Assembly: GCF_028993575.1 (NCBI RefSeq)
Contig: NZ_CP118615.1
Location: forward strand, 558,001-622,000
From: Micromonospora cathayae
GTDB taxonomy: Bacteria > Actinomycetota > Actinomycetes > Mycobacteriales > Micromonosporaceae
Direction: 5' to 3'
Length of the DNA: 64,000 bases
Both the position numbers and the translations under genes were made by a program. Numbering within the stretch: the first letter of the stretch is position 1; each line of letters starts with the position of its first letter. Below are positions 1-64,000 of this stretch, piece after piece. The notes under the pieces were generated by a model. It saw only the letters and a list, made by a program, of their open reading frames with translations. It did not search any database and was not told the DNA's origin.

Positions 1-3000
1 GGCGGGCTCGCCGCCCTCGCCGACGAGTCGGCGGTTCTCCGACTCGAACAGCGCCCGGTCGACCAGCACGCCCGGCAGGAACTCGGTCGAGCCGGAGTCG
101 ATGACCGTCACCCGCTTGAGCATCTGGCGGATGATGATCTCGATGTGCTTGTCGTGGATGAGCACACCCTGCGAACGGTAGACCTCCTGGACCTCCTGGG
201 TCAGGTGGACCTGGACCGCGCGCGGGCCGAGGATGCGCAGCAGCTCGTGCGGGTCGATGGTGCCCTCGGTGAGCTTCTCGCCGACCTCGACGTGACCGCC
301 GTCGTGGACGCCCGGCCGGAGCCGGACCCGCTTCGAGATCTTGTCGTACACGATCTCGTCGCTGCCGTCGTCGGGGATGACGATGATCTTCCGGGACCGC
401 TCGCCGTCCTCGATCCGGATCCGGCCGGGGGTGTCGGCGATGGGCGCCTTGCCCTTCGGGACCCGGGCCTCGAAGATCTCGGTGACACGGGGCAGACCCT
501 GGGTGATGTCCTCACCCGCGACACCACCGGTGTGGAAGGTACGCATCGTGAGCTGGGTACCCGGCTCACCGATCGACTGGGCGGCGATGATGCCGACCGC
601 CTCGCCGATGTCCACGGTCTTGCCGGTCGGCAGCGAACGCCCGTAGCAGGCACCGCAGACACCCAGCTTCGACTCGCAGGTCAGCACGCTGCGCACCCGG
701 ACGTTCTCCACCCCGGCCGCGACGATCTTGTCGACCAGGATCGAGTTCAGGTCCGCGCCCCGCTCGACGACCACGGTGCCGTCCGGCCCCTTGATGTCGT
801 CGGCCAGGGTCCGGGCGTGCACGCCGGTCTCGGCGTGCTCGTGCACCACCAGCTTGCCGTCGATCCGCTCGCCGACCTGCATCGGGATGGCCCGGTCGGT
901 GCCGCAGTCCTCCTCGCGGATGATGACGTCCTGCGACACGTCCACCAGACGCCGGGTCAGGTAACCCGAGTCGGCGGTCCGCAGCGCGGTGTCCGCGAGA
1001 CCCTTCCGGGCGCCGTGCGTGGAGATGAAGTACTCCAGTACGGACAGACCCTCCCGGTAGCTCGACTTGATCGGTCGCGGGATGATCTCGCCCTTGGGGT
1101 TGGCCACCAGACCACGGATCGCGGCGATCTGCCGGAGCTGGAGCAGGTTACCGCGGGCCCCCGAGTGGATCATCTTCCACAGCGGGTTCTCCCGGGGCAG
1201 CGAGGTCTCCAGGTTCTTGGCGACCTCGTTGGTGGCCTTGGTCCAGATCTCGATGAGTTCGCCGCGGCGCTCCTCACCGGTCATCAGGCCCCGCTGGTAC
1301 TGCTTGTCGATCCGGTCGGCTTCCTTCTCGTACCGGGACAGGATCTCCTTCTTGCTCGGCGGGGTGACCACGTCCTCCATGCCGATGGTGACGCCGGACC
1401 AGGTGGCCCAGTGGAAGCCGGCCTCCTTGAGCCCGTCCAGGGTGGCCGCCAGGGCCACCTTCGGGAACCGCTCGGCGAGGTCGTTGACGATCGCGGAGAG
1501 CTGCCCCTTGCGCACCTCGTAGTTCACGAAGCGGTAGCCGACCGGCATGGTCTCGTTGAACAGCACCCGGCCCAGGGTGGTGTCGACGATCAGCTGCTCG
1601 CCCTCGACCCAGTCCTCCGGCGCGACCCACGGCTCGGCGCCGGCACCATTGTCGATGCCGGTGATGCCGCGCAGCCGGATCCGCACCGGCGACTGGAGGC
1701 CCAGCTCGCCGTTGTCGAACGCCATCCGCGCCTCGGCGTCGGAGCTGAACGTCCGCCCCTCGCCCTTGCCACCGGGGGTGAGGTGGGTGAGGTGGTACAG
1801 ACCGATGATCATGTCCTGGGTGGGCATGGTCACCGGCTTGCCGTCGGCCGGCTTGAGGATGTTGTTCGACGACAGCATCAGGATCCGCGCCTCGGCCTGG
1901 GCCTCGGCGGACAGCGGCACGTGCACCGCCATCTGGTCACCGTCGAAGTCGGCGTTGAACGCGGTGCAGACCAGCGGGTGGATCTGGATGGCCTTGCCCT
2001 CGACCAGCTGCGGCTCGAACGCCTGGATGCCGAGTCGGTGCAGGGTCGGCGCCCGGTTGAGCAGCACCGGGTGCTCGCCGATGACCTCTTCCAGCACGTC
2101 CCACACGACCGGCCGCTGCCGCTCGACCATCCGCTTGGCGGACTTGATGTTCTGGGCGTGGTTCAGGTCGACCAGCCGCTTCATGACGAACGGCTTGAAC
2201 AGCTCCAGCGCCATCTGCTTGGGCAGGCCGCACTGGTGCAGCTTCAGCTTCGGGCCGACCACGATGACGGAACGACCGGAGTAGTCGACCCGCTTGCCGA
2301 GCAGGTTCTGCCGGAACCGGCCCTGCTTGCCCTTGAGCATGTCGGAGAGCGACTTCAGCGGCCGGTTACCCGGGCCGGTGACCGGACGACCACGACGGCC
2401 GTTGTCGAACAGCGCGTCGACGGCCTCCTGGAGCATCCGCTTCTCGTTGTTGACGATGATCTCGGGCGCGCCGAGGTCGATCAGCCGCTTGAGCCGGTTG
2501 TTCCGGTTGATCACCCGGCGGTACAGGTCGTTCAGGTCCGAGGTGGCGAACCGGCCACCGTCGAGCTGCACCATCGGCCGCAGGTCCGGCGGGATGACCG
2601 GGACGCAGTCCAGCACCATGCCGAGCGGCGAGTTGCGGGTGTTGAGGAACGCCGCGACGACCTTGAGCCGCTTGAGCGCCCGGATCTTCCGCTGGCCCTT
2701 GCCGGAGCGGATGATCTCGCGGAGGTTCTCCGCCTCGGCGTCCAGGTCCATGTTCTGGACCAGCGCCTTGATCGCCTCGGCGCCCATGCCGCCGGTGAAG
2801 TACTCGCCGAACCGGTCGCGCAGCTCGCGGTAGAGCAGCTCGTCGGTGACCAGCTGCTTCGGCTCGAGCTTGCGGAAGGTGTCCAGCACCTCGTCCAGGC
2901 GGTCGATCTCGCGCTGGGCCCGGTCGCGGATCTGGCGCATCTCGCGCTCTCCGCCCTCCTTGACCTTGCGCCGGACGTCCGCCTTGGCACCCTCGGCCTC

Positions 3001-3552
3001 CAGCTCGGCCAGGTCGGCCTCGAGCTTGGCGGCCCGCTTCTCGATCTCCGAGTCGCGGCTGTTCTCCGACTGCCGCTTCTCGGCCAGGATCTCGTTCTCG
3101 ATGGTCGAGAGGTCACGGTGACGCGACTCGGCGTCCACGCTCGTCACGACGTACGAGGCGAAGTAGATGATCTTCTCGAGGTCCTTGGGGGCGAGGTCCA
3201 GCAGGTAGCCCAGCCGGCTCGGCACGCCCTTGAAGTACCAGATGTGGGTCACCGGGGCGGCCAGCTCGATGTGCCCCATGCGCTCGCGACGCACCTTGGA
3301 CCGGGTCACCTCGACGCCGCAGCGCTCACAGATGATGCCCTTGAACCGGACCCGCTTGTACTTGCCGCAGTAGCACTCCCAGTCCCGCTGAGGACCGAAG
3401 ATCTTCTCGCAGAAGAGTCCGTCCTTCTCCGGCTTCAGGGTGCGGTAGTTGATCGTCTCAGGCTTCTTGACCTCGCCGTGGGACCACTGACGGATGTCGT
3501 CGGCGGTGGCGAGGCCGATGCGCAGCTCGTCGAAGAAGTTGACGTCGAGCAC
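1..3552 (-). CDS. rpoC: RNA polymerase beta' subunit, 3'-truncated by the window edge
   Basis: Largest core subunit of RNA polymerase; forms the catalytic clamp with RpoB. About 1184 codons are present, starting at a GTG ([13 protein letters not shown]), and the reading frame is still open at base 1, so roughly the last hundred residues lie outside. The N-terminal zinc site (C-x-C...C-x-x-C around [10 protein letters not shown] and IICERCG) is visible, and the catalytic [12 protein letters not shown] motif with the Mg-binding aspartates lies near 1920-1960. It is 90 bases downstream of rpoB and certainly cotranscribed with it. Identification is certain; only the C-terminus is unseen. Confidence 0.98.
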
Positions 3553-3642
3553 TTGGTTATCCCTCACATCAAGTCAGCTCGGTTGATGGTTCGGCGGTAC
3601 GGGTGCGGCGGCGGTGGAGCCGCGCCGCCGCACCCGGCCCGA

Positions 3643-6600
3643 TCAGACTTCGTCGACGCTGCTCACACCCTCGTTGGGCCGGCGCGACAGGTCGATGCCG
3701 AGTTCCTCCGCCGCCCGGAACACCTCGTCGTCGGTCTCGCGCATCTCCAGCGCCACACCGTCGGAGGAGAGCACCTCGACGTTGAGGCAGAGCGACTGGA
3801 GCTCCTTGAGCAACACCTTGAACGACTCCGGAATGCCCGGCTCGGGGATGTTCTCGCCCTTGACGATCGCCTCGTAGACCTTCACCCGGCCCAGGACGTC
3901 GTCGGACTTGATGGTCAGCAGCTCCTGCAACGCGTACGCCGCGCCGTAGGCCTGCATGGCCCAGCACTCCATCTCGCCGAACCGCTGTCCACCGAACTGC
4001 GCCTTACCACCCAGCGGCTGCTGCGTGATCATCGAGTACGGGCCGGTCGACCGCGCGTGGATCTTGTCGTCGACCAGGTGGTTCAGCTTGAGGATGTAGA
4101 TGTAACCGACCGCGATCGGGTCCGGCAGCGGCTCGCCCGACCGGCCGTCGAACAGCTGCGCCTTACCCGAGGAGCCGATCAGCTGCTTGCCGTCCCGGTT
4201 GGGCAGGGTCGACGCGAGCAGACCGGAGATCTCCTCCTCGCGGGCACCGTCGAAGACCGGGGTGGCCACGTTGGTGTCCGGCTCGGCCTCGGCGGCGTCG
4301 ATCGAGCGCAGCGCACGCTTCCAGTCGGCGTCCTCGCCGTCGACCTGCCAACCGGTCTTGGCGACCCAGCCGAGGTGGGTCTCGAGCACCTGGCCGATGT
4401 TCATCCGGCCCGGCACACCGAGCGGGTTGAGCACGATGTCGACCGGCGTGCCGTCCTCCAGGAACGGCATGTCCTCGACCGGCAGGATCTTCGAGATGAC
4501 GCCCTTGTTGCCGTGCCGGCCGGCGAGCTTGTCGCCGTCCTGGATCTTCCGCTTCTGGGCGACGTACACCCGGACCAGCTCGTTGACGCCCGGCGGCAGC
4601 TCGTCGCCGTCCTCGCGGGAGAAGGTACGCACGCCGATGACCGTGCCGGTCTCACCGTGCGGCACCTTCAGCGAGGTGTCCCGGACCTCACGCGCCTTCT
4701 CACCGAAGATCGCGCGGAGCAGCCGCTCCTCCGGGGTCAGCTCGGTCTCACCCTTCGGGGTGACCTTGCCGACCAGGATGTCGCCGGGGACGACCTCGGC
4801 GCCGATCCGGATGATGCCGCGCTCGTCGAGGTCGGCGAGCATCTCCTCGCTGACGTTCGGGATGTCGCGGGTGATCTCCTCCGGCCCGAGCTTGGTGTCC
4901 CGGGCGTCGACCTCGTGCTCCTCGATGTGGATCGAGGTGAGCACGTCCTGCTGCACGAGGCGCTGCGACAGGATGATCGCGTCCTCGTAGTTGTGCCCCT
5001 CCCAGGTCATGAACGCCACGAGCAGGTTACGCCCGAGCGCCATCTCGCCCTCGTCGGTGCACGGACCGTCGGCGATGACCTGACCGGCCTCGACGCGGTC
5101 GCCCTCGAAGACCACCGGCTTCTGGTTGACGCAGGAGCCGGCGTTGGAGCGGCGGAACTTGTGCAGCAGGTACGTCCGGCGGTGGCCGTCGTCCTGGTGG
5201 ATGGTGATGTAGTCGGCGCAGAGGTCCTCGATGACACCGCCGACCTCGGCCACCACGACGTCACCGGCGTCGACCGCGGCACGGTACTCCATGCCGGTGC
5301 CGACCAGCGGCGACTCCGCCTTCACCAGCGGCACGGCCTGCCGCTGCATGTTCGCGCCCATCAGGGCCCGGTTGGCGTCGTCGTGCTCGAGGAACGGGAT
5401 CATCGCGGTCGCGACCGAGGTCATCTGCCGCGGCGACACGTCCATGTAGTCGACGGCCGAGGGCGGTACGTCCTCGGTCTCGCCGCCCTTACGACGGACC
5501 AGGACCCGATCCTCGGCGAAGGTGCCGTCCGCCAGCAGCGGCGCGTTGGCCTGCGCCTTGACGAACCGGTCCTCCTCGTCCGCGGTCAGGTAGTCGATCT
5601 GGTCGGTGACCCGACCGTCGACGACCTTCCGGTACGGCGTCTCGATGAAGCCGAACGGGTTGACCCGGGCGAAGGTGGACAGCGCGCCGATCAGGCCGAT
5701 GTTCGGGCCTTCCGGCGTCTCGATCGGGCACATCCGGCCGTAGTGCGACGGGTGCACGTCCCGGACCTCGAAGCCGGCCCGCTCCCGGGACAGACCACCC
5801 GGGCCGAGCGCGCTCAGCCGTCGCCGGTGGGTCAGGCCCGCCAGCGGGTTGGTCTGGTCCATGAACTGGGACAGCTGCGACGTACCGAAGAACTCCTTGA
5901 TCGCCGCCACCACCGGGCGGATGTTGATCAGGGTCTGCGGCGTGATCGCCTCGACGTCCTGGGTGGTCATCCGCTCGCGGACGACCCGCTCCATGCGGGA
6001 GAGGCCGACCCGGACCTGGTTCTGGATGAGCTCGCCCACGGTACGCAGGCGACGGTTGCCGAAGTGGTCGATGTCGTCGGCCTCGTAGCCCTCCTCACCG
6101 GCGTGCAGCCGGCAGAGGTACTCCACGGTGGCGACGATGTCGTCCTCGGTCAGCGTGCCGGTGGTGATCGGCACCTGCACTTCGAGCTTCTTGTTGAACT
6201 TGTACCGACCGACCTTGGCGACGTCGTACCGCTTCGGGTTGAAGAAGAGGTTGTCGAGCAGGGTCTGGGCGTTCTCGCGGGTCGGCGGCTCGCCAGGGCG
6301 GAGCTTCCGGTAGATGTCGAGCAGCGCCTCGTCCTGGCCGGCGATGTGGTCCTTCTCCAGGGTGGTCATCATCAGCTCGGACCAGTCGAACCGCTCGCGG
6401 ATCTGCTCGGCGGACCACCCGATCGCCTTCAGCAGGACGGTGACGGCCTGCCGGCGCTTACGGTCGATACGGACACCGACGGTGTCGCGCTTGTCGATGT
6501 CGAACTCCAGCCAGGCACCCCGGCTCGGGATGACCTTGACGCTGGAGAGGTCGCGGTCGGAGGTCTTGTCCGGCTGCTTGTCGAAGTACACGCCCGGCGA

Positions 6601-7083
6601 GCGGACGAGCTGGCTGACCACGACGCGCTCGGTGCCGTTGATGATGAAGGTGCCCTTCGGCGTCATCATCGGGAAGTCACCCATGAACACCGTCTGGCTC
6701 TTGATCTCGCCGGTGGTGTTGTTGGTGAACTCCGCGGTCACGAACAGCGGCGCGCAGTAGGTCAGGTCCTTCTCCTTGCACTCCTCGATCGAGGCCTTGA
6801 CCTCGTCGAAGCGCGGTGCCGAGAAGGAGAGCGACATGGTGCCGGAGAAGTCCTCAATGGGACTGATCTCGTCGAGAATCTCCGCGAGACCCGAGCGTGC
6901 GTGCGGGTCATCAGCTGACCGGCCCTGCCAAGCCTCGTTGCCGACGAGCCAGTCGAAGGACTCGTTCTGGATGGCGAGGAGGTTGGGGACCTCGAGGTGT
7001 TCGGTGATCCTGCCGAATGAGACACGGCGGGGAGCGAAAGCGCTCGACGTACGACTGGTCTTCGCAGGGCGGGAAGCTGCCAA
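3643..7083 (-). CDS. rpoB: RNA polymerase beta subunit
   Basis: Catalytic beta subunit of RNA polymerase, 1146 residues, about the usual actinobacterial length. The start chosen is TTG at 7083 ([11 protein letters not shown]), preceded by GGAAGGA at good spacing. The rifampicin pocket is present ([15 protein letters not shown], then [15 protein letters not shown]). The residues matching E. coli D516, H526 and S531 are wild type, whereas N518, S522 and K527 of the mycobacterial sequence are T, A and R here. It ends with the usual beta/beta' junction followed by rpoC. A promoter of its own is visible upstream, so it can be expressed apart from rplJL. Confidence 0.98.
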
Positions 7084-7210
7084 GATGCGTCCTTCCGAGG
7101 ACCGGTGCTGCAGAACGGCTGGTACGCGTGCACTCCAATGACCCCACTTGAAATATCCTCAATCGGACATTCCGAGCAGGGGTCGAGATCGGAAGGCAGC
7201 GCAAACTAGC

Positions 7211-7239
7211 AGTGTAGCCGAAAGGCTAACCGCTGTCCA
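7211..7239 (-). promoter_or_regulatory. rpoB promoter (-35 TGGACA, 17 bp, -10 TACACT)
   Basis: Read on the minus strand, TGGACA (7234-7239) is followed after exactly 17 bases by TACACT (7211-7216), a near-consensus housekeeping sigma-70 promoter. The start of transcription should lie near 7204, which gives a leader of about 120 bases before the TTG start of rpoB. The surrounding rplL-rpoB gap (7084-7655) has no credible gene; it holds this promoter and the terminator at 7561-7596. Confidence 0.7.
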
Positions 7240-7560
7240 GCCCACCCCGCGGGTCGCCACGGAACGTGCCTCGGGACCCCTCGAACGGGGTCGACCGGGC
7301 CGCTCGGAACGCGGCGCTCCCGCTGGACCGCCCGAAGCGTAGCGGCACGGTGCTACCGCTGGCCTTACCCGGGCGTGGCCGTCGCAAGCGTGGAAGGTCT
7401 TGCTGTGTCAGCGTGCCTGTCGGGCCGGGGTTCCGTCAAGGGCTGATCACCCGCCAGAGAGCTCTTTCCCAGCGGGGTGCGACCGTCCGACACCGCAGCG
7501 TCACCACCCCTGGCGATCAAATCCCTGCTCACGGCCACTACCGGCCGCTGACACCAACGC

Positions 7561-7596
7561 AACGGGCGGTGACCCGTTTCCGGATCACCGCCCGTT
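7561..7596 (-). terminator. Hairpin terminator/attenuator after rplL
   Basis: Perfect 12-bp stem (AACGGGCGGTGA against TCACCGCCCGTT) with a 12-base loop, about 60 bases past the rplL stop. It probably ends or attenuates rplJ-rplL transcription before rpoB. There is no strong U-tract, so the efficiency cannot be judged. Confidence 0.65.
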
Positions 7597-7655
7597 GGCA
7601 CGCGGTGTGTGCCTCAGCTCACGTGAGCCGGGGCACCGCCGAGGCGAGCGTCAGG

Positions 7656-8042
7656 TCACTTGAGGGTGACCTTGGCGCCCTCGCCCTCGAGCTTGGTCTT
7701 GGCCTTCTCCGCGGTCTCCTTGTTGACCTTCTCCAGGATGGCCTTCGGCGCGGACTCGACCGCGTCCTTGGCCTCCTTGAGGCCCAGGCCGGTCAGCTCA
7801 CGCACGACCTTGATGACCTGGATCTTCTTGCCACCGTCGGACTCGAGGACGACGTCGAACTCGTCCTTCTCCTCCTCGACCGGGGCGGCCGGGCCGGCCG
7901 GGCCGGCCACGCCGGCGACGGCGACCGGAGCGGCGGCGGTGACCTCGAAGGTCTCCTCGAACTGCTTCACGAACTCGGAGAGCTCGATCAGCGTCATCTC
8001 CTTGAACGCGTCGAGCAGCTCGTCGGTGCTGAGCTTCGCCAT
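7656..8042 (-). CDS. rplL: 50S ribosomal protein L7/L12
   Basis: Stalk protein of the large ribosomal subunit that recruits translation GTPases; acts as dimers bound to L10. It has 128 residues, with an N-terminal dimerisation helix ([18 protein letters not shown]), an Ala/Pro/Gly hinge (about residues 36-55) and the conserved C-terminal domain ([20 protein letters not shown]). It lies 54 bases downstream of rplJ, as in most bacteria, and is followed by a strong hairpin. Nothing is unusual apart from the Gly-Pro-Ala-rich hinge. Confidence 0.98.
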
Positions 8043-8096
8043 GTCTGGCGTCCTTTCCTAAATCTACGGAAGATCGAACCGGGGTGCCGGGAGGCC

Positions 8097-8642
8097 TCAG
8101 GCCTGCTCGGCACCTTCCTTCTCGCGCTTGTCCTGCAGAGCGGCCGCCAGACGGGCGGTCTTCGACAGCGGGGCCTGGAACAGGGCCGCGGCCTTGCTCA
8201 GGTTGCCCTTCATCGCGCCGGCCAGCTTCGCCAGCAGCACCTCACGGGACTCCAGGTCGGCGAGCTTCGTGACCTCGGCCGCGGAAATGGCCTTGCCCTC
8301 GAAGACACCGCCCTTGATGACGAGCTTCGGGTTGGCCTTCGCGAAGTCACGAAGCCCCTTCGCCGCCTCGACGACGTCGCCCGAAACGAAAGTCAGCGCG
8401 GTAGGACCGGTGAACAGCTCGTCGAGGCCGCTGATGCCAGCGTCCGTCGCGGCGCGCTTGGCCAGCGTGTTCTTGGCGACCGTGTACGTGGTCTCCTGGC
8501 CCAGCGAGCGCCGCAGCTGGGTCAGCTGGGCGACCGTCAGACCGCGGTACTCGGTCAGCACGGTGGCGCCCGCGCCACGGAACTGTTCGGTCAGCTCGGC
8601 GACGGCGGTGGCCTTGTCGGCCCGGATCGGCTTGTCCGCCAT
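8097..8642 (-). CDS. rplJ: 50S ribosomal protein L10
   Basis: Base of the ribosomal stalk; its C-terminal helix carries L7/L12 dimers. It has 181 residues from the ATG at 8642 ([17 protein letters not shown]), which follows a GGAGGG ribosome-binding site. The frame is open further upstream, but that part has no L10 similarity. The L10 core is clear ([29 protein letters not shown]). The gene heads the rplJ-rplL unit and has a structured leader whose hairpin overlaps the ribosome-binding site, which suggests autogenous translational control. Confidence 0.97.
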
Positions 8643-8650
8643 GTCCCTCC

Positions 8651-8727
8651 TCTCTCGTTGCGCCAGGCTGGTCACCATCGAAGCCGGGCGGCGTCGGTGG
8701 TGGCGGAGGATCGCGATCAACGAGAGA
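8651..8727 (-). promoter_or_regulatory. rplJ leader hairpin (candidate L10-type autoregulatory leader)
   Basis: Two perfect 10-base arms (TCTCTCGTTG at 8718-8727 and CAACGAGAGA at 8651-8660 on the minus strand) enclose 57 bases. The 3' arm runs directly into the GGAGGG ribosome-binding site of rplJ, so the paired form should restrict translation initiation. L10-L12 binding to its own leader is established in other bacteria. That this structure is the actinobacterial counterpart is inference. Confidence 0.6.
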
Positions 8728-9007
8728 AGCCCCGGCGCAGGGCGCACGGGGCGAGGGCCAGCCGGTGGATCGTGGTCGGCGGACCACATGCCATCGAGCC
8801 GGATGTCGCTTGCCGCCCTACGCGGGTCGCCCGTGTGACGCGGGACCTTCGACCGTGCCGGAGCACGGTGACCAGCGGTCTCTGGGTGGTACCTCATCCA
8901 TGAGAACACGGATGACGTCCGAAAGACTACGCGACGCTTCTCCGGTCACCAAATCGCCCCCGACGTGGGCCCGGTCACCCCCGAAAGCCCGCCCGGTTCA
9001 CCGCGCG

Positions 9008-9046
9008 ACCCGCCCGGTCACCCCGACAACCCGCCCGGTCACCCCG
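9008..9046. repeat. Short GC-rich tandem repeat upstream of rplJ
   Basis: The 18-mer ACCCGCCCGGTCACCCCG occurs at 9008-9025 and 9029-9046 (period 21), with degenerate copies on either side, in the untranslated stretch 8935-9104 between the ABC permease and the rplJ leader. No gene is supported in 8643-9104. Confidence 0.6.
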
Positions 9047-9104
9047 GCGATCCGCGCCGGGACCGGCCCGACCGGCCCGGCCGGTCACCGCCCGGCGGCG
9101 GGAC

Positions 9105-9797
9105 TCAACCCCGTGACCGGCGACGCCACCCGTACCCGGCGAGCACCACCGCCGCCCAGAGCACCGCCCAGCCGGTCAACCCGACGGCCGCCACGGCGTC
9201 CACCCCGCCGCTGGTGGCCCGCGCGGTCGCCAGAAGCGGGGGCGCCAGCCAGGGCAGCACCGCGTCGGCACGACCGGCGACCAGCGCGCCGACCACACCC
9301 ACCGCGAGCACCGCCACGCCGTACCCGAGGCTGCCGGCGCACGCCCGGCTGGCCAGCGCGCCGAGCGCCACCGCCGCCGGCACGGCGAGCAGATGGGCCC
9401 AGACCCCCAGGGCGATCCCGACCGGCACCGACCGGTCACCCGCCGCCTCCGGGCCGGCGAGCCCACCCAGCGGCCAGGGCAGCACCAGCGCGAGCAGCAC
9501 CAGGCCCAGCGCCGCCACGGTGGCCGCGAGCAGACCTGCGGCCTGCTCCCGGTGGCGGCCCCCGACCGCCACCACCGCCAACCGCCGCTGCACGTCCGGT
9601 TCCACGTCCAGCACCAGCTTCGTTTGCCAGGCCAGCACCGGGAAGAGCAGAACCGCGGAGACCCCGTACGCCTCGGCCGGCTCGGCGCGGCCACCGCCGT
9701 AGAGGACGCCCAGCACGACCAGGCCGGTCAGCAGGGGCGCCAGCGCCCGTCCGGTACGCAGGAACCCGGCCAGCCGGAACCGGACCAGCGCGCTCAC
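9105..9797 (-). CDS. ABC transporter membrane subunit (unassigned substrate)
   Basis: Protein of 230 residues with about five to six hydrophobic segments (for example LAPLLTGLVVLGVLYGGG, GLLAATVAALGLVLLALVLP, LAVPAAVALGAL), expected in the cytoplasmic membrane. It starts at a GTG at 9797 that overlaps the TGA of the ATPase gene (GTGA), so the two are translationally coupled. It is recognised as the permease half only because of that partner; I see no substrate-specific motif. The pair is inserted between rplA and rplJ, which are usually neighbours. Confidence 0.8.
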   Translation of the reverse strand: MSALVRFRLAGFLRTGRALAPLLTGLVVLGVLYGGGRAEPAEAYGVSAVLLFPVLAWQTKLVLDVEPDVQRRLAVVAVGGRHREQAAGLLAATVAALGLVLLALVLPWPLGGLAGPEAAGDRSVPVGIALGVWAHLLAVPAAVALGALASRACAGSLGYGVAVLAVGVVGALVAGRADAVLPWLAPPLLATARATSGGVDAVAAVGLTGWAVLWAAVVLAGYGWRRRSRG

Positions 9798-10621
9798 CGG
9801 GCCACCCGGCCGCTCGGGGCGCCCGTACCCGGGGCGGCCGGATCGGTCCCGCCGGCGGCGGTGGAGTCGACGGCGCGGGACTCGGTGGCGGTGTCGGGGC
9901 GTACCCGCAGCACCTGGTGACCGGCGGAGCGCAACCGGGCGACGGTGCCGGCGACCCGGGCGGCGGGGACCGCGACCTCGACCACCACCATCTCCGCCGG
10001 GCCCGCCGACCGGCTCTCGGTGACCGTGCCGTCGGTCACCGTCCAGCACCGTGCCCCGGGCAGCCGGACCGTCTCGTTGCGGTGGTCGCTGACCAGCACC
10101 CGACCGCCGGCGGCCAGCACCTCGTCGATCACCAGCGGGACCAGTTCCCGGGCCGCCGCGTCCAGCCCCTCCCAGGGCTCGTCGAGGACCAGCAGGCCGG
10201 GGGTACGGAGCATCGCCTGGGCCAGGCCGACCTTCTGGGCGGTCCCCTTCGACAACTCCGGCAGGCGGACCGCGCGGAAGCCGGCGATGCCCAGCCGGGA
10301 CGTCCACTCGTCCACCGCCCGCGCGGCCCCGGCGGCCGACAGCCCGGCCACCCGGCCCATCGCGGTGAGGTAGTGCGCCACGGTGAACGGCTGGTCGGCG
10401 GGGAACCGCTCCGGGACCCAGCTGACGTGGGCGGGGCGTCCCTCGACCCGGCCCCGGGTCGGTCGGAGCACCCCGGCGGCGACCTGGAGCAGCGTGGACT
10501 TGCCGGCCCCGTTACGGCCGAGCACGACCGCCACCTCCCCCGGGCCGACCTCCGCGTCGGCCTCCCGCAGCACCCACGGACCCCGCCGGTGGTACCGCAG
10601 CGACACGTTCCGCAACCGCAT
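9794..10621 (-). CDS. ABC transporter ATP-binding protein
   Basis: Cytoplasmic ATPase subunit of 275 residues. Walker A is GRNGAGKST. The signature region is LSKGTAQKVGLAQAM, a variant of LSGGQ with K in place of the first G. Walker B is LLVLDEPWEGLD, followed by the H-loop (VSDHR). The last 80 residues form a linker rich in Pro, Ala and Thr with a possible ACT-like fold (PAEMVVVEVAVPAARVAGTVARL). It is coupled to the downstream permease by a 4-base overlap. Start ATG at 10621 (MRLRNVSLRY). Probably a drug- or lipid-type exporter; the substrate is unknown. Confidence 0.9.
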   Translation of the reverse strand: MRLRNVSLRYHRRGPWVLREADAEVGPGEVAVVLGRNGAGKSTLLQVAAGVLRPTRGRVEGRPAHVSWVPERFPADQPFTVAHYLTAMGRVAGLSAAGAARAVDEWTSRLGIAGFRAVRLPELSKGTAQKVGLAQAMLRTPGLLVLDEPWEGLDAAARELVPLVIDEVLAAGGRVLVSDHRNETVRLPGARCWTVTDGTVTESRSAGPAEMVVVEVAVPAARVAGTVARLRSAGHQVLRVRPDTATESRAVDSTAAGGTDPAAPGTGAPSGRVAR

Positions 10622-10704
10622 GGCACAGAGGGTGCCACAGTGGAGACGGATCGGGGCGCCGCCACCGACGTGACGACGCCCCGATCCTCCGACTACCCAG
10701 TGGC

Positions 10705-11421
10705 TCAGCCCTCGGCCGAGACCTCCTGGAGGTTCTTCACCAGGTTCGGGTCGACCGGCACGCCGGGGCCCATGGTGGTGGTCAGGGTGACCTTCTTGAG
10801 GTACTTGCCCTTCGCGGCGGACGGCTTGACCCGCAGCACCTCGTCGAGGACGGCCGCGTAGTTGTCGATCAGCTGCGCCTCGGAGAAGGACGCCTTGCCG
10901 ATGATCAGGTGGAGGTTGGAGTGCTTGTCCACCCGGAAGGCGATCTTGCCGCCCTTGATGTCCGCGACGGCCTTGGCGACGTCCATGGTCACCGTGCCGG
11001 TCTTCGGGTTCGGCATCAGACCGCGCGGGCCCAGGATCCGCGCGATCCGGCCGATCTTGGCCATCTGGTCCGGCGTGGCGATCGCCGCGTCGAAGTCGAG
11101 CCAACCACCCTGGATCCGGGCGACCAGCTCGTCGGTGCCCACCTCGTCCGCACCCGCCCCGGCGGCCTCCTCGGCCTTCGCGCCGGCGGCGAAGACGATC
11201 ACGCGGGCGGTCTTACCGGTGCCGTGCGGCAGGTTGACCGTGCCGCGGACCATCTGGTCCGCCTTACGGGGGTCGACGCCGAGGCGCATGGCGACCTCGA
11301 CCGTGGCGTCGAACTTGACGTTGGTGGTCTCCTTGGCGAGCTTGACCGCCTCGGCCGGGGTGTAGAGCTTGGACCGGTCGATGACGTCGGCGGCCTTGCG
11401 GTAGCTCTTGCTGCGCTGCAT
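10705..11421 (-). CDS. rplA: 50S ribosomal protein L1
   Basis: L1-stalk protein of the large subunit, 238 residues, normal length. Recognisable by [24 protein letters not shown] N-terminal sequence, [14 protein letters not shown], and the L1 signature [16 protein letters not shown]. It lies 83 bases downstream of rplK and is presumably cotranscribed from it. In many bacteria L1 represses its own operon by binding the rplK leader; I did not identify that site here. Confidence 0.98.
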
Positions 11422-11504
11422 GTTCTGACTACTCCTGTGGTCTCTGGCGGGCCGCGTACGTCACGCGCCCTCCCACGATTGGTTCTGGTCCGTGGTCGCC
11501 GACG

Positions 11505-11936
11505 TCAGTCGTTGACGATGATGCCCATCGACCGGGCGGTGCCGGCGATGATCTTCTCAGCCTGGTCGAGGTCGTTGGCGTTGAGGTCGGCCATCTTCTT
11601 CTCGGCGATCTCACGCAGCTGGGCGCGGGTGACCGAGCCGACCTTGTCCTTCTGCGGGACGCCGGAGCCCTTCTGCACACCGGCGGCCTTGATCAGCAGC
11701 CGGGCGGCGGGCGGGGTCTTCAGCACGAAGGTGAAGGTCCGGTCCTCGTACACGCTGATCTGGGCGGGGACGATGTCGCCCCGCTGCGACTCGGTCTGCG
11801 CGTTGTAGGACTTGCAGAACTCCATGATGTTCACGCCGTGCTGGCCGAGCGCGGGACCGACCGGCGGCGCCGGAGTGGCCTGGCCCGCCGGGAGCTGAAG
11901 CGTGAACGTCTTGACGAGCTTCTTCTTCGGAGGCAT
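11505..11936 (-). CDS. rplK: 50S ribosomal protein L11
   Basis: Ribosomal protein of the GTPase-associated centre and target region of thiopeptides, 143 residues. The ATG at 11936 ([18 protein letters not shown]) is preferred over an in-frame start 15 codons upstream because it has an AGGAAGAG ribosome-binding site and matches the family start. The N-terminal domain ([19 protein letters not shown]) and the rRNA-binding C-terminal domain ([20 protein letters not shown]) are intact. It heads rplK-rplA behind the nusG terminator. Confidence 0.98.
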
Positions 11937-12082
11937 GTCTCTTCCTGGGGCTTGGAACTGGGAAAGTGGATCCGACGCCACCTGCGCGGCCGCGCACGGT
12001 CAGCACGACAGGGCGGGGGCGACGTTCAAGGGTAGCGCAGCCCGCTCCCGCCCCGCTCAGAGGGCCGGACAGTCGCGGGTAC

Positions 12083-12121
12083 GGGTCGGGGGCGGCGGGC
12101 CTCGCCCGCCGCCCCCGACCC
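12083..12121 (-). terminator. Terminator after nusG
   Basis: Perfect 18-bp GC-only stem (12083-12100 with 12104-12121) closing a 3-base loop, 7 bases after the nusG stop. Very strong hairpin; it separates secE-nusG from rplK-rplA. The remainder of the gap to rplK (11937-12082) must hold the rplK promoter, but I see no clear -10/-35. Confidence 0.85.
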
Positions 12122-12127
12122 GACGCG

Positions 12128-12850
12128 TCAGATCTTGGTGACCTGGTTGAAGTTCAGCTCGACCGGCGTCTCCCGGCCGAAGATCGAGACGAGCACCTTG
12201 AGCTTCTGCTGGTCGGCGTTGATCTCGCTGATCGTCGCCGGCAGCGAGGCGAACGCGCCGTCGGTCACCGTGACCGAGTCACCGACCTCGAAGTCGAGGA
12301 CCCTGACCTCGGGCTTGGCCTTCTTCTGCTCGGTCTCCACCGCCGGGGCCAGCCACTTCAGCACCTCGTCGAGGGAGAGCGGAGCCGGCCGGTCGGCCCG
12401 GTCGGTCGCGCCCACGAACCCGGTGACCCCCGGGGTGTTGCGGACGCAGGAGTACGACTCGGCGGTCAGCTCCATCCGGACCAGGATGTAACCGGGGAAG
12501 ACCTTGGCCTGGATCTGCGAACGCTTGCCGTTCTTGACCTCGACCTCTTCCCGGGTCGGCACCTCGACCTGGTAGATGTAGTCCTCCATGTCGAGGGACG
12601 TGATCCGGGTCTCGAGGTTGGTCTTGACCTTGTTCTCGTAGCCCGCGTAGGAGTGCACCACGTACCAGTCGCCCGGCGCGTAGCGCAGCTTCTGCCGCAG
12701 CTCGGCGACCGGGTCGTAGTCCTCCTCCGGGGCCGGCTCGGTCAACGCGAACTCCGGCTCGCTGGCGGCCTCGACCGACTCGTCACCCGCCGCCGTCACC
12801 ACCGAGGACTGCTCGTCCGCGGGTCCGGCGGTCTCGTCGTAATCAGGCAC
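12128..12850 (-). CDS. nusG: Transcription termination/antitermination factor NusG
   Basis: RNA-polymerase-binding elongation factor. It has 240 residues, longer than the E. coli protein because of an acidic N-terminal extension (about 55 residues, rich in Glu/Asp/Ala), which is usual in actinobacteria. The NGN domain ([41 protein letters not shown]) and the C-terminal KOW domain ([22 protein letters not shown]) are both complete. It lies 27 bases after secE and forms one unit with it. Confidence 0.97.
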
Positions 12851-12877
12851 GCTCGCTCACTTCCGTCACTATCTTGG

Positions 12878-13270
12878 TCAGCTGGATCCGCCGAAGACCA
12901 GCAGCGCGCCCTTGGCGAACACGAAGTCGAATCCGACAACGATCGCGGTGACCACCGTCACGAACGCGACCACCACCGCGGTGTAGGTCAGCAGCTCCTT
13001 GCGGGTCGGCCAGATGACCTTACGCAGTTCGGCCACGACCTCGCGGAAGAACCGCGCGAAGCGCCCGAACAATCCGACCTTGTCGTCCGACCTGGTCCTC
13101 GGCTTGCTGTCGGCGGACTCGGCCTTGGTCCGCTCACGGGTGGCGGTGCCGCCCCGGGAGACCGGCTCGTCCGCGTCGGTGGCGTCGTCGTCGGCCCCAC
13201 CCTCGACGATGTTCTCGTCGTCGAGACGGTCGTCGCCGGCGTCCTCGCCGCGCCGCTTGTTGTCGGCCAC
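12878..13270 (-). CDS. secE: Preprotein translocase subunit SecE
   Basis: Small essential subunit that clamps SecY in the Sec channel, 130 residues from the GTG at 13270 (VADNKRRGEDAGDD). That start follows GGAGGG at good spacing; the longer upstream frame has no SecE character. An acidic, disordered N-terminal arm of about 65 residues is followed by the family motif RFFREVVAELRKVIWPTRKE and one transmembrane helix (YTAVVVAFVTVVTAIVVGFDF). A single-TM SecE is typical of Gram-positives. It precedes nusG and follows tRNA-Trp. Confidence 0.95.
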   Translation of the reverse strand: MADNKRRGEDAGDDRLDDENIVEGGADDDATDADEPVSRGGTATRERTKAESADSKPRTRSDDKVGLFGRFARFFREVVAELRKVIWPTRKELLTYTAVVVAFVTVVTAIVVGFDFVFAKGALLVFGGSS

Positions 13271-13481
13271 TTCGCCCTCCGTCGCGGATGTCGGGTCGTA
13301 CGCCGTACGGCGCACGCGGCGTTGGTCACGCCGGCCGGACCAAACCGTCCCGCGACGGGCCGCGGCCGGCGGATCAGCTAGCGGTGCCCGATGCCTCGGG
13401 GCCACCCCGCTGACGCCACCACCACGGGCCGAACGCCGCCGGCTGGCGGCGCGACCCACGGGAACGGTCAGGCCTGAGGCG

Positions 13482-13554
<73 letters not shown>

Positions 13555-13621
13555 GTGCGGCAACGCTCGCCCCGCCACGACACGCAGGTCGTCGCAGGGG
13601 TCACTTGCCCCACGGCGGACC

Positions 13622-13651
13622 AGTGTACGGGTACCGACCCGACTTTCCCAA
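13622..13651 (-). promoter_or_regulatory. Promoter of tRNA-Trp (probably also secE-nusG)
   Basis: On the minus strand TTGGGA (13646-13651) is followed after 18 bases by TACACT (13622-13627), the same -10 hexamer as in front of rpoB. The predicted start is about 60 bases before the tRNA. Confidence 0.6.
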
Positions 13652-13682
13652 CCGGTCTACCCCTCGCGGGTCGAAACCCAGG

Positions 13683-14075
13683 TCAGCGGGGTGCCCGGAT
13701 GGTCGCCCGGGCCTGGGCGAGCACCTTCTCGCCCCCGCAGGTGGCGATCAGGTCCAGCCGGGTCAACCCGTCCTCGGTGACCTCACGCACCTTCGCGTCG
13801 ACCACCACCTCGGCCCCCTCGTCGTCGTCCGGCACGACCACCGGCCGGGCGAAGCGGACGTTGTAGTCGACCACCGCGTCCGGCGCACCGGCCCAGTCGG
13901 TGACCGCCCGACCGACCAGGGCCATGGTGAACATGCCGTGCGCGATCACGCCGGGCAGCCCCACCCCGGTCGCGAACCGGTCGCTCCAGTGGATCGGGTT
14001 GAAGTCGCCGGAGGCACCGGCGTAGCGGACCAGGTCCGCCCGGGTGATCCGGTACGTCTTGGTGGGCAGCTCCAT
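13683..14075 (-). CDS. MaoC-like (R)-hydroxyacyl dehydratase, HadB-like
   Basis: Hotdog-fold hydratase of 130 residues. The MaoC active-site signature is present: GDFNPIHWSDRFA with catalytic Asp and His, then GVIAHGMFTMALVG. In mycobacteria the homologous HadB pairs with HadA or HadC as the type II fatty-acid synthase dehydratase needed for mycolic acids, and it lies in the same rpmG-tRNA-Trp interval. It is separated by one base from the upstream HadA-like gene, so the pair is coupled. Mycolic acids are not expected in this lineage, so its substrate here is an open question. Confidence 0.88.
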   Translation of the reverse strand: MELPTKTYRITRADLVRYAGASGDFNPIHWSDRFATGVGLPGVIAHGMFTMALVGRAVTDWAGAPDAVVDYNVRFARPVVVPDDDEGAEVVVDAKVREVTEDGLTRLDLIATCGGEKVLAQARATIRAPR

Positions 14076-14076
14076 C

Positions 14077-14523
14077 TCACTCCTCCCCGCGTACGACGAT
14101 CTTCGACCAGACGGTGACCACCGGCTCGCCGGCCACCGTGGTGACCTCGGTGCGGGTGGTCAGGAAGCCGTGCCCACGCCGGACGGTGGCCTCCTCGATC
14201 TCGTTGGCGCAGACCAGCTCGTCCCCGGCGACCACCGGACGGACGTAGGCGAACCGCTGGTCGCCGTGGACCACCCGGCTGTAGTCGACGCCCAGGTCCG
14301 GGTCCTCGACGACCTGCCGGCTCGCCGCCATGGTGAGCAGCACCGGGAAGGTCGGCGGGGCGACCACGTCGGCGTACCCGAGCTTGCGGGCGGCCTCCGG
14401 GTCGTGGTGGGCCGGGTCGGTGGCCCCGATCGCGGTGGCGAACTCACGGATCTTCTCGCGGCCCACCTGGTAGGGGGCGGTCGGCGGATAGGTACGGCCG
14501 ACGAAGGACGGGTCCAGTGGCAT
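14077..14523 (-). CDS. HadA-like dehydratase partner (FAS1-type MaoC N-terminal domain)
   Basis: 148 residues of the MaoC N-terminal hydratase family (MPLDPSFVGRTYPPTAPYQVGREKIREFA...). It contains the family features GATDPAHHDPEAAR and APPTFPVLLTM. HadA and HadC subunits of this type lack or modify the catalytic pair and bind the acyl chain while the HadB partner supplies the catalytic residues. The immediate coupling to the HadB-like gene supports a heterodimeric (R)-3-hydroxyacyl-ACP dehydratase. Only one HadA/HadC-type gene is present, where mycobacteria have two. Confidence 0.88.
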   Translation of the reverse strand: MPLDPSFVGRTYPPTAPYQVGREKIREFATAIGATDPAHHDPEAARKLGYADVVAPPTFPVLLTMAASRQVVEDPDLGVDYSRVVHGDQRFAYVRPVVAGDELVCANEIEEATVRRGHGFLTTRTEVTTVAGEPVVTVWSKIVVRGEE

Positions 14524-14645
14524 GCCGAGAACCTACACGTACGCGAAAACGCCGACCCGGTACGCGGGAGCGACGGAATGTCGCGGCCCGCGCCGGATCG
14601 GCGTACGCGCGTGACTGGCCCGGCCGGCGGTGTGCCGGCCGCAGG

Positions 14646-14813
14646 TCAGCGGGTCTCGCGGTGGACGGTGTGCTTGCCGTCCCGGGGGCAGAACTTCTTC
14701 AGCTCGATGCGGTCCGGGTCGTTACGGCGGTTCTTGCGCGTGATGTAGTTGCGCTCCTTGCACTCCACACACGCCAAAGTGATCTTCGGCCGGACATCGG
14801 TCGCCTTCGCCAC
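14646..14813 (-). CDS. rpmG: 50S ribosomal protein L33
   Basis: 55-residue ribosomal protein from GTG at 14813 ([20 protein letters not shown]...). The sequence [22 protein letters not shown] is diagnostic. Zinc-ribbon L33 proteins carry two C-x-x-C pairs. Here the first pair (C15, C18) is intact, but the second is C41-P-R-D44, so the fourth ligand is Asp. It lies between tRNA-Met and the HadA-like gene, as in mycobacteria. Confidence 0.96.
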
Positions 14814-14943
14814 GGCGGAGTGCCTTCCTCGCTAAGGATCAACTACGGCGTAGCAGCTTACGCGCTTACTACGCGGACATGCAAAGTGGGCGCCTATGGC
14901 GCCCGTTCCACCGACCACCGGCAACAAGCCCGGAGGACGAGAG

Positions 14944-15016
14944 TAGCGGTGGCCGGACTTGAACCGGCGACACAGCGATTATGAGCCGCTTGCTCTGCCA
15001 TCTGAGCTACACCGCC
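14944..15016 (-). tRNA. tRNA-Met (CAT)
   Basis: Minus-strand cloverleaf with acceptor GGCGGTG/CACCGCT (one terminal G-U), anticodon loop CTCATAA (CAT) and T-arm GCCGGTTCAAGTCCGGC. The standard first acceptor pair and the sequence context suggest the elongator form rather than the initiator; this is not certain. It lies 26 bases after tRNA-Thr. Confidence 0.95.
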
Positions 15017-15042
15017 GCAGGTGGGCCCAGCCGGACCCTCTG

Positions 15043-15115
15043 AGCCCCCTTACGGAATCGAACCGTAGACCTTCTCCTTACCATGGAGACGCTCTGCCGA
15101 CTGAGCTAAGGGGGC
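15043..15115 (-). tRNA. tRNA-Thr (GGT)
   Basis: Minus-strand cloverleaf with perfect acceptor GCCCCCT/AGGGGGC, anticodon arm TCTCC-ATGGTAA-GGAGA (anticodon GGT) and T-arm TACGGTTCGATTCCGTA. First gene of the tRNA-Thr/tRNA-Met/rpmG run. Confidence 0.97.
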
Positions 15116-15151
15116 CTACCCGATCGCCCCGGGGGGCGTCGCGCACGGGTT

Positions 15152-15180
15152 ACATTACACGGCCCGCCGCCGGAGGTGAA
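15152..15180 (-). promoter_or_regulatory. Candidate promoter of tRNA-Thr/tRNA-Met
   Basis: TTCACC (15175-15180) and TAATGT (15152-15157) on the minus strand, 17 bases apart, about 36 bases upstream of tRNA-Thr. The match is moderate, but the position is right for the tRNA pair. Confidence 0.5.
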
Positions 15181-15222
15181 ATCGGATCCCCCGGCATTCG
15201 CCGTGCGCCGTGTCCGCCCAGG

Positions 15223-17751
15223 TCAGGGCACCACTCGCAGCCGCCGCACGTCCGCGCCGGGCAGCGGTTCGACCTCCGCCTGGGCACCGAACCACGCCTC
15301 CAGGCGCTCGTACGGCAACGGACGGCTGAACAGGAAGCCCTGGCCGATGTCGCAGCCGATGTCCTGGAGCAGTTCCAGGGTCAGCTCGCTCTCCACCCCC
15401 TCGGCCACCACGGCCAGCCCGAACTGCTGGGAGAGGGTGACCACGGCGTTGACGATCGCCAGGTCGCCCGGGTCGGTCGCCATGCCCTGCACGAACGAGC
15501 GGTCGACCTTCACCTCGTGCACCGGCAGCCGGCGCAGGTGCGCCAGGGAGAAGTACCCGGTGCCGAAGTCGTCCACGGAGAGCCGGACCCCGAGGTCACG
15601 GAGCCGGCGCAGGGTCGGAATGGGCCGGTCGGCCCCGTCCAGCACCCCGGTCTCCTTGATCTCGAAGGTGAGCTGCTGCGGCGGCACGTCGTACTCGGTC
15701 AGCAGCTCGCGGACCCGGGCCGGGAAGTGCTGGTCGGTGAGGGTACGGGCGGAGAGGTTGACCGCGACGGAGAGCGGCTGCTCGGCGTGCGCCCAGTCCC
15801 GGCAGCGCCGCAGCCCTTCGCGGAGCACCAGCTCGGTGAGCCGGCCCAGCTGGCCGGTGTGCTCGGCCACCGCGACGAAGTCCTCCGGCATCACCGCGCC
15901 GTGCGCGGGGTGCTCCCAGCGGGCCAGGCACTCGACGCCGACCAGTCGCCGGTCCCGCAGGGTCAGCTTGGGCTGGAAGTAGACCTCCACCTCGCCCGCG
16001 TCCAACGCCCGGCGCAGGTCCCCGGCCAGACCCAGGCGACGCAGCGACCGGGACTCCAACGCCGGGTTGAACAACTGGATGCTGCCGGGCGTCGACTTCG
16101 CCGCGGTGGCGGCCAGGTCCACCCGTTGCAGCAGGGTGGCGGCGTCGCTGCCGTGGTCCGGGTACACGGCGACCCCGACGGCGGTGTCCACGTCCAGGGT
16201 GAGCGCCTCGAAGACCATCTCGTCGCGGATCTGCTCGCGCAGGCCGGCGGCCAGTTCCAGGGCCACCTCGGCGCTCTCCACCCGGAGGGTGACCAGGAAC
16301 TCGTCCCCGCCGACCCGGCCCACCAGCGCCGAGGACGGGGCCGAGGAGCGCAGCCGCTCGGCGACCTCGACGAGGACCTTGTCCCCGGCGGCGTGGCCGA
16401 GGGACTCGTTGACCTGGCGCAGGCCGTCGACGTCGAAGAGCAGGACGGCGACCACCTCGCCCGGGGCGCGGATCCGCACCGCCTCGCCGAGCGCGTCGGT
16501 GATCCGCCGCCGGTTGGGCAGCTTGGTCAGCCCGTCGTGGTACGCGTCGTGCCGCAGCCGGTCGACCAGCCGGGAGTTCTCCAGGGCGACGGCGGCGTGC
16601 GCGGCCACCGTCTCGAAGACCGGCACGTCGTCCGCGGTGAAATGACCGAGGTCACTGAGCCGGTTCACCACCTCGAGCGTGCCGATCACCGCCTGCCCGG
16701 AGCGCAACGGCACCGCGATCACGTCCTTGACCCCGCTGGTCCGCAGGACGGCGTGCAGCCGCTCCTCGCCGTCGAGCCGGGCGCCCCAGGCCAGGGTGCG
16801 CCGTTCCCGGCGGGCCTCCTCGCGGACCAGCGCCGGGGTGGGGGCCACGTCCAGCAGGCCCGGATCGTCCACCCGGGCGGTGAGCATGACCTCGGAGTGC
16901 CGGCCCTGCGCCGGGAGCCAGAGGGTGGCGTACTCGGCCTGCATGAGCTTGCGGATCCGGCCGAGCAGCACGTCGATGACGGTGCCGTCCTGCCCGCTCG
17001 CGGTCATCGCGCGGGTCAGCTCGTACATGTCGCCGAGGGTGCGGTGCTGCCGGAAGAACTGCGCGTAGGAGCGGTAGACCAGCAGCACCGCCACCGCCAG
17101 CACGGCGATGAGCAGCAGAGCCCAGGCGTTGGTGTCGATGGCGATCAGGACCACCAGGCCGACCACCACGTTGATCGCGGAGGTCAGCAGCGGCGGCCCG
17201 GCGGTGCGGATCACCTCCCAGCCGGCCTGCCAGCCCTGGATCAGCGAGATCACCCCGCTGACCGCGGCCAGCGAGACCAGCGTGTTGACGCTGACCACCC
17301 CGAACAGCGCCAGCCAGGTGCCGGGGCCCATGTCCTCCAACGGGGGCAGGGCGACCAGCACCAGCCCGGCCAGCGACACCGAGGCCGCTGTCTTGGCGAC
17401 GTTGAACCACCGTTTCGTCGCGCTGCTACGCCGCCGGAGCTGCACGATCAGCGCGGCGATCACCGAGATGGCGACCACCGACAGGGGCGGCAGATAGAAG
17501 AACGCGAGGACCAGGGGGATCTCGGTGATGGTGACGGCCAGCGCCTGCCGTCGGATGACGAAGTGCAGCACCTGGCTGCCCGCCGCCACGATGGTGACGA
17601 GCAGGGCGAGGACGATCCACAGCTTGCCCGGCGGGGGCGGCGCGACGAGTCCGAGGGCGACCGCGCAGACCACCGCGAAGAGACACAGCGGACCGGTGAT
17701 CAGCCAAGCCTGATCGGTCGATCCGCGCGTCGATGGGCGGGCGCTCGCCAT
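15223..17751 (-). CDS. Membrane GAF-GGDEF-EAL protein (c-di-GMP turnover)
   Basis: 842-residue signalling protein. The order is six to seven N-terminal membrane helices (about residues 15-230), a GAF domain (about 250-395), a GGDEF domain with an intact active site (VGGDEFLVTL, about residue 480) and a C-terminal EAL domain (about 570-825). In the EAL domain the signature is ECL rather than EAL, but its Glu and the other metal and catalytic positions are visible (NLSART, FEIKET, VDDFGTGY, KVDRSF, VAEGVE). It could both make and degrade c-di-GMP. The first upstream gene on the same strand encodes a small secreted peptide, and a repeat array fills the space between. Confidence 0.93.
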   Translation of the reverse strand: MASARPSTRGSTDQAWLITGPLCLFAVVCAVALGLVAPPPPGKLWIVLALLVTIVAAGSQVLHFVIRRQALAVTITEIPLVLAFFYLPPLSVVAISVIAALIVQLRRRSSATKRWFNVAKTAASVSLAGLVLVALPPLEDMGPGTWLALFGVVSVNTLVSLAAVSGVISLIQGWQAGWEVIRTAGPPLLTSAINVVVGLVVLIAIDTNAWALLLIAVLAVAVLLVYRSYAQFFRQHRTLGDMYELTRAMTASGQDGTVIDVLLGRIRKLMQAEYATLWLPAQGRHSEVMLTARVDDPGLLDVAPTPALVREEARRERRTLAWGARLDGEERLHAVLRTSGVKDVIAVPLRSGQAVIGTLEVVNRLSDLGHFTADDVPVFETVAAHAAVALENSRLVDRLRHDAYHDGLTKLPNRRRITDALGEAVRIRAPGEVVAVLLFDVDGLRQVNESLGHAAGDKVLVEVAERLRSSAPSSALVGRVGGDEFLVTLRVESAEVALELAAGLREQIRDEMVFEALTLDVDTAVGVAVYPDHGSDAATLLQRVDLAATAAKSTPGSIQLFNPALESRSLRRLGLAGDLRRALDAGEVEVYFQPKLTLRDRRLVGVECLARWEHPAHGAVMPEDFVAVAEHTGQLGRLTELVLREGLRRCRDWAHAEQPLSVAVNLSARTLTDQHFPARVRELLTEYDVPPQQLTFEIKETGVLDGADRPIPTLRRLRDLGVRLSVDDFGTGYFSLAHLRRLPVHEVKVDRSFVQGMATDPGDLAIVNAVVTLSQQFGLAVVAEGVESELTLELLQDIGCDIGQGFLFSRPLPYERLEAWFGAQAEVEPLPGADVRRLRVVP

Positions 17752-17801
17752 CCAGCTCCCTCGTAACTCATGCCGGACCAGCCCCCAACCAGTGGCCTCT
17801 C

Positions 17802-17916
17802 GGCGTCACTCCCCACGCGGGAGTGGTGTCACTCCCGGGCCGGGAGCGACGTCACCCGCAGCGCGGAAGCGACATCACCCGAGTCACAGGAGCGGCACCA
17901 CTCGCGGCGCAGGAGT
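17802..17916. repeat. Five tandem 23-bp units between peptide gene and GGDEF-EAL gene
   Basis: Units begin at 17802, 17825, 17848, 17871 and 17894, each exactly 23 bases, with no spacer. The shared core is a TCAC(T/C)C(C/G) half followed by a GGGAG-like half. Units 1 and 2 are near-perfect dyads; unit 2 contains CTCCCGGCCCGGGAG on the minus strand. Units 3-5 are more diverged. The array lies in what should be the leader of the GGDEF-EAL mRNA (or its terminator/operator zone). Confidence 0.85.
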
Positions 17917-17931
17917 GCTGAGCGGTACCGC

Positions 17932-18066
17932 TCAGCGCAGCGGCGCGCCCCAGTCGAAGTCGGCCATCGGGGAGGTGGACTCGATCCCGAGGACGCCGCC
18001 GGCAACGACGGCCAGAGCCATCAGCGCCAGGACCGCGGCGAAGCGGACAGGCTTCCGACCAGACAT
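17932..18066 (-). CDS. Short secreted or membrane-anchored peptide, 44 aa
   Basis: A small gene of 44 codons from ATG at 18066, with an excellent AGGAG ribosome-binding site six to seven bases upstream. The product has a basic start (MSGRKPVRF), one hydrophobic stretch (AAVLALMALAVVAGGVLG) and a polar tail ending in MADFDWGAPLR. This is the layout of an exported signal-type peptide or a single-pass membrane peptide. I do not recognise a family. It is on the same strand as, and directly upstream of, the c-di-GMP gene, which suggests a linked function (sensor ligand or modulator), but that is inference. Confidence 0.65.
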   Translation of the reverse strand: MSGRKPVRFAAVLALMALAVVAGGVLGIESTSPMADFDWGAPLR

Positions 18067-18541
18067 CACGTGCTCCTGTCGACAGGGGTGCGGAGAAGAT
18101 GGATGGAGGTGTCAACGATCGTGCCACAGCGCTCCGATGGAGCAAAGGGGCGCGGGAACGCGCCTTCCGGGATTGCTGTGGTTCAGACCGTTCGTACGTA
18201 CCCCGACTCCGAATAGCTACCCCTGATTTCGGCGTTCATCTCACCATCTGCACCTTCCCGCTGATGTTGACGCAGTACATGTTTCACCACTAATCCCCAA
18301 GATCGTCGTCAAGGGTTCATCCGCTCCACCCACCCCCACCTGCGCCGACGCCCCGTCGACTGTGGAAGCCCCGGCACCGACCACCCAAAATAGAGGCACG
18401 TCGAAGAAGTGGGAATGGATGTGACGACTTTCCGCGGAAGCCGACGGATCCGACATCGCCCCGCACCAACACCGCACCTCAGGTAACGAATCGGTGACGG
18501 CCCGTCGTGGCGCCCCCGGTGCCGTTCCTGCGGCGGTCGGG
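18067..18541. other. Intergenic region without a supported gene
   Basis: 475 bases between the peptide gene and the NmrA-like gene. Open frames here lack start signals and family character. The stretch 18180-18300 is AT-richer than its surroundings and probably holds the peptide gene's promoter, but I found no convincing -10/-35 pair. Confidence 0.5.
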
Positions 18542-19402
18542 CTAGCGGCGCGCGGCGAGGGCGGCACGAACGGCGTCGGCCAGCGAGGTCGGCTCCCGTC
18601 CGAGCAACGTCCGCAGGTCGTCACCCTCGACGGACAACTCCCCCACGGCCAACCCCCGGTCGGCGTCGGCGAGCACGGCCGCGTACGGCTCGGGCAGCCC
18701 CGCCCCGACCAGCAGTTCGGTGTACTTCTCCACCGGCAGGTCGAGGTAGCCGACCGGCCGGCCGCTCTGGTGGGACACCTCGGCCGCCAGGTCGGTGAGC
18801 GTGAACGGTGCGCCGCCCAGCTCGTACACCCGACCGGTGTGCCCCTCGCTGGTCAGGACCTGCGCGGCGGCCTCGGCGTAGTCGGCGCGGGTGGCGGCGG
18901 CGACCCGCCCGTCGCCCGCCGCGCCGGCCACCCCGTGCTCCAGGTACGTGTCGAGCTGGCCGGTGTAGTTCTCCAGGTACCAGCTGTTGCGCAGCAGCAC
19001 GTACGGCAGACCGGACGCCACCAGTTCCTGTTCGGTGGCCCGGTGCTCGGCGGCCAGGATCAGGCTGGAGGTGTCCGCCCTGGCGATGCTGGTGTAGACC
19101 ACCAGCCCGACGGCGGCCTCCCGGGCCGCGGTGATCACCTGGTGGTGCTGGGCTGTTCGCCGGCCGACCTCGCTGCCGGAGACGAACATCAGCTTCTCGG
19201 CTCCGGCGAAGGCGGCCCGCAACGAGTCGAGGTCGTCGTAGTCGGCCGACCGCACCGCCACGCCCCGCTGTTCGAGGTCGGCCAGGCGGGACACGTCCCG
19301 GCCGAGCGCGACGATCCGGTCGGCCGGTACGCCGCGATGCAGCAGCGACTCGACGATCAGACGACCGAGGTGCCCGGTGGCACCGGTGACGACGATGGAC
19401 AT
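18542..19402 (-). CDS. NmrA/QorB-type NAD(P)-binding oxidoreductase
   Basis: 286-residue atypical short-chain dehydrogenase. The N-terminal Rossmann motif is VTGATGHLGRLIVESL, and the layout is that of the NmrA/quinone-reductase-2 group (YTSIARADTSSLILAAEHRATEQ, then LRNSWYLENY). These proteins reduce quinones or sense the NAD(P) state. The start chosen is ATG at 19402, after GGAGGA; the longer frame has no family match. It is transcribed divergently from an HxlR regulator, the common arrangement for redox- or electrophile-induced oxidoreductases. Confidence 0.9.
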   Translation of the reverse strand: MSIVVTGATGHLGRLIVESLLHRGVPADRIVALGRDVSRLADLEQRGVAVRSADYDDLDSLRAAFAGAEKLMFVSGSEVGRRTAQHHQVITAAREAAVGLVVYTSIARADTSSLILAAEHRATEQELVASGLPYVLLRNSWYLENYTGQLDTYLEHGVAGAAGDGRVAAATRADYAEAAAQVLTSEGHTGRVYELGGAPFTLTDLAAEVSHQSGRPVGYLDLPVEKYTELLVGAGLPEPYAAVLADADRGLAVGELSVEGDDLRTLLGREPTSLADAVRAALAARR

Positions 19403-19469
19403 GCTGTCCTCCTGTTGAGCGGGTACCTGTTCTCCTGTCTTCCGTCCGCAACGGGAACACCGTCGCCAT

Positions 19470-19522
19470 ACTTCCCGTTGGAGAGTAGGCACCTTGAAGT
19501 GCGTGACTTACCGGTGGAGAGT
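19470..19522. promoter_or_regulatory. Paired 17-bp operators between NmrA-like gene and hxlR
   Basis: Two copies of the dyad ACTnnCCnnnGGnnAGT, at 19470-19486 (ACTTCCCGTTGGAGAGT) and 19506-19522 (ACTTACCGGTGGAGAGT), 36 bases apart. They share 14 of 17 bases and sit in the 126-base divergent gap, the second one ending 7 bases before the hxlR start. Most likely binding sites of the adjacent HxlR dimer (inference). Confidence 0.65.
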
Positions 19523-19528
19523 GAGACC

Positions 19529-19882
19529 ATGGAACCGGACCCGTTCAACCGCAACTGCGGCAGTCGGCAGGTCATCGACCGGATCGGCGACCGCTGGAGC
19601 GTCCTCGTCGTGCTCACCCTCGCCGACGGCGCGAAACGCTACGGCGAGCTGGCCCAGCGCATCGACGGGATCAGCCAGAAGATGCTCACCCAGACCCTGC
19701 GTGGGCTGGAACGCGACGGGCTGGTCACCCGGACCGTGCACGCCAGCGTCCCGCCCCGGGTCGACTACGAACTGACCGGCCTCGGCCACAGCCTGGTCGA
19801 CCTGGTCGCCGGTCTGGAGGCGTGGGCCACCACCCACCTCGGCGAGGTCGAGGCCGCCCGCGCCCGCTACGACACCCGCTGA
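19529..19882 (+). CDS. HxlR-family transcriptional regulator
   Basis: 117-residue winged-helix regulator. Family hallmarks are the N-terminal Cys context (NRNCGSRQVIDRIGDRWSVLVVL), RYGELAQRIDGISQKMLTQTLRGLERDGLVTR and PRVDYELTGLG. Members such as YodB and HypR respond to quinones, aldehydes or disulfide stress through the conserved N-terminal Cys (C10 here). The start is ATG at 19529. Divergent from the NmrA-like gene and likely its repressor, acting on the two dyads in the shared gap. Confidence 0.92.
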   Translation: MEPDPFNRNCGSRQVIDRIGDRWSVLVVLTLADGAKRYGELAQRIDGISQKMLTQTLRGLERDGLVTRTVHASVPPRVDYELTGLGHSLVDLVAGLEAWATTHLGEVEAARARYDTR

Positions 19883-19951
19883 ACGCGACCGCGTGCCCGC
19901 CGATCACGGCAGAGAAACCGCAGGTTGCGCCGCATCCCTACCGTCTGCGCC

Positions 19952-20437
19952 ATGGCGTACCAGCCCAACCAGCCGTACCAACCCAACCAGCCCTATCCGC
20001 CCTACTCCACGCCCCCGCCACGTCCGCGCCGCACCGCGCGGACGATCGTCATCGTCGTCGCCGTGGTCCTCCTGGTGTGCTGCATCGGCGGGTCGGCCGG
20101 CGGCTACTGGATCTACCGTTCCGTCAGCAACGCGGTCGCCCCGGCCTCGGACACCACCCGCACGTACCTCGACGCGGTACGACGGGGCGACAACTCGACC
20201 GCCTACGCCCAGCTCTGCTCGTCGACGCGGGACCGAATGAGCGAGGCCGACTACGCCCAGCTCGCCGCCACCCAGCCGAAGCTGCTCACGTACGACATCG
20301 ACGGCGTGTCGGTGAACAACGTGAACGGCGTGACCACCGGCACCGTCACCGTGCAACTCGGCTACGACGACGGCACCGAACGGACCCAGGTCTACACGCT
20401 GGTCAAGGAGGACGGCACTTTCCGGGTATGCGAGTAA
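19952..20437 (+). CDS. Single-pass membrane protein with DUF4878-like domain
   Basis: 161 residues: a Pro/Gln/Tyr-rich cytoplasmic tail with the repeat YQPNQPYQPNQPYP, one transmembrane helix (TIVIVVAVVLLVCCIGGSAGGYWIY) and an exported domain (about residues 60-161) resembling the lumazine-binding-like/DUF4878 fold (TRTYLDAVRRGDNSTAYAQL). Such proteins are common in actinobacteria; their role is unknown. It stands alone, followed by a strong palindrome. Confidence 0.8.
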   Translation: MAYQPNQPYQPNQPYPPYSTPPPRPRRTARTIVIVVAVVLLVCCIGGSAGGYWIYRSVSNAVAPASDTTRTYLDAVRRGDNSTAYAQLCSSTRDRMSEADYAQLAATQPKLLTYDIDGVSVNNVNGVTTGTVTVQLGYDDGTERTQVYTLVKEDGTFRVCE

Positions 20438-20466
20438 CCTCAGCCCGCTTTGATCGGGGTACGCAG

Positions 20467-20511
20467 ATCTTGGACAGTTACCGTCGTGTGTGGACGGTAA
20501 CTGTCCAAGAT
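20467..20511. terminator. Perfect 19-bp-stem palindrome, probable bidirectional terminator or mobile palindromic repeat
   Basis: ATCTTGGACAGTTACCGTC (20467-20485) and its exact complement (20493-20511) enclose 7 bases. It is much AT-richer than its surroundings and starts 30 bases after the stop of the preceding gene. It could serve as terminator, but its composition is more like an intergenic palindromic repeat family. Confidence 0.6.
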
Positions 20512-20592
20512 TCCGCCTGCCGAGGACTGCTCGGCCGCTCGGCCGACGACGACCGGACGGCCCGATTCTCCGCCGCCACCTACCCTGGCGGT

Positions 20593-21246
20593 ATGACACG
20601 GGGGAACGAGTCCGGCCCGACGATCGACCCGGCCGAAGACCGACGACGACGTTTCCCGTACCCGGCCGACCGACGACGTTTCCCGTACCCGGCCGATCCG
20701 CGCGCCGCGCTCCGGACCGGCTGCGTCCTGCTCGCCTTCGCGCTCATGATCGCCGGCTGGAGTGGGCTGCTGGTGGTGGTCGCCGGTCAGGTCGTACCCG
20801 GCTGGGCGCTCGCCGGCGCGGTGCTCGTCGTACCGGTGGTGGTCCGGCTGATCCGGGCTAAAGCACCTGTAACGGACGGGACCGGGCCATCCTGGGTACG
20901 GACCCTGCTGTCGACGCTGGCGACCACGGTGACGGCGCTGGGCGTCCTGCTCGGCGCGGCAGCCGACACCGCCGCGACGTACCACGTCCTGGAGCCGGCA
21001 GGCCCGGACGGCTGCCGGGCCGTGGTCCGGGAGGTCTCGTTCCTCTTCGCCGGCAGCGGCGACGTTTACGCCGTGGGCAGCCTGGGGGTCGGTCGACGGA
21101 TGGGTTCCTGGACCGCCGACGACGGATACCAGCCCATCGCCTCCGGCACCTACCGGCTGGAATGGCACGCCGACGGCGGACTCCTGACCGTAGGCGGCCG
21201 GAACACCGATCCGGTGATGTCCGACATCGGCACCATCACCTGTTGA
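20593..21246 (+). CDS. Hypothetical membrane protein
   Basis: 217 residues from ATG at 20593. The cytoplasmic N-terminus contains a duplicated RRRFPYPAD (a 27-base direct repeat in the DNA). Three hydrophobic helices follow (TGCVLLAFALMIAGWSGLLVVVAG, WALAGAVLVVPVVVRLI, LLSTLATTVTALGVLLGAAA), then an exterior domain with a pair of Cys (GPDGC and the terminal TC). I recognise no family. Actinobacterial orphan membrane proteins of this layout are often of unknown role. Confidence 0.65.
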   Translation: MTRGNESGPTIDPAEDRRRRFPYPADRRRFPYPADPRAALRTGCVLLAFALMIAGWSGLLVVVAGQVVPGWALAGAVLVVPVVVRLIRAKAPVTDGTGPSWVRTLLSTLATTVTALGVLLGAAADTAATYHVLEPAGPDGCRAVVREVSFLFAGSGDVYAVGSLGVGRRMGSWTADDGYQPIASGTYRLEWHADGGLLTVGGRNTDPVMSDIGTITC

Positions 21247-21250
21247 CCGT

Positions 21251-21508
21251 TCAGCGCGGGTTGGCGAGTCGGCGGGTGCAGGGTCCGTCGTGGTGGGCGC
21301 GGAGCAGGCAGCGCCGGCCGTCGGTGAGGCGGGCGTCGCAGAAGACCCGGTGCCGTACGCCCTGGTCGTCCTCGTGGGAGACGGTGGTCTCGCCGGGGTC
21401 GGTGTACGGCAGGACGCGCGCCCAGCGGGCCAGGACCCGGGCCAGGCGTACCGCGCCGGGCAGGTCGCCGGCGAGTACCGGTAGGTGGATGACGAAGCGT
21501 TCGGGCAT
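21251..21508 (-). CDS. Small hypothetical protein, partner of DivIVA-like gene
   Basis: 85 residues (MPERFVIHLPVLAGDLPGAVRLAR...). It contains C-x10-C-x8-H-H-x3-C-type residues in the second half (HRVFCDAR, RRCLLRAHHDGPC), which could bind a metal. The start codon overlaps the stop of the DivIVA-like gene by one base (TGATG), so the two are translationally coupled. I recognise no family. Confidence 0.65.
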   Translation of the reverse strand: MPERFVIHLPVLAGDLPGAVRLARVLARWARVLPYTDPGETTVSHEDDQGVRHRVFCDARLTDGRRCLLRAHHDGPCTRRLANPR

Positions 21509-21819
21509 CAGCGGTAGCTCCGCTCGTTGGTGTACTCGGTCTGCCAACGTCGGAGGGCGTCCTTGACCCGGGCGGTCTCCTGGCGGCTGCGGTGCAGCAG
21601 GTCGTAGAGGGTGGTCAGGTCGTCGGCGACCCGGTCGAGGAAGTCGGTCACCTCGTCGGGGTCGAGGCCGCGTCGCCACCAGCGGGCCAGCCCGAACCGC
21701 CGCCCGCGCACCTGCCACGGCCCGAGCGGGGTGTACGTCCTGGACCGGTACCGGCCGGGTGTGGTCGTGGCTTCCGGCCGGTGGTGCCGGCCGCACGACC
21801 GCCGCAACAACGTCCGCAT
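21508..21819 (-). CDS. DivIVA-like domain protein
   Basis: 103 residues from ATG at 21819, with a GAGGG ribosome-binding site. After a basic N-terminus comes FGLARWWRRGLDPDEVTDFLDRVADDLTTLYDLLHRSRQE, the N-terminal membrane-curvature and dimerisation segment typical of DivIVA/Wag31-like proteins, followed by a short coiled coil. It is far shorter than a true Wag31, so more likely a regulatory or scaffold protein. It faces an HTH regulator across a region with three copies of one operator motif, so it is probably part of that regulon. Confidence 0.7.
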   Translation of the reverse strand: MRTLLRRSCGRHHRPEATTTPGRYRSRTYTPLGPWQVRGRRFGLARWWRRGLDPDEVTDFLDRVADDLTTLYDLLHRSRQETARVKDALRRWQTEYTNERSYR

Positions 21820-21940
21820 ACTTCGCCCTCTTCCGTGAGATGACGTGGAAGGGGTGGTCCGTCCGCCCGCCGCGCACGGGCGGACCACCCCGGCCCTGCC
21901 ACCGCAGCCCCATTCGGCAGTACGGCACCAGAGCCAGCCT

Positions 21941-22046
21941 TCTGTCTATCCCCCTAGACACTTGAGTCGGATTCACAGTCGACACGTCTAGGGGGATAGA
22001 CAGAACGGTAGGCGAGGTAGAGTAAAGCGTCAAGGGGGCTAGACAC
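21941..22046. promoter_or_regulatory. Divergent control region with three CTAGGGGGATAGAC-type operators
   Basis: TCTGTCTATCCCCCTAGAC (21941-21959) is the exact reverse complement of 21986-22004. A third, imperfect copy in the second orientation (GTCAAGGGGGCTAGACAC) lies at 22029-22046, just before the regulator's ribosome-binding site. A TAGAGT -10-like hexamer sits at 22018-22023. The spacing of the sites suggests cooperative or looping repression of both the DivIVA-like pair and the regulator. Confidence 0.8.
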
Positions 22047-22070
22047 TCTTAGGTCAACGCGAGAGGCGAT

Positions 22071-22913
22071 ATGCCGGGCGAAGTGGACAGAATTGCCGCA
22101 ATCCGTGATCCGTACGAACTGCTGCGGGAGGCCACCGTTCGCATGGCAGCGGCTCAGGAGGAGGTGACCGAGCTTGCCCGACTACGCCGGCGGGTCATCC
22201 AGGACCTGCACGACTCGGGAATGTCGTACGCCCGCATCGCGCAAGAGGTGGGCCTGACGCGCGGTCGCATCCACCAGATCCGGCACGCCGGCCCAGCGCC
22301 CGAAGGCGCGTTCCTCGGATCGGGACGCGTCGTCATCGCGACACCGCTGAAGAAGGAGGCGATCAGGAGCCGTCCGGTCGTCGCCATCGAGGATGTCGCC
22401 GCCGCTCAACGGCTCGGCGAACTTGCGCGCAGTCTGGGATTGGAACCATCGTTCGAACACGTCCCGGCCGACGGAGCAGTCGACCTCAACCGGCCGAACC
22501 TGGTGGTGATCTGCGGCCCGCGCATCTCCGAACCCGTGGCCCGAGTCCTCGCCCAGGATCCGATCCTGCAATTCGAGCGAGCCAGCGACGGCACCTGGAC
22601 ACTCGTCGACCGAACCACCGGCACCGTCCACCGGTCCGGCCAGGACCAGGACCCACCGGTCGCCTCGGACGTCGCCTACCTGGGCCGACTGCCCCGGCCC
22701 GACGGACATGGCTCGCTCATCGTCCTCACCGGTATTCATCCGCCCGGCTCGCTCGGCGTGGTGCACCTGATCTGTACGCAGATCACCGAACTCTTCGCCC
22801 AGGTCAACACGGCCAACTTCTCCGTGCTGGTGGGCACCGAGTACGAACCGGGTACGAACGAACCCCACGAGGTCACGCTCCTCACGCCGTTCTACCGGCT
22901 GGAGGAAGCCTGA
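22071..22913 (+). CDS. HTH regulator with sigma-70-region-4-like DNA-binding domain and large unknown sensor domain
   Basis: 280 residues. An N-terminal helical segment is followed by a helix-turn-helix of sigma region 4 type (LHDSGMSYARIAQEVGLTRGRIHQIRH, about residues 43-70). The rest (about 95-280) is an alpha/beta domain (RPNLVVICGPRISEPVARVL, FERASDGTWTLVDRTTG, LIVLTGIHPPGS) that I cannot place; NLVVICGPR is suggestive of a nucleotide- or ligand-binding strand-loop. It is two bases upstream of a PP2C-like gene. Operators in front suggest autoregulation. Confidence 0.75.
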   Translation: MPGEVDRIAAIRDPYELLREATVRMAAAQEEVTELARLRRRVIQDLHDSGMSYARIAQEVGLTRGRIHQIRHAGPAPEGAFLGSGRVVIATPLKKEAIRSRPVVAIEDVAAAQRLGELARSLGLEPSFEHVPADGAVDLNRPNLVVICGPRISEPVARVLAQDPILQFERASDGTWTLVDRTTGTVHRSGQDQDPPVASDVAYLGRLPRPDGHGSLIVLTGIHPPGSLGVVHLICTQITELFAQVNTANFSVLVGTEYEPGTNEPHEVTLLTPFYRLEEA

Positions 22914-22915
22914 GC

Positions 22916-23764
22916 ATGCAGGTCACCATGGCGACCGCTCCCGCCAAACCCGACCAGCCCAACGAAGACTTCACCGGTGCCGTCCCCAACGCAGTCGTGC
23001 TCCTCGACGGGGCGGGTTTGTCCGGCACCACGTCGACCTGTGTCCACGGCGTCGCCTGGTACACCCGCCGCCTCGGTGCGGCACTGCTCTCCCGACTGGC
23101 TGCCAGGTCCGACGCCGACCTCACCGCTCTGGTGAGCGATGCCATCGCGGAGGTGGCAGACAGCCACCGTGACACCTGCGACATCGACGACCCGAGCACT
23201 CCGTCCGCGACCGTCGTCGTCTTCCGGGTCCACGGTGACCGTGCCGACTACCTGGTGCTCGCGGACTCCATTCTCGTTGTCGAACTGGACGGGAAGAGCC
23301 CACTCGTCATCACCGACGACCGTGAGGCGGACATCGGGCGGCGTTACCGGGCCGCCATGGATGCCGCCGTCAACGACACCCCAGAACACCAGCAAGCCCG
23401 CCGCGCGTACGTCGAAGCCATGCGCGACCATCGGAACCAGCCCGGCGGCTTCTGGGTGGCCGCAGCCGACCCACGGGCAGCGGCGGAAGCCCTCACCGGA
23501 AGCCTGCCCACCGACCACCTCACCTCCGTGACCCTGCTGAGTGACGGCGCCAGCAGACTCGTCGACCGGTTCCATCTCGCGAACTGGCCCGAACTTCTGG
23601 CCCTGCTAGCCACAGCGGGACCGGCCGAGATCATCCGACGGGTCCGCGACGCGGAGACCAGCGATCCACACGGTGCACGGTGGCCGCGCGGCAAGACCTT
23701 CGACGATGCCACCATCACCTACTGGAGTGGCCTCAGGAAAGGTGGCGGCGGTGAAGCGGACTGA
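22916..23764 (+). CDS. PP2C-like phosphatase domain protein
   Basis: 282 residues with the outline of a PPM/PP2C Ser/Thr phosphatase: NEDFTGAVPNAVVLLDGAG (the N-terminal NED and DGAG metal-ligand positions), TVVVFRVHGDRADYLVLADS, and VTLLSDGASRLVDRF (the SDG metal-binding motif). Activity is therefore plausible. It is tightly linked to the preceding HTH gene (2-base gap), which suggests that the pair forms a phosphorylation-linked switch. The gene's end overlaps the next start by 14 bases. Confidence 0.78.
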   Translation: MQVTMATAPAKPDQPNEDFTGAVPNAVVLLDGAGLSGTTSTCVHGVAWYTRRLGAALLSRLAARSDADLTALVSDAIAEVADSHRDTCDIDDPSTPSATVVVFRVHGDRADYLVLADSILVVELDGKSPLVITDDREADIGRRYRAAMDAAVNDTPEHQQARRAYVEAMRDHRNQPGGFWVAAADPRAAAEALTGSLPTDHLTSVTLLSDGASRLVDRFHLANWPELLALLATAGPAEIIRRVRDAETSDPHGARWPRGKTFDDATITYWSGLRKGGGGEAD

Positions 23765-24650
23765 CCACCGGGCGGTCAGCCGGGCAGGACTGGCCCGGAT
23801 GGCGGCGTTGGCGCTGCTCTGGGGCTCGGGCTTCCTCTGGATCAAGCTGGCGTTGCGGGGCTTCAACCCGGTGCAGATCGTCTTCGCGCGGCTGCTGCTC
23901 GGGTTCGTCGTCCTCGCGCCGCTGGTGCTGTCGCGCGGCCTCGGCTTCCCGCGCGGCTGGCGGGTGTGGGGGCACCTGTTCGTCGCCGCCCTGGTCGCCA
24001 ACGCGATCCCGTACGTGCTGTTCGGTATCGGGGAACAGACCGTCGGGTCGAACGTCGCCGGGGTGCTGAACGCGACCACCCCGCTGTGGACCCTGCTGCT
24101 GGCGTTCCTGGTCGGTGTGGACCGGTCGGTGACCTGGCGGAAGGGGGCCGGGTTCGCGCTCGGGTTCCTCGGGGTCGTGGTGATCTTCTCGCCCTGGGAA
24201 TCCGCCAACGAGATCGCGAGCTGGGGTGGCCTCGCCTGCCTCGCCGCCGCCGCCAGCTACGGCGTCAGCTACGTCTACATGGGCCGGTACCTGGCCGGTC
24301 GGGGAATCAGCCCGATCGTGCTGTCCGCGAGCCAGCTCGGCGCGGCGACCGTACTGCTCGCCCTGGCCATGCCGTTCGCCGGACTGGAACCGCCGGTCTG
24401 GCGGGCCGACGCCGTGCTCAGCCTGCTCGTCCTCGGTGTCCTCGGCACCGGCCTGGCGTACGTGCTGAACTACCGCATCATCAGCGACGAGGGCGCCACC
24501 GCCGCCTCCGTGGTCACCTACCTGCTGCCGATCGTCGCCGTAATGCTGGGATGGATCGTGGTGGACGAGCCGGTCACCGGCGCGATCCTGGCCGGCGTCG
24601 GCCTGGTCCTCGTCGGCGTCGTCCTCACCCGCCGCCGCACCGCCCGCTAG
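23751..24650 (+). CDS. EamA-family (DMT) transporter
   Basis: 299 residues with ten predicted helices in two EamA repeats (LALLWGSGFLWIKLALRGF at the start, then RLLLGFVVLAPLVL; the second repeat begins near SWGGLACLAAAASYG). Drug/metabolite superfamily; usually exports amino acids or metabolites, and the substrate cannot be inferred. The start chosen is GTG at 23751, after AGGAAAGG; an upstream in-frame ATG would lie deep inside the PP2C-like gene. The 14-base overlap suggests cotranscription with it. Confidence 0.88.
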   Translation: MKRTDHRAVSRAGLARMAALALLWGSGFLWIKLALRGFNPVQIVFARLLLGFVVLAPLVLSRGLGFPRGWRVWGHLFVAALVANAIPYVLFGIGEQTVGSNVAGVLNATTPLWTLLLAFLVGVDRSVTWRKGAGFALGFLGVVVIFSPWESANEIASWGGLACLAAAASYGVSYVYMGRYLAGRGISPIVLSASQLGAATVLLALAMPFAGLEPPVWRADAVLSLLVLGVLGTGLAYVLNYRIISDEGATAASVVTYLLPIVAVMLGWIVVDEPVTGAILAGVGLVLVGVVLTRRRTAR

Positions 24651-24741
24651 CCACCGGTCGATCCGGTGCCGGCCTTCCCGGTCGCCGGTCTTCTCCGGTC
24701 GCTCGCCTTTCCGGCTTGCGGGGCGAAGGCACGATGGCCCG

Positions 24742-25311
24742 ATGGCCCTGACCACACCACGTCCAATCCCCTGGATGACCGCCGGTGCCGTACTGCTGCT
24801 GATGCTCGGTGGGAGCCTGCTGTGGTTGCCGATCCACACCCAGCTCGAGTTGGACGACTGGATGACCGAGTTACGCAGCGACGGCGTTCCGGCGCAGGCG
24901 GTCGTCCACAACCGGGTGACGGAGGACGGCGGGAACCGGTCCAGCCCGTCGACCACCATGTACTTCCGCTATGAGATTGCCGGCCGGACCCACGAGGCGG
25001 AGGTCGGCTGCGTCGAAGTGTGCCGGAACAGGGGCGAGACGGTCACCATCTGGGTGAACCCCGCCGACCCGAGTGACTTCGTCACCGACTTCGACCAGCT
25101 CAGCGGGCACCGGGGACGGGTGCAGGGCGTACTCGGGGCGGTCGGGTTCGGGCTCCTGCTGGTGGCGGTGCCGCTGACGTTGTCGCGTATCCCGTTCCGG
25201 CGCTGGGTTCCGGGCCGCCCGACCCGGGAGCGGCGGAATCGGTCCCGGACACCGACCGATGACCGGGCGTTCATCAGTCGCTCGAAGCACAAGCGGGGCA
25301 GTCGCCGGTGA
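24742..25311 (+). CDS. DUF3592-type membrane protein
   Basis: 189 residues. A first helix (TAGAVLLLMLGGSLLWLPI), an exterior beta domain with TMYFRYEIAGRTHEAEVG and GETVTIWVNPADPSDFVTD (the YxPxxPxxF-like end of DUF3592), a second helix (GVLGAVGFGLLLVAVPLTL) and a strongly basic tail. The role of this family is unknown. A Cys pair (CVEVC) sits in the exterior loop. Confidence 0.75.
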   Translation: MALTTPRPIPWMTAGAVLLLMLGGSLLWLPIHTQLELDDWMTELRSDGVPAQAVVHNRVTEDGGNRSSPSTTMYFRYEIAGRTHEAEVGCVEVCRNRGETVTIWVNPADPSDFVTDFDQLSGHRGRVQGVLGAVGFGLLLVAVPLTLSRIPFRRWVPGRPTRERRNRSRTPTDDRAFISRSKHKRGSRR

Positions 25312-25434
25312 CGGGGCGATCCGTCCGCACACGACGTCGAACTAGGGCTGAGCTTCGTGTGGACGTCTGTGTCCCGACCCCCGGCTGGCACCGTGGGGTC
25401 CAACGGAATCGTCGAACGTTGGAGAATCGATCGG

Positions 25435-25884
25435 ATGGAGACCTGGCGTCTGCTGGCGGGTGTCGTCGCATGTCTGGCCGTGGGCCTCGCGGGTATCGCA
25501 CTGGCCACCAATTTTCGCGGCGTTGCGGAGTGGCACGTGCGACAGTCGATGGCATTCGCCTCGGCCCCGCTACGGCAAGTTCCGCCGTGGCGTTGGCTGC
25601 CCGAAGTGCCGTACGAGAAGCGGCTGGCACGCCTGATCCTGCTGGACCGCGCGATCGGCATCGTGTTCGCCGCTGCCGGCGTCCTGGCCGTTCTCGCCTA
25701 CGGCTCCGCCACCAACACGCCCCTGACCGGCACCGGTCGTGTGACCATGAAGTTTGGTCATGACACGCCGGGCAGGGGGACAACAACTTCTTGGTCAACG
25801 CCCAGCAGCAGGGGATCAACGACAGCGGCCCCCGAGCAGCATTGCTGCTGTTCAAGGGCCGTAGTCGCACCTGATGGCGGGTAA
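25435..25884 (+). CDS. Small membrane protein, C-terminus running into the tRNA-Tyr attachment scar
   Basis: 149 residues from ATG at 25435. The first 105 look genuine: METWRLLAGVVACLAVGLAGIAL helix, then LLDRAIGIVFAAAGVLAVLAYG helix. The last 40 residues are low-complexity Ser/Thr/Arg, and the stop falls inside the degenerate tRNA-Tyr-like sequence (25870-25928). The original 3' end was therefore probably replaced when an element integrated here. No family recognised. Confidence 0.5.
   Translation: METWRLLAGVVACLAVGLAGIALATNFRGVAEWHVRQSMAFASAPLRQVPPWRWLPEVPYEKRLARLILLDRAIGIVFAAAGVLAVLAYGSATNTPLTGTGRVTMKFGHDTPGRGTTTSWSTPSSRGSTTAAPEQHCCCSRAVVAPDGG
25825..25862 (-). terminator. Terminator hairpin accompanying the outer att remnant
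   Basis: Imperfect stem from GCGGCCCCCGAGCAGCA (25825-25841) with TGCTGCTGTTCAAGGGCCGT (25843-25862). It is the counterpart of the tRNA-Tyr terminator hairpins at 30433-30470 and 31847-31884; each att copy has one at the same distance. Confidence 0.65.
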
Positions 25885-25928
25885 AGGATTCGAACCTGTG
25901 TGCCTTTTCGCGACGGATCTACAGTCCG
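25870..25928 (-). repeat. Outer attachment-site remnant (degenerate tRNA-Tyr 3' half)
   Basis: About 50 of 58 bases match the 3' half of tRNA-Tyr (31889-31948), with one extra base and scattered changes; the T-arm GGTTCGAATCC and the anticodon region CTGTAGATCCG are recognisable. It marks the far end of the integration region and is the oldest copy by divergence. Confidence 0.8.
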
Positions 25929-26037
25929 TCCGCGTTCCGGGCAAGCGGTGAACTGCCAACTGCGCACACGTGACGTCCGCTGCGGCAACCCAAAATCCTG
26001 CCACCATCTGCCGCAGTGGCAGGCGTCCTAGCTCACT

Positions 26038-28653
26038 TCATGCTTGGCCCCGACGGGTCATCCCCAAGGCGTGCCGGTAGAGGTCGGGCACCCGGAACCG
26101 ACGGACCTCTTCCTGAGTACCTTCATGCACCGCTATCAGACCCACCTCTAGCGCCAGTTCGAGCTGTTCCAGCGCATTCGGATTCACGGCCTCAATGTCA
26201 CCAGGGACAAGTGGGGTACGACCGACCACCTCCAAGGCATCGACCATCGCCTTGAGTTCGGGAAACTCCTCGTGGAGCGCCCCTACGGCCTCCGCACTGA
26301 CCTGCTCCAGGCTGGGGACGAGCGCACGTGGCCGTATGACGCTCTGGTCATAGGAGCCCCGCTCCACCATTTCCCACTCCACTGCCGTGGCGAACAGTTG
26401 GGAAAGAGTCCGAGGGCTATGATCACCCTGACCATCGGCGAGCCTGTTCCATACCCAGTTGCGGGTAAAAGTGGTCTTGGCACCCTTCATGCGCTCGCCA
26501 ATCAGGACGTTCCACGCTTGAAATACCTCTTCAGTCCGCCAGGCATCCACATCGGAAGCAATTCCAATGTCAGTCAGAATTGCCTGAAACGCTCTACTCC
26601 GGACCGCCTGCTTCAGCACAGTCTTGAAGTAGTCTGCCTGGTCTCTCCATCGAAGCTGCACGTAGCGTCCGAACAGGTGGCTCTTGTTTTCGAACTGCAA
26701 CTGTTGCCAGATATCGAGACGCAATAGCACCTTGAAGGACAAGTTCTCCAGCCGCGTCTCAGCCTCGGTAAGGAATGTGAACAGACCGGCGACTGCTTCT
26801 GTTCTCCGGTTGCGACTAGCCACGTCGTTTCCGAAACCAGTATCCAGCCCGTCGAACAGGAGGAACCTCGGCGCCGGCAGACTCTTATCAAGGTCTCGAA
26901 GCCACCGGGCAGCAAGCAGCCCTGCCTGCGCATCCTCCATCATCTTAATGACGGTCTCGACGACAAAAAGTTCATCCGTATGCCCTGGCTGCACAAAATC
27001 ATCTACATCGATTTTGAACCGCAAAGGTGGCGTGGTTTCAGGCCGTCTAGGCAGCGCCAAGAAGGTAGCTAGAGCGGTATAACAAGCCCAGAAACGCGAC
27101 CACCCTGCCCCTCGCGCAATTAATGCATCATCGACCGCAGCAAACCCTTCGACGCCAAGCACCCATGGGAACCTATTGCGGAATGTATGAGGGCACATGA
27201 CTACGACCGGCGGATCGCCGCCAGGACGGTCCAGCAGCCATCGAAAGACAGCCGTCTTGCCCGTCCCCTTCCGCCCAATTACGAGCGGATATTGCGAGTC
27301 TGATGCCTGTATGGCTACGCGGGTCTTGACAAAGTCATCGAGGAGGTTCTCGTGGACCTCTGCCTGCCCGCGAGAAAAGTTCAACTCGCGAAGCGCTTCA
27401 CGCTTACCGCTTAAACGGACCGTGCCTTGAGACGAAGATTGCGGCAGCAGCTGCTCAAGCCAGTCGACAACCGGACCGTATGACTCGTCTACCGCCGGCG
27501 AAACCTCCATGAAGTCTTTGAATGCCATATCGGGCGAATAGCTGACACTGTGAGTCAACTCGTCGGCCTGCAGGGCGCCGACATCCAAAGAGCGCCGGTC
27601 AGCAGCCTTAGCGAGCCAACTGTCAATCCACGTTAGCGCACGCTCGCGAACCCGGCCAGCAGAGGGACCGGGTGGAACAGGCGATACGAGAAACCTCGGT
27701 TCCGGCGAAATTGTACGCACACCGTCCGAACGCCTTGTTCTAGCAGCTAGAAGTGACTGAACCAGCAACTCGGTACCCAATTGAGCCTGCGGATGCGGAA
27801 AGAAGCAGACGACCGCTAGGTCGGATATATCAAAGAGCAGCGGCGCACTAATAGGCGATATTCCAGTGCGGGAGTCTACAAGGATGAGTTCGGGCTGTAT
27901 GGAGGATACGGATGCCAAATCAAACAGCGCGTGTAGAGGGTTACTCTCCTCGACGTACCAATTCTCTGGCTCAAGGAGTCGCAGGCGTTGTGCATAGTCA
28001 GCCCCGAGCCGACCGGAGGGAAGGCAATAAAGCTCTTCAGCCTCACTCACCCGCTGCACATGATCCCTAATGTCGACCTCATCCCCCCGCTCAAGGGCTA
28101 GCAGCAAGGGGAGAACCCCCTGCCCGGGACTAGGCTCGGTGAGACGCATCAGATGATGCAGCCCAGGCGCTTCAAAGTCCATGTCGATGCAGAGAACGCG
28201 CCGGCCACGTGACGCAAGTATCCGTGCAGCAGCGGCCAACGCTGTTGTTCGACCAACGCCGCCACGAAGGCTGTAGAAGGTGACAACTGCGGGAGAAACG
28301 ATGTCTTCGTCTAGATCGCTTGCGAAGAGGAGCGGCAGGTTCGATGATTGGCCAAGCGCATCGGACCAAACCGGCAATGCGCCTTCAACTTCTCGTGGCG
28401 GAGGACCATACCACTCCTCTTCTGCCGATGTAAGTAGTTCCGCAGCCTCTACCTGCCCCTCTAAACCACTAAGGAGCAGGTTACGCCTTTCCACATCCGA
28501 CAGACCGGCTAGGGAATCGCTGACCAGCCGTACGCGCCAGCCGTTCTCCATCCCGCGTGCGATGTGAACACGAAGGTCGGCCACACCGCTGTTCAGGCCA
28601 TTCTGTTCCAGCGCGCGCTTTACGGCATCCGCATCGGACTGTTCGGGGTTCAT
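26038..28653 (-). CDS. BolA-like / KGGVGR ParA-like / second P-loop ATPase fusion (predicted conflict-system protein)
   Basis: 871 residues. Residues 1-85 resemble a BolA-like domain (WRVRLVSDSLAGLSDVERR, then an end like EEEWYG). About 120-400 is a MinD/ParA-type ATPase with the variant Walker A LRGGVGRTT (129-137), IDMDFEAPG (156-164) and LILVDSRTG (257-264). About 425-700 is a second P-loop module: Walker A GRKGTGKTA (460-468) and Walker B FLLFDGLD (597-604), resembling the Sll1717-type ATPases. The C-terminus is helical with a winged-helix look. KGGVGR ATPases are known from counter-invader systems. It overlaps the HEPN-like gene by ATGA. The GC content is visibly low, a sign of transfer. 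The BolA call is the least certain. Confidence 0.82.
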   Translation of the reverse strand: MNPEQSDADAVKRALEQNGLNSGVADLRVHIARGMENGWRVRLVSDSLAGLSDVERRNLLLSGLEGQVEAAELLTSAEEEWYGPPPREVEGALPVWSDALGQSSNLPLLFASDLDEDIVSPAVVTFYSLRGGVGRTTALAAAARILASRGRRVLCIDMDFEAPGLHHLMRLTEPSPGQGVLPLLLALERGDEVDIRDHVQRVSEAEELYCLPSGRLGADYAQRLRLLEPENWYVEESNPLHALFDLASVSSIQPELILVDSRTGISPISAPLLFDISDLAVVCFFPHPQAQLGTELLVQSLLAARTRRSDGVRTISPEPRFLVSPVPPGPSAGRVRERALTWIDSWLAKAADRRSLDVGALQADELTHSVSYSPDMAFKDFMEVSPAVDESYGPVVDWLEQLLPQSSSQGTVRLSGKREALRELNFSRGQAEVHENLLDDFVKTRVAIQASDSQYPLVIGRKGTGKTAVFRWLLDRPGGDPPVVVMCPHTFRNRFPWVLGVEGFAAVDDALIARGAGWSRFWACYTALATFLALPRRPETTPPLRFKIDVDDFVQPGHTDELFVVETVIKMMEDAQAGLLAARWLRDLDKSLPAPRFLLFDGLDTGFGNDVASRNRRTEAVAGLFTFLTEAETRLENLSFKVLLRLDIWQQLQFENKSHLFGRYVQLRWRDQADYFKTVLKQAVRSRAFQAILTDIGIASDVDAWRTEEVFQAWNVLIGERMKGAKTTFTRNWVWNRLADGQGDHSPRTLSQLFATAVEWEMVERGSYDQSVIRPRALVPSLEQVSAEAVGALHEEFPELKAMVDALEVVGRTPLVPGDIEAVNPNALEQLELALEVGLIAVHEGTQEEVRRFRVPDLYRHALGMTRRGQA

Positions 28654-29042
28654 GACTTCCTTCCGCTGTTCCGAAGCGGGCGAGCGTACCTAACCCGGCG
28701 TGTCACGATGCCGGCCAGTTCGATCGCTCCGTTGAGCAAGTCTCTCGGCGCATGTGGCGAGTCCACTATGCAGGTATATCTGATGCTCGTGCTCCAGTAG
28801 TCCAGGAACGCGCGCTTGTGACCCCCGATGTCTTCTCTGCGGAGACCAGCTGCGTCCCACAACCCCTGTAGATCATGTCCAGCTTGCCCGGATCGCGGGA
28901 ATGGCTTGCCCGACCGGTTGAGAAGGTCCTTCAACTTGCACTCGATGACGTAGCCAGCCAGGTAGAGAGCCCCGCACAGATGCCCCCCATCCGCTAGATG
29001 CTTCGCCTCGGTCGCACGCATCCGCGCAGCGTCCTCATACAC
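28650..29042 (-). CDS. HEPN-like domain protein
   Basis: 130 residues from GTG at 29042, with AGAGGAG upstream. Helical HEPN signature: GALYLAGYVIECKLKDLL (about 24-41), GHDLQGLWDAAGL (55-67) and the conserved W-x4-R-Y (W83, R88, Y89). Canonical HEPN RNases have R-x4-6-H; here the nearest His after R88 is H97 (R-x8-H), so catalytic activity is uncertain. The stop overlaps the start of the ATPase fusion (ATGA), giving a coupled pair. HEPN proteins next to large NTPases commonly act as effectors of anti-phage systems; that role is inferred. Confidence 0.75.
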   Translation of the reverse strand: MYEDAARMRATEAKHLADGGHLCGALYLAGYVIECKLKDLLNRSGKPFPRSGQAGHDLQGLWDAAGLRREDIGGHKRAFLDYWSTSIRYTCIVDSPHAPRDLLNGAIELAGIVTRRVRYARPLRNSGRKS

Positions 29043-29075
29043 GCCGATGGCTCCTCTCCCCGTCAGGCGTCCCCT

Positions 29076-29104
29076 AACCTATGCGTTCGGGCCGCTGCGC
29101 CCAA
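29076..29104 (-). promoter_or_regulatory. Promoter of the HEPN/ATPase operon
   Basis: On the minus strand TTGGGC (29099-29104) and TAGGTT (29076-29081), 17 bases apart. The predicted start is about 27 bases before the GTG of the HEPN-like gene. No operator-like dyad is apparent between 29043 and 29177. Confidence 0.5.
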
Positions 29105-29177
29105 GTGCCTGGTCGGCCCGTCGTCTATCAGGCGGGCTGCTGGGGCAGCCTGCTCGGTAATGACCTACTCGGTCCGT

Positions 29178-30260
29178 TCATCCGAAGGCGTCACCGATCT
29201 TGTCGTTCATGGTGTCGTCTCCCCCGTCGATGCAGCTGGCGTAAACCCGGAGCAGCACCGCGACGCCGTGGCCCAAGCGCCGAGCGACCTCGGTCGGTGG
29301 GACGCCGGCATTCAGCCAGAGCGAGACCGTCGCATGCCGCAGTCCGTAGGGCGACCGACGAGCGGTGGGGCGACCTGCGATTCGGTCAGCACCTTCTCGC
29401 GGGCGAACTTCCACCACCGGTCGTAGACCAACTCGGAGAGCGGTCCGCCCGCCGTGCTTCCCCGGAAGAGCCGACCATCCGAGCCGACGCCGTGATTCTC
29501 GGAGTGCGCGGCCAGCAGCTCGATGATCCGGGGTGGAATCGGGACCGTGAGGTTTCCTGCCGCTCGGTGCTTAAGTCAGCGCCGCTCGTGGCAGCCGCCG
29601 TCATCGATCCAGTACGACCCGGCACGCGGCGAGGTCCCGGCGAGCACCAGACGGCCCCAGCGGGGTTCGGTCTTTGGGTGGTCGCAGGAAGCCGAGGGCT
29701 TGAGGGCCGCCAGATCGTCGAAGTCGGTCCCGCAGCCAAGGCAGTGGGGGAAAGGTCACCGTCGTTCCGCCGCAGGCCGGTCGCTTCGTAGGGCCGCATG
29801 CCGCGTAGCAAAGGCAGCCGAAGAACGCCGTCACCCTGTCGGCCCGGTTGCCGAGAGATTGCACCGCCTCCAGCAGCGTGGCGACCTGGGCCGGGTTCGC
29901 CACCACCCGCCGGTCGTTGAGGTGCGCGACCTCGGGGGCGGTCCACTGGACCCGGCATCGGGTTGGAGTCGATCAGCTCCAGCTCGACGGCGTACCCGAG
30001 GGCCGTTGTAGAAGGTGGTCCGCTTGCGCTGGGCGGTAGAGGCCGCTGCCGGCCTGCCGTCAAGGCGCGCCTCGCTCTGCGCGGCGCGGTAACCCGGCGG
30101 GTGGCTCTCCGCCCCGAGTCTGCTGATCCGAACGGCGGAACGATCACAGCCAGGCGGTACGGAAGCCAAACCGGTCGGCCGCGTCGGCGATCAGGGCTTC
30201 CGACTGCCGCGCCAGTCCAATCCCGGGACTGGCTTTGCCCCGGCTCCTCTCCCGCATCCG
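29178..30260 (-). pseudogene. Decayed tyrosine recombinase (integrase)
   Basis: Fragments of one phage-type integrase are spread over different frames. In order they are AQRKRTTFYN, ALGYAVELELIDSNPM, VANPAQVATLLEAVQ...FFGCLCYA, MRPYEATGLR (catalytic Arg I), a segment with PIPPRIIELLAAHSENHG, and finally GLRHATVSLWLNAG...LGHG...RVYAS with the H-x-x-R region, the second His and the nucleophile Tyr. At least four frameshifts are needed, so it is not functional. Its position beside the att at 30478-30531 marks it as the integrase of element 1. The 5' end is ill-defined, and no gene is seen in 30261-30477. Confidence 0.85.
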
Positions 30261-30432
30261 CGGTACCTTACCGCGACCCCGCTCAGCCGATCGCTACACG
30301 CACGGACTCCGCCAGGACCGGACCCAAACCCCAGCGTTCGCAGCCCCAGAGGACCCTCAGCGGGCAAGATCGACCTGCCCACAACCAGTCGTCAACCGCT
30401 GGACTCAGCCGGACCCCGCCAGACAAACCACT

Positions 30433-30470
30433 ACGGCCCCCGATCAGCATTTCTGCTGGTCAGGGGCCGT
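30433..30470 (-). terminator. Terminator hairpin accompanying the middle att copy
   Basis: 17-base arms (30433-30449 and 30454-30470) pair with one mismatch and one G-U. It is located like the terminator behind the intact tRNA-Tyr, so it was carried in with the att-bearing fragment. Confidence 0.7.
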
Positions 30471-30477
30471 TGTCGCA

Positions 30478-30531
30478 CCTGGTGGCGGGTAGAGGATTCG
30501 AACCTCTGTAGCTTTCGCGACGGATTTACAG
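30478..30531 (-). repeat. Middle attachment site: perfect 54-base copy of tRNA-Tyr 3' half
   Basis: Bases 30478-30531 are identical to 31892-31945, covering the tRNA 3' end (with encoded CCA), the T-arm and the variable arm up to the anticodon region. The match stops abruptly at 30531/31945. This length and position are typical of the core of a tRNA-targeting integrase. Confidence 0.92.
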
Positions 30532-30613
30532 ACTTGCCCGTACCCGCGACGCCCGCCGACAGGATGCCCAGGTCAGGGCCGGTCCGGTGAGGAGCCAGCA
30601 TCTCCCGACTCCC

Positions 30614-30638
30614 CCGCGTGCCCGTTGCGTGCCCGATC
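30614..30638. repeat. Direct repeat near the left end of remnant 2
   Basis: 25 bases with 23 identical to 31774-31798, same orientation (CCGCGTGCCCG[T/C]TGC[G/A]T..). The copies lie about 83 and 94 bases inside the two att sites of remnant 2. They could be integrase arm-type sites or relics of the recombination arms. Confidence 0.55.
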
Positions 30639-30807
30639 GGAAGATCCACCGCCCTGCCGTGCCCGATCAAGGCGGCCCGCAAGCGGGCCGCGCCGGCCCG
30701 GCCACGCTGAGAGGACACAAACCTTGAAGACCTCGGGGCTCCGCCCCGAACCCCGGCCCTCCTCAGAGATGCCGCCGCAGATCACCTCGCCGGGCACCGC
30801 AAGGGCT

Positions 30808-30883
30808 ACCAGTCTCCCCGGACCGGGACAAGGTGGAGCGCCCTACCGGACGAACGACCTTGGCCCGGTCCGGGGAGACTGGT
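30808..30883. repeat. 27-base inverted repeat (large hairpin) in remnant 2
   Basis: 30808-30834 and 30857-30883 are reverse complements with a single mismatch (core CAGTCTCCCCGGACCGGG), separated by 22 bases. It lies downstream of the PLD-like gene, so it may act as its terminator, but the arm length exceeds that of ordinary terminators in the window. No gene is supported in 30532-30916. Confidence 0.75.
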
Positions 30884-30916
30884 CGGTCGGTGACTGCCCG
30901 ACGAAGAGATCCGCTC

Positions 30917-31743
30917 TCAAGAGCCAGCTTTTTCCTCTCCACCTGCAGACTTTGCAGGCACGAGGGGATCAGCCGCCTCCCACAGCGCCTCCGCAAGCTG
31001 CTTGAGCGCATCCGCACCCGACTCAGGAACCCTCATGAAGACGGTGTTGGCGGTGCCAATGGTACCCAACGAGGCCCCCAGCATGTAGACCTCGCCAGTG
31101 TCAGCGACGATCAATCGATCGTGAAGGGTCGAGCTGCCCGTCGCGCGAATCTCGATGTCTGGAGCGGGGTCCAAGCTCGCGAGCGCAACGGCCAGTTCCG
31201 CTCTCGCCTCCGTGCTGTTTTGTACTGCTTGGAGATCAGCACCCGCTTGATCCGCGTTGACTGAAGCACCGTTTCCAGCTGAGGCAGACGGAAGTAAGGG
31301 TCGACCAGGAAGGCGTCGCCCAATCGCGCTATTTCGCCAATCAGCCTGGCGTAGGCGAAGCGGTCTGTGGTTTCCAGCACCACAACTGGCGATCGCTCGT
31401 CCTGGTCCAAGGCCCTCTGCGTGTCCTTAAACAGAGCGTCACCAAGCCGGGTCAGCTGAAGTCGTTCGTCTTCAGAGGCAGAGATCCACTTGATGCGCAC
31501 GAGATGGTCAACAGGATGCTCTTCTGTGGTCTCGCGAACCCCGTAGAACTGCTGGCCGAAAGCCTGCAAGATGCGTTCCATGCTCTGCGTCAGGGCACCG
31601 GGCTGAACAACCTTCGTCGTGGTCTTTGGGGCCGGCTCGTCAAACCACAGCTTCACCTCCTCCAGAGTCGGACGGTAGCCCGACCGGTTGCATGCCTGGA
31701 TGAAGGCCAACGTCCTGCGCTGCCCAGTTGCGACGATGTCCAC
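30917..31743 (-). pseudogene. PLD-like (phospholipase D fold) gene interrupted by one -1 frameshift
   Basis: Start GTG at 31743 with GGGAGG six bases upstream. The first frame runs to about 31220 (ending FLVDPYFRLPQLETVL...KRVLISKQ) and the rest continues in the -1 frame (STEARAELAVAL...IEIRATGSSTLHDRLIVADTGEVYMLGASLGTIG). Together they would make about 275 residues. HDRLIV resembles the HKD-type half motif of PLD-like nucleases and conflict proteins. The break is at an A4 run (T4 at 31218-31221 on the plus strand). It may be a mutation, a sequencing error or, less likely, programmed slippage. Confidence 0.65.
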
Positions 31744-31773
31744 AGCCACCCTCCCGAGATCAACCTGCCGCCA

Positions 31774-31798
31774 CCGCGTGCCCGCTGCATGCCCGATC
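31774..31798. repeat. Direct repeat near the right end of remnant 2
   Basis: Partner of 30614-30638 (23 of 25 identical, same orientation), lying between the PLD-like gene start and the tRNA-Tyr terminator. Confidence 0.55.
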
Positions 31799-31846
31799 AG
31801 CGGGTCGATCAGGGTCAACCACGGAGAACGGTGGAAGGAGACAACG

Positions 31847-31884
31847 AAGGCCCCTGACCAACGTTTCCGCAGGTCAAGGGCCTT
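31847..31884 (-). terminator. Terminator of tRNA-Tyr
   Basis: 13-base arms AAGGCCCTTGACC and GGTCAGGGGCCTT (minus strand, one G-U in RNA) are followed by TTCGTTGT. The best intrinsic terminator in the region, 10 bases past the encoded CCA. Confidence 0.85.
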
Positions 31885-31893
31885 GCTGTTCCC

Positions 31894-31977
31894 TGGTGGC
31901 GGGTAGAGGATTCGAACCTCTGTAGCTTTCGCGACGGATTTACAGTCCGCTCCCATTGGCCGCTCGGGCAACCCGCC
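31894..31977 (-). tRNA. tRNA-Tyr (GTA), CCA encoded; integration target
   Basis: Type II tRNA with long variable arm. Acceptor GGCGGGT/ACCCGCC, discriminator A and encoded CCA (31894-31896); anticodon loop CTGTAAA (GTA); T-arm GAGGTTCGAATCCTC. It is the only intact copy of three; its 3' 54 bases are repeated at 30478-30531. Confidence 0.97.
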
Positions 31978-32136
31978 AGGGCGTCGCCACCACGCCGTAA
32001 CGCGGCAGCGGAGCAAGGATAGCGGTTCCACCCCGGCCTCGTGCAACCGGGTACGGTCAGGGGGTCGTACCGCTGCCCAGTGGGCGACCCGTGACACCAC
32101 GTTCAGACCCCGGACAGCAAGCAGGAGCAGAGGATC

Positions 32137-32631
32137 ATGGCAGCGAACCCGTCCTTCGACATCGTGAGCAAGGTCGACCGTCAGGAGGTCGACAACGCCC
32201 TCCACCAGGCGGAGAAGGAGCTTGCGACGCGGTTCGACTTCCGGGGCACCGGCGCGGAGATCTCCTGGTCGGGCGAGGAGGCGATCAGCCTCCAGGCGGA
32301 GACCGAGGAGCGGGTTCGCGCCGCCCTGGAGGTCTTCAAGGAGAAGCTGGTCAAGCGGAACATCTCGCTCAAGTCCCTGGACGCCGGCGACCCGCGCCCC
32401 TCCGGCAAGATCTTCAAGATCGACGCCAAGGTGATCCAGGGCATCGAGTCCGACAAGGCGAAGGCGATCAGCAAGAAGATCCGCGACGAGGGGCCGAAGG
32501 GCGTCCAGGCGCAGATCCAGGGCGACCAGCTCCGGGTCACCGGCAAGAAGAAGGACGACCTCCAGGCGGTCATCACGCTGCTCAAGACCGAGGACTTCGG
32601 GATCGCCCTCCAGTTCACGAACTACCGCTGA
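32137..32631 (+). CDS. yajQ: YajQ-family nucleotide-binding protein
   Basis: 164-residue UPF0234 protein with two RRM-like halves ([65 protein letters not shown]). Family members bind nucleic acids, and the Xanthomonas and Pseudomonas proteins bind c-di-GMP; whether this one does is unknown, though a GGDEF-EAL protein lies elsewhere in the window. Start ATG at 32137 behind CAGAGGATC. A terminator follows directly. Confidence 0.95.
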
Positions 32632-32639
32632 ACGGACGT

Positions 32640-32680
32640 CTCCGGCTGACCCCGGCGGGTGTGCCAGGGGTCAACCGGAG
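32640..32680 (+). terminator. Terminator after yajQ
   Basis: CTCCGGCTGACCCC pairs with GGGGTCAACCGGAG (one internal mismatch) around a 13-base loop, 8 bases past the stop. Confidence 0.75.
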
Positions 32681-32752
32681 CAGGACGGCCGCCCGGGGAA
32701 CCCGTCGTCGGAGACCTACACTTCGGCCCACCAGCGACCGGGGAGCGTGGGG

Positions 32753-33316
32753 ATGCGGTTACGGGACGTCGAGATGGGCGACGGGCCGGCGTACGTGCGG
32801 ATGCGCTGCGACCCGGAGATCATGGCCCACCTCGGCGGGCCGTTCTCCCGGGACCGGGCGGAGGCGCAGGTGGCCCGGGATGTCGACCTGGTCGCCAGCG
32901 GCAACGCCCTGATCAAGATGATCGTGGTGGACTCACCGAAGCCGAAGCCGAAGCCGGAGACCGGGCCGGAACCGGAGACCGAGCCGGAGTCACAGCCGGA
33001 GCCGGAGTCGGAGACCGTGGCCGGCACGGTGACGCTCTGGCGGCACGAGGTGAACGGGTCGGCGGGGGCGGAGATCGGCTGGCTGGTGCTGCCCGCGTAC
33101 CAGGGTCGGGGGCTGGCCCGGCGGGCCGTGTCGACGCTGCTGGGCGAGGCCCGCCGGGACGGCCGGTGGGGCGTGGTGCACGCCTTCCCCGGCGTCGACA
33201 ACACCGCCTCGAACCGGCTCTGCCGCACGCTCGGCTTCACCCTGGTCGGGGTGCGGGACACCCCGTTCCGAGATCAGGTTTTCCGGACCAACCACTGGAC
33301 GATCGACCTGCACTGA
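32753..33316 (+). CDS. GNAT-family N-acetyltransferase with acidic Pro-Glu insert
   Basis: 187 residues from ATG at 32753, with GGGGAG seven bases upstream (a GTG two codons earlier is possible). RimJ/RimL-like fold: LRDVEMGDGPAYVRMR, EIGWLVLPAYQGRGLARRAV (acetyl-CoA pyrophosphate loop Q-G-R-G-L-A) and NRLCRTLGFTLVG. Between strands 3 and 4 (about residues 62-90) is an unusual stretch of PKPKPKPE and PEPETEPES repeats, probably a disordered loop created by triplet expansion. The substrate is unknown. Confidence 0.88.
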   Translation: MRLRDVEMGDGPAYVRMRCDPEIMAHLGGPFSRDRAEAQVARDVDLVASGNALIKMIVVDSPKPKPKPETGPEPETEPESQPEPESETVAGTVTLWRHEVNGSAGAEIGWLVLPAYQGRGLARRAVSTLLGEARRDGRWGVVHAFPGVDNTASNRLCRTLGFTLVGVRDTPFRDQVFRTNHWTIDLH

Positions 33317-33389
33317 TCCAGCTCAGGCCGGCGGCGCGACGACGGCCAGGCCAGGCCAGGCCAGTACGACAGCCAGGCCAGTACGACGG

Positions 33390-34658
33390 TCAGGCTGGTT
33401 CGACGGTGAGGCCGGGCTCGGCGCGTACCGCCCGGGTCTCGGCGGTGGCGATGGAGCCGCCGGGGCGGCCCGCCACCCCGGCCACGACGGTGACCGCCGC
33501 CGCCGCGAAGACGAACGCCCACGGCACCCCGCCGGCCCGGTCGACGATCAGGCCGGCGACCGCCCCGCCGGCCGCGCTCGCGCCGACCGACATGGTGACC
33601 ACCCAGGTGTACGCCTCGTTGAGCATGCCGGCGGGGATGACCAGGCCGACCATGGTGTTCTCCAGGGTCAGTGCGGGGGCGATGGTGGCCCCGCCGACCA
33701 CCAGGGCCACGCCGAGCGCCAGCGGCGTCGGCATCAGCGCGAAGACCAGGAAGCTGGTCGCCACCCCGGCGAGCAGCCAGGTGAACAGGCGGGTCATGTT
33801 GCGGGCCGGGCGGCGGGTGCCGAACCAGATGCCGCCGGCCGCGCTGCCCACCCCCCAGACGGCCAGCAGCAGCCCGGCCAGGCTCTGCGCGTCGGTGTCG
33901 GTCCAGGCGCTCGCGTACGCCGGGATGCTCACCCCGGCCGCGCCGAACGCGAGCCCGAGCCCGGCGGCGCAGCTCAGCAGCGCCGGGAACCCGGCGACCC
34001 GTAGTGGGCCGAGCCCTCGGGCGTGCGCGTGCCGGGGGTGCGGCTGCCAGTTCCGCATCACCCGCCCCAGCGCGATGACCGTGGTACCGACCAGGGTGAC
34101 CAGCGCCGCCCCGACCAGGGCCGCCGCCGCGTCGGCGACCAGCACGAACGCGGCCACCAGCAGCGGACCGACGACGAAGACCACCTCCATCAGGGTGGTC
34201 TCCGCCGCCAGCGCGGCGTTGCGCAGGTGGTACCGGCCGCTGACGACCGTGGTGAGGTCGTTCCACGCGCCCCGGATCGCGGCGGTCAGCGGCGGGTAGG
34301 CGGCCCCGGCCAGCCCCGACGCGACGTACGTCAGGGGCAGGGTGTCGGTCCGGCCACGGGCGGCCAGCAGCAGGCCGACCAGGGCGAGCGGGTGGGCGAC
34401 CGCGGTGGTGAGGAGCACCGGGGTGGGGCCGATCCGGTCGGCGAGCCGGCCGGCCACCGGGCTGAACGCGGCCCCGGCCAGCGCATACACCCCGCCGGCG
34501 ACGGCGGCGAGCGCGTACCGTCCGGTGGTCTCCTCGACCAGCAGCAGCAGGGCGAGCGGGGTCATGCCGACCCCGAGCCGGCCGACAATGCCGGTGACCA
34601 GCAGCACCGGCGCGCCGGGGATCCGCCAGACGGCCTGGTACTGGCGCAGTGCGGCCAT
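33390..34658 (-). CDS. MFS transporter
   Basis: 422 residues, twelve hydrophobic helices. Motif A-like loop [14 protein letters not shown] between helices 2 and 3, preceded by [16 protein letters not shown]. Resembles the group of actinobacterial MFS exporters of unknown substrate. Monocistronic and convergent with the GNAT gene; the 3' end lies against a run of CCAGGCCAG repeats at 33342-33385. Confidence 0.88.
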
Positions 34659-34756
34659 GGCAGCGCTCCTCGGGTGGTACGGCTGGTCAACCTAACCGCT
34701 TCAACGAGCGGGCCGGGTGTTGGTGTGCCCATATCCGGGCCGGTACGTCGGACACG

Positions 34757-34793
34757 CGTCCGCCCGCGACCGGACGATGGTCGCGGGCGGACG
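34757..34793 (-). terminator. Terminator after htpX
   Basis: Perfect 15-bp stem (34757-34771 with 34779-34793, CGTCCGCCCGCGACC) and 7-base loop, 40 bases past the htpX stop. Confidence 0.8.
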
Positions 34794-34833
34794 GGACTTA
34801 CTGGTCAGGCGGCTGGTCGCCGGCCGGGCGGGT

Positions 34834-35712
34834 TCAGCGCAGGTACTGCACCGGGCCGCTGTTGGCGGCCATCTGCTCCAGGCGGCGGACCCGCTCCTCC
34901 ATCTTCGGGTGGGTGGAGAAGAGTGCGGCGATCCCGCCGCCCTTCTTGAACGGGTTGTCGATCATCAGGTGCGCGGTGCTGGTGAGCTGCCCCTGGGCGG
35001 GCAGCGGGCGCATCTGGGTACCCATGTGGATCTTCCGGAGGGCGCTGGCCAGGGCCAGCGGGTCCCGGGTGAGCTGGGCGCCGGACGCGTCCGCCTGGAA
35101 CTCGCGGCTCCGGCTGATCGCCAACTGGATCACCGTGGCCGCGATCGGGCCGAGGATGATGGTCAGCAGCAGCACGGCCGGGTTCGGGCCGTCCTCGTCG
35201 TCCCCGCCGCCGAGCGGGATGAAGAAGGCCAGGTTCGCCAGCATGGTGATGATGCCGGCCAGACCGGCCGCCACGCTGGAGATCAGGATGTCCCGGTTGT
35301 AGACGTGGGACAGCTCGTGCCCGATCACGCCCCGCAACTCACGGTAGTCGAGGATCTCCACGATGCCCTGGGTGACGCAGACCGCCGCGTTGCGCGGGTT
35401 GCGGCCGGTGGCGAAGGCGTTGGGCTGCGCGGTGGGGCTCACGTACAGCCGCGGCATCGGCTGCCGCGCCTCGGTGGCCAGCTCACGCACCATCCGGTAC
35501 AGCTCGGGGAACTGTGCCTCGCTGACCGGTTGCGCCCGCATCGAGCGCAACGCGAGCTTGTCGGAGTAGAAGTAGGTGACCCCGTTCATCAGCAACGACA
35601 CGACGACGGCGATGACCAGTCCGCCACTGCCGCCGAACCAGTAGCCCACCGCCAGGATCAGCGAGGTGAGCAGGCCGAGCAGCGCGGCGGTCTTGAGACG
35701 GTTGTGGTGCAC
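34834..35712 (-). CDS. htpX: Membrane zinc metalloprotease HtpX homologue
   Basis: 292-residue M48 protease of membrane-protein quality control. The start chosen is GTG at 35712 ([13 protein letters not shown]), five bases after AAGGAG; the longer frame lacks family sequence. Two N-terminal helices ([38 protein letters not shown]), the zinc motif HELSH (about residue 140) with a later Glu ([11 protein letters not shown]), and two more helices. Length and layout are normal for the family. Confidence 0.95.
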
Positions 35713-35901
35713 GATCACTCCTTCGGTGCCCGGACCCACCAGTGGATCCGTCGACCGGTACAACAACCCGGTACCCCGCAACCATCCGTCTAATAACTGA
35801 GAGTTATCTGGGAGCGGGGCGCGAGGTTGCTGGGGAGTGGGTGCGGCAGGTGTGTGCAGGGTGCCGTCGCGGTGCAGAAAGCGGCAACAGGGTGCCTCTT
35901 C

Positions 35902-37371
35902 TCACACCAGCCCGAGCAGCAGTTGGGGGGCGAAACCGAGCAGGACCGCGACGGCCGTGGCGGCGGCGAGCGCCACCGTCACCGCCCGGGTCGGCCGGGT
36001 GCCGGTCGTCCCGGCAGCGTCCCCGGGGGCGTACAGGGTGGCGGTGACCCGCAGGTAGTAGGCCAGCCCGAGGACCGCGTTCAGGGCCACCACCAGGGCG
36101 AGCCAGCCGGCCCCGCCAGTGGTCAGCGCCCGCACCACGGTCACCTTGGCGAACAGCCCGGCCAGCCCCGGCGGCAGCCCGGCCAGCCCGATCAGGGCCA
36201 GCCCGAACGCCGCCCCGACCCAGCGGTGCCGGCGGGCCGCCCCCCGGTAGTCGGCGACGGTGCCGCCGTCCGCGCCGGCCGGACGCAACGCCACCACCCC
36301 GGCGAACGCGGCGAACTCCAGCAGCACGAAGAAGACCGCGTACCCGACGACGGCGGCGTACGCGGCGGTGCGGGCGTCGGCCCCGCGCCCGGCGGCCAGC
36401 GCCAACGCGCCCAGCGGGGCCAGGATGTAGCCGGCCTGGGCCACCGACGACCAGGCGAGCAGCCGGACCATCCGGCGCTGCCGCAGCGCCACCAGGTTGC
36501 CCACCGTCATGGTCGCCACGGCGAGCAGGGCCAGCACCGGGCCGGTGACGGTGGCCGGCAGCGCGTACTGGACCACGGCCAGCAGCGCCACCACGCCACC
36601 CAGCTTCGAGGCGGTCGACAGGTACGCGGCCACCGGCACCGGCGCGCCGTCGTAGGTGGCCGGCGCCCAGGCGTGGAACGGCACCGCCGCCACCTTGAAC
36701 GCCAGCCCGAGCACCAGCAGCGTCACGGCGACCGTGGTCAGCGGCAGGTCCAGCAGGTCGGAGCCGGCGGTGAGGGCGCTGCCCAGCGGACGCAGGTGCA
36801 GCCGGCCGGTGACCGCGTACAGCAGCGCCGCGCCGAGCAGGGTGACCGAGGTCGCCACCACGCTGACCACGAAGAAGGTGACCGCCGCCTCGGCTCCGGC
36901 CCGGCTGCCCCGGCGCAACCCGACCAGCACGTACAGCGGCAGGGTGAGGGTCTCCAACGCCACGACCAGGGTGATCAGGTCGCCGGCCGCGCCCAGCACC
37001 ACGCCGCCGGTCATCGAGCAGGCGAGGAGGAAGCAGTACTCCCCCACCGGTACCCGGCCGTCCCGCAGCAGCGGGCCGGACAGCGCCAGCACCCCGAGGG
37101 TGAGCAGGGCGAACAGCACCCCGACCAAACCGGCCCGGTCGTCGGCGAGGTACGAGCAGCCGTCGGGGACGCAGAACGTGCCCCGCTCGCCGCCGGCCCC
37201 GACCAGCGCCGCGCCGACGGCGGTGGCGAGCGCGCCCGACGCGGCCGTGCCGACGGTGACCCGGGGGCGGGCCACCAGCAGGTCGGCCAGCAGGACCAGG
37301 ACGGCGGTGCCGGCGGCCAGGTACGCCGGCAGCAGCGCCACATTGTCGACGGACTGGACCACGCTGGTCAC
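35902..37371 (-). CDS. nuoN: NADH-quinone oxidoreductase subunit N
   Basis: 489-residue antiporter-like membrane subunit of complex I. Typical segments: VSVVATSVTLLGAALLYA, FKVAAVPFHAWAPATYDGAPVPV (the broken helix 7 with Lys) and QRRMVRLLAWSSVAQAGYIL. Starts at GTG 37371, overlapping the nuoM stop by four bases (GTGA). Last gene of the I-J-K-L-M-N block. Confidence 0.95.
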   Translation of the reverse strand: MTSVVQSVDNVALLPAYLAAGTAVLVLLADLLVARPRVTVGTAASGALATAVGAALVGAGGERGTFCVPDGCSYLADDRAGLVGVLFALLTLGVLALSGPLLRDGRVPVGEYCFLLACSMTGGVVLGAAGDLITLVVALETLTLPLYVLVGLRRGSRAGAEAAVTFFVVSVVATSVTLLGAALLYAVTGRLHLRPLGSALTAGSDLLDLPLTTVAVTLLVLGLAFKVAAVPFHAWAPATYDGAPVPVAAYLSTASKLGGVVALLAVVQYALPATVTGPVLALLAVATMTVGNLVALRQRRMVRLLAWSSVAQAGYILAPLGALALAAGRGADARTAAYAAVVGYAVFFVLLEFAAFAGVVALRPAGADGGTVADYRGAARRHRWVGAAFGLALIGLAGLPPGLAGLFAKVTVVRALTTGGAGWLALVVALNAVLGLAYYLRVTATLYAPGDAAGTTGTRPTRAVTVALAAATAVAVLLGFAPQLLLGLV

Positions 37372-38930
37372 GGGCGGACCACCTCCACGAGGGCGGCGAC
37401 CGGCGTCTCGGCCACCCCGAGCACCAGCGCCGGAACCAGGCCGATCACCAGGGCGAGCAGCACCAGCGGGGCCCACGCGACCAGCTCCGGGACGGCGATC
37501 CCGGGCGTGATGCCGGCCACCGCCGGACTGGGTCGGCCGTGGGTGACCCGGCGCAGCAGGCGCAGGAAGTAGGCGGCGGTCAGGGCCGCGCCCACCGCGC
37601 CGAGCACACCGAGCGTGGTCCACAGCGGCCCGCCCACCTGGATCGCGGCGACCACGGCGAACGCCTCACCCCAGAAGCCGGCGAGGCCGGGCAGCCCGAG
37701 CGAGGCGACGGCGGCGAAGGCGAGCAGCCCGGCCAGCCGGGGCGCGGTCTCCCGCAGCCCGGACAGGTCGGCCAGCGCGCCGGTGTGGGTACGGTCCTTG
37801 ACCGCGCCGGCCAGGAAGAACAGCAGGCCGGTGATCACGCCGTGCGCGACATTGCCGATCAGGGCGGCCTGGATGCCGGTGGTGGTAAGGGTGGCGATGC
37901 CGAGCAGCACGAACCCCATGTGCCCGACGCTGGAGTAGGCGATGAGCCGTTTCAGCTCGTCCTGGGCGAGACAGACCAGCGAGCCGACGACGATCGCGGC
38001 GACGGCGAGCACGCCGAGCACCGGCGCGGCCCAGCGGGCCCCCTCCGGGGCCACCCCGACGGCGACCCGGATCAGCCCGTACGTGCCCATCTTGAGCAGC
38101 ACCCCGGCCAGGATCACGCTGCCCACGGTCGGTGCCTGGGTGTGCGCGTCGGGCAGCCAGGTGTGCAGCGGCCAGAGTGGACTCTTCACCGCGAAGGCCA
38201 GCCCGAGCAGGGTGAACGCGGCCAACTGGGTGCCCCGGGAGAGCCCGGTGCCGCCGGTCAGCGTGGTGAGGTCGGCGGTGCCGGCGGCGGACACCACCAC
38301 GTACACGCCGACCAGCAGCAGCACCGAGCCGGCCAGGGTGTAGAGGGCGAACTTGCGGGCCGCCGCCCGCGCCGCGTCCCGGTCCACCGGCTGGTAGGTC
38401 GCGTGGCGGCGGGCCATCCCGGTGCCGGCGGTGCCGCCCCAGCCGGCGATGACCGCGTACATGGGCAGCAGGACGACCTCGAAGAAGAGGAAGAACAGCA
38501 CCAGGTCGAGGGCGAGGAAGGTGCCGAGGATGCCGACCTCGATCACCAGCAGCAGCGCGACCAGGGCCCGCCCGGATCCGCCGCCGGGCACCCGCCACAG
38601 GGTGTACCCGCAGCAGAGCAGGGTGAGCAGGGCGGTCAGCACCACCAGCGGGTACGAGATGCCGTCCACCCCGAGGTGGAAACGCAACTCCAGGGCGGGT
38701 ACCCAGGGCACGTCGACCCGGTGCCAGGGCAGCACCGCCGGCTCGGTGGCGGTGTACGCGGTCCAGGATCGGGGGCCGGTGGCCAGCAGGGCCGTGCCGG
38801 CCAGGGTGAGCGCGGCGACGGCCACGCCGACCAGCCGGGCGGCCCGGTCGTGCGGCAGCACGGCGACCACGACCGCGCCGAGCGCCGGCACCGCCAGCAC
38901 CGCGACCAGCAGGAACTGACCGAACGTCAC
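37368..38930 (-). CDS. nuoM: NADH-quinone oxidoreductase subunit M
   Basis: 520-residue proton-pumping antiporter-like subunit. It has the essential-Glu helix [39 protein letters not shown] and LKRLIAYSSVGHMGFVLLG. Start ATG at 38930 (MTFGQFLLVAVLAVPALG). It is separated from nuoL by 88 bases of repetitive GC-rich sequence (38931-39018) and followed by nuoN with a GTGA overlap. Confidence 0.96.
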   Translation of the reverse strand: MTFGQFLLVAVLAVPALGAVVVAVLPHDRAARLVGVAVAALTLAGTALLATGPRSWTAYTATEPAVLPWHRVDVPWVPALELRFHLGVDGISYPLVVLTALLTLLCCGYTLWRVPGGGSGRALVALLLVIEVGILGTFLALDLVLFFLFFEVVLLPMYAVIAGWGGTAGTGMARRHATYQPVDRDAARAAARKFALYTLAGSVLLLVGVYVVVSAAGTADLTTLTGGTGLSRGTQLAAFTLLGLAFAVKSPLWPLHTWLPDAHTQAPTVGSVILAGVLLKMGTYGLIRVAVGVAPEGARWAAPVLGVLAVAAIVVGSLVCLAQDELKRLIAYSSVGHMGFVLLGIATLTTTGIQAALIGNVAHGVITGLLFFLAGAVKDRTHTGALADLSGLRETAPRLAGLLAFAAVASLGLPGLAGFWGEAFAVVAAIQVGGPLWTTLGVLGAVGAALTAAYFLRLLRRVTHGRPSPAVAGITPGIAVPELVAWAPLVLLALVIGLVPALVLGVAETPVAALVEVVRP

Positions 38931-39018
38931 GCCGCACCCCCGAACAGGTGAACCCGGCCGGGCAGGGCGGGCGAGCCGGGCAGGTGGATCCGGCCCGACA
39001 GGGTGGGCGAGCCGGGCC

Positions 39019-40935
39019 TCATGCGGCGACTCCGAGCAGGGCGGCGGCCAGGCCGATCAGCAGGGCACCGGCCAGCACCGCCACGGCCGCCCGGGGCAGC
39101 GCCGCCCGGTGCAGGGCGGCCAGCCCGCCGCCCAGGCCGGTCGCCGCACGTCCGCTGCCCTCCACCGCGCCGTCCACCACCCGCTCGTCCGCGGTACGCG
39201 CCAGCCGGGCCAGCCCGACGACCGGGCGTACCACCAGGGCGTGCTGGACGGCGTCGAGCCGGAACGCGGACGCGAACACCGACCGCAGCGGACCCAGCGC
39301 GGTCGCCGGGTCGGCGGCCGTGTCCCGCCGCCACCGGGACCAGGCGAGCCCCGCCCCGAGCAGCAGCAACGCCACCGGCAGCAGCAGCTCCGGACCGAGG
39401 TGGACCAGGTCCCCGGTGGACGGGGCGGCCAACCGTGCGGCGAACGCCGGCCAGAACCCGGCCAGGCCGAGCAGGGCGGCCGGCACGGCGAGCAGCAGGA
39501 TCGGCCAGCGCATCAGGGCGGGCGGGTCGTGCGGGTGGGCCAGTTCGGCGCGCCGCCGGCCGAGGAAGGTGCGCAGCAGCAGCCGGGTGGCGTACCAGGC
39601 GGTGACCGCGACGCCGAGCAGCCCGGCCAGCCAGACCAGCCAACCCACCCAGACCGGCGTCGGGCCGGTGCCGTGCAGCGCCGCCTCCTGGGCGACCGCG
39701 AGCACGCCCTCCTTGCTGAAGAAGCCGGACAGCGGCGGCAGCCCGGCCAGCGCGCCCAACCCGACCACGGTGCACCAGAAGGTGACCGGCATGTCCCGGC
39801 GCAGCCCGCCCATGCCGGACATCAGCGTGGTGCCGACCGCGTGGATGACCGCCCCGGCGGCCAGGAACAGCAGCGCCTTGAACGCGGCGTGGGTGAGCAG
39901 GTGAAACAGGGCCGCCGAGGTGGAACCGACGGCCAGCGCCCCGGTCATGTACCCGAGCTGGGACACCGTCGACCAGGCCAGGACGCGTTTCAGGTCGTCC
40001 TGGGCGGTGGCCGCGAACGCGCCGAGCAGCAGGGTGACCGCGGCCATGACGCCGAGCACCGCCAGCGCGGTCGGGGCGGCCAGGAACAGCGGGTACAGCC
40101 GGGTGACCGCGTACACCCCGGCGGCGACCATCGTCGCGGCGTGGATCAGCGCCGAGATCGGGGTGGGGCCGGCCATCGCGTCCGGCAGCCAGGTGTGCAG
40201 CGGGAACTGGGCGCTCTTGCCGGCCACCCCGGCGAGCAGCAGCAGGCAGGCGGCGGTGAGCGTACCGGTGGCGTGGTCGTGGGCGAGCACGTCGGCGATC
40301 CGGAAACTGCCCGCGCTCACCCCGAGCAGGGCGATGCCGAGCAGGAATCCCACGTCGCCCACCCGGGTGACCAGGAACGCCTTCATCGCGGCGGCCGGCG
40401 CCCCGGGCAGCCGCCGGTCGTGGGCGATGAGCAGGTACGAGCAGACCCCCATCACCTCCCAGCCGACCAGCAGCAGGATCAGGTCACTGGAGACCACCAC
40501 CAGCAGCATCGCGGCGGTGAACAGGCTGATCTGGGCGGCGTACGGCGGGTAGCGGTGGTCCACCTCGACGTCGTCGTGCGGGCCGCGCCGCAGGTAGGCC
40601 ACCGAGTAGACCTGCACGGCCAGGGCCACCGCGGCCACCGCCACGGCGACCAGGGCCGCCGCGCCGTCCAACCGGACGCCGAGGGTGACCCGCAGGTCGC
40701 CCAGCTCGATCCAGGTCCGGCTGGCCTCGGTCGGGGCGTCCAGGCCGACCAGCAGGGCCACCGCGAGCGCCAGCGCCCCGGCCGCGCCGGCCACGCCGAG
40801 CGCGATCGCGGCCCGTCGGGCCCGTTCCCCGCCACCGGCCCGGCCCCGGGGGGAGGGTGCCAGCAGCAGCCCGGTCAGCCCCGCGAGCAGCGGTACGGCC
40901 GGCAGCAGTACGCCGAGGGTCGTGACGCCGCTCAC
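39019..40935 (-). CDS. nuoL: NADH-quinone oxidoreductase subunit L
   Basis: 638 residues; largest membrane subunit of complex [50 protein letters not shown] and [16 protein letters not shown] are all present, followed by the long C-terminal region with the lateral helix. GTG start at 40935 overlaps the nuoK stop (GTGA). Confidence 0.96.
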
Positions 40936-41309
40936 CGGGCGACCTCCTCGGCGGGCCGGTCCGTCCGGTCGGGGCGCTGTTCCGGGTCGGCGGCCACCGC
41001 GGGGCGTTCGGTCAGCGGGATCTCGTCCACGGCCACGGTGGCCCGCAGCCGGTACAGCTGGAGCACGATCGCCAGCCCCACCCCGATCTCGGCGGCGGCC
41101 AATACGATCACGAACAGCGCGAACACCTGCCCGCCGTGCGGCAGGGTGGCCCGGACCGTGGTGTCGGCGGTGACCAGGACCAGGTTGACCGCGTTCAACA
41201 TCAACTCGACCGCCATCAGCACCAGCACGGCGTTGCGCCGCCGCAGCACGCCGTAGACGCCGAGCCCGAACAGCAGGGCGGCGGTGACGTACGGGATGAC
41301 CGGCCTCAC
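40932..41309 (-). CDS. nuoK: NADH-quinone oxidoreductase subunit K
   Basis: 125 residues, three membrane helices; the conserved Glu-bearing helices are [15 protein letters not shown] and [18 protein letters not shown] polar C-terminal tail (about 25 residues, rich in Asp, Arg and Pro) is longer than in E. coli. Start GTG at 41309 ([17 protein letters not shown]), overlapping nuoJ by GTGA. Confidence 0.95.
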
Positions 41310-41830
41310 CGGCTGTCCCCGCCCCGTCGCGGCCCGGCACCGATGTCGGGGCGACTGATCACGATCGCGCCGACCAGGGCGGACAGCAGCAGCACCGAGA
41401 GCACCTCGAACGGCAGCACCCAACTGGCGAACACCTGCGTGCCGAGGCGCTCGGCGGTGCCCGCCTCCGGCAGGTCCACCCGTGACCAGCGGTACGCGTC
41501 AACCAGCAGGACGGCCAGCCCCAGCCCGGTACCGCCGCCGATCAGGGCGGCCGGCCAACCGGGCCGGTCCAGGTCGTCGGACGGGCCGATCGGGGCACGG
41601 GTCAACATCACCGCGAACAGCAGCAGCACCACCACCGCGCCGACGTAGATGAGCACCTGCACCCAGGCGACCAGCTCGGCGGTGAGGACGAGGTAGATCC
41701 CGGCCAGCGCGCCGAGGCACACCACCAGGTAGAGCCCGGCACGGACCAGGTGCCGGGTGGTCACCACCAGGACACCCGCGCCGACCGCCACCGCGCCGAG
41801 CGCGAGCAGCAGCACGTCCGCACCGGTCAC
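41306..41830 (-). CDS. nuoJ: NADH-quinone oxidoreductase subunit J
   Basis: 174 residues, five helices. VWVQ-like [21 protein letters not shown] is the diagnostic helix containing the pi-bulge region. Start GTG at 41830 ([17 protein letters not shown]), overlapping the nuoI stop by four bases. Confidence 0.94.
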
Positions 41831-42414
41831 TCGGGCGTCCCTCCGGTCGCGGCGTCGGGGCGTACCCGGGGGGCGGCCGGACGGGCGGCGGGGCCGGCCG
41901 GGAGGGCGGCCTTGCGCGCGGCGGTGGTCTCCTCCTTGGCGGGCTCGCCGTTCGGATCGTGCGCGGGCGGCGGTGGGACGGTGCCCATCCACTGCCCGAG
42001 GTGGTCCTTGTCGTGCAGCAGGTCCTTGATGTCGTACTCGGCGTACTCGAACTCCGGCGACCAGTAGAGCGCGTCGAACGGGCAGACCTCGACGCAGATG
42101 CCGCAGTACATGCAGAGCGAGAAGTCGATGTCGAACCGGTCGAGGACGTTGCGCTGGCGGGGGCGGGCCGCGCCGGGCACGGCCACCTCCTCCTTGTGCG
42201 AGTCGATGTAGATGCACCAGTCCGGGCACTCCCGGGCGCAGAGCATGCAGACCGTGCAGTTCTCCTCCAGCAGGGCGATCACCCCACGGGAGCGCGGCGG
42301 CAGTTCGGGGGCCACGTCCGGGTACTGCTGGGTGTGCGTGCGGCGGGTCATCGTCTTCAAGGTGACCGCCAGCCCCTTGGCCAGACCGCTGCCGGGCACC
42401 CCGCCCCCGCTCAC
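41827..42414 (-). CDS. nuoI: NADH-quinone oxidoreductase subunit I (2x 4Fe-4S)
   Basis: 195 residues carrying clusters N6a and N6b: [15 protein letters not shown] and [16 protein letters not shown]. Start GTG at 42414 ([19 protein letters not shown]). The C-terminal 55 residues form a Pro/Ala-rich tail absent from E. coli NuoI. First gene of the contiguous I-N block. Upstream (42415-42558) there is only a divergent gap to a Uma2 gene, so nuoI is now separated from nuoH by 4.9 kb. Confidence 0.95.
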
Positions 42415-42558
42415 GACGCCGCCTCGCTGCGCTCGCTCATGGTGCTCATCCTGCCCGGTCCGCCGGGCGTGCGCGACCACCACCCCACACTTGCCGGCGG
42501 TACGGTGGACGGCGGGGAGAACGACCGCACCGGCATCCGTACCTGGAAGGACCGACCG

Positions 42559-43134
42559 ATGACCGCCGCGCTGCAGAGCGACCTTCCGCCCGAGGGCGGG
42601 TGGACGACCGACGATCTGGACGCGCTGCCCGAGGACGGCCACCGCCGTGAACTGCTCGATGGAGTGCTGCTCGTGTCCCCCTCCCCCACCCGGATCCACC
42701 AGACCATCGCCGCCCGCCTGACGGTGGCGCTCGAGGACGACTGTCCCGACGAGTACGACGTGACCCAGGCCGTCGAGGTGCGGATCGGCCGGAGCCGCTC
42801 CTTCATCCCGGACGTGCTGGTCACCACTGCCGAGGCCGCCGCCCGTAACCCGTCCCACTACCGGCCGCACGAGGTGGTCCTGGTCGTCGAGATCGTCTCG
42901 CCGAGCACCCGCTCGATCGACCGGGTGCTGAAGCCGGCGCTGTACGCCCAGGCCGGCATCCCGTTCTTCTGGCGGGTCGAGGTCTCCGACGACGGATTGG
43001 TCGTGCACACCCACCGGATCGACCCGGTGGACGAGGTCTACACCGAGACCGGGCGTTGGACGAAGGTCGTCGACACCGGGGAGCCGTTCCCGGTGAACCT
43101 GCCGATCGCCCGGATCATGCCCCGGGGCCGGTGA
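42559..43134 (+). CDS. Uma2-family putative endonuclease
   Basis: 191 residues of the Uma2/DUF820 restriction-endonuclease-like fold: [30 protein letters not shown] (Asp of the PD-D/ExK core) and [18 protein letters not shown] (Glu), then [15 protein letters not shown]. Very common multi-copy family in actinobacteria and cyanobacteria with no settled function. Start ATG at 42559 after GGAAGG. Divergent from nuoI. Confidence 0.9.
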
Positions 43135-43174
43135 GCGGGGCACGTCCGACGCCGGGGCGCGCCACCGTCGGGCC

Positions 43175-43232
43175 GGGTGCCCCTGGCTCGGTGCCGACCA
43201 GTCGGGTACCCCTGGCTCGGTGCCGACCGGTC
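43175..43232. repeat. 29-base tandem duplication
   Basis: Two 29-base units (43175-43203, 43204-43232; core CCCCTGGCTCGGTGCCGACC) with two differences, in the convergent gap between Uma2 and tetR. Confidence 0.85.
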
Positions 43233-43242
43233 CGGACGAAGG

Positions 43243-43836
43243 TCAGCGCGGCGACGCCAGGCGGGTGAGATGGGCGTCGACCTCGAACCGGGCGTCAGCG
43301 GCCCCGAGGGCACCGTAGAGCAGCCGGACGGTGAGCCCGTCCAGCAGGGTGGCCAGCCCGTCCGCCGCCCGGGTCACGTCGAGCCCGGCGGGTAGGCCGC
43401 CGTCGGTCCGGGCCAGGTCGACCAGGCGTTCCAGGTTGCCGCGCAGCTCGTCGGCGCTGCCCCGCATGATCTCGCCGATCCGGTCGTCGATCAGCGCCTC
43501 GGCGGTCAGCATCAGCCAGACCCGGGCCTCGAAGACCCGCTCCGCGTCGAGGGGGACCAGCTCCAGCACGGCGCGGCGCAGCGTCTCCAGGGCACCCACT
43601 TCGGTCGCCGGGATCCGCCGGGCCCGCCGGACGACCCGGTCCGCCAGGTGGGCCAGGGCGGCGCGGACCATCAGTTCCCGGGTCGGCAGGTAGTGCTGGG
43701 CGGTGGCCAGCGGCATCCCCGCCTCGGCCGCGACGGCCCGCACGGTGGTGCCGGCCACCCCGGCCCGGCTCAGCACGACACACGCGGCGGCTCCGAGCCG
43801 CCGTCGACGTTCCTCGTGATCCACGACCTTCGGCAT
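43243..43836 (-). CDS. TetR-family transcriptional regulator
   Basis: 197 residues. N-terminal HTH (AACVVLSRAGVAGTTVRAVAAEAGMPLATAQHYLPTREL) and a helical ligand domain ending DGLTVRLLYGALGA, similar to the AcrR/BetI-like C-terminal group. Divergent from a CPBP protease gene; a TGACCTA-AA-TAGGTCA dyad lies in the 61-base gap and is the likely operator for both. Confidence 0.92.
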   Translation of the reverse strand: MPKVVDHEERRRRLGAAACVVLSRAGVAGTTVRAVAAEAGMPLATAQHYLPTRELMVRAALAHLADRVVRRARRIPATEVGALETLRRAVLELVPLDAERVFEARVWLMLTAEALIDDRIGEIMRGSADELRGNLERLVDLARTDGGLPAGLDVTRAADGLATLLDGLTVRLLYGALGAADARFEVDAHLTRLASPR

Positions 43837-43862
43837 CGGGTGATGGTACGTTATCGGTCGCT

Positions 43863-43878
43863 TGACCTAAATAGGTCA
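43863..43878. promoter_or_regulatory. Candidate TetR operator
   Basis: Perfect 7-base arms TGACCTA and TAGGTCA with a 2-base centre, in the divergent gap between tetR and the CPBP gene. AT-rich compared with the surroundings. Confidence 0.7.
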
Positions 43879-43897
43879 GCAGACTAATCTCGTCGCG

Positions 43898-44623
43898 ATG
43901 AACCCGCAGCCGACCCTGGAACGTCCCGCCCGCCCCGCCCCGCCGGCCCGATTCACCTGGCTGGACCTGGCGATCGTGCTCGCCGTCGGTCTCGGCCTGG
44001 CCAATGCCCCGGTGGCCGACCTCCTCGCCCGGGGGCCGGCCCTGCTCGGCGCCTCCGACCTCGCCGCCACCACCGTCGCCTGGCTCGTGATCAACGGCAC
44101 CCAGCTGGCGGTGGGCCTGCTCGTCACGTACCACCGCTTCGGTGCCGTACGCGGACCGCTGCTGCTGCACCGGCCCCGCGCCGGGCAGCTCCGCGCGGCG
44201 ACCGGATGGGGTCTGGCGAAGGCCGCCGTCACCCTCGGGCTGCTCCTCGTCCTGCCGACGGCGCTGACCGCCGACGGCGGCGGTGAGGGCGGCTACCCGC
44301 CCGGCGGCCTGCTCGCCCAGTTCACCTTCGCGTTCTTCTTCGGGGCCATCGCCTCCCCGGTGTACGAGGAGGTCCTCTACCGGGGCGTCTTCTTCCAGGG
44401 GCTGGCCGCCCGGCTACCGGCGGTCACCGCGATCACCGTCTCCGCCGGGCTCTTCGCGCTGATGCACCTGCCCCGGGTGTTCAACACCATCAGCGCGCTG
44501 GTCGCCGGGCTGCTCTTCGCCTGGCTGCTGCACCGGTACCGCAACCTCTGGGTGCCGATCCTGGCGCACACGGTCAGCAACGGAACCCTGGTCGCGCTGG
44601 CCTTCCTCGCCCAGGCCGGCTGA
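43898..44623 (+). CDS. CPBP-family intramembrane glutamic endopeptidase (Rce1/Abi-like)
   Basis: 241 residues, about seven helices. The three CPBP motifs are clear: PVYEEVLYRGVFFQGL (Glu-Glu-x3-Arg), FALMHL (F-x3-H) and ILAHTVSN (second His). Related proteins process prenylated proteins or act in bacteriocin immunity; the bacterial substrate is unknown. Divergent from tetR with a shared operator. The gap after it (44624-44758) carries imperfect copies of CCACCCGGCTCAGC, possibly terminator-forming. Confidence 0.9.
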   Translation: MNPQPTLERPARPAPPARFTWLDLAIVLAVGLGLANAPVADLLARGPALLGASDLAATTVAWLVINGTQLAVGLLVTYHRFGAVRGPLLLHRPRAGQLRAATGWGLAKAAVTLGLLLVLPTALTADGGGEGGYPPGGLLAQFTFAFFFGAIASPVYEEVLYRGVFFQGLAARLPAVTAITVSAGLFALMHLPRVFNTISALVAGLLFAWLLHRYRNLWVPILAHTVSNGTLVALAFLAQAG

Positions 44624-44758
44624 GCAGCCGCCCGGCTCACCGGCCCAGCCACCCGGCTCAGCCGCCCACCACCCGGCTGAGCAGCCACCGGGCCGGGCCG
44701 CCGGTGATCGGCCATGATGGGGACGGCAGGCGAGCTGACACGACCGCGAGGGGGCGAC

Positions 44759-45799
44759 GTGAGCGACGACGAGGTGCTGGAGCGCACCGGGGGCAAGTAC
44801 GTCGAGCCGGGCGGCGAGTTCACCCGCGACCAGCGGTACATCGCCACCCGGATCACCGGGGACGGGCGGGACGGGTACCCGGTGGAGCCCGGCCGGTACC
44901 GGCTGGCGGTGAGCCGGGCCTGCCCGTGGGCCAACCGGCTGATCATCGTCCGGCGGCTGCTCGGGCTGGAGGACGCCATCTCGATGGCGGTGGCCGGCCC
45001 CACCCACGACAAGCGGAGCTGGACGTTCGACCTGGACCCGGACGGTCGGGACCCGGTGCTCGGCATCGAGCGGCTGGCCGAGGCGTACTTCCGGCGCTTC
45101 CCCGGCTACGACCGGGGCATCACGGTGCCGGCGATCGTGGACGTGCCGACCGGCCAGGTGGTCACCAACGACTACGCGCAGATGAGCCTGGACCTGTCGA
45201 CCGAGTGGACCGCCTACCACCGTCCGGGCGCGCCCGCGCTGTACCCGGAGCACCTACGGACGGAGATCGACGAGGTCAACGCCCTGGTGTTCAAGGACGT
45301 GAACAACGGGGTCTACCGGTGCGGTTTCGCCGGCAGCCAGGAGGCGTACGGGAGGGCGTACCACCGGTTGTTCGAGCGGTTGGACTGGCTGGGCGACCGG
45401 CTGGCCGGGCAGCGGTACCTGGTCGGTGACACGATCACCGAGGCGGACGTCCGGCTGTTCACCACGCTGGTCCGGTTCGACCCGGTCTACCACGGGCACT
45501 TCAAGTGCAACCGGCAGAAGCTGACCGAGATGCCGGTGCTGTGGGCGTACGCGCGGGACCTGTTCCAGACCCCCGGGTTCGGCGACACCATCGACTTCGA
45601 CCACATCAAGCGGCACTACTACGAGGTGCACCGGGACATCAACCCGACCGGGATCGTTCCGCTCGGTCCGGACCTGTCGAACTGGTTGACCCCGCACGGC
45701 CGGGAGGAGCTCGGCGGTCGCCCCTTCGGCGACGGCACTCCCCCGCCGCCTCCGCCAGCGGCCGAGCGGGTCGACCCGGCCCACACTCCGCTGCGCTGA
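44759..45799 (+). CDS. Glutathionyl-hydroquinone-reductase-like GST (ECM4/YqjG family)
   Basis: 346 residues from GTG at 44759 (VSDDEVLERTGGKYVEPGG), behind GAGGGGG; an ATG 15 codons upstream is possible. The thioredoxin-like domain has the active-site motif SRACPWANR, and the C-terminal helical domain matches YqjG (GHFKCNRQKLTEMPVLWAYARDLFQTPGF). Actinobacteria generally make mycothiol instead of glutathione, so the thiol cofactor is probably mycothiol (inference). It has a Pro-rich tail (TPPPPPPAAE). Confidence 0.92.
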   Translation: MSDDEVLERTGGKYVEPGGEFTRDQRYIATRITGDGRDGYPVEPGRYRLAVSRACPWANRLIIVRRLLGLEDAISMAVAGPTHDKRSWTFDLDPDGRDPVLGIERLAEAYFRRFPGYDRGITVPAIVDVPTGQVVTNDYAQMSLDLSTEWTAYHRPGAPALYPEHLRTEIDEVNALVFKDVNNGVYRCGFAGSQEAYGRAYHRLFERLDWLGDRLAGQRYLVGDTITEADVRLFTTLVRFDPVYHGHFKCNRQKLTEMPVLWAYARDLFQTPGFGDTIDFDHIKRHYYEVHRDINPTGIVPLGPDLSNWLTPHGREELGGRPFGDGTPPPPPPAAERVDPAHTPLR

Positions 45800-46021
45800 G
45801 CCACCCCGTCGACCAGGAGTTCCCCGCCCCGATCCGCTGCCGGACCGGGGCGGGGGCCTCCTGACCGACGCCCCGGAGACGCCGCGGATTCATCGACATT
45901 CTTCACCGCTTAACGTAGCCTTCAATCGAATCTGATCGAATTAGTGGCGTTTCGCGCCGGAACCAGCCGGGCGGACGTCCGACCACAGTGTCCACTGTGG
46001 ACGATCATCGAGGAGGGAACC

Positions 46022-47284
<1,263 letters not shown>

Positions 47285-47325
47285 CCGTCAGGAGGGGTCC
47301 CGGTCGTCCCGGGGCCCCTCCGCCG

Positions 47326-48288
47326 TCACACCGCCACCCGCACGGCGGCGGTGAGGACGAGCTGGGCGAGCGCGGCGGGGACCAGGACCAGCCAGCACAG
47401 CCGCTGGAGCTGGTCCTCCCGTAGCCGGGGGTACGACACCCGCAGCCAGATGATCACGAACGAGACGGCGAACACCTTCAGCAGGGTCCAGAGCCAGCCC
47501 AGGTACTCGTCGCCGAACGGCCCCTGCCAGCCACCGAGGAACAGCACGGTGGTCAACGCGGCGATCACCACGATGCCGACGTACTCGGCGAGCAGGAAGA
47601 AGGCGAACCGCAGGCCGGTGTACTCGGTCATGTACCCGAACACCAGCTCGGAGTCGGCCACCGGCATGTCGAACGGGGGCCGCCGGATCTCGGCCAGCCC
47701 GGCGACGAAGAAGACCAGCATGGCCGGGGCCTGCCAGAGCAGCCACCACGGCCGCCACGCCTCGACGATCCCGGACAGGCTGAGCGTCCCGGCCGCCATC
47801 GCCACCGACGCGGCGGCCAGCACCAGCGGCAGCTCGTACCCGAGCAACTGGGCCGCCCCGCGCAGGCCACCGAGGAGGCTGTACTTGTTGGCCGACGCCC
47901 AGGCGGACATCAGCACCGCCACCACGCCGACCCCGACCACGGCGAGGACGAAGAACAGCCCGATGTCCAGCGGCTGACCGACCAGGTCACCCGGCCCGAG
48001 CGGGATCACCAGCAGGGCGAGCAGGTACGGCACCAGCGCCACCGCCGGGGCCAGCCGGAACACCTGCCGGTCCGCCTCGCGCGGGGTGACGTCCTCCTTC
48101 TGGACGAACTTGACCCCGTCCGCGATGAGCTGCGCCCAGCCGTGGAACCCGCCGGCGTACATCGGGCCGAGCCGCCCCTGCATGTGCGCCATCACCTTGT
48201 GCTCGACCTGCCCGACGATCAGCGGCAGGGTCAGGAAGGCCACCAACACCCCGACCACCCGGACGGTCAGCTCCAGCCAGAGCGGCAT
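47326..48288 (-). CDS. nuoH: NADH-quinone oxidoreductase subunit H
   Basis: 320 residues, eight helices; forms the quinone-access channel with NuoB and NuoD. Signature segments: EHKVMAHMQGRLGPMYAGG, ADGVKFVQKEDVTP and LAEIRRPPFDMPVADSELV. Its start overlaps the nuoC stop by one base (TGATG), so the two are coupled and no nuoD lies between them. Followed convergently by the S8 protease gene. Confidence 0.96.
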   Translation of the reverse strand: MPLWLELTVRVVGVLVAFLTLPLIVGQVEHKVMAHMQGRLGPMYAGGFHGWAQLIADGVKFVQKEDVTPREADRQVFRLAPAVALVPYLLALLVIPLGPGDLVGQPLDIGLFFVLAVVGVGVVAVLMSAWASANKYSLLGGLRGAAQLLGYELPLVLAAASVAMAAGTLSLSGIVEAWRPWWLLWQAPAMLVFFVAGLAEIRRPPFDMPVADSELVFGYMTEYTGLRFAFFLLAEYVGIVVIAALTTVLFLGGWQGPFGDEYLGWLWTLLKVFAVSFVIIWLRVSYPRLREDQLQRLCWLVLVPAALAQLVLTAAVRVAV

Positions 48289-49175
48289 CAGGACGTACCC
48301 CCGTCGGCGGCCGCCGCCCCGGGCTGTTCACCGGCGTCAGCGGCCGACGACCCGGGCTGCTTGCCGGACGGACGGACCGGGCGCTCGCCGGGCACCCGGG
48401 GCGGACGCTCACCCGACGGACGGGCCGGGCGCTCGCCGGGCACCCGGGGCGGGCGGGCCGGGCGGGCGGGGGCGCCGCCGCGTGGCCCCTCTCCGGCTCC
48501 GGCGGCACCGGCCGGGGTGGGTACCGTGCCCCACTCACCCGGCGCGGGCACCCCCGGCGGCCGGATCGGGCGGCGACCGCCACCGGCCTCCGACTCGCCC
48601 GGTTCCTTCGCGCCCGGCCACGGCTTCGCCACCCGGGAGGCGAGGACGAACTCCTTGCGCAGCGGGTTCCCCTCGAACTCGGGCGGCAGCAGCAACGGGC
48701 GGAGGCTGTCGTGCCCGGTGAACCCGATGCCGAACATCTCGTACGTCTCGCGCTCGTGCCAGGCCGCGCCCGGGTACAGGTCCACCACGGACGGCACCTC
48801 GGCCCGGTCCCGGGGCACCCGGGTGCGCAGCAGCAGCCCGTGCCGGTGCCTGGTGGACCAGAGGTGCGCGACGATGTCGAAGCCGCTGTCGAGCTCGTCC
48901 ACGGCGGAGAGCCAGTCGAAGAAGTCGCAGGCCAGCTCGGTGTCGTCCCGGGCGGCCCGGACCGCGTCCCGCCAGCGGGCGACCGGCACGTCCACGGTCG
49001 CCCGCGCGTACGCCTGACCGCCCGACACCGTCGCCGTCACCGCCCCAGCCTCTCCCGCCGCGCCGTCCACACCGGCTTCCCCCCGCACGCCGCCGGCAAC
49101 GCCCACGCCATCGGCAACGCCCACACCGCCGGCAACCAGCGCAACCAGCCGTCCCCCGACCCCCTCCGCCTCCAT
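48288..49175 (-). CDS. nuoC: NADH-quinone oxidoreductase subunit C with repetitive Pro/Arg-rich tail
   Basis: 295 residues; the 30-kDa core (about residues 45-190) contains RWRDAVRAARDDTELACDFFDWLSAVDEL and the signature AAWHERETYEMFGIGFTGH. The C-terminal 100 residues are unusual: PPRVPGERPARPSGE is followed by a near-identical copy, plus Gly/Ala-rich linkers. The N-terminal 45 residues are Val/Gly/Ala-rich; a GTG near 49041 could be the true start. Directly coupled to nuoH. Confidence 0.93.
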   Translation of the reverse strand: MEAEGVGGRLVALVAGGVGVADGVGVAGGVRGEAGVDGAAGEAGAVTATVSGGQAYARATVDVPVARWRDAVRAARDDTELACDFFDWLSAVDELDSGFDIVAHLWSTRHRHGLLLRTRVPRDRAEVPSVVDLYPGAAWHERETYEMFGIGFTGHDSLRPLLLPPEFEGNPLRKEFVLASRVAKPWPGAKEPGESEAGGGRRPIRPPGVPAPGEWGTVPTPAGAAGAGEGPRGGAPARPARPPRVPGERPARPSGERPPRVPGERPVRPSGKQPGSSAADAGEQPGAAAADGGTS

Positions 49176-49227
49176 GCCCCCGATCCTATGGCCCTCCCGG
49201 CCCCGCGCTCCCCCTCGGCATCCCGTC

Positions 49228-49282
49228 GATCATGAAGTTGGTGCGGCTCGGGCCGGCGTGTCGTGACAACAACTTCATGATC
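49228..49282. repeat. 13-base-arm inverted repeat with 29-base loop
   Basis: GATCATGAAGTTG (49228-49240) and CAACTTCATGATC (49270-49282). It lies upstream of both nuoC (divergent) and the MDR gene, so it is not in a terminator position. AT-rich compared with the surroundings. I have an impression that GATCATGAAGTTG palindromes recur between genes in Micromonosporaceae, which I cannot verify here. Confidence 0.7.
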
Positions 49283-49333
49283 AACAGGGGTAAGGCGGTG
49301 TGGGGGGTGGGGTGAGCGGGGAGGATCGGGAGG

Positions 49334-50380
49334 GTGCGGGCGATTGTGGTGACAGCGGGGGTGGCGGGGTCGTTGCGGCTGGACCGGGACTGGCCGGAGC
49401 CGCACCCCGAGGAGGGCGCGGTCCTGGTCGAATCGCTGGCCGTGGGGATCTGCGGCACCGACCACGAGATCATCGCCGGCGAGTACGGCGAGACGCCGCC
49501 CGGTGCCGACGCCCTGGTCATCGGGCACGAGTCGCTGGGCCGGGTGCTGGAGGACCCCACCGGCACCCTGCAACCCGGCGACCTGGTGGCGGGCATCGTC
49601 CGGCACCCCGACCCGGTACCGTGCACCAACTGCGCGGTCGACGAATGGGACATGTGCCGCAACGGCCGCTACACCGAACACGGCATCAAGGCGCTCCCCG
49701 GCTTCGCCCGGGACCGGTGGCGGATCCCGCCGAAGTTCGCCGTCGGACTGGAACCGGACCTCGCCGACGTGGGGGTGCTCCTCGAACCGGCCAGCGTGGT
49801 CGCCAAGGCGTGGGACCACATCGACCGGATCGGCCAACGCGCCGAGTGGCAGCCGCAGAGCGTACTGGTCGCCGGGGCCGGGCCGATCGGCCTGCTCGCC
49901 GCGCTGGTCGCCAGCCAACGCGGGCTGACCGTGCACGTGCTGGACCGCACCCCCACCGGACCGAAACCGGCGCTGGTGGCGGCACTCGGCGCGACGTACC
50001 ACACCGGCACGGTCGGCGAACTGGACTTCGAACCGGACATCACCCTGGAGTGCACCGGCGCACCCGCCGTGGTGCTGGAGGTGATGTGCAAAGCCGGACA
50101 CAACGGCATCGTCTGCCTGACCGGGGTGTCCAGCGGTGGCCGCACCATCGACTTCGACGCCGGGGCACTCAACCGGGCCCTGGTGCTGGAGAACAACGTC
50201 GTCTTCGGGTCGGTGAACGCCAACCGCCGGCACTGGGAGCTGGCCGCCGCCGCGCTCGGCCGGGCCGACCCCGACTGGCTGGGCAGCCTGATCACCCGGC
50301 GGGTGCCGGTGGAGGCGTACCCCGAGGCGTACACCCCCACCGGGGAGGACATCAAGGTGGTGCTGGAGTTCGCCCGCTGA
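49334..50380 (+). CDS. Glucose 1-dehydrogenase-like zinc MDR oxidoreductase
   Basis: 348 residues from GTG at 49334. Medium-chain dehydrogenase: catalytic zinc region VGICGTDHEIIAGEYG and GHESLGRVLE, structural-zinc region PCTNCAVDEWDMCRNGRYTEHGIK, cofactor-binding VLVAGAGPIGLLAAL, and an archaeal glucose-dehydrogenase-like end (NANRRHWELAAAAL). Oxidises a sugar or polyol with NAD(P); the exact substrate is inferred from family resemblance only. Confidence 0.88.
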   Translation: MRAIVVTAGVAGSLRLDRDWPEPHPEEGAVLVESLAVGICGTDHEIIAGEYGETPPGADALVIGHESLGRVLEDPTGTLQPGDLVAGIVRHPDPVPCTNCAVDEWDMCRNGRYTEHGIKALPGFARDRWRIPPKFAVGLEPDLADVGVLLEPASVVAKAWDHIDRIGQRAEWQPQSVLVAGAGPIGLLAALVASQRGLTVHVLDRTPTGPKPALVAALGATYHTGTVGELDFEPDITLECTGAPAVVLEVMCKAGHNGIVCLTGVSSGGRTIDFDAGALNRALVLENNVVFGSVNANRRHWELAAAALGRADPDWLGSLITRRVPVEAYPEAYTPTGEDIKVVLEFAR

Positions 50381-50393
50381 ACGGGGGCAGGGG

Positions 50394-51710
50394 CTACAGG
50401 CCGGGCAGCTCGCCGTTGCGGAACAGGTCCACGAAGAGCTGATGGTCCCGCCGGGCCTGGAGGCCGTACCCGTGGGCGAACTCCACCAGGTACGTCACGA
50501 AGCCCTCCGGGTCGGCGTCCACCGCCGCGACGATCGCCTCCTCGGTGGAGTAGTCGACCAGGTCGTGGCTGGACTCGTCGTCGGCCACCGAGTGCATCCG
50601 GGCCACTGCCCGACCCAGGTCGCCGACCACCCCGGCCAGCTCCTCCGGCTCGTTGACGTCGGCCCAGTCCAGGTCGGCGGCGTACGGGGACACCTCGGCG
50701 ACGAGCTGGCCCACCCCGTTCAGCTCGGTGAAGCCCAGCCACGGGTCGGCGTGCGCCTGCAACGCCCGCTGCGACTCCGCCGTACGGTGACCCTGGTGCC
50801 GGAAGTAGCCACGGACCCGCTCGTCCTCGATGTGCCGGGCCACCGCGGGCACCTGGGCCTGCTTCATGTAGATGACCACGTCGTTCTCCAGCGCCTGGGT
50901 GTGCCCCTCCAGCAGGAGGTTGTACGACGGCAGCCCGGCCGAACCGATACCCACCCCCTTACGCAGCACCACGTCCTTGACGTGCGCGGAGACCGGACGC
51001 AGCCGGGCACTGGACGGCGGCAGGGTGTCCAGGTACCGGCCGAACGCCTCGCACACCGCCGCCCGGGTGGCGTCGTCGACCTCGTACACGCCGTCGCCGA
51101 GGGAGAACCGGCGCTCGTAGTTGTCGACGGTCGTCTGCGCGGCGAGCAGGTCGACCCGGGTGTTCAGCCGGGCCTGCTGGAGTACCTGCCGCAGCACCCC
51201 GTCCGCGTTGTCCAGGGTGATCGAGCCGATCGCGTCGTCACCGCCGTGGGCGATGGCGCGCAGCTCGGTCAGGTACGCGGTGGCGAAGGTCTCCACCAGG
51301 TCGCTGATCACCCGGTCGGAGAGGGCCTTGGCGTACCCGATCAGCGCCACGCTCGCCACGAACCGCTTCAGGTCCCAGGAGAACGGGCCGACGTACGCCT
51401 CGTCGAAGTCGTTGACGTTGAACACCAGCTGCCCGGAGGCGTTCATGTAGGTGCCGAAATTCTCGGCGTGCAGGTCGCCGTGGATCCACACCCGGCTGGT
51501 CCGCTCGTCGAGGAACCGGTCGTCGGCGTACTCGCCGCGCTGGTCGGCGTAGAACAGGGATGCGCTGCCCCGGTAGAAGGCGAACGGGGTGGCCGCCATC
51601 TTGCGGAACTTACGACGAAAGGCCGCCGGGTCGAGGGCCATCGACTCCCCGAACTCCTTGATCAGGACGTCGACGATGTGGGCGGAGCGGCGGTCCGCAG
51701 TGTGGTTCAT
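50394..51710 (-). CDS. DUF2252 protein (kinase-like fold)
   Basis: 438 residues from ATG at 51710 (MNHTADRRSAHIVDVL); an in-frame TTG three codons earlier is less likely. DUF2252 hallmarks: PFAFYRGSASLFYAD, HGDLHAENFGTY and FNVNDFDEAYVGPFSWDLKR. The HGDLH and NDFD motifs echo aminoglycoside-phosphotransferase-type catalytic loops, so a kinase-like fold is plausible, but no reaction is established. Convergent with the MDR gene (13-base gap). Confidence 0.9.
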   Translation of the reverse strand: MNHTADRRSAHIVDVLIKEFGESMALDPAAFRRKFRKMAATPFAFYRGSASLFYADQRGEYADDRFLDERTSRVWIHGDLHAENFGTYMNASGQLVFNVNDFDEAYVGPFSWDLKRFVASVALIGYAKALSDRVISDLVETFATAYLTELRAIAHGGDDAIGSITLDNADGVLRQVLQQARLNTRVDLLAAQTTVDNYERRFSLGDGVYEVDDATRAAVCEAFGRYLDTLPPSSARLRPVSAHVKDVVLRKGVGIGSAGLPSYNLLLEGHTQALENDVVIYMKQAQVPAVARHIEDERVRGYFRHQGHRTAESQRALQAHADPWLGFTELNGVGQLVAEVSPYAADLDWADVNEPEELAGVVGDLGRAVARMHSVADDESSHDLVDYSTEEAIVAAVDADPEGFVTYLVEFAHGYGLQARRDHQLFVDLFRNGELPGL

Positions 51711-51747
51711 GGCCGGCAAGGTTAGCCGCCGCCCGCCACGCCTCCGA

Positions 51748-52338
51748 CTACCCCCGTGGGTGGACCCAACCGACGAAACGGTCGGCCAGGTCGACGGTCG
51801 GCGTACCCCCGTCGAGCTGGGCGAGCTGCTCGACGGCCTCCGCCTGGAGCGCGGCCAGACGCAGCGCCAACGCCGCCCGGTCGCCCCGGAACTCGCCGAG
51901 CAGCCGCAGCTTCGCCGGCGAGCAGGGCCAGGCGATCCCGCAGGCCCGGCAACGCCAGGTCGGGCGGGACGGCAGATGCTCCCGGAACCTCATCGCGGGC
52001 ACCTGCCAGCCCCGCTGGGAGCCGGGCATCGGTGAGCCCCGTTCCCGGGAACCGGGCGTCCGCGCGTCGTGAGCGCCCCGGACCGGGCGGCGGGCCGCCG
52101 GCACGGGCGGGGTGGCGAGCCACCGCAGCCCCGCGCGCCACACGAACAGCTCACGCTTGGCGACCGCCTCGCCCCGGGCGTCCAGCTCGTACGCCTCGAT
52201 CCAGGCCCAACCGTCGTACGCGGGCCGGTCGGCCAGGTGCCGGATCACCCGTACCACGATCGGGCGGACGAACTGCACACTCGCCGCGCGGGTGAGGTGC
52301 AGCAGGTCACCGCCCCGGATCGGCCGTTCCGCCGTCAC
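51748..52338 (-). CDS. Two-part actinomycete hypothetical protein
   Basis: 196 residues from GTG at 52338 (start uncertain; GTG at 52341 or an upstream codon is possible). The first half is GGDLLHLTRAASVQFVRP...WAWIEAYELDARGEAVAKRELFVW, a Micromonosporaceae-type orphan domain. The second half has a possible zinc knuckle, WRCRACGIAWPC, followed by LRLLGEFRGDRAALALRLAALQAEAVEQL. In my memory these halves occur as separate small proteins in relatives, so a fusion is possible. Divergent from a small HTH gene. Confidence 0.65.
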   Translation of the reverse strand: MTAERPIRGGDLLHLTRAASVQFVRPIVVRVIRHLADRPAYDGWAWIEAYELDARGEAVAKRELFVWRAGLRWLATPPVPAARRPVRGAHDARTPGSRERGSPMPGSQRGWQVPAMRFREHLPSRPTWRCRACGIAWPCSPAKLRLLGEFRGDRAALALRLAALQAEAVEQLAQLDGGTPTVDLADRFVGWVHPRG

Positions 52339-52595
52339 CACCGGCCCCCGTTCCTCGGCCGGTACGGGCGCAGTCCGACCGCCCTCGACGTGAACCGGTC
52401 CGGGCAGGGTGCCGGCAGGCCACACGAGCAACGCCGCCACCACGACCACCACGTCCGCCGGTGCCGAGGAGCGAACGGCACGGGTCTGGGTACACGTCGG
52501 AAGACCATGGCCGCAGACTCGTGGCCCCGCCGTTGACAGGTGGTCAACCCCTCGGTTGACAGGTCGCCAACCCCCGGTCGCCGGAGGCTGCGACC

Positions 52596-52790
52596 GTGCA
52601 CGTGGTGGCACTCTCCGAAGTCGCCGCCCACCTGGGCGTCTCGCGTCAACGCGCCGCGATCCTGGTGGACCGCCCCGACTTCCCCGCCCCGATCGACACC
52701 CTCACCGTCGGCCGCAGCTGGGACGCCGCCGAGGTCCGGGCGTACGCGGCCCGACGCAACCGCCACCTCGCCGACGACGAGCCCACCTGA
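52596..52790 (+). CDS. Small HTH protein (MerR/excisionase-like)
   Basis: 64 residues from GTG at 52596: VALSEVAAHLGVSRQRAAILVDRPDFPAPIDTLTVGRSWDAAEVRAYAARR. This is the AlpA/excisionase-type winged HTH, where the Trp-rich strand follows the recognition helix. It stands opposite the two-part hypothetical protein and is probably its regulator. No recombinase is adjacent, so an excisionase role is unlikely. Confidence 0.8.
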   Translation: MHVVALSEVAAHLGVSRQRAAILVDRPDFPAPIDTLTVGRSWDAAEVRAYAARRNRHLADDEPT

Positions 52791-53478
52791 CCCGTCCCCG
52801 CGCTCCCGACCGCCCGGGACTGCTGATCATCGCCGACACGGCTACGTGTCCGCTGCACTGGACTGCTGGGCCGAACTGGACCGTTGGCTGGCCGAGCGCG
52901 AGGGCACCTACTGCTCGTCGAGCACGCATGGCCGTGCGGGGGCGGCCGCGACTCCCGGGACCCGCACGCTGTCCGGAGCCGCATGCTGTCCGGGACCGGG
53001 CGGCGCGATCCGGCTGCTCCGGGATCGGGGACCCGGTGACAGCACGACCGTTGGTGGCTGCCTGAGGTGTAATCCGTACGGCGTGTCGTCCACCTGAGCC
53101 ACCCAGAACGCCGCCGCGACGCCCAGCCCGTTCCGGATGACCCGCAGCACAGGATCCGTGGGACAGGACCTCAGTGCTTACTCGTCCAGGGTGGCTGGAT
53201 GGCACATGCAAGCAGGCCGCGGACGCTTACTCCTCGTGATGATGACGCGCAGGCTTTCCTCAAGAGATGACCGGAAAGCCCATACTCACGGTCTACGCTT
53301 TGCGTTGGAATTAGTCAACGCAGCCTTGGCGCGGCGTCGCGTCTTGTGCCCACGACTGTCGTAACTTCGTGACGGTGCCATGTAGCTAGCGGCCATGTAG
53401 CTAGCGCTTGGTCATCAACATCATAACTCTGGGTAACCAGAAGGGGCGGGAAGTCAAACTTCCCGCCCCCGGTGGACA
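52791..53478. other. Gene-poor stretch with local repeats
   Basis: 688 bases in which I see no supportable gene. 53160-53440 has clearly more A/T than the chromosome. A perfect tandem pair of the 15-mer GCCATGTAGCTAGCG lies at 53377-53391 and 53392-53406, and the hairpin at 53443-53469 belongs to the small gene to the right. Confidence 0.55.
53443..53469 (-). terminator. Terminator after the 66-aa membrane protein gene
   Basis: Perfect 11-bp stem GGGGCGGGAAG/CTTCCCGCCCC around 5 bases, followed on the minus strand by TTCTGGTT; 9 bases past the stop at 53479. Confidence 0.85.
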
Positions 53479-53679
53479 TCAGCGACGAGAACGGGCTACC
53501 AACCAGACCGTCGCCGACTGTCCCAGCACTGCGAGGGCCTTTGCCGCTATGGCGAGGCCCTCGCGCTGTTGATAAGCCGCCATCAAGGCGACCAACTCCA
53601 GCGCGGGGCCCGCGATACGCCACACCCGCACCACTCGCGGGACCGGCCGTACCGGCTCTTGCCCCTCCTGCTCCTGCAC
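53479..53679 (-). CDS. Small membrane-associated hypothetical protein, 66 aa
   Basis: GTG at 53679 lies three bases after GGAGGG. The product has a basic, Pro-rich start (VQEQEGQEPVRPVPRVVRVW), a hydrophobic or amphipathic middle (AGPALELVALMAAY, then AIAAKALAVLGQSATVWLVA) and ends in RSRR. The good ribosome-binding site and the terminator immediately downstream support it as a real gene. No family recognised. The A/T-richer surroundings suggest acquisition. Confidence 0.6.
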   Translation of the reverse strand: MQEQEGQEPVRPVPRVVRVWRIAGPALELVALMAAYQQREGLAIAAKALAVLGQSATVWLVARSRR

Positions 53680-54005
53680 TTTCCCTCCAAGTGGCCCCCG
53701 GACGGTCCGGAGCACCGCGGATGGCCCCGGAACATGGGGCGCTGGAGGTAAGCGTCAGGCGCAGCAGCACCGAGGAATGACGTTACGGGAACGGCTAGAC
53801 ACACTCCTCCTCGTCTTGGACGACACGCCGACAACGCAGGGAAAAGTCGCGTCCACAGTTGTGGCGTTGCCGCCCGCGTCCTGACTGAGCCCTCACCCTG
53901 GACTTAACGAGCTCCTTCGCCTGCGCCTGAAGGCGCAGACCTCGGGAGTCCTCCGCCAGCGGCCGATCTTGTCCCAGTTCGGCGAGCTCGGTGATACCAG
54001 GCCGA
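53680..54005. other. Intergenic region between nuoB and the 66-aa gene
   Basis: 326 bases without a convincing gene. The inverted GCCTGCGCCTGAAGGCGCAG element near 53928-53947 could end nuoB transcription. Confidence 0.45.
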
Positions 54006-54602
54006 TCAGGTGGTCAAGGGGTGCGGCGCTCGGCCGGGGGGGCGTACCGGCGGTGCGGTGAGCGACTCGACCGGTCGCGGCGCGGCGCCCGGCGGGAGGG
54101 AATCGACCGGGGAGGCCAGCGGGTCCGGGCGGGACACCCCGCCGATGCCCGACTGCTCGGCGGCGATCTTCTCCTGGAGGCGGAGGATGCCGTGCAGCAG
54201 CGCCTCCGGCCGGGGCGGGCAGCCGGGCACGTACACGTCGACCGGGATGAGTTGGTCCACGCCCTTGGTCACCGAGTACGAGTCCCAGTACGGGCCGCCG
54301 CAGTTGGAGCAGGCCCCGAAGGAGATCACGTACTTGGGCTCGGGCATCTGGTCGTAGAGCCGCTTGATCGCCGGGGCCATCTTGTCGGTGACGGTGCCCG
54401 AGACCACCATCAGGTCGGCCTGGCGGGGGCCGTGCGCGAACGGGATCACGCCCAGCCGGATGAAGTCGTGCCGGCCCATGCTGGTGGCGATGAACTCGAT
54501 CGCGCAGCAGGCCAGCCCGAAGTTGAAGACCCAGAGCGAGTAGCGGCGGCCCCAGTTGAGCACGAACCGGATCGGCTCGCCGAGCACTCCCGGCAACTGC
54601 AC
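54006..54602 (-). CDS. nuoB: NADH-quinone oxidoreductase subunit B (N2 cluster)
   Basis: 198 residues from GTG at 54602 ([18 protein letters not shown]), behind GGGAGGAGG; the longer ATG frame has no NuoB similarity. All four cysteines of the N2 4Fe-4S cluster are there ([26 protein letters not shown]), so it is expected to be functional. A 45-residue Pro-rich tail is added. It is 4.8 kb upstream of nuoC, with six unrelated genes between; nuoA does not precede it. Confidence 0.95.
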
Positions 54603-54733
54603 CCCGGCCTCCTCCCGTGTCCCCGAACCGACAGTCAACCACAGTGGTACCGGGGCCGACCGGTGCAACCGGACCGGCGGCCGGTACGTGTCACCAGCGT
54701 CGCCCAGCGCGGCGACCGTGACGGGGAGGAACA

Positions 54734-55294
54734 GTGACGGTGACCACGGATCCGAGGCTCGATGAGCCCCCGCCCGGCCATCCCGGAGCCCGACCGGGCC
54801 ACCCGGAGCAGCCGGTGACCTTCGACGAGCTGTACCACGCGCACTTCCGGTCGCTGACCGTGCAGCTCACCGCGTACTGCGGGGACCTGTCCCAGGCCCA
54901 GGACATGGTGCAGGAGGCGTTCTACCGGGCGTTCGCCCGCTGGTCGACGGTCTCCCGGTACGACGATCCGGTGGCCTGGGTACGACGGGTCGCCTGGAAC
55001 CTCGCGACCAGCCGGTGGCGGCGGCTGCGGACCGCCCAGTCGTTCCTGCGCCGGCAGCGCGAGGAACACGTACCCGGTCCCGGTCCGGACCGGGTGGCGT
55101 TGCAGGCGGCGCTGGCGCTGCTGCCGCCCAACCAGCGACGCGCGGTGGTGCTGCACTACCTCGCCGATCTCTCTGTCGCCCAGATCGCCGAGCAGGAACA
55201 GGTACCGGAGGGGACGGTCAAGTCCTGGCTGCACCGGGGGCGGGCGACGCTGGCGACCCACCTGATCCCGAACGGGGTGAACGACCATGCCTGA
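54734..55294 (+). CDS. ECF sigma factor (SigE/ECF-type)
   Basis: 186 residues. Sigma region 2 is [41 protein letters not shown]; region 4 is [50 protein letters not shown] start at 54734 after GGGGAGGAACA. Belongs to the actinobacterial SigE-like ECF group. The following gene overlaps by 8 bases and probably encodes its membrane partner/anti-sigma. Confidence 0.93.
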
Positions 55295-56513
55295 ACCCGA
55301 CGACGCACGGCTCGGCGCGGAGTTCGAGGCGTACCGCGCCCGGATCCTCGCCTCGGTCGACCCGGCCGGACCGGTCGACGTCCGACGCACCGTCCGGCGG
55401 CGGCACCAGCGCCGGGTGGCGACGGTCGCGGCCGTCACGGTGGCCGCGGTGGCCCTGCCGATCGCCGGCTTCGCGGCCCTGGCCCGCCACGACGACCCGC
55501 CCCCGACACCCGGGCAGACCACGCCCGCCCCCCTCCCGACCACCCCGCCGACCAGCGCCGTTCCCGACCCCACCCGCACCCCGAGCAGCAGCCCCACCGG
55601 CCCGGACGGGCTGATCACCCGGGCCCAACTGCTCGCCACCCGGCTCGACCTGCCGGACTGGGAGCCCGGTCCGGCCTGCCCGGCCGAGAGTGTCCGGCTG
55701 GCCGGCGACGACGACACGCCCGGCACGGTCTTCCTGGCCGGTCTCGACCACGGTGACGTGGACCGCGACGGGGTGGTCGAGACGGTGGTCCGGTTGCAGT
55801 GCGTCCGACCGTACGGCGGGCTGGGCCAGGTGGTGGCGCTCGAACGGAACGCCCAGGGCGGGATCGTCGTGCTGGCCCGGGTGATGCACACCGACGTGGA
55901 CACCCCGGAGGTGCTGGACGCCGTCGAGGTGCGGGACGACGGCACGGTCCGGGTGCGGATCACCGACCGGCTGCCGGGCGCGCCCGGACCACGGCAGACC
56001 CTGTGGCGGACCTACCGGTGGACCGGTGACGGGTTCGTGCACAGCGGCGGGCCGACGGGCTGGCCGGTGGCCCCCGGCGCGTCCGGTACGCCCACCGGTA
56101 CGGCACCGCCGGGCCGTCCGCCGCTCACGGTGACCGCCACCGACCTGGTGTACGAACCGGCGGCCGACGTCGGCGGCTACCGGGGCACCAGCACCGTCAC
56201 CGTGGTGAACACCAGCTCACGGACGATCCAGCATCCGATGGTGACCTTCCCTACCAGCGAGACCGACCATCCGGTGCACGCGGAGTGGACCGACTGCCCC
56301 ACCGGGGTGGGCCGACCCGACCGCCTCACCTGCGTCACCCGGCCGATGGCCCCGGGCGAGAAGCGCCGGATCGTCTTTCCGTTCTCGAGCACCGACGCCG
56401 GCCCGGCCCGCAAGGTGGTCGTCCTGGTCCAGGAGGGCACCGGCGACGAGGACGCCACCCCGGTGTCCGGTTCCTCGATCCGGACCACCTTCACCGCCTC
56501 CTTCGCCGACTGA
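55287..56513 (+). CDS. Membrane-anchored exported protein coupled to the ECF sigma (putative anti-sigma/sensor)
   Basis: 408 residues. A short cytoplasmic N-terminus (EFEAYRARILASVDPAGPVDVRRTVRRRHQRR) precedes one transmembrane helix (VATVAAVTVAAVALPIAGFAAL), a Pro/Thr-rich linker (about 75-110) and an extracellular part with VEI-type beta sequence and a C-terminal Ig-like domain (STVTVVNTSSRTIQHPMVTF). It lacks a zinc-anti-sigma HxxxCxxC. The overlap with the sigma gene implies coupling. Anti-sigma function is inferred from position only. Confidence 0.72.
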   Translation: MPEPDDARLGAEFEAYRARILASVDPAGPVDVRRTVRRRHQRRVATVAAVTVAAVALPIAGFAALARHDDPPPTPGQTTPAPLPTTPPTSAVPDPTRTPSSSPTGPDGLITRAQLLATRLDLPDWEPGPACPAESVRLAGDDDTPGTVFLAGLDHGDVDRDGVVETVVRLQCVRPYGGLGQVVALERNAQGGIVVLARVMHTDVDTPEVLDAVEVRDDGTVRVRITDRLPGAPGPRQTLWRTYRWTGDGFVHSGGPTGWPVAPGASGTPTGTAPPGRPPLTVTATDLVYEPAADVGGYRGTSTVTVVNTSSRTIQHPMVTFPTSETDHPVHAEWTDCPTGVGRPDRLTCVTRPMAPGEKRRIVFPFSSTDAGPARKVVVLVQEGTGDEDATPVSGSSIRTTFTASFAD

Positions 56514-56537
56514 GGTACCCCGGGGGACGGAGGAGCG

Positions 56538-58073
56538 TCAGTACACCGGGCGCTGGAGCAGGCTGACGAACTCGACCAGCAGGCGTTCCCGCAGCGCCGG
56601 CGGTGCGGCGTTGAGCAGCGTGTTCACCGGGGCCATCCGGTCGGGCAGGCCGGCGGCACCGCCCAGCCCGAGGCCGGCGGCGAGCCCGGCGACCAGCTCC
56701 GGGGTGAGCGCCTCCGGGGGCAGCGACGCCGCCATCGCCAGCAGCTCGTCCGGCAGCCGGACCGGCCCGGCGGCGCGGGCCGCCGCCACCGCGTCGGCCA
56801 GGTCCGGGCCGAACTCGTCGACCTTCGGGGCGACCGCGGCGGTGACCGTCAGGTGCACGCTGGCCGGCAGGTCGGCGTACGCCATCTGGGGTTGGGTGTG
56901 CCAGCCCCGGGCGGTCAGCTCGTCCACCAGCACGAACAGGTCGAGCCCGGGGTCGGTGGTGGTGAGGCAGACCACCGTCGACTCCGGTTCGGCCAGCAGC
57001 CGCAGCCCCTCGACGCCGCGTACCGCGTCGGCAAGCCGCCGGACCGCCGTCAGGGTACGGTCGGCCAGCTCCAGGTAGCCGGCGTCGCCGAGGTGCCGCA
57101 GGGTGGCGTACGCGGCGGCGATCGGCCCGCCCGAGCGGGTGGACGAGATCACCGGGTTGATCATCGTGTACCCGGGCCAGTCGGCGAAGGCGAAGTACTG
57201 CGGGGCGCGCAGTGTCGGGTCCCGGTGCAGCAGCACCGACACGCCCTTCGGGGCGTACGCGTACTTGTGCAGGTCCACCGAGATCGAGGTGACCCCGGGC
57301 ACGGAGAGGTCGAACCGGGGCACCGGCAACCCGAGCCGGCGCAGGTACGGCAGGGTCCAGCCACCGAAGCAGGCGTCCACGTGGCAGCGCACCCCGGCCC
57401 GCGCGGCCACCGCCGCGATGCCCTCGACCGGGTCCACCACCCCGTGCGCGTACGACGGCGCGGAGCAGACCACCAGCACCGTCTCCGGGCGGATCGCGGC
57501 GGCCACGTCGGCGACCTCCGGACGCAGCGTGGCCGGGTCGACGGGTACCGGGTCGAGCGCCACCCGCAGGTAGTGCGCCGCCTTGGCGAACGCGGCGTGC
57601 GCGCTGACCGGCACCACGATCCGGGGTTCGACGAGGTCCGGGCGGGCGTCCCGGGCGGCCTTCACGGCCAGGATCAGCGACTCGGTGCCACCGCTGGTGA
57701 CGCTGCCGACCACGTCGGGCGCGCCGGTGCCCGGCCCGCCGCCGAGCAGCTTCGCCGCCGCCCCGACCAGCGCGTTCTCCATCGCCAGCAGGGACGGGAA
57801 CGCGGTCGGGTCGAGCCCGTTGACGTGCGCGCTCGCCGCGTGGGCCGCGGTGGTCAGCTCATCCAGGCCGGGCACCGCCGGGTCGTAGACGTAGGCGAAC
57901 AGGCGTCCGCCGTGGGTGGGGCGGTCGGCGGCCCGCAGGGCCGCGATCTCGGCGAGCACCCGGTCGGCGGGTACGCCCTGCGCCGGCAGCGCCGGAGGCG
58001 GCCCACCCGCGCCGGGCGTACCCGGATCGTCGCTCGCCTGGTCGGTGCCGGACGCTGCGGCCTGGTCGGTCAT
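56538..58073 (-). CDS. PLP-dependent lyase/decarboxylase, sphingosine-1-phosphate-lyase-like
   Basis: 511 residues of fold type I. ADRPTHGGRLFAYVYD, SVTSGGTESLILAVKAARD, CHVDACFGGWTLPYL (PLP-ring Asp) and SISVDLHKYAYAPKG with the Schiff-base Lys. Closest by motif to sphingosine-1-phosphate lyases and glutamate-decarboxylase-like enzymes. Its ATG overlaps the stop of the MFS gene (ATGA), so transport and cleavage of a phospho-base or amino compound may be linked. Start ATG at 58073. Confidence 0.88.
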   Translation of the reverse strand: MTDQAAASGTDQASDDPGTPGAGGPPPALPAQGVPADRVLAEIAALRAADRPTHGGRLFAYVYDPAVPGLDELTTAAHAASAHVNGLDPTAFPSLLAMENALVGAAAKLLGGGPGTGAPDVVGSVTSGGTESLILAVKAARDARPDLVEPRIVVPVSAHAAFAKAAHYLRVALDPVPVDPATLRPEVADVAAAIRPETVLVVCSAPSYAHGVVDPVEGIAAVAARAGVRCHVDACFGGWTLPYLRRLGLPVPRFDLSVPGVTSISVDLHKYAYAPKGVSVLLHRDPTLRAPQYFAFADWPGYTMINPVISSTRSGGPIAAAYATLRHLGDAGYLELADRTLTAVRRLADAVRGVEGLRLLAEPESTVVCLTTTDPGLDLFVLVDELTARGWHTQPQMAYADLPASVHLTVTAAVAPKVDEFGPDLADAVAAARAAGPVRLPDELLAMAASLPPEALTPELVAGLAAGLGLGGAAGLPDRMAPVNTLLNAAPPALRERLLVEFVSLLQRPVY

Positions 58074-59605
58074 CGGCTCGTGGGGCCCTTCTGTGCGGGG
58101 TCGGCGGTCCCGGCCGAGGCCGGCTGGACGGCGGCGGCCCGCCCGGCAGCGGAGCCAGGCTGCGCGCCGGCAGCGGTACCGGCCGGCGTGCTCGCGGCAG
58201 CGGTACCGGCCGGCGTGCTCGCGGCAGCGGTACCGGCCGGCGTGCTCGCGGCGGCGGTACCGGCCGGTGTGACGGCGGCGGCGAGGCGGTCGGCGGTCAG
58301 GTCGTACCGGCGCAGCAGCAGCACGACCGGGCCGACCAGCAGCGCGGGCAGCACGGTGAAGCCGAGCAGCACACCGAGCCGGGCGGTGTCGGACTGCGCC
58401 GCCGCCGAACCGGTCGTCGAGGAGGCGTACCCGGTGAGCTGGAGGACCAGGCCGTAGATGCCCGGACCGAGGGCCAGCCCGAAGGTCTCGCCGGCCGTCC
58501 ACACCCCGGTGAACACGCCGGCCTGCCGGCGTCCGGTCCGCGCGGTGTCCCAGGCGATGCAGTCCGGCAGCATGGCCAGCGCGAAGACCTGCTGCCCGGC
58601 GTACCCGCAGCCGATCACCGCGACCAGCAGGTACACCCCGACGGCCGGCAGGACCGGCGCGGCGACCAGGGCCGCCGCGCCGACCGCGAAGATCACCGAG
58701 GCGGCGACCAGCCCGGCGCGCTTGCCCGACCGGCGGCCCACCCGGGTCCAGACCGGCATGACCAGCAGCGCGGGGCCGACGAAGCAGGCGAACAGCACGG
58801 TCGGACCGGTCCGTGGGTCGGCCAGGATGTGCTCGGCGAAGTAGTTGACCCCGGCCAGCACGGTGGCCACCCCGGCCGACTGCACCACGAAACAGACCAG
58901 CAGCGCCCGGAACGGCCGGTTGCGGGCGGCGACGGCGAGCTGCGCGCGCAGGCTCGGCTCGCTCTCCCCCACCTCGCCGGCCGGCGCGGTCCGGGTGCCG
59001 AGGAACGCGCCGAGCGTGCCGACCACGATCAGGCCGGCGACGAAGAGGCCCATCCAGCGGTGCCCGGCCAGCCCGTCGCCGCCCACCGTCACCACCAGCG
59101 GCGCGACCGCCCCGGCGACCAGGATGGCCACCGCCAGTACGGCGATCCGCCAGCTCATCAGCCGGGTCCGCTCGGTGTAGTCGCCGGTCAGCTCGGCCGG
59201 CATCGCCACGTACGGCACCTGGAAGAACGCGAACGCGGTCGCGGTGGCCAGGAAGGCGAACGCCACGTACGCCCCGGCGGCCGGCCCGGCCCCGAACGGC
59301 GCGGCGAAGATCGCGGCGAACAGCACCGCCAGGGCGAGCCCACCGAAGAGGAGGTACGGCCGGCGGGCACCCCAGCGGGACCTGGTCCGGTCGGAGATCC
59401 GCCCGGCGACCGGGTTGACCAGCACGTCCCATGCTTTCGGCAGGAGCACCAGCAGGGCGGCCACGCCCGCCGCCACGCCCAGCGTGTCGGTCAGGTACGG
59501 CAGCAGCAGCAGCCCCGGCACCGTGCCGAACGCCCCGGTGACCAGCGAACCCAGGGCGTAGCCGAGGTGCACCCGACGGGGCAGCTCAGCCGGCGGCGCG
59601 TTCAT
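58070..59605 (-). CDS. GPH/MelB-like MFS transporter with repetitive C-terminal tail
   Basis: 511 residues, twelve helices, of the glycoside-pentoside-hexuronide type (AWDVLVNPVAGRISDRTRSRWGARRPYLLFGG, FFQVPYVAMPAELTGDYTERTRLM, YAGQQVFALAMLPDCIAWD). The C-terminal tail contains TPAGTAAAS repeated in tandem (27-base DNA units). It is translationally coupled to the PLP lyase gene. The substrate is not deducible, but that pairing suggests the transported compound feeds the lyase. Confidence 0.88.
   Translation of the reverse strand: MNAPPAELPRRVHLGYALGSLVTGAFGTVPGLLLLPYLTDTLGVAAGVAALLVLLPKAWDVLVNPVAGRISDRTRSRWGARRPYLLFGGLALAVLFAAIFAAPFGAGPAAGAYVAFAFLATATAFAFFQVPYVAMPAELTGDYTERTRLMSWRIAVLAVAILVAGAVAPLVVTVGGDGLAGHRWMGLFVAGLIVVGTLGAFLGTRTAPAGEVGESEPSLRAQLAVAARNRPFRALLVCFVVQSAGVATVLAGVNYFAEHILADPRTGPTVLFACFVGPALLVMPVWTRVGRRSGKRAGLVAASVIFAVGAAALVAAPVLPAVGVYLLVAVIGCGYAGQQVFALAMLPDCIAWDTARTGRRQAGVFTGVWTAGETFGLALGPGIYGLVLQLTGYASSTTGSAAAQSDTARLGVLLGFTVLPALLVGPVVLLLRRYDLTADRLAAAVTPAGTAAASTPAGTAAASTPAGTAAASTPAGTAAGAQPGSAAGRAAAVQPASAGTADPAQKGPTSR
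58170..58271. repeat. 27-base tandem repeat inside the MFS gene
   Basis: Units at 58170-58196, 58197-58223 and 58224-58250 are identical or nearly so, followed by a partial fourth unit. Encodes repeated TPAGTAAAS; a likely site of copy-number variation. Confidence 0.9.
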
Positions 59606-59698
59606 GGAGCCGAATGCTACTCATGTCAGGGGTGGGGAAGGGACCCCTGCGCCCCGCCTTCCGGGCCGGGCGGGCCGATCGCCGCCCGAGCCTCCGGG

Positions 59699-60025
59699 TC
59701 ACCTGGTCCGGTCGTCCCCCGGTGGGGACCAGTTCGCGGCGGCAATGTCGACCTTGTCGCCCCGCAACGGGGTGCCCTCGGCGCGCAGCCTGGCCCGGGC
59801 CTCCCGCTCGTGGCCGGGTGGCAGGCGGCCGGCCGCGTTGACCACCCGGTGCCACGGCACCCCGCCACCGTGCCGCGCCATGATCGATCCGACCAGTCGG
59901 GGGGAGGCCCGACCGGAGCGCTCGGCCAGCGCGTCGGCGACCGCCCCGTACGACATCACCCGCCCCGGCGGAATCCGCTCGACCAGCGCGAGCACCGCCT
60001 CCACGTACTCGTCGGGAGTCACCAC
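59699..60025 (-). CDS. Alkyltransferase-like protein (ATL)
   Basis: 108 residues of the MGMT DNA-binding domain: RIPPGRVMSYGAVADALAERSG and MARHGGGVPWHRVVNAAGRLP. The alkyl-acceptor PCHR of true O6-alkylguanine transferases is PWHR here, which defines ATL proteins: they flip and bind O6-alkylguanine and hand the lesion to nucleotide-excision repair instead of dealkylating it. Length and motif are normal for the group. Monocistronic and divergent from proB. Confidence 0.93.
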   Translation of the reverse strand: MVTPDEYVEAVLALVERIPPGRVMSYGAVADALAERSGRASPRLVGSIMARHGGGVPWHRVVNAAGRLPPGHEREARARLRAEGTPLRGDKVDIAAANWSPPGDDRTR

Positions 60026-60106
60026 ACGTACCCGTCAGGAGTCACGAGCAGCCACGATATGGGAACGGCGGCGGGTGCCGGGGAGCCGACCGAGCAGAAT
60101 GGGCGG

Positions 60107-61216
60107 GTGCGCGAAGCGGTAACGACAGCCCGGCGGGTCGTGGTGAAGATCGGCTCCTCCTCGTTGACCACCCCGACGGGTGGCCTGGACGACGACCGGG
60201 TCACCGCGCTGGTCGACGCGCTCGCCGCGTTGACCGCGCAGGGCCGTGAGGTGGTGCTGGTCTCGTCCGGGGCGATCGCCGCCGGTCTCGCCCCGCTCGG
60301 TCTGCCCCGCCGGCCGCGCGACCTGGCCACCCAGCAGGCCGCCGCGAGCGTCGGGCAGGGCCTGCTGATCGGCCGGTACGCCGCCGCCTTCGCCCGGCAC
60401 GGCCGGACCGTCGGGCAGGTGCTGCTCACCGTGGACGACGTGACCCGGCGGGCGCACTACCGCAACGCGTACCGGACCCTGCGCAAGCTGCTCGACCTGC
60501 GGGCGGTGCCGATCGTCAACGAGAACGACACGGTCGCCACCGAGGAGATCCGGTTCGGTGACAACGACCGGCTGGCCGCGCTGGTGGCCGCGCTGGTCCA
60601 CGCCGACCTGCTGATCCTGCTCTCCGACGTCGACGCGCTGTGGACCGGTGACCCGGCCAGCCCGGCGTCCACCCGGATCGCCGAGGTGCACGGCGAGGCC
60701 GACCTCAGCGGGGTCGAGATCGGTGGCGCGGGCCGGGCCGGGGTGGGCACCGGCGGCATGGTGACCAAGGTCGAGGCGGCCCGGATCGCCACCGGCTTCG
60801 GCATCCCGGTGGTGCTGACCGCCGCGCCGCTGGCCGCCGCCGCGCTGTCCGGCGAGCCGGTGGGCACGCTCTTCCATCCGGTACGCCAGCGGCCCACCGC
60901 GCGGCTGTTCTGGCTGGCCCACGCCACCTCGCCCCGGGGCCGGCTGCACCTGGACCCGGGCGCGGTGCAGGCGGTGGTGGGCCGCCGCAAGTCGCTGCTG
61001 CCGGCCGGGATCACCGCCGTGGACGGCGCGTTCACCGCCGGTGACCCGGTCGACCTGGTGGACGTCTCCGGCGCGCCGGTGGCCCGGGGGCTGGTCAACT
61101 ACGACGCGGTGGAGCTGCCCGGTCTGCTCGGCCGGTCCACCACCGAACTCGCCGCGGCGCTCGGCCCGGCGTACGAACGTGAGGTCGTCCACCGCGACGA
61201 CCTGGTGCTGCTGTAG
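60107..61216 (+). CDS. proB: Glutamate 5-kinase
   Basis: 369 residues from GTG at 60107 (VREAVTTARRVVVKIGSSSLT). First step of proline synthesis: ATP-dependent phosphorylation of glutamate. The kinase domain has LVSSGAIAAGLAPLG, VPIVNENDTVATEEIRFGDND and TGGMVTKVEAARIA. A C-terminal PUA domain (residues about 285-365) is present. Fifteen bases before proA and cotranscribed with it. Confidence 0.96.
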   Translation: MREAVTTARRVVVKIGSSSLTTPTGGLDDDRVTALVDALAALTAQGREVVLVSSGAIAAGLAPLGLPRRPRDLATQQAAASVGQGLLIGRYAAAFARHGRTVGQVLLTVDDVTRRAHYRNAYRTLRKLLDLRAVPIVNENDTVATEEIRFGDNDRLAALVAALVHADLLILLSDVDALWTGDPASPASTRIAEVHGEADLSGVEIGGAGRAGVGTGGMVTKVEAARIATGFGIPVVLTAAPLAAAALSGEPVGTLFHPVRQRPTARLFWLAHATSPRGRLHLDPGAVQAVVGRRKSLLPAGITAVDGAFTAGDPVDLVDVSGAPVARGLVNYDAVELPGLLGRSTTELAAALGPAYEREVVHRDDLVLL

Positions 61217-61231
61217 TCACCCGGAGGAGAG

Positions 61232-62476
61232 ATGAGCGTTTCGGAGCAGGCACGACGGGCGCGGGAGGCGGCGGGCGCGTTGGCCGTGGCGACGCGTACC
61301 GCCAAGGACGCCGCCCTGCACGCGATGGCCGACGCGCTGGTGGCGCGTACGCCGGAGATCCTGACCGCGAACGCCGCGGACCTGGCGGCCGGCGCCGAGG
61401 CCGGGCTGAGCGCGGCGATCCTGGACCGGTTGAAGCTGGACGCGGGCCGGGTGGCCGGGATCGCCGACGCGCTGCGGCAGATGGCCGCGCTGCCCGACCC
61501 GGTGGGTGAGGTGGTCCGGGGTTCGACCCTGCCGAACGGGCTGGAGCTGCGGCAGATCCGGGTGCCGTTCGGGGTGGTCGGGATCATCTACGAGGCCCGC
61601 CCCAACGTGACCGTGGACGCGGCCGGGATCTGCCTCAAGTCCGGCAACGCGGCGCTGCTGCGCGGCTCGTCGTCAGCGGCCCGGTCGAACGCGGCGCTGG
61701 TCGCGGTGCTGCGGGACGCGGTCGCCGACGCCGGGCTGCCGGCGGACGCGGTACAGCTGCTCGATGCCAGCTCCCGGGACTCGGTCAAGGAGCTGATGCG
61801 GGCCCGGGGCCTGGTCGACGTGCTGATCCCCCGGGGTGGGGCGTCGTTGATCCGGACGGTGGTCGAGGAGTCGACGGTGCCGGTGATCGAGACCGGGGTG
61901 GGCAACTGCCACGTGTACGTGGACGCCGCCGCCGACCTGGCCAAGGCGGTGGCGATCACCCTGAACGCCAAGACCCAGCGGCTGTCGACCTGCAACACGG
62001 CCGAGTCGCTGCTGGTGCACGCGGACGTGGCGGACGCGTTCCTGCCGGCGGTGCTGGCGGCGTTCGCCGGGGCCGGGGTGACCGTGCACGGTGACGCCCG
62101 GGTGGCCGGGTACTCGGACGCGGTGGTCGCGGCGACCGACGAGGACTTCGCCACCGAGTACCTGTCGGCGGACATCTCGGTCGCCGTGGTCGACTCGCTG
62201 GACGCGGCGGTGGCGCACATCCGCCGGTACGGCAGCGGCCACACCGAGGCGATCGTGACGGACTCGCAGGCGGCGGCCCGGGAGTTCGTGGCCCGGGTGG
62301 ACGCGGCGGCGGTGATGGTGAACGCGTCGACCCGGTTCACCGACGGCGGGGAGTTCGGCTTCGGCGCGGAGATCGGCATCTCCACCCAGAAGCTGCACGC
62401 CCGGGGTCCGATGGGGCTGCCCGAGCTGACCAGCACGAAGTACGTGGTGACCGGGGACGGTCACCTGCGCACCTGA
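61232..62476 (+). CDS. proA: Gamma-glutamyl phosphate reductase
   Basis: 414 residues; NADPH-dependent reduction of gamma-glutamyl phosphate, second step of proline synthesis. Family segments: [19 protein letters not shown], the catalytic Cys in [12 protein letters not shown], and [25 protein letters not shown] at 61232 behind GGAGGAG. A terminator-like hairpin follows at 62609. Confidence 0.96.
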
Positions 62477-62608
62477 CGCGAGCCCGGCGGGCCGGGCGGG
62501 TCGACCGGCCGGGTCGACCAGCCGGTTGACCACCCGGACGCGCCCACGGGGTGACCTCCGGGGCGGGCCAACCGTTCGGTGGATGACCGGCGGACGTAAC
62601 GTGGAGGG

Positions 62609-62632
62609 CAGGCTGGCCGAAAAGCCAGCCTG
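62609..62632 (+). terminator. Terminator after proBA
   Basis: CAGGCTGGC-cgaaaa-GCCAGCCTG, perfect 9-bp stem, 130 bases past proA and about 65 before the next start. Confidence 0.75.
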
Positions 62633-62697
62633 ACACGCTGGCGCAGCGTATCGGATTCCTGACATCCCGTGACGCCAGAAGATGATCATATTTACCC

Positions 62698-63714
62698 ATG
62701 ATCACCCCAACGCCCCTCATGCAACTCGTGACCGGTTACTGGTCATTCAAGACCCTCGCCGCCGCGGTCGAACTCGACCTGTTCGGCCGGCTCGCCGACG
62801 GCCGGGTGATCACCCGGGAGGAGGCTGAGAAGGAGTTCGGCCTGCCCGAACGACCGGCCGACCTGCTGCTCTCCGCCTGCGCGTCACTCGGCCTGCTGGA
62901 GAAGGACGGCCCGGGATACCGCAACAGCGAACTCTCCGAGCAGTTCCTCGTCCCGGGCCGGCCGCACTACTTCGGTGGGCAGGTGCGCTACTGCGACGAA
63001 CGCACCTACCTGCCGTACCACCGGCTCGGCGAGGCGCTGCGCACCGACAAGCCGCTGACCTGGGACCCGGACACCCAGGAGTCGCTGTTCACCACCGCCG
63101 ACCCGGTCATGCTGGCGATGTTCTGGGAGGCCATGTACTCGACCTCCGCCTTCACCGCCCGCGCCCTCGGCGAGGCGTACGACTTCGGTACGCACCGACG
63201 GCTGCTCGACGTCGGCGGCGGGGCCGGGGCCTTCCCGATCGAGTTGTGCCGGCGGTACCCGCACCTGCGGGCGACCGTCCTCGACCTGCCGCACGTCACC
63301 GGCAAGGCCCGGGAGAAGGCGACGGCGGCCGGGCTGGCCGACCGGATCGGCACCGCCGACGGGAACTTCCTCACCGACCCGGCCCTGCCCGGCGGGCACG
63401 ACGTGATCCTGCTGAGCATGATCCTGCACGACTGGTCCGAACCGCAGAACCGGACGATCCTCGCCAAGTGCTTCGACGCCCTGCCGTCCGGCGGTGCGAT
63501 CGTCATCAGCGAGCTGCTGCTCAACGACGAGCGGACCGGCCCACCGGCCGCCGCGCTGATGGGCATGACCATGCTGGTCGAGACCGAGGGCGGCCGGAAC
63601 TGGTCCGGGGCCGAGTACACCGCCTGGCTGACCGACGCCGGATTCACCGACGTCCGGACGATCGCCTTCGACGCGCCCGGCGCCAACGGCGCGGTGATCG
63701 CCCGCCGCCCCTGA
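62698..63714 (+). CDS. SAM-dependent O-methyltransferase (acetylserotonin/TcmN type)
   Basis: 338 residues. A winged-helix dimerisation domain (MQLVTGYWSFKTLAAAVELDLFGRLADG) and a Rossmann methyltransferase domain: RRLLDVGGGAGAFPIELC (SAM loop), LDLPHV, and SMILHDWSEPQNRTILAKC with the catalytic His-Asp. Such enzymes usually methylate hydroxyls in polyketide or phenazine pathways. No other biosynthetic gene is visible except the partial cyclase-repeat protein next door. The region before it (62640-62697) is AT-rich with a GATGATCATATTTACCC promoter-like stretch. Confidence 0.92.
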   Translation: MITPTPLMQLVTGYWSFKTLAAAVELDLFGRLADGRVITREEAEKEFGLPERPADLLLSACASLGLLEKDGPGYRNSELSEQFLVPGRPHYFGGQVRYCDERTYLPYHRLGEALRTDKPLTWDPDTQESLFTTADPVMLAMFWEAMYSTSAFTARALGEAYDFGTHRRLLDVGGGAGAFPIELCRRYPHLRATVLDLPHVTGKAREKATAAGLADRIGTADGNFLTDPALPGGHDVILLSMILHDWSEPQNRTILAKCFDALPSGGAIVISELLLNDERTGPPAAALMGMTMLVETEGGRNWSGAEYTAWLTDAGFTDVRTIAFDAPGANGAVIARRP

Positions 63715-63839
63715 CCGCCGACGGGGTGTGCGCCCACACCTGACCGCCGACCGGGCGGGGCAGCCGCTCACCCCCACCGCCGACCGGGCGGGGTGCGCGC
63801 CCGCACACCTGACCGCCGAGTGCGGTCGGGCGCGCCCGG
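63715..63839. repeat. Degenerate CGCCGACCGGGCGGGG repeats
   Basis: The convergent gap holds three to four imperfect copies of a CACCTGACCGCCGACCGGGC-like unit. No gene is seen. Confidence 0.6.
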
Positions 63840-64000
63840 TCAGCGGAAGGCGCGGATCACCGCGAGGGTGGTGTGCACGTCGAACTGGTGGCCGTCGTCG
63901 CTGTCCCAACCACCGTCACTGCGCTGGGTGGCGGCGAGTCGACGGCGGGCGGCCACCAGCGTCCACTCCGCGGCCGGCAGACCCACCCGGCACAGCGTCG
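63840..64000 (-). CDS. C-terminus of a prenyltransferase/squalene-cyclase-repeat protein (partial)
   Basis: The last 53 codons are visible, ending at TGA (63840-63842): AAEWTLVAARRRLAATQRSDGGWDSDDGHQF and then DVHTTLAVIRAF. This Q-x3-G-G-W repeat is typical of (a/a)6-barrel terpene cyclases and prenyltransferase-like proteins. The 5' part lies outside the window, so enzyme class and activity cannot be judged. Confidence 0.75.
   Translation of the reverse strand, partial: TLCRVGLPAAEWTLVAARRRLAATQRSDGGWDSDDGHQFDVHTTLAVIRAFR

Follow-up and report, generated by a model that had tools for sequence, protein, structure and literature searches.

A HEPN-fold protein and a fused, BolA-bearing two-ATPase protein on a small tRNA-Tyr island of Micromonospora cathayae: a variant of the PADLOC-DB candidate PDC-M28

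The window, by which the whole analysed stretch of 64,000 nucleotides of Micromonospora cathayae DNA is meant, contains a pair of overlapping genes on the minus strand, flanked by copies of a tRNA-Tyr repeat. The features of the locus are as follows.

25819-25923, no strand assigned: outer copy of a 105-nt tRNA-Tyr repeat, probable att remnant (repeat comparison)
25873-25958 and 31894-31977: tRNA-Tyr calls
26038-28653, minus strand: large gene, 871 aa, ATG start, fused PDC-M28B + C-like (ORF)
26041-27393, minus strand: second ATPase of the large protein, residues about 421-871 (NF047389), P-loop GRKGTGKT with Lys466, Walker B FLLFDGLD
27430-28296, minus strand: ParA/MinD-like ATPase of the large protein, residues 120-408, P-loop LRGGVGRTT with Arg135
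28390-28653, minus strand: BolA-like domain of the large protein, residues 1-88 (hhalign probability 97.4)
28650-29042, minus strand: small gene, 130 aa, GTG start, PDC-M28A-like HEPN-fold protein (ORF and fold)
29181-29570, minus strand: possible tyrosine recombinase remnant, weak (PF00589, E 0.096)
30427-30531, no strand assigned: middle repeat copy, at the opposite end of the pair-bearing insert (repeat comparison)
31841-31945, no strand assigned: third repeat copy, inside a complete tRNA-Tyr (repeat comparison and tRNA call)

The two open reading frames share the four bases ATGA, as the original prediction had described, and its remark that they are poorer in G+C than the chromosome agrees with a content of 58.5% for the pair vs 70.8% for the whole window. 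Sliding segments of 3005 bases reach so low a G+C content in just 2 of 305 cases, with those that overlap the pair counted. In comparison with Saccharothrix, pN and pS are 0.13 and 0.78 for the ATPase and 0.10 and 0.79 for the HEPN protein (dS is saturated), and since pN lies far under pS both proteins are, by this measure, under purifying selection.

The pair sits in a low-GC insert bounded by degraded tRNA-Tyr repeats, the outer and middle copies. The repeat contains the 3' part of tRNA-Tyr, and the other two copies are 74% and 84% identical to the middle one. A dead integrase had been placed between tRNA-Tyr att repeats by the original prediction; the repeats are borne out, and the integrase is weakly supported, as one piece (29181-29570) reaches 12.9 of 27.1 bits against Phage_integrase, under the curated cut-off, and the other pieces scanned in the stretch gave no match. 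By eye, this broken stretch upstream of the pair looks like a frame-shifted tyrosine recombinase. A query made of the left flank and the repeat matches 160/160 genomes of the genus, and at least 12 of these, among the matches listed, carry two repeat copies some 15-26 kb apart, which suggests that tRNA-Tyr is a frequently used, shared integration site in the genus.

Another small segment (30917-31857, minus strand), found between the middle repeat copy and the third, contains a frame-broken gene whose ORFs (30917-31174 and 31111-32205) occupy different frames and matched no Pfam model. This gene ends in LHDRLIVADTGEVYMLGASLG, in which a resemblance to a phospholipase-D-like motif can be seen by eye. 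Elsewhere, positions 36001-42000 of the window form 6 kb of steady positive AT skew (0.21-0.37) at a G+C content of 74-77%, from which most of the window differs.

Relatives were gathered as 61 loci (L numbers below), 55 of which hold a near full-length ATPase with upstream sequence; L059-L062 are fragments or other proteins, and L031 and L038 are cut at a contig end. The original prediction had made its case depend on the co-occurrence of the two genes, and this is conserved, with a HEPN gene directly upstream of the ATPase in 52 of the 55 usable loci and a four-base overlap of ATPase start and HEPN stop possible in 36 of those 52. Nothing recognisable precedes the ATPase in L014, and HEPN remnants are found in L030 and L034. 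The L030 locus has an apparent natural internal deletion (about 7515-10532), in which the start of the HEPN gene is joined to the ATPase; little else of HEPN is left, and the BolA-like domain lacks its beginning. Across 47 loci (L048, L007 and L054 being dropped), the distances between ATPases correlate with those between HEPN proteins at 0.87, a value that also reflects host descent, and 2000 permutations reach at most 0.26. The two genes thus form a unit and are passed on together.

The rows of the tree come from nine phyla (Actinomycetota, Pseudomonadota, Cyanobacteriota, Thermodesulfobacteriota, Myxococcota, Bacillota, Bacteroidota, Planctomycetota and Chloroflexota). Within the genus, where up to five candidates were scored per genome, a full-length orthologue was found in 1 of 160 genomes; divergent fused proteins, matched as two pieces, were present in two others (G102, G109), and in the remaining 107 genomes with a match, similarity is confined to the KGGVGR region (about residues 80-334). 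The proteins encoded by these 107 genomes are different ones, mostly >1300 aa, that have just this ATPase part in common with the window protein. Matches were found in 2 of 72,556 plasmid records, five partial ATPase relatives occur in viral contigs, and phage records gave no relative of the ATPase. A tRNA precedes the pair in 6 of 45 loci scanned, namely tRNA-Tyr in Saccharothrix (L002) and tRNA-Glu in five Streptomyces loci. In the latter (L020, L022, L027, L028 and L042) the pair stands right behind the same tRNA-Gln/tRNA-Glu cluster, a common position that may represent an old shared insertion.

Profile comparison upholds the earlier reading of the first 85 residues of the large protein as BolA-like, here over residues 1-88. 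The profile-profile score (hhalign) is 63.1 vs at most 15.9 in 100 column shuffles; the Pfam BolA model itself matches 2/52 ATPase members (best E 0.0035). A BolA domain has a KH-like fold, and the conserved His of its HAL motif is an iron-sulphur ligand. Whereas this His is present in 16/16 BolA rows, the window protein, otherwise akin to BolA/IbaG by profile, does not have it and carries the domain fused to ATPases; a His at equal distance before TP is found in 2/52 ATPase rows (L021, L023). Judged from its sequence, the BolA-like domain is degenerate. A PF01722 BolA gene was found in none of 21 genomes searched, the window's own included, so the 16 BolA sequences were drawn from 12 of the 23 genomes behind the relatives' loci.

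The remainder of the large protein had been described as a ParA-like ATPase with the variant LRGGVGRTT loop joined to a second P-loop ATPase, and both parts are supported by NCBIfam, the first by the KGGVGR loop model NF047398 (E 5.5e-45) and the second by NF047389 Sll1717 (E 2e-26). The Walker-A Lys of ParA/MinD is that of the GK in KGG..GK, and Arg135 replaces it in 52/52 rows. Lys466, Asp601 and Asp604 of the second ATPase are likewise found in 52/52 rows, and this domain retains its predicted catalytic motifs. The ORC/CDC6-like or STAND model PF24389 matches 40/52 members (E up to 0.1, best 1.7e-7), the window protein being unmatched.

The fold of the middle domain is that of MinD/ParA, the structure matches listed for the large model being MinD-like chains, and several relatives are annotated 'ParA family protein' at source, so that one reading to consider is a common ATPase for the partition or positioning of a mobile element. 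This reading is disfavoured, and very improbable, given the invariant replacement of the Walker-A Lys by Arg, the fusion to a second ATPase and a BolA-like domain, and the linkage to HEPN in nearly all loci. Moreover, a third conserved gene is absent, as no neighbour family recurs in >3 of 57 loci (greedy ORF calls), and hence there is no ParB partner. That the large protein is not an ordinary partition ATPase is in keeping with the original prediction.

The small protein has a HEPN fold according to its structure model (pLDDT 93). On its own it gave no match in Pfam or NCBIfam, and a family alignment was therefore needed. PF05168 (HEPN-T) matches 40/51 HEPN family members (E up to 0.1), among which the window protein is not found; the PDC-M28A profile matches 47/51 at the same limit, and for none of the 51 was there a convincing Pfam model besides PF05168. 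Model fold and family profile together confirm the HEPN-like nature first proposed for it, and both are common to the HEPN-T proteins TM0613 and ST0689. The HEPN-T partner is a nucleotidyltransferase, whereas that of the window protein is a two-ATPase protein.

In addition, unlike HEPN-T, the window family holds the RNase motif Rx4-6H at the conserved Arg (R88) in just 2/50 alignment rows. This alignment includes the window protein, leaves out 5 of 54 hits (L005 twice, the second of L054, L026 and L052), and retains some disrupted HEPN ORFs, e.g. L048 and L054. Patterns of the Rx4-6H type occur elsewhere in the sequence in 33/50 rows, three times in the window protein, and an Arg stands 5-7 residues before H56 in 15/50 rows, the window included, in a column that is unconserved (R in 11/50). 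With the canonical motif absent at the conserved Arg, the RNA-targeting HEPN effector of the original prediction is not established. Nevertheless, E34, K38, H56, R88 and Y89 are each retained in 48-49 of 50 rows, and the near-invariant H56, R88 and Y89 are compatible with catalysis, RNase activity being putative.

The missing motif leaves some room for a reversal of roles, in which the two-ATPase protein would do the work and HEPN, devoid of catalysis, would serve as a sensor or adaptor that binds RNA or nucleotides. A survey of the HEPN superfamily does allow for non-catalytic, RNA-binding HEPN domains (Anantharaman et al. 2013, PMC3710099). This arrangement is unlikely, as no nuclease or other effector domain was recognised in the large ATPase with Pfam and NCBIfam, and the retention of H56, R88 and Y89 fits a catalytic HEPN protein.

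The original prediction had regarded the pair as an undescribed system. Its kind is already on record, because PADLOC-DB contains its parts as PDC-M28, a candidate of PADLOC-DB v2 (models PDLC04557-04561). PDC-M28B (PDLC04559) matches the large protein at E 1.2e-24 over model positions 128-301 of 438, PDC-M28C (PDLC04561) matches it at E 6.6e-14 over positions 172-409 of 480, and PDC-M28A matches the small protein at E 2.2e-5 over positions 5-72 of 138. All three components are thus recognised in the window pair, which is not made up of three separate genes with near full-length matches. Such a three-gene PDC-M28 is present in actinomycete G213 (L120) in the order A-B-C, with near full-length matches for A (3.9e-27), B (1e-107) and C (8.1e-145), and PDC-M28C was matched in 5 of 396 genomes of the phylum.

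The same parts, a HEPN-like A, a KGGVGR ATPase B and a Sll1717-type C, follow in the same order in the window; what differs is that B and C are fused there, that the models are partially covered and that an N-terminal BolA-like domain is present. Because the A, B and C models match partially and the three-gene locus shares the order, the window pair is, on the sequence evidence, a fused, BolA-bearing variant of the listed candidate PDC-M28. In two further loci (L123, L124), the gene for a divergent fused protein is overlapped by a HEPN-like gene upstream of it, which is matched weakly by the family's own HEPN profile (E 3.7e-5 and 8.1e-4) and by no PADLOC PDC-M28A model. The BolA-like N-terminus was detected neither in these two nor in the three-gene locus. 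According to PMC12988326, PDCs stem from a guilt-by-embedding screen, and validation is absent for most of them. In a search limited to open-access papers other than preprints, none names PDC-M28, KGGVGR or Sll1717.

A comparable arrangement is known from a probably different HEPN family, MAE_18760, which forms a dyad with a ParA/Soj-like ATPase postulated to be an antitoxin, and which is listed with a conserved Rx4-6H in the survey cited above (PMC3710099). As in the window, a HEPN gene stands beside the gene of a ParA-like ATPase; MAE_18760 is absent among the Pfam matches of the 51 members. With this precedent, and with the pair intact beside a decayed putative integrase, the pair could conceivably be a toxin-antitoxin-like stabiliser, in which a HEPN toxin restrained by the ATPase retains the island and phage defence is secondary or absent. 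We consider this doubtful, since antitoxins are usually far smaller than the large protein, which also has an intact second ATPase, and since the surveyed loci have varied chromosomal surroundings and plasmid records rarely match.

The neighbourhoods of the relatives, to which the original prediction had looked for other defence genes, do contain clear ones in some cases. In L015 (1894-12212), genes for HsdR, HsdM and HsdS, which make up a type I restriction-modification operon, are followed in one direction by HEPN, the ATPase and an NsnB/HEC-03B-like ATPase. A near full-length HEC-03B (E 2.2e-124) lies downstream in L047, a PglX/type IIG-like methylase upstream in L021 and an OLD/mad3-like ATPase upstream in L012. 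These examples belong to a hand-picked set of ten neighbours from six loci, of which seven have a PADLOC-type defence match (E up to 1e-5) and three do not. More broadly, 267 PADLOC models were matched by 130 neighbours, a count that excludes 23 neighbours >900 aa and 138 further neighbours, vs 164 by 120 control proteins taken from 6 genomes (20 regions); five reverse transcriptases dominate the control list, which makes the two counts hard to compare.

Taken as a whole, the pair is a mobile unit and probably an antiviral module of a listed candidate kind. The division of labour that we favour, at roughly even odds, assigns sensing and switching to the large protein and the role of an RNA-directed effector to its HEPN partner. 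We infer that infection would be sensed by the large protein, in which the second ATPase would be the switch, the ParA-like part, with Arg for the Walker-A Lys, would serve as a nucleotide-dependent dimerisation scaffold and not as a motor, and the degenerate BolA domain would bind nucleic acid or a partner. Once infection occurs, the HEPN protein would be released or arranged by the large protein and would then act on RNA, either by binding it or at a non-canonical site (E34, K38, H56, R88, Y89), so that growth stops. That this fused, BolA-bearing PDC-M28 branch on a small tRNA-Tyr island reacts to infection in the manner proposed may be right or wrong with about equal chance. A more specific version is improbable, in which a de-functionalised BolA domain is a nucleic-acid or redox sensor, a lysine-less ParA domain the scaffold and an ORC/STAND-type ATPase the switch of a widespread immune module of two proteins, with HEPN as an RNase whose new H56/R88/Y89 active site replaces Rx4-6H.

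As the split PADLOC models cover the fused form partially, searches that use such models may under-call it. With the present analysis an anonymous PADLOC candidate becomes a testable architecture of putative sensing, switching and acting domains. The BolA fold appears to have been reused in what is probably a conflict system, and the genome concerned gave no BolA gene with PF01722. For HEPN chemistry, the family raises the question of whether RNA can be cut without Rx4-6H at the usual Arg, where other charged residues are near-invariant.
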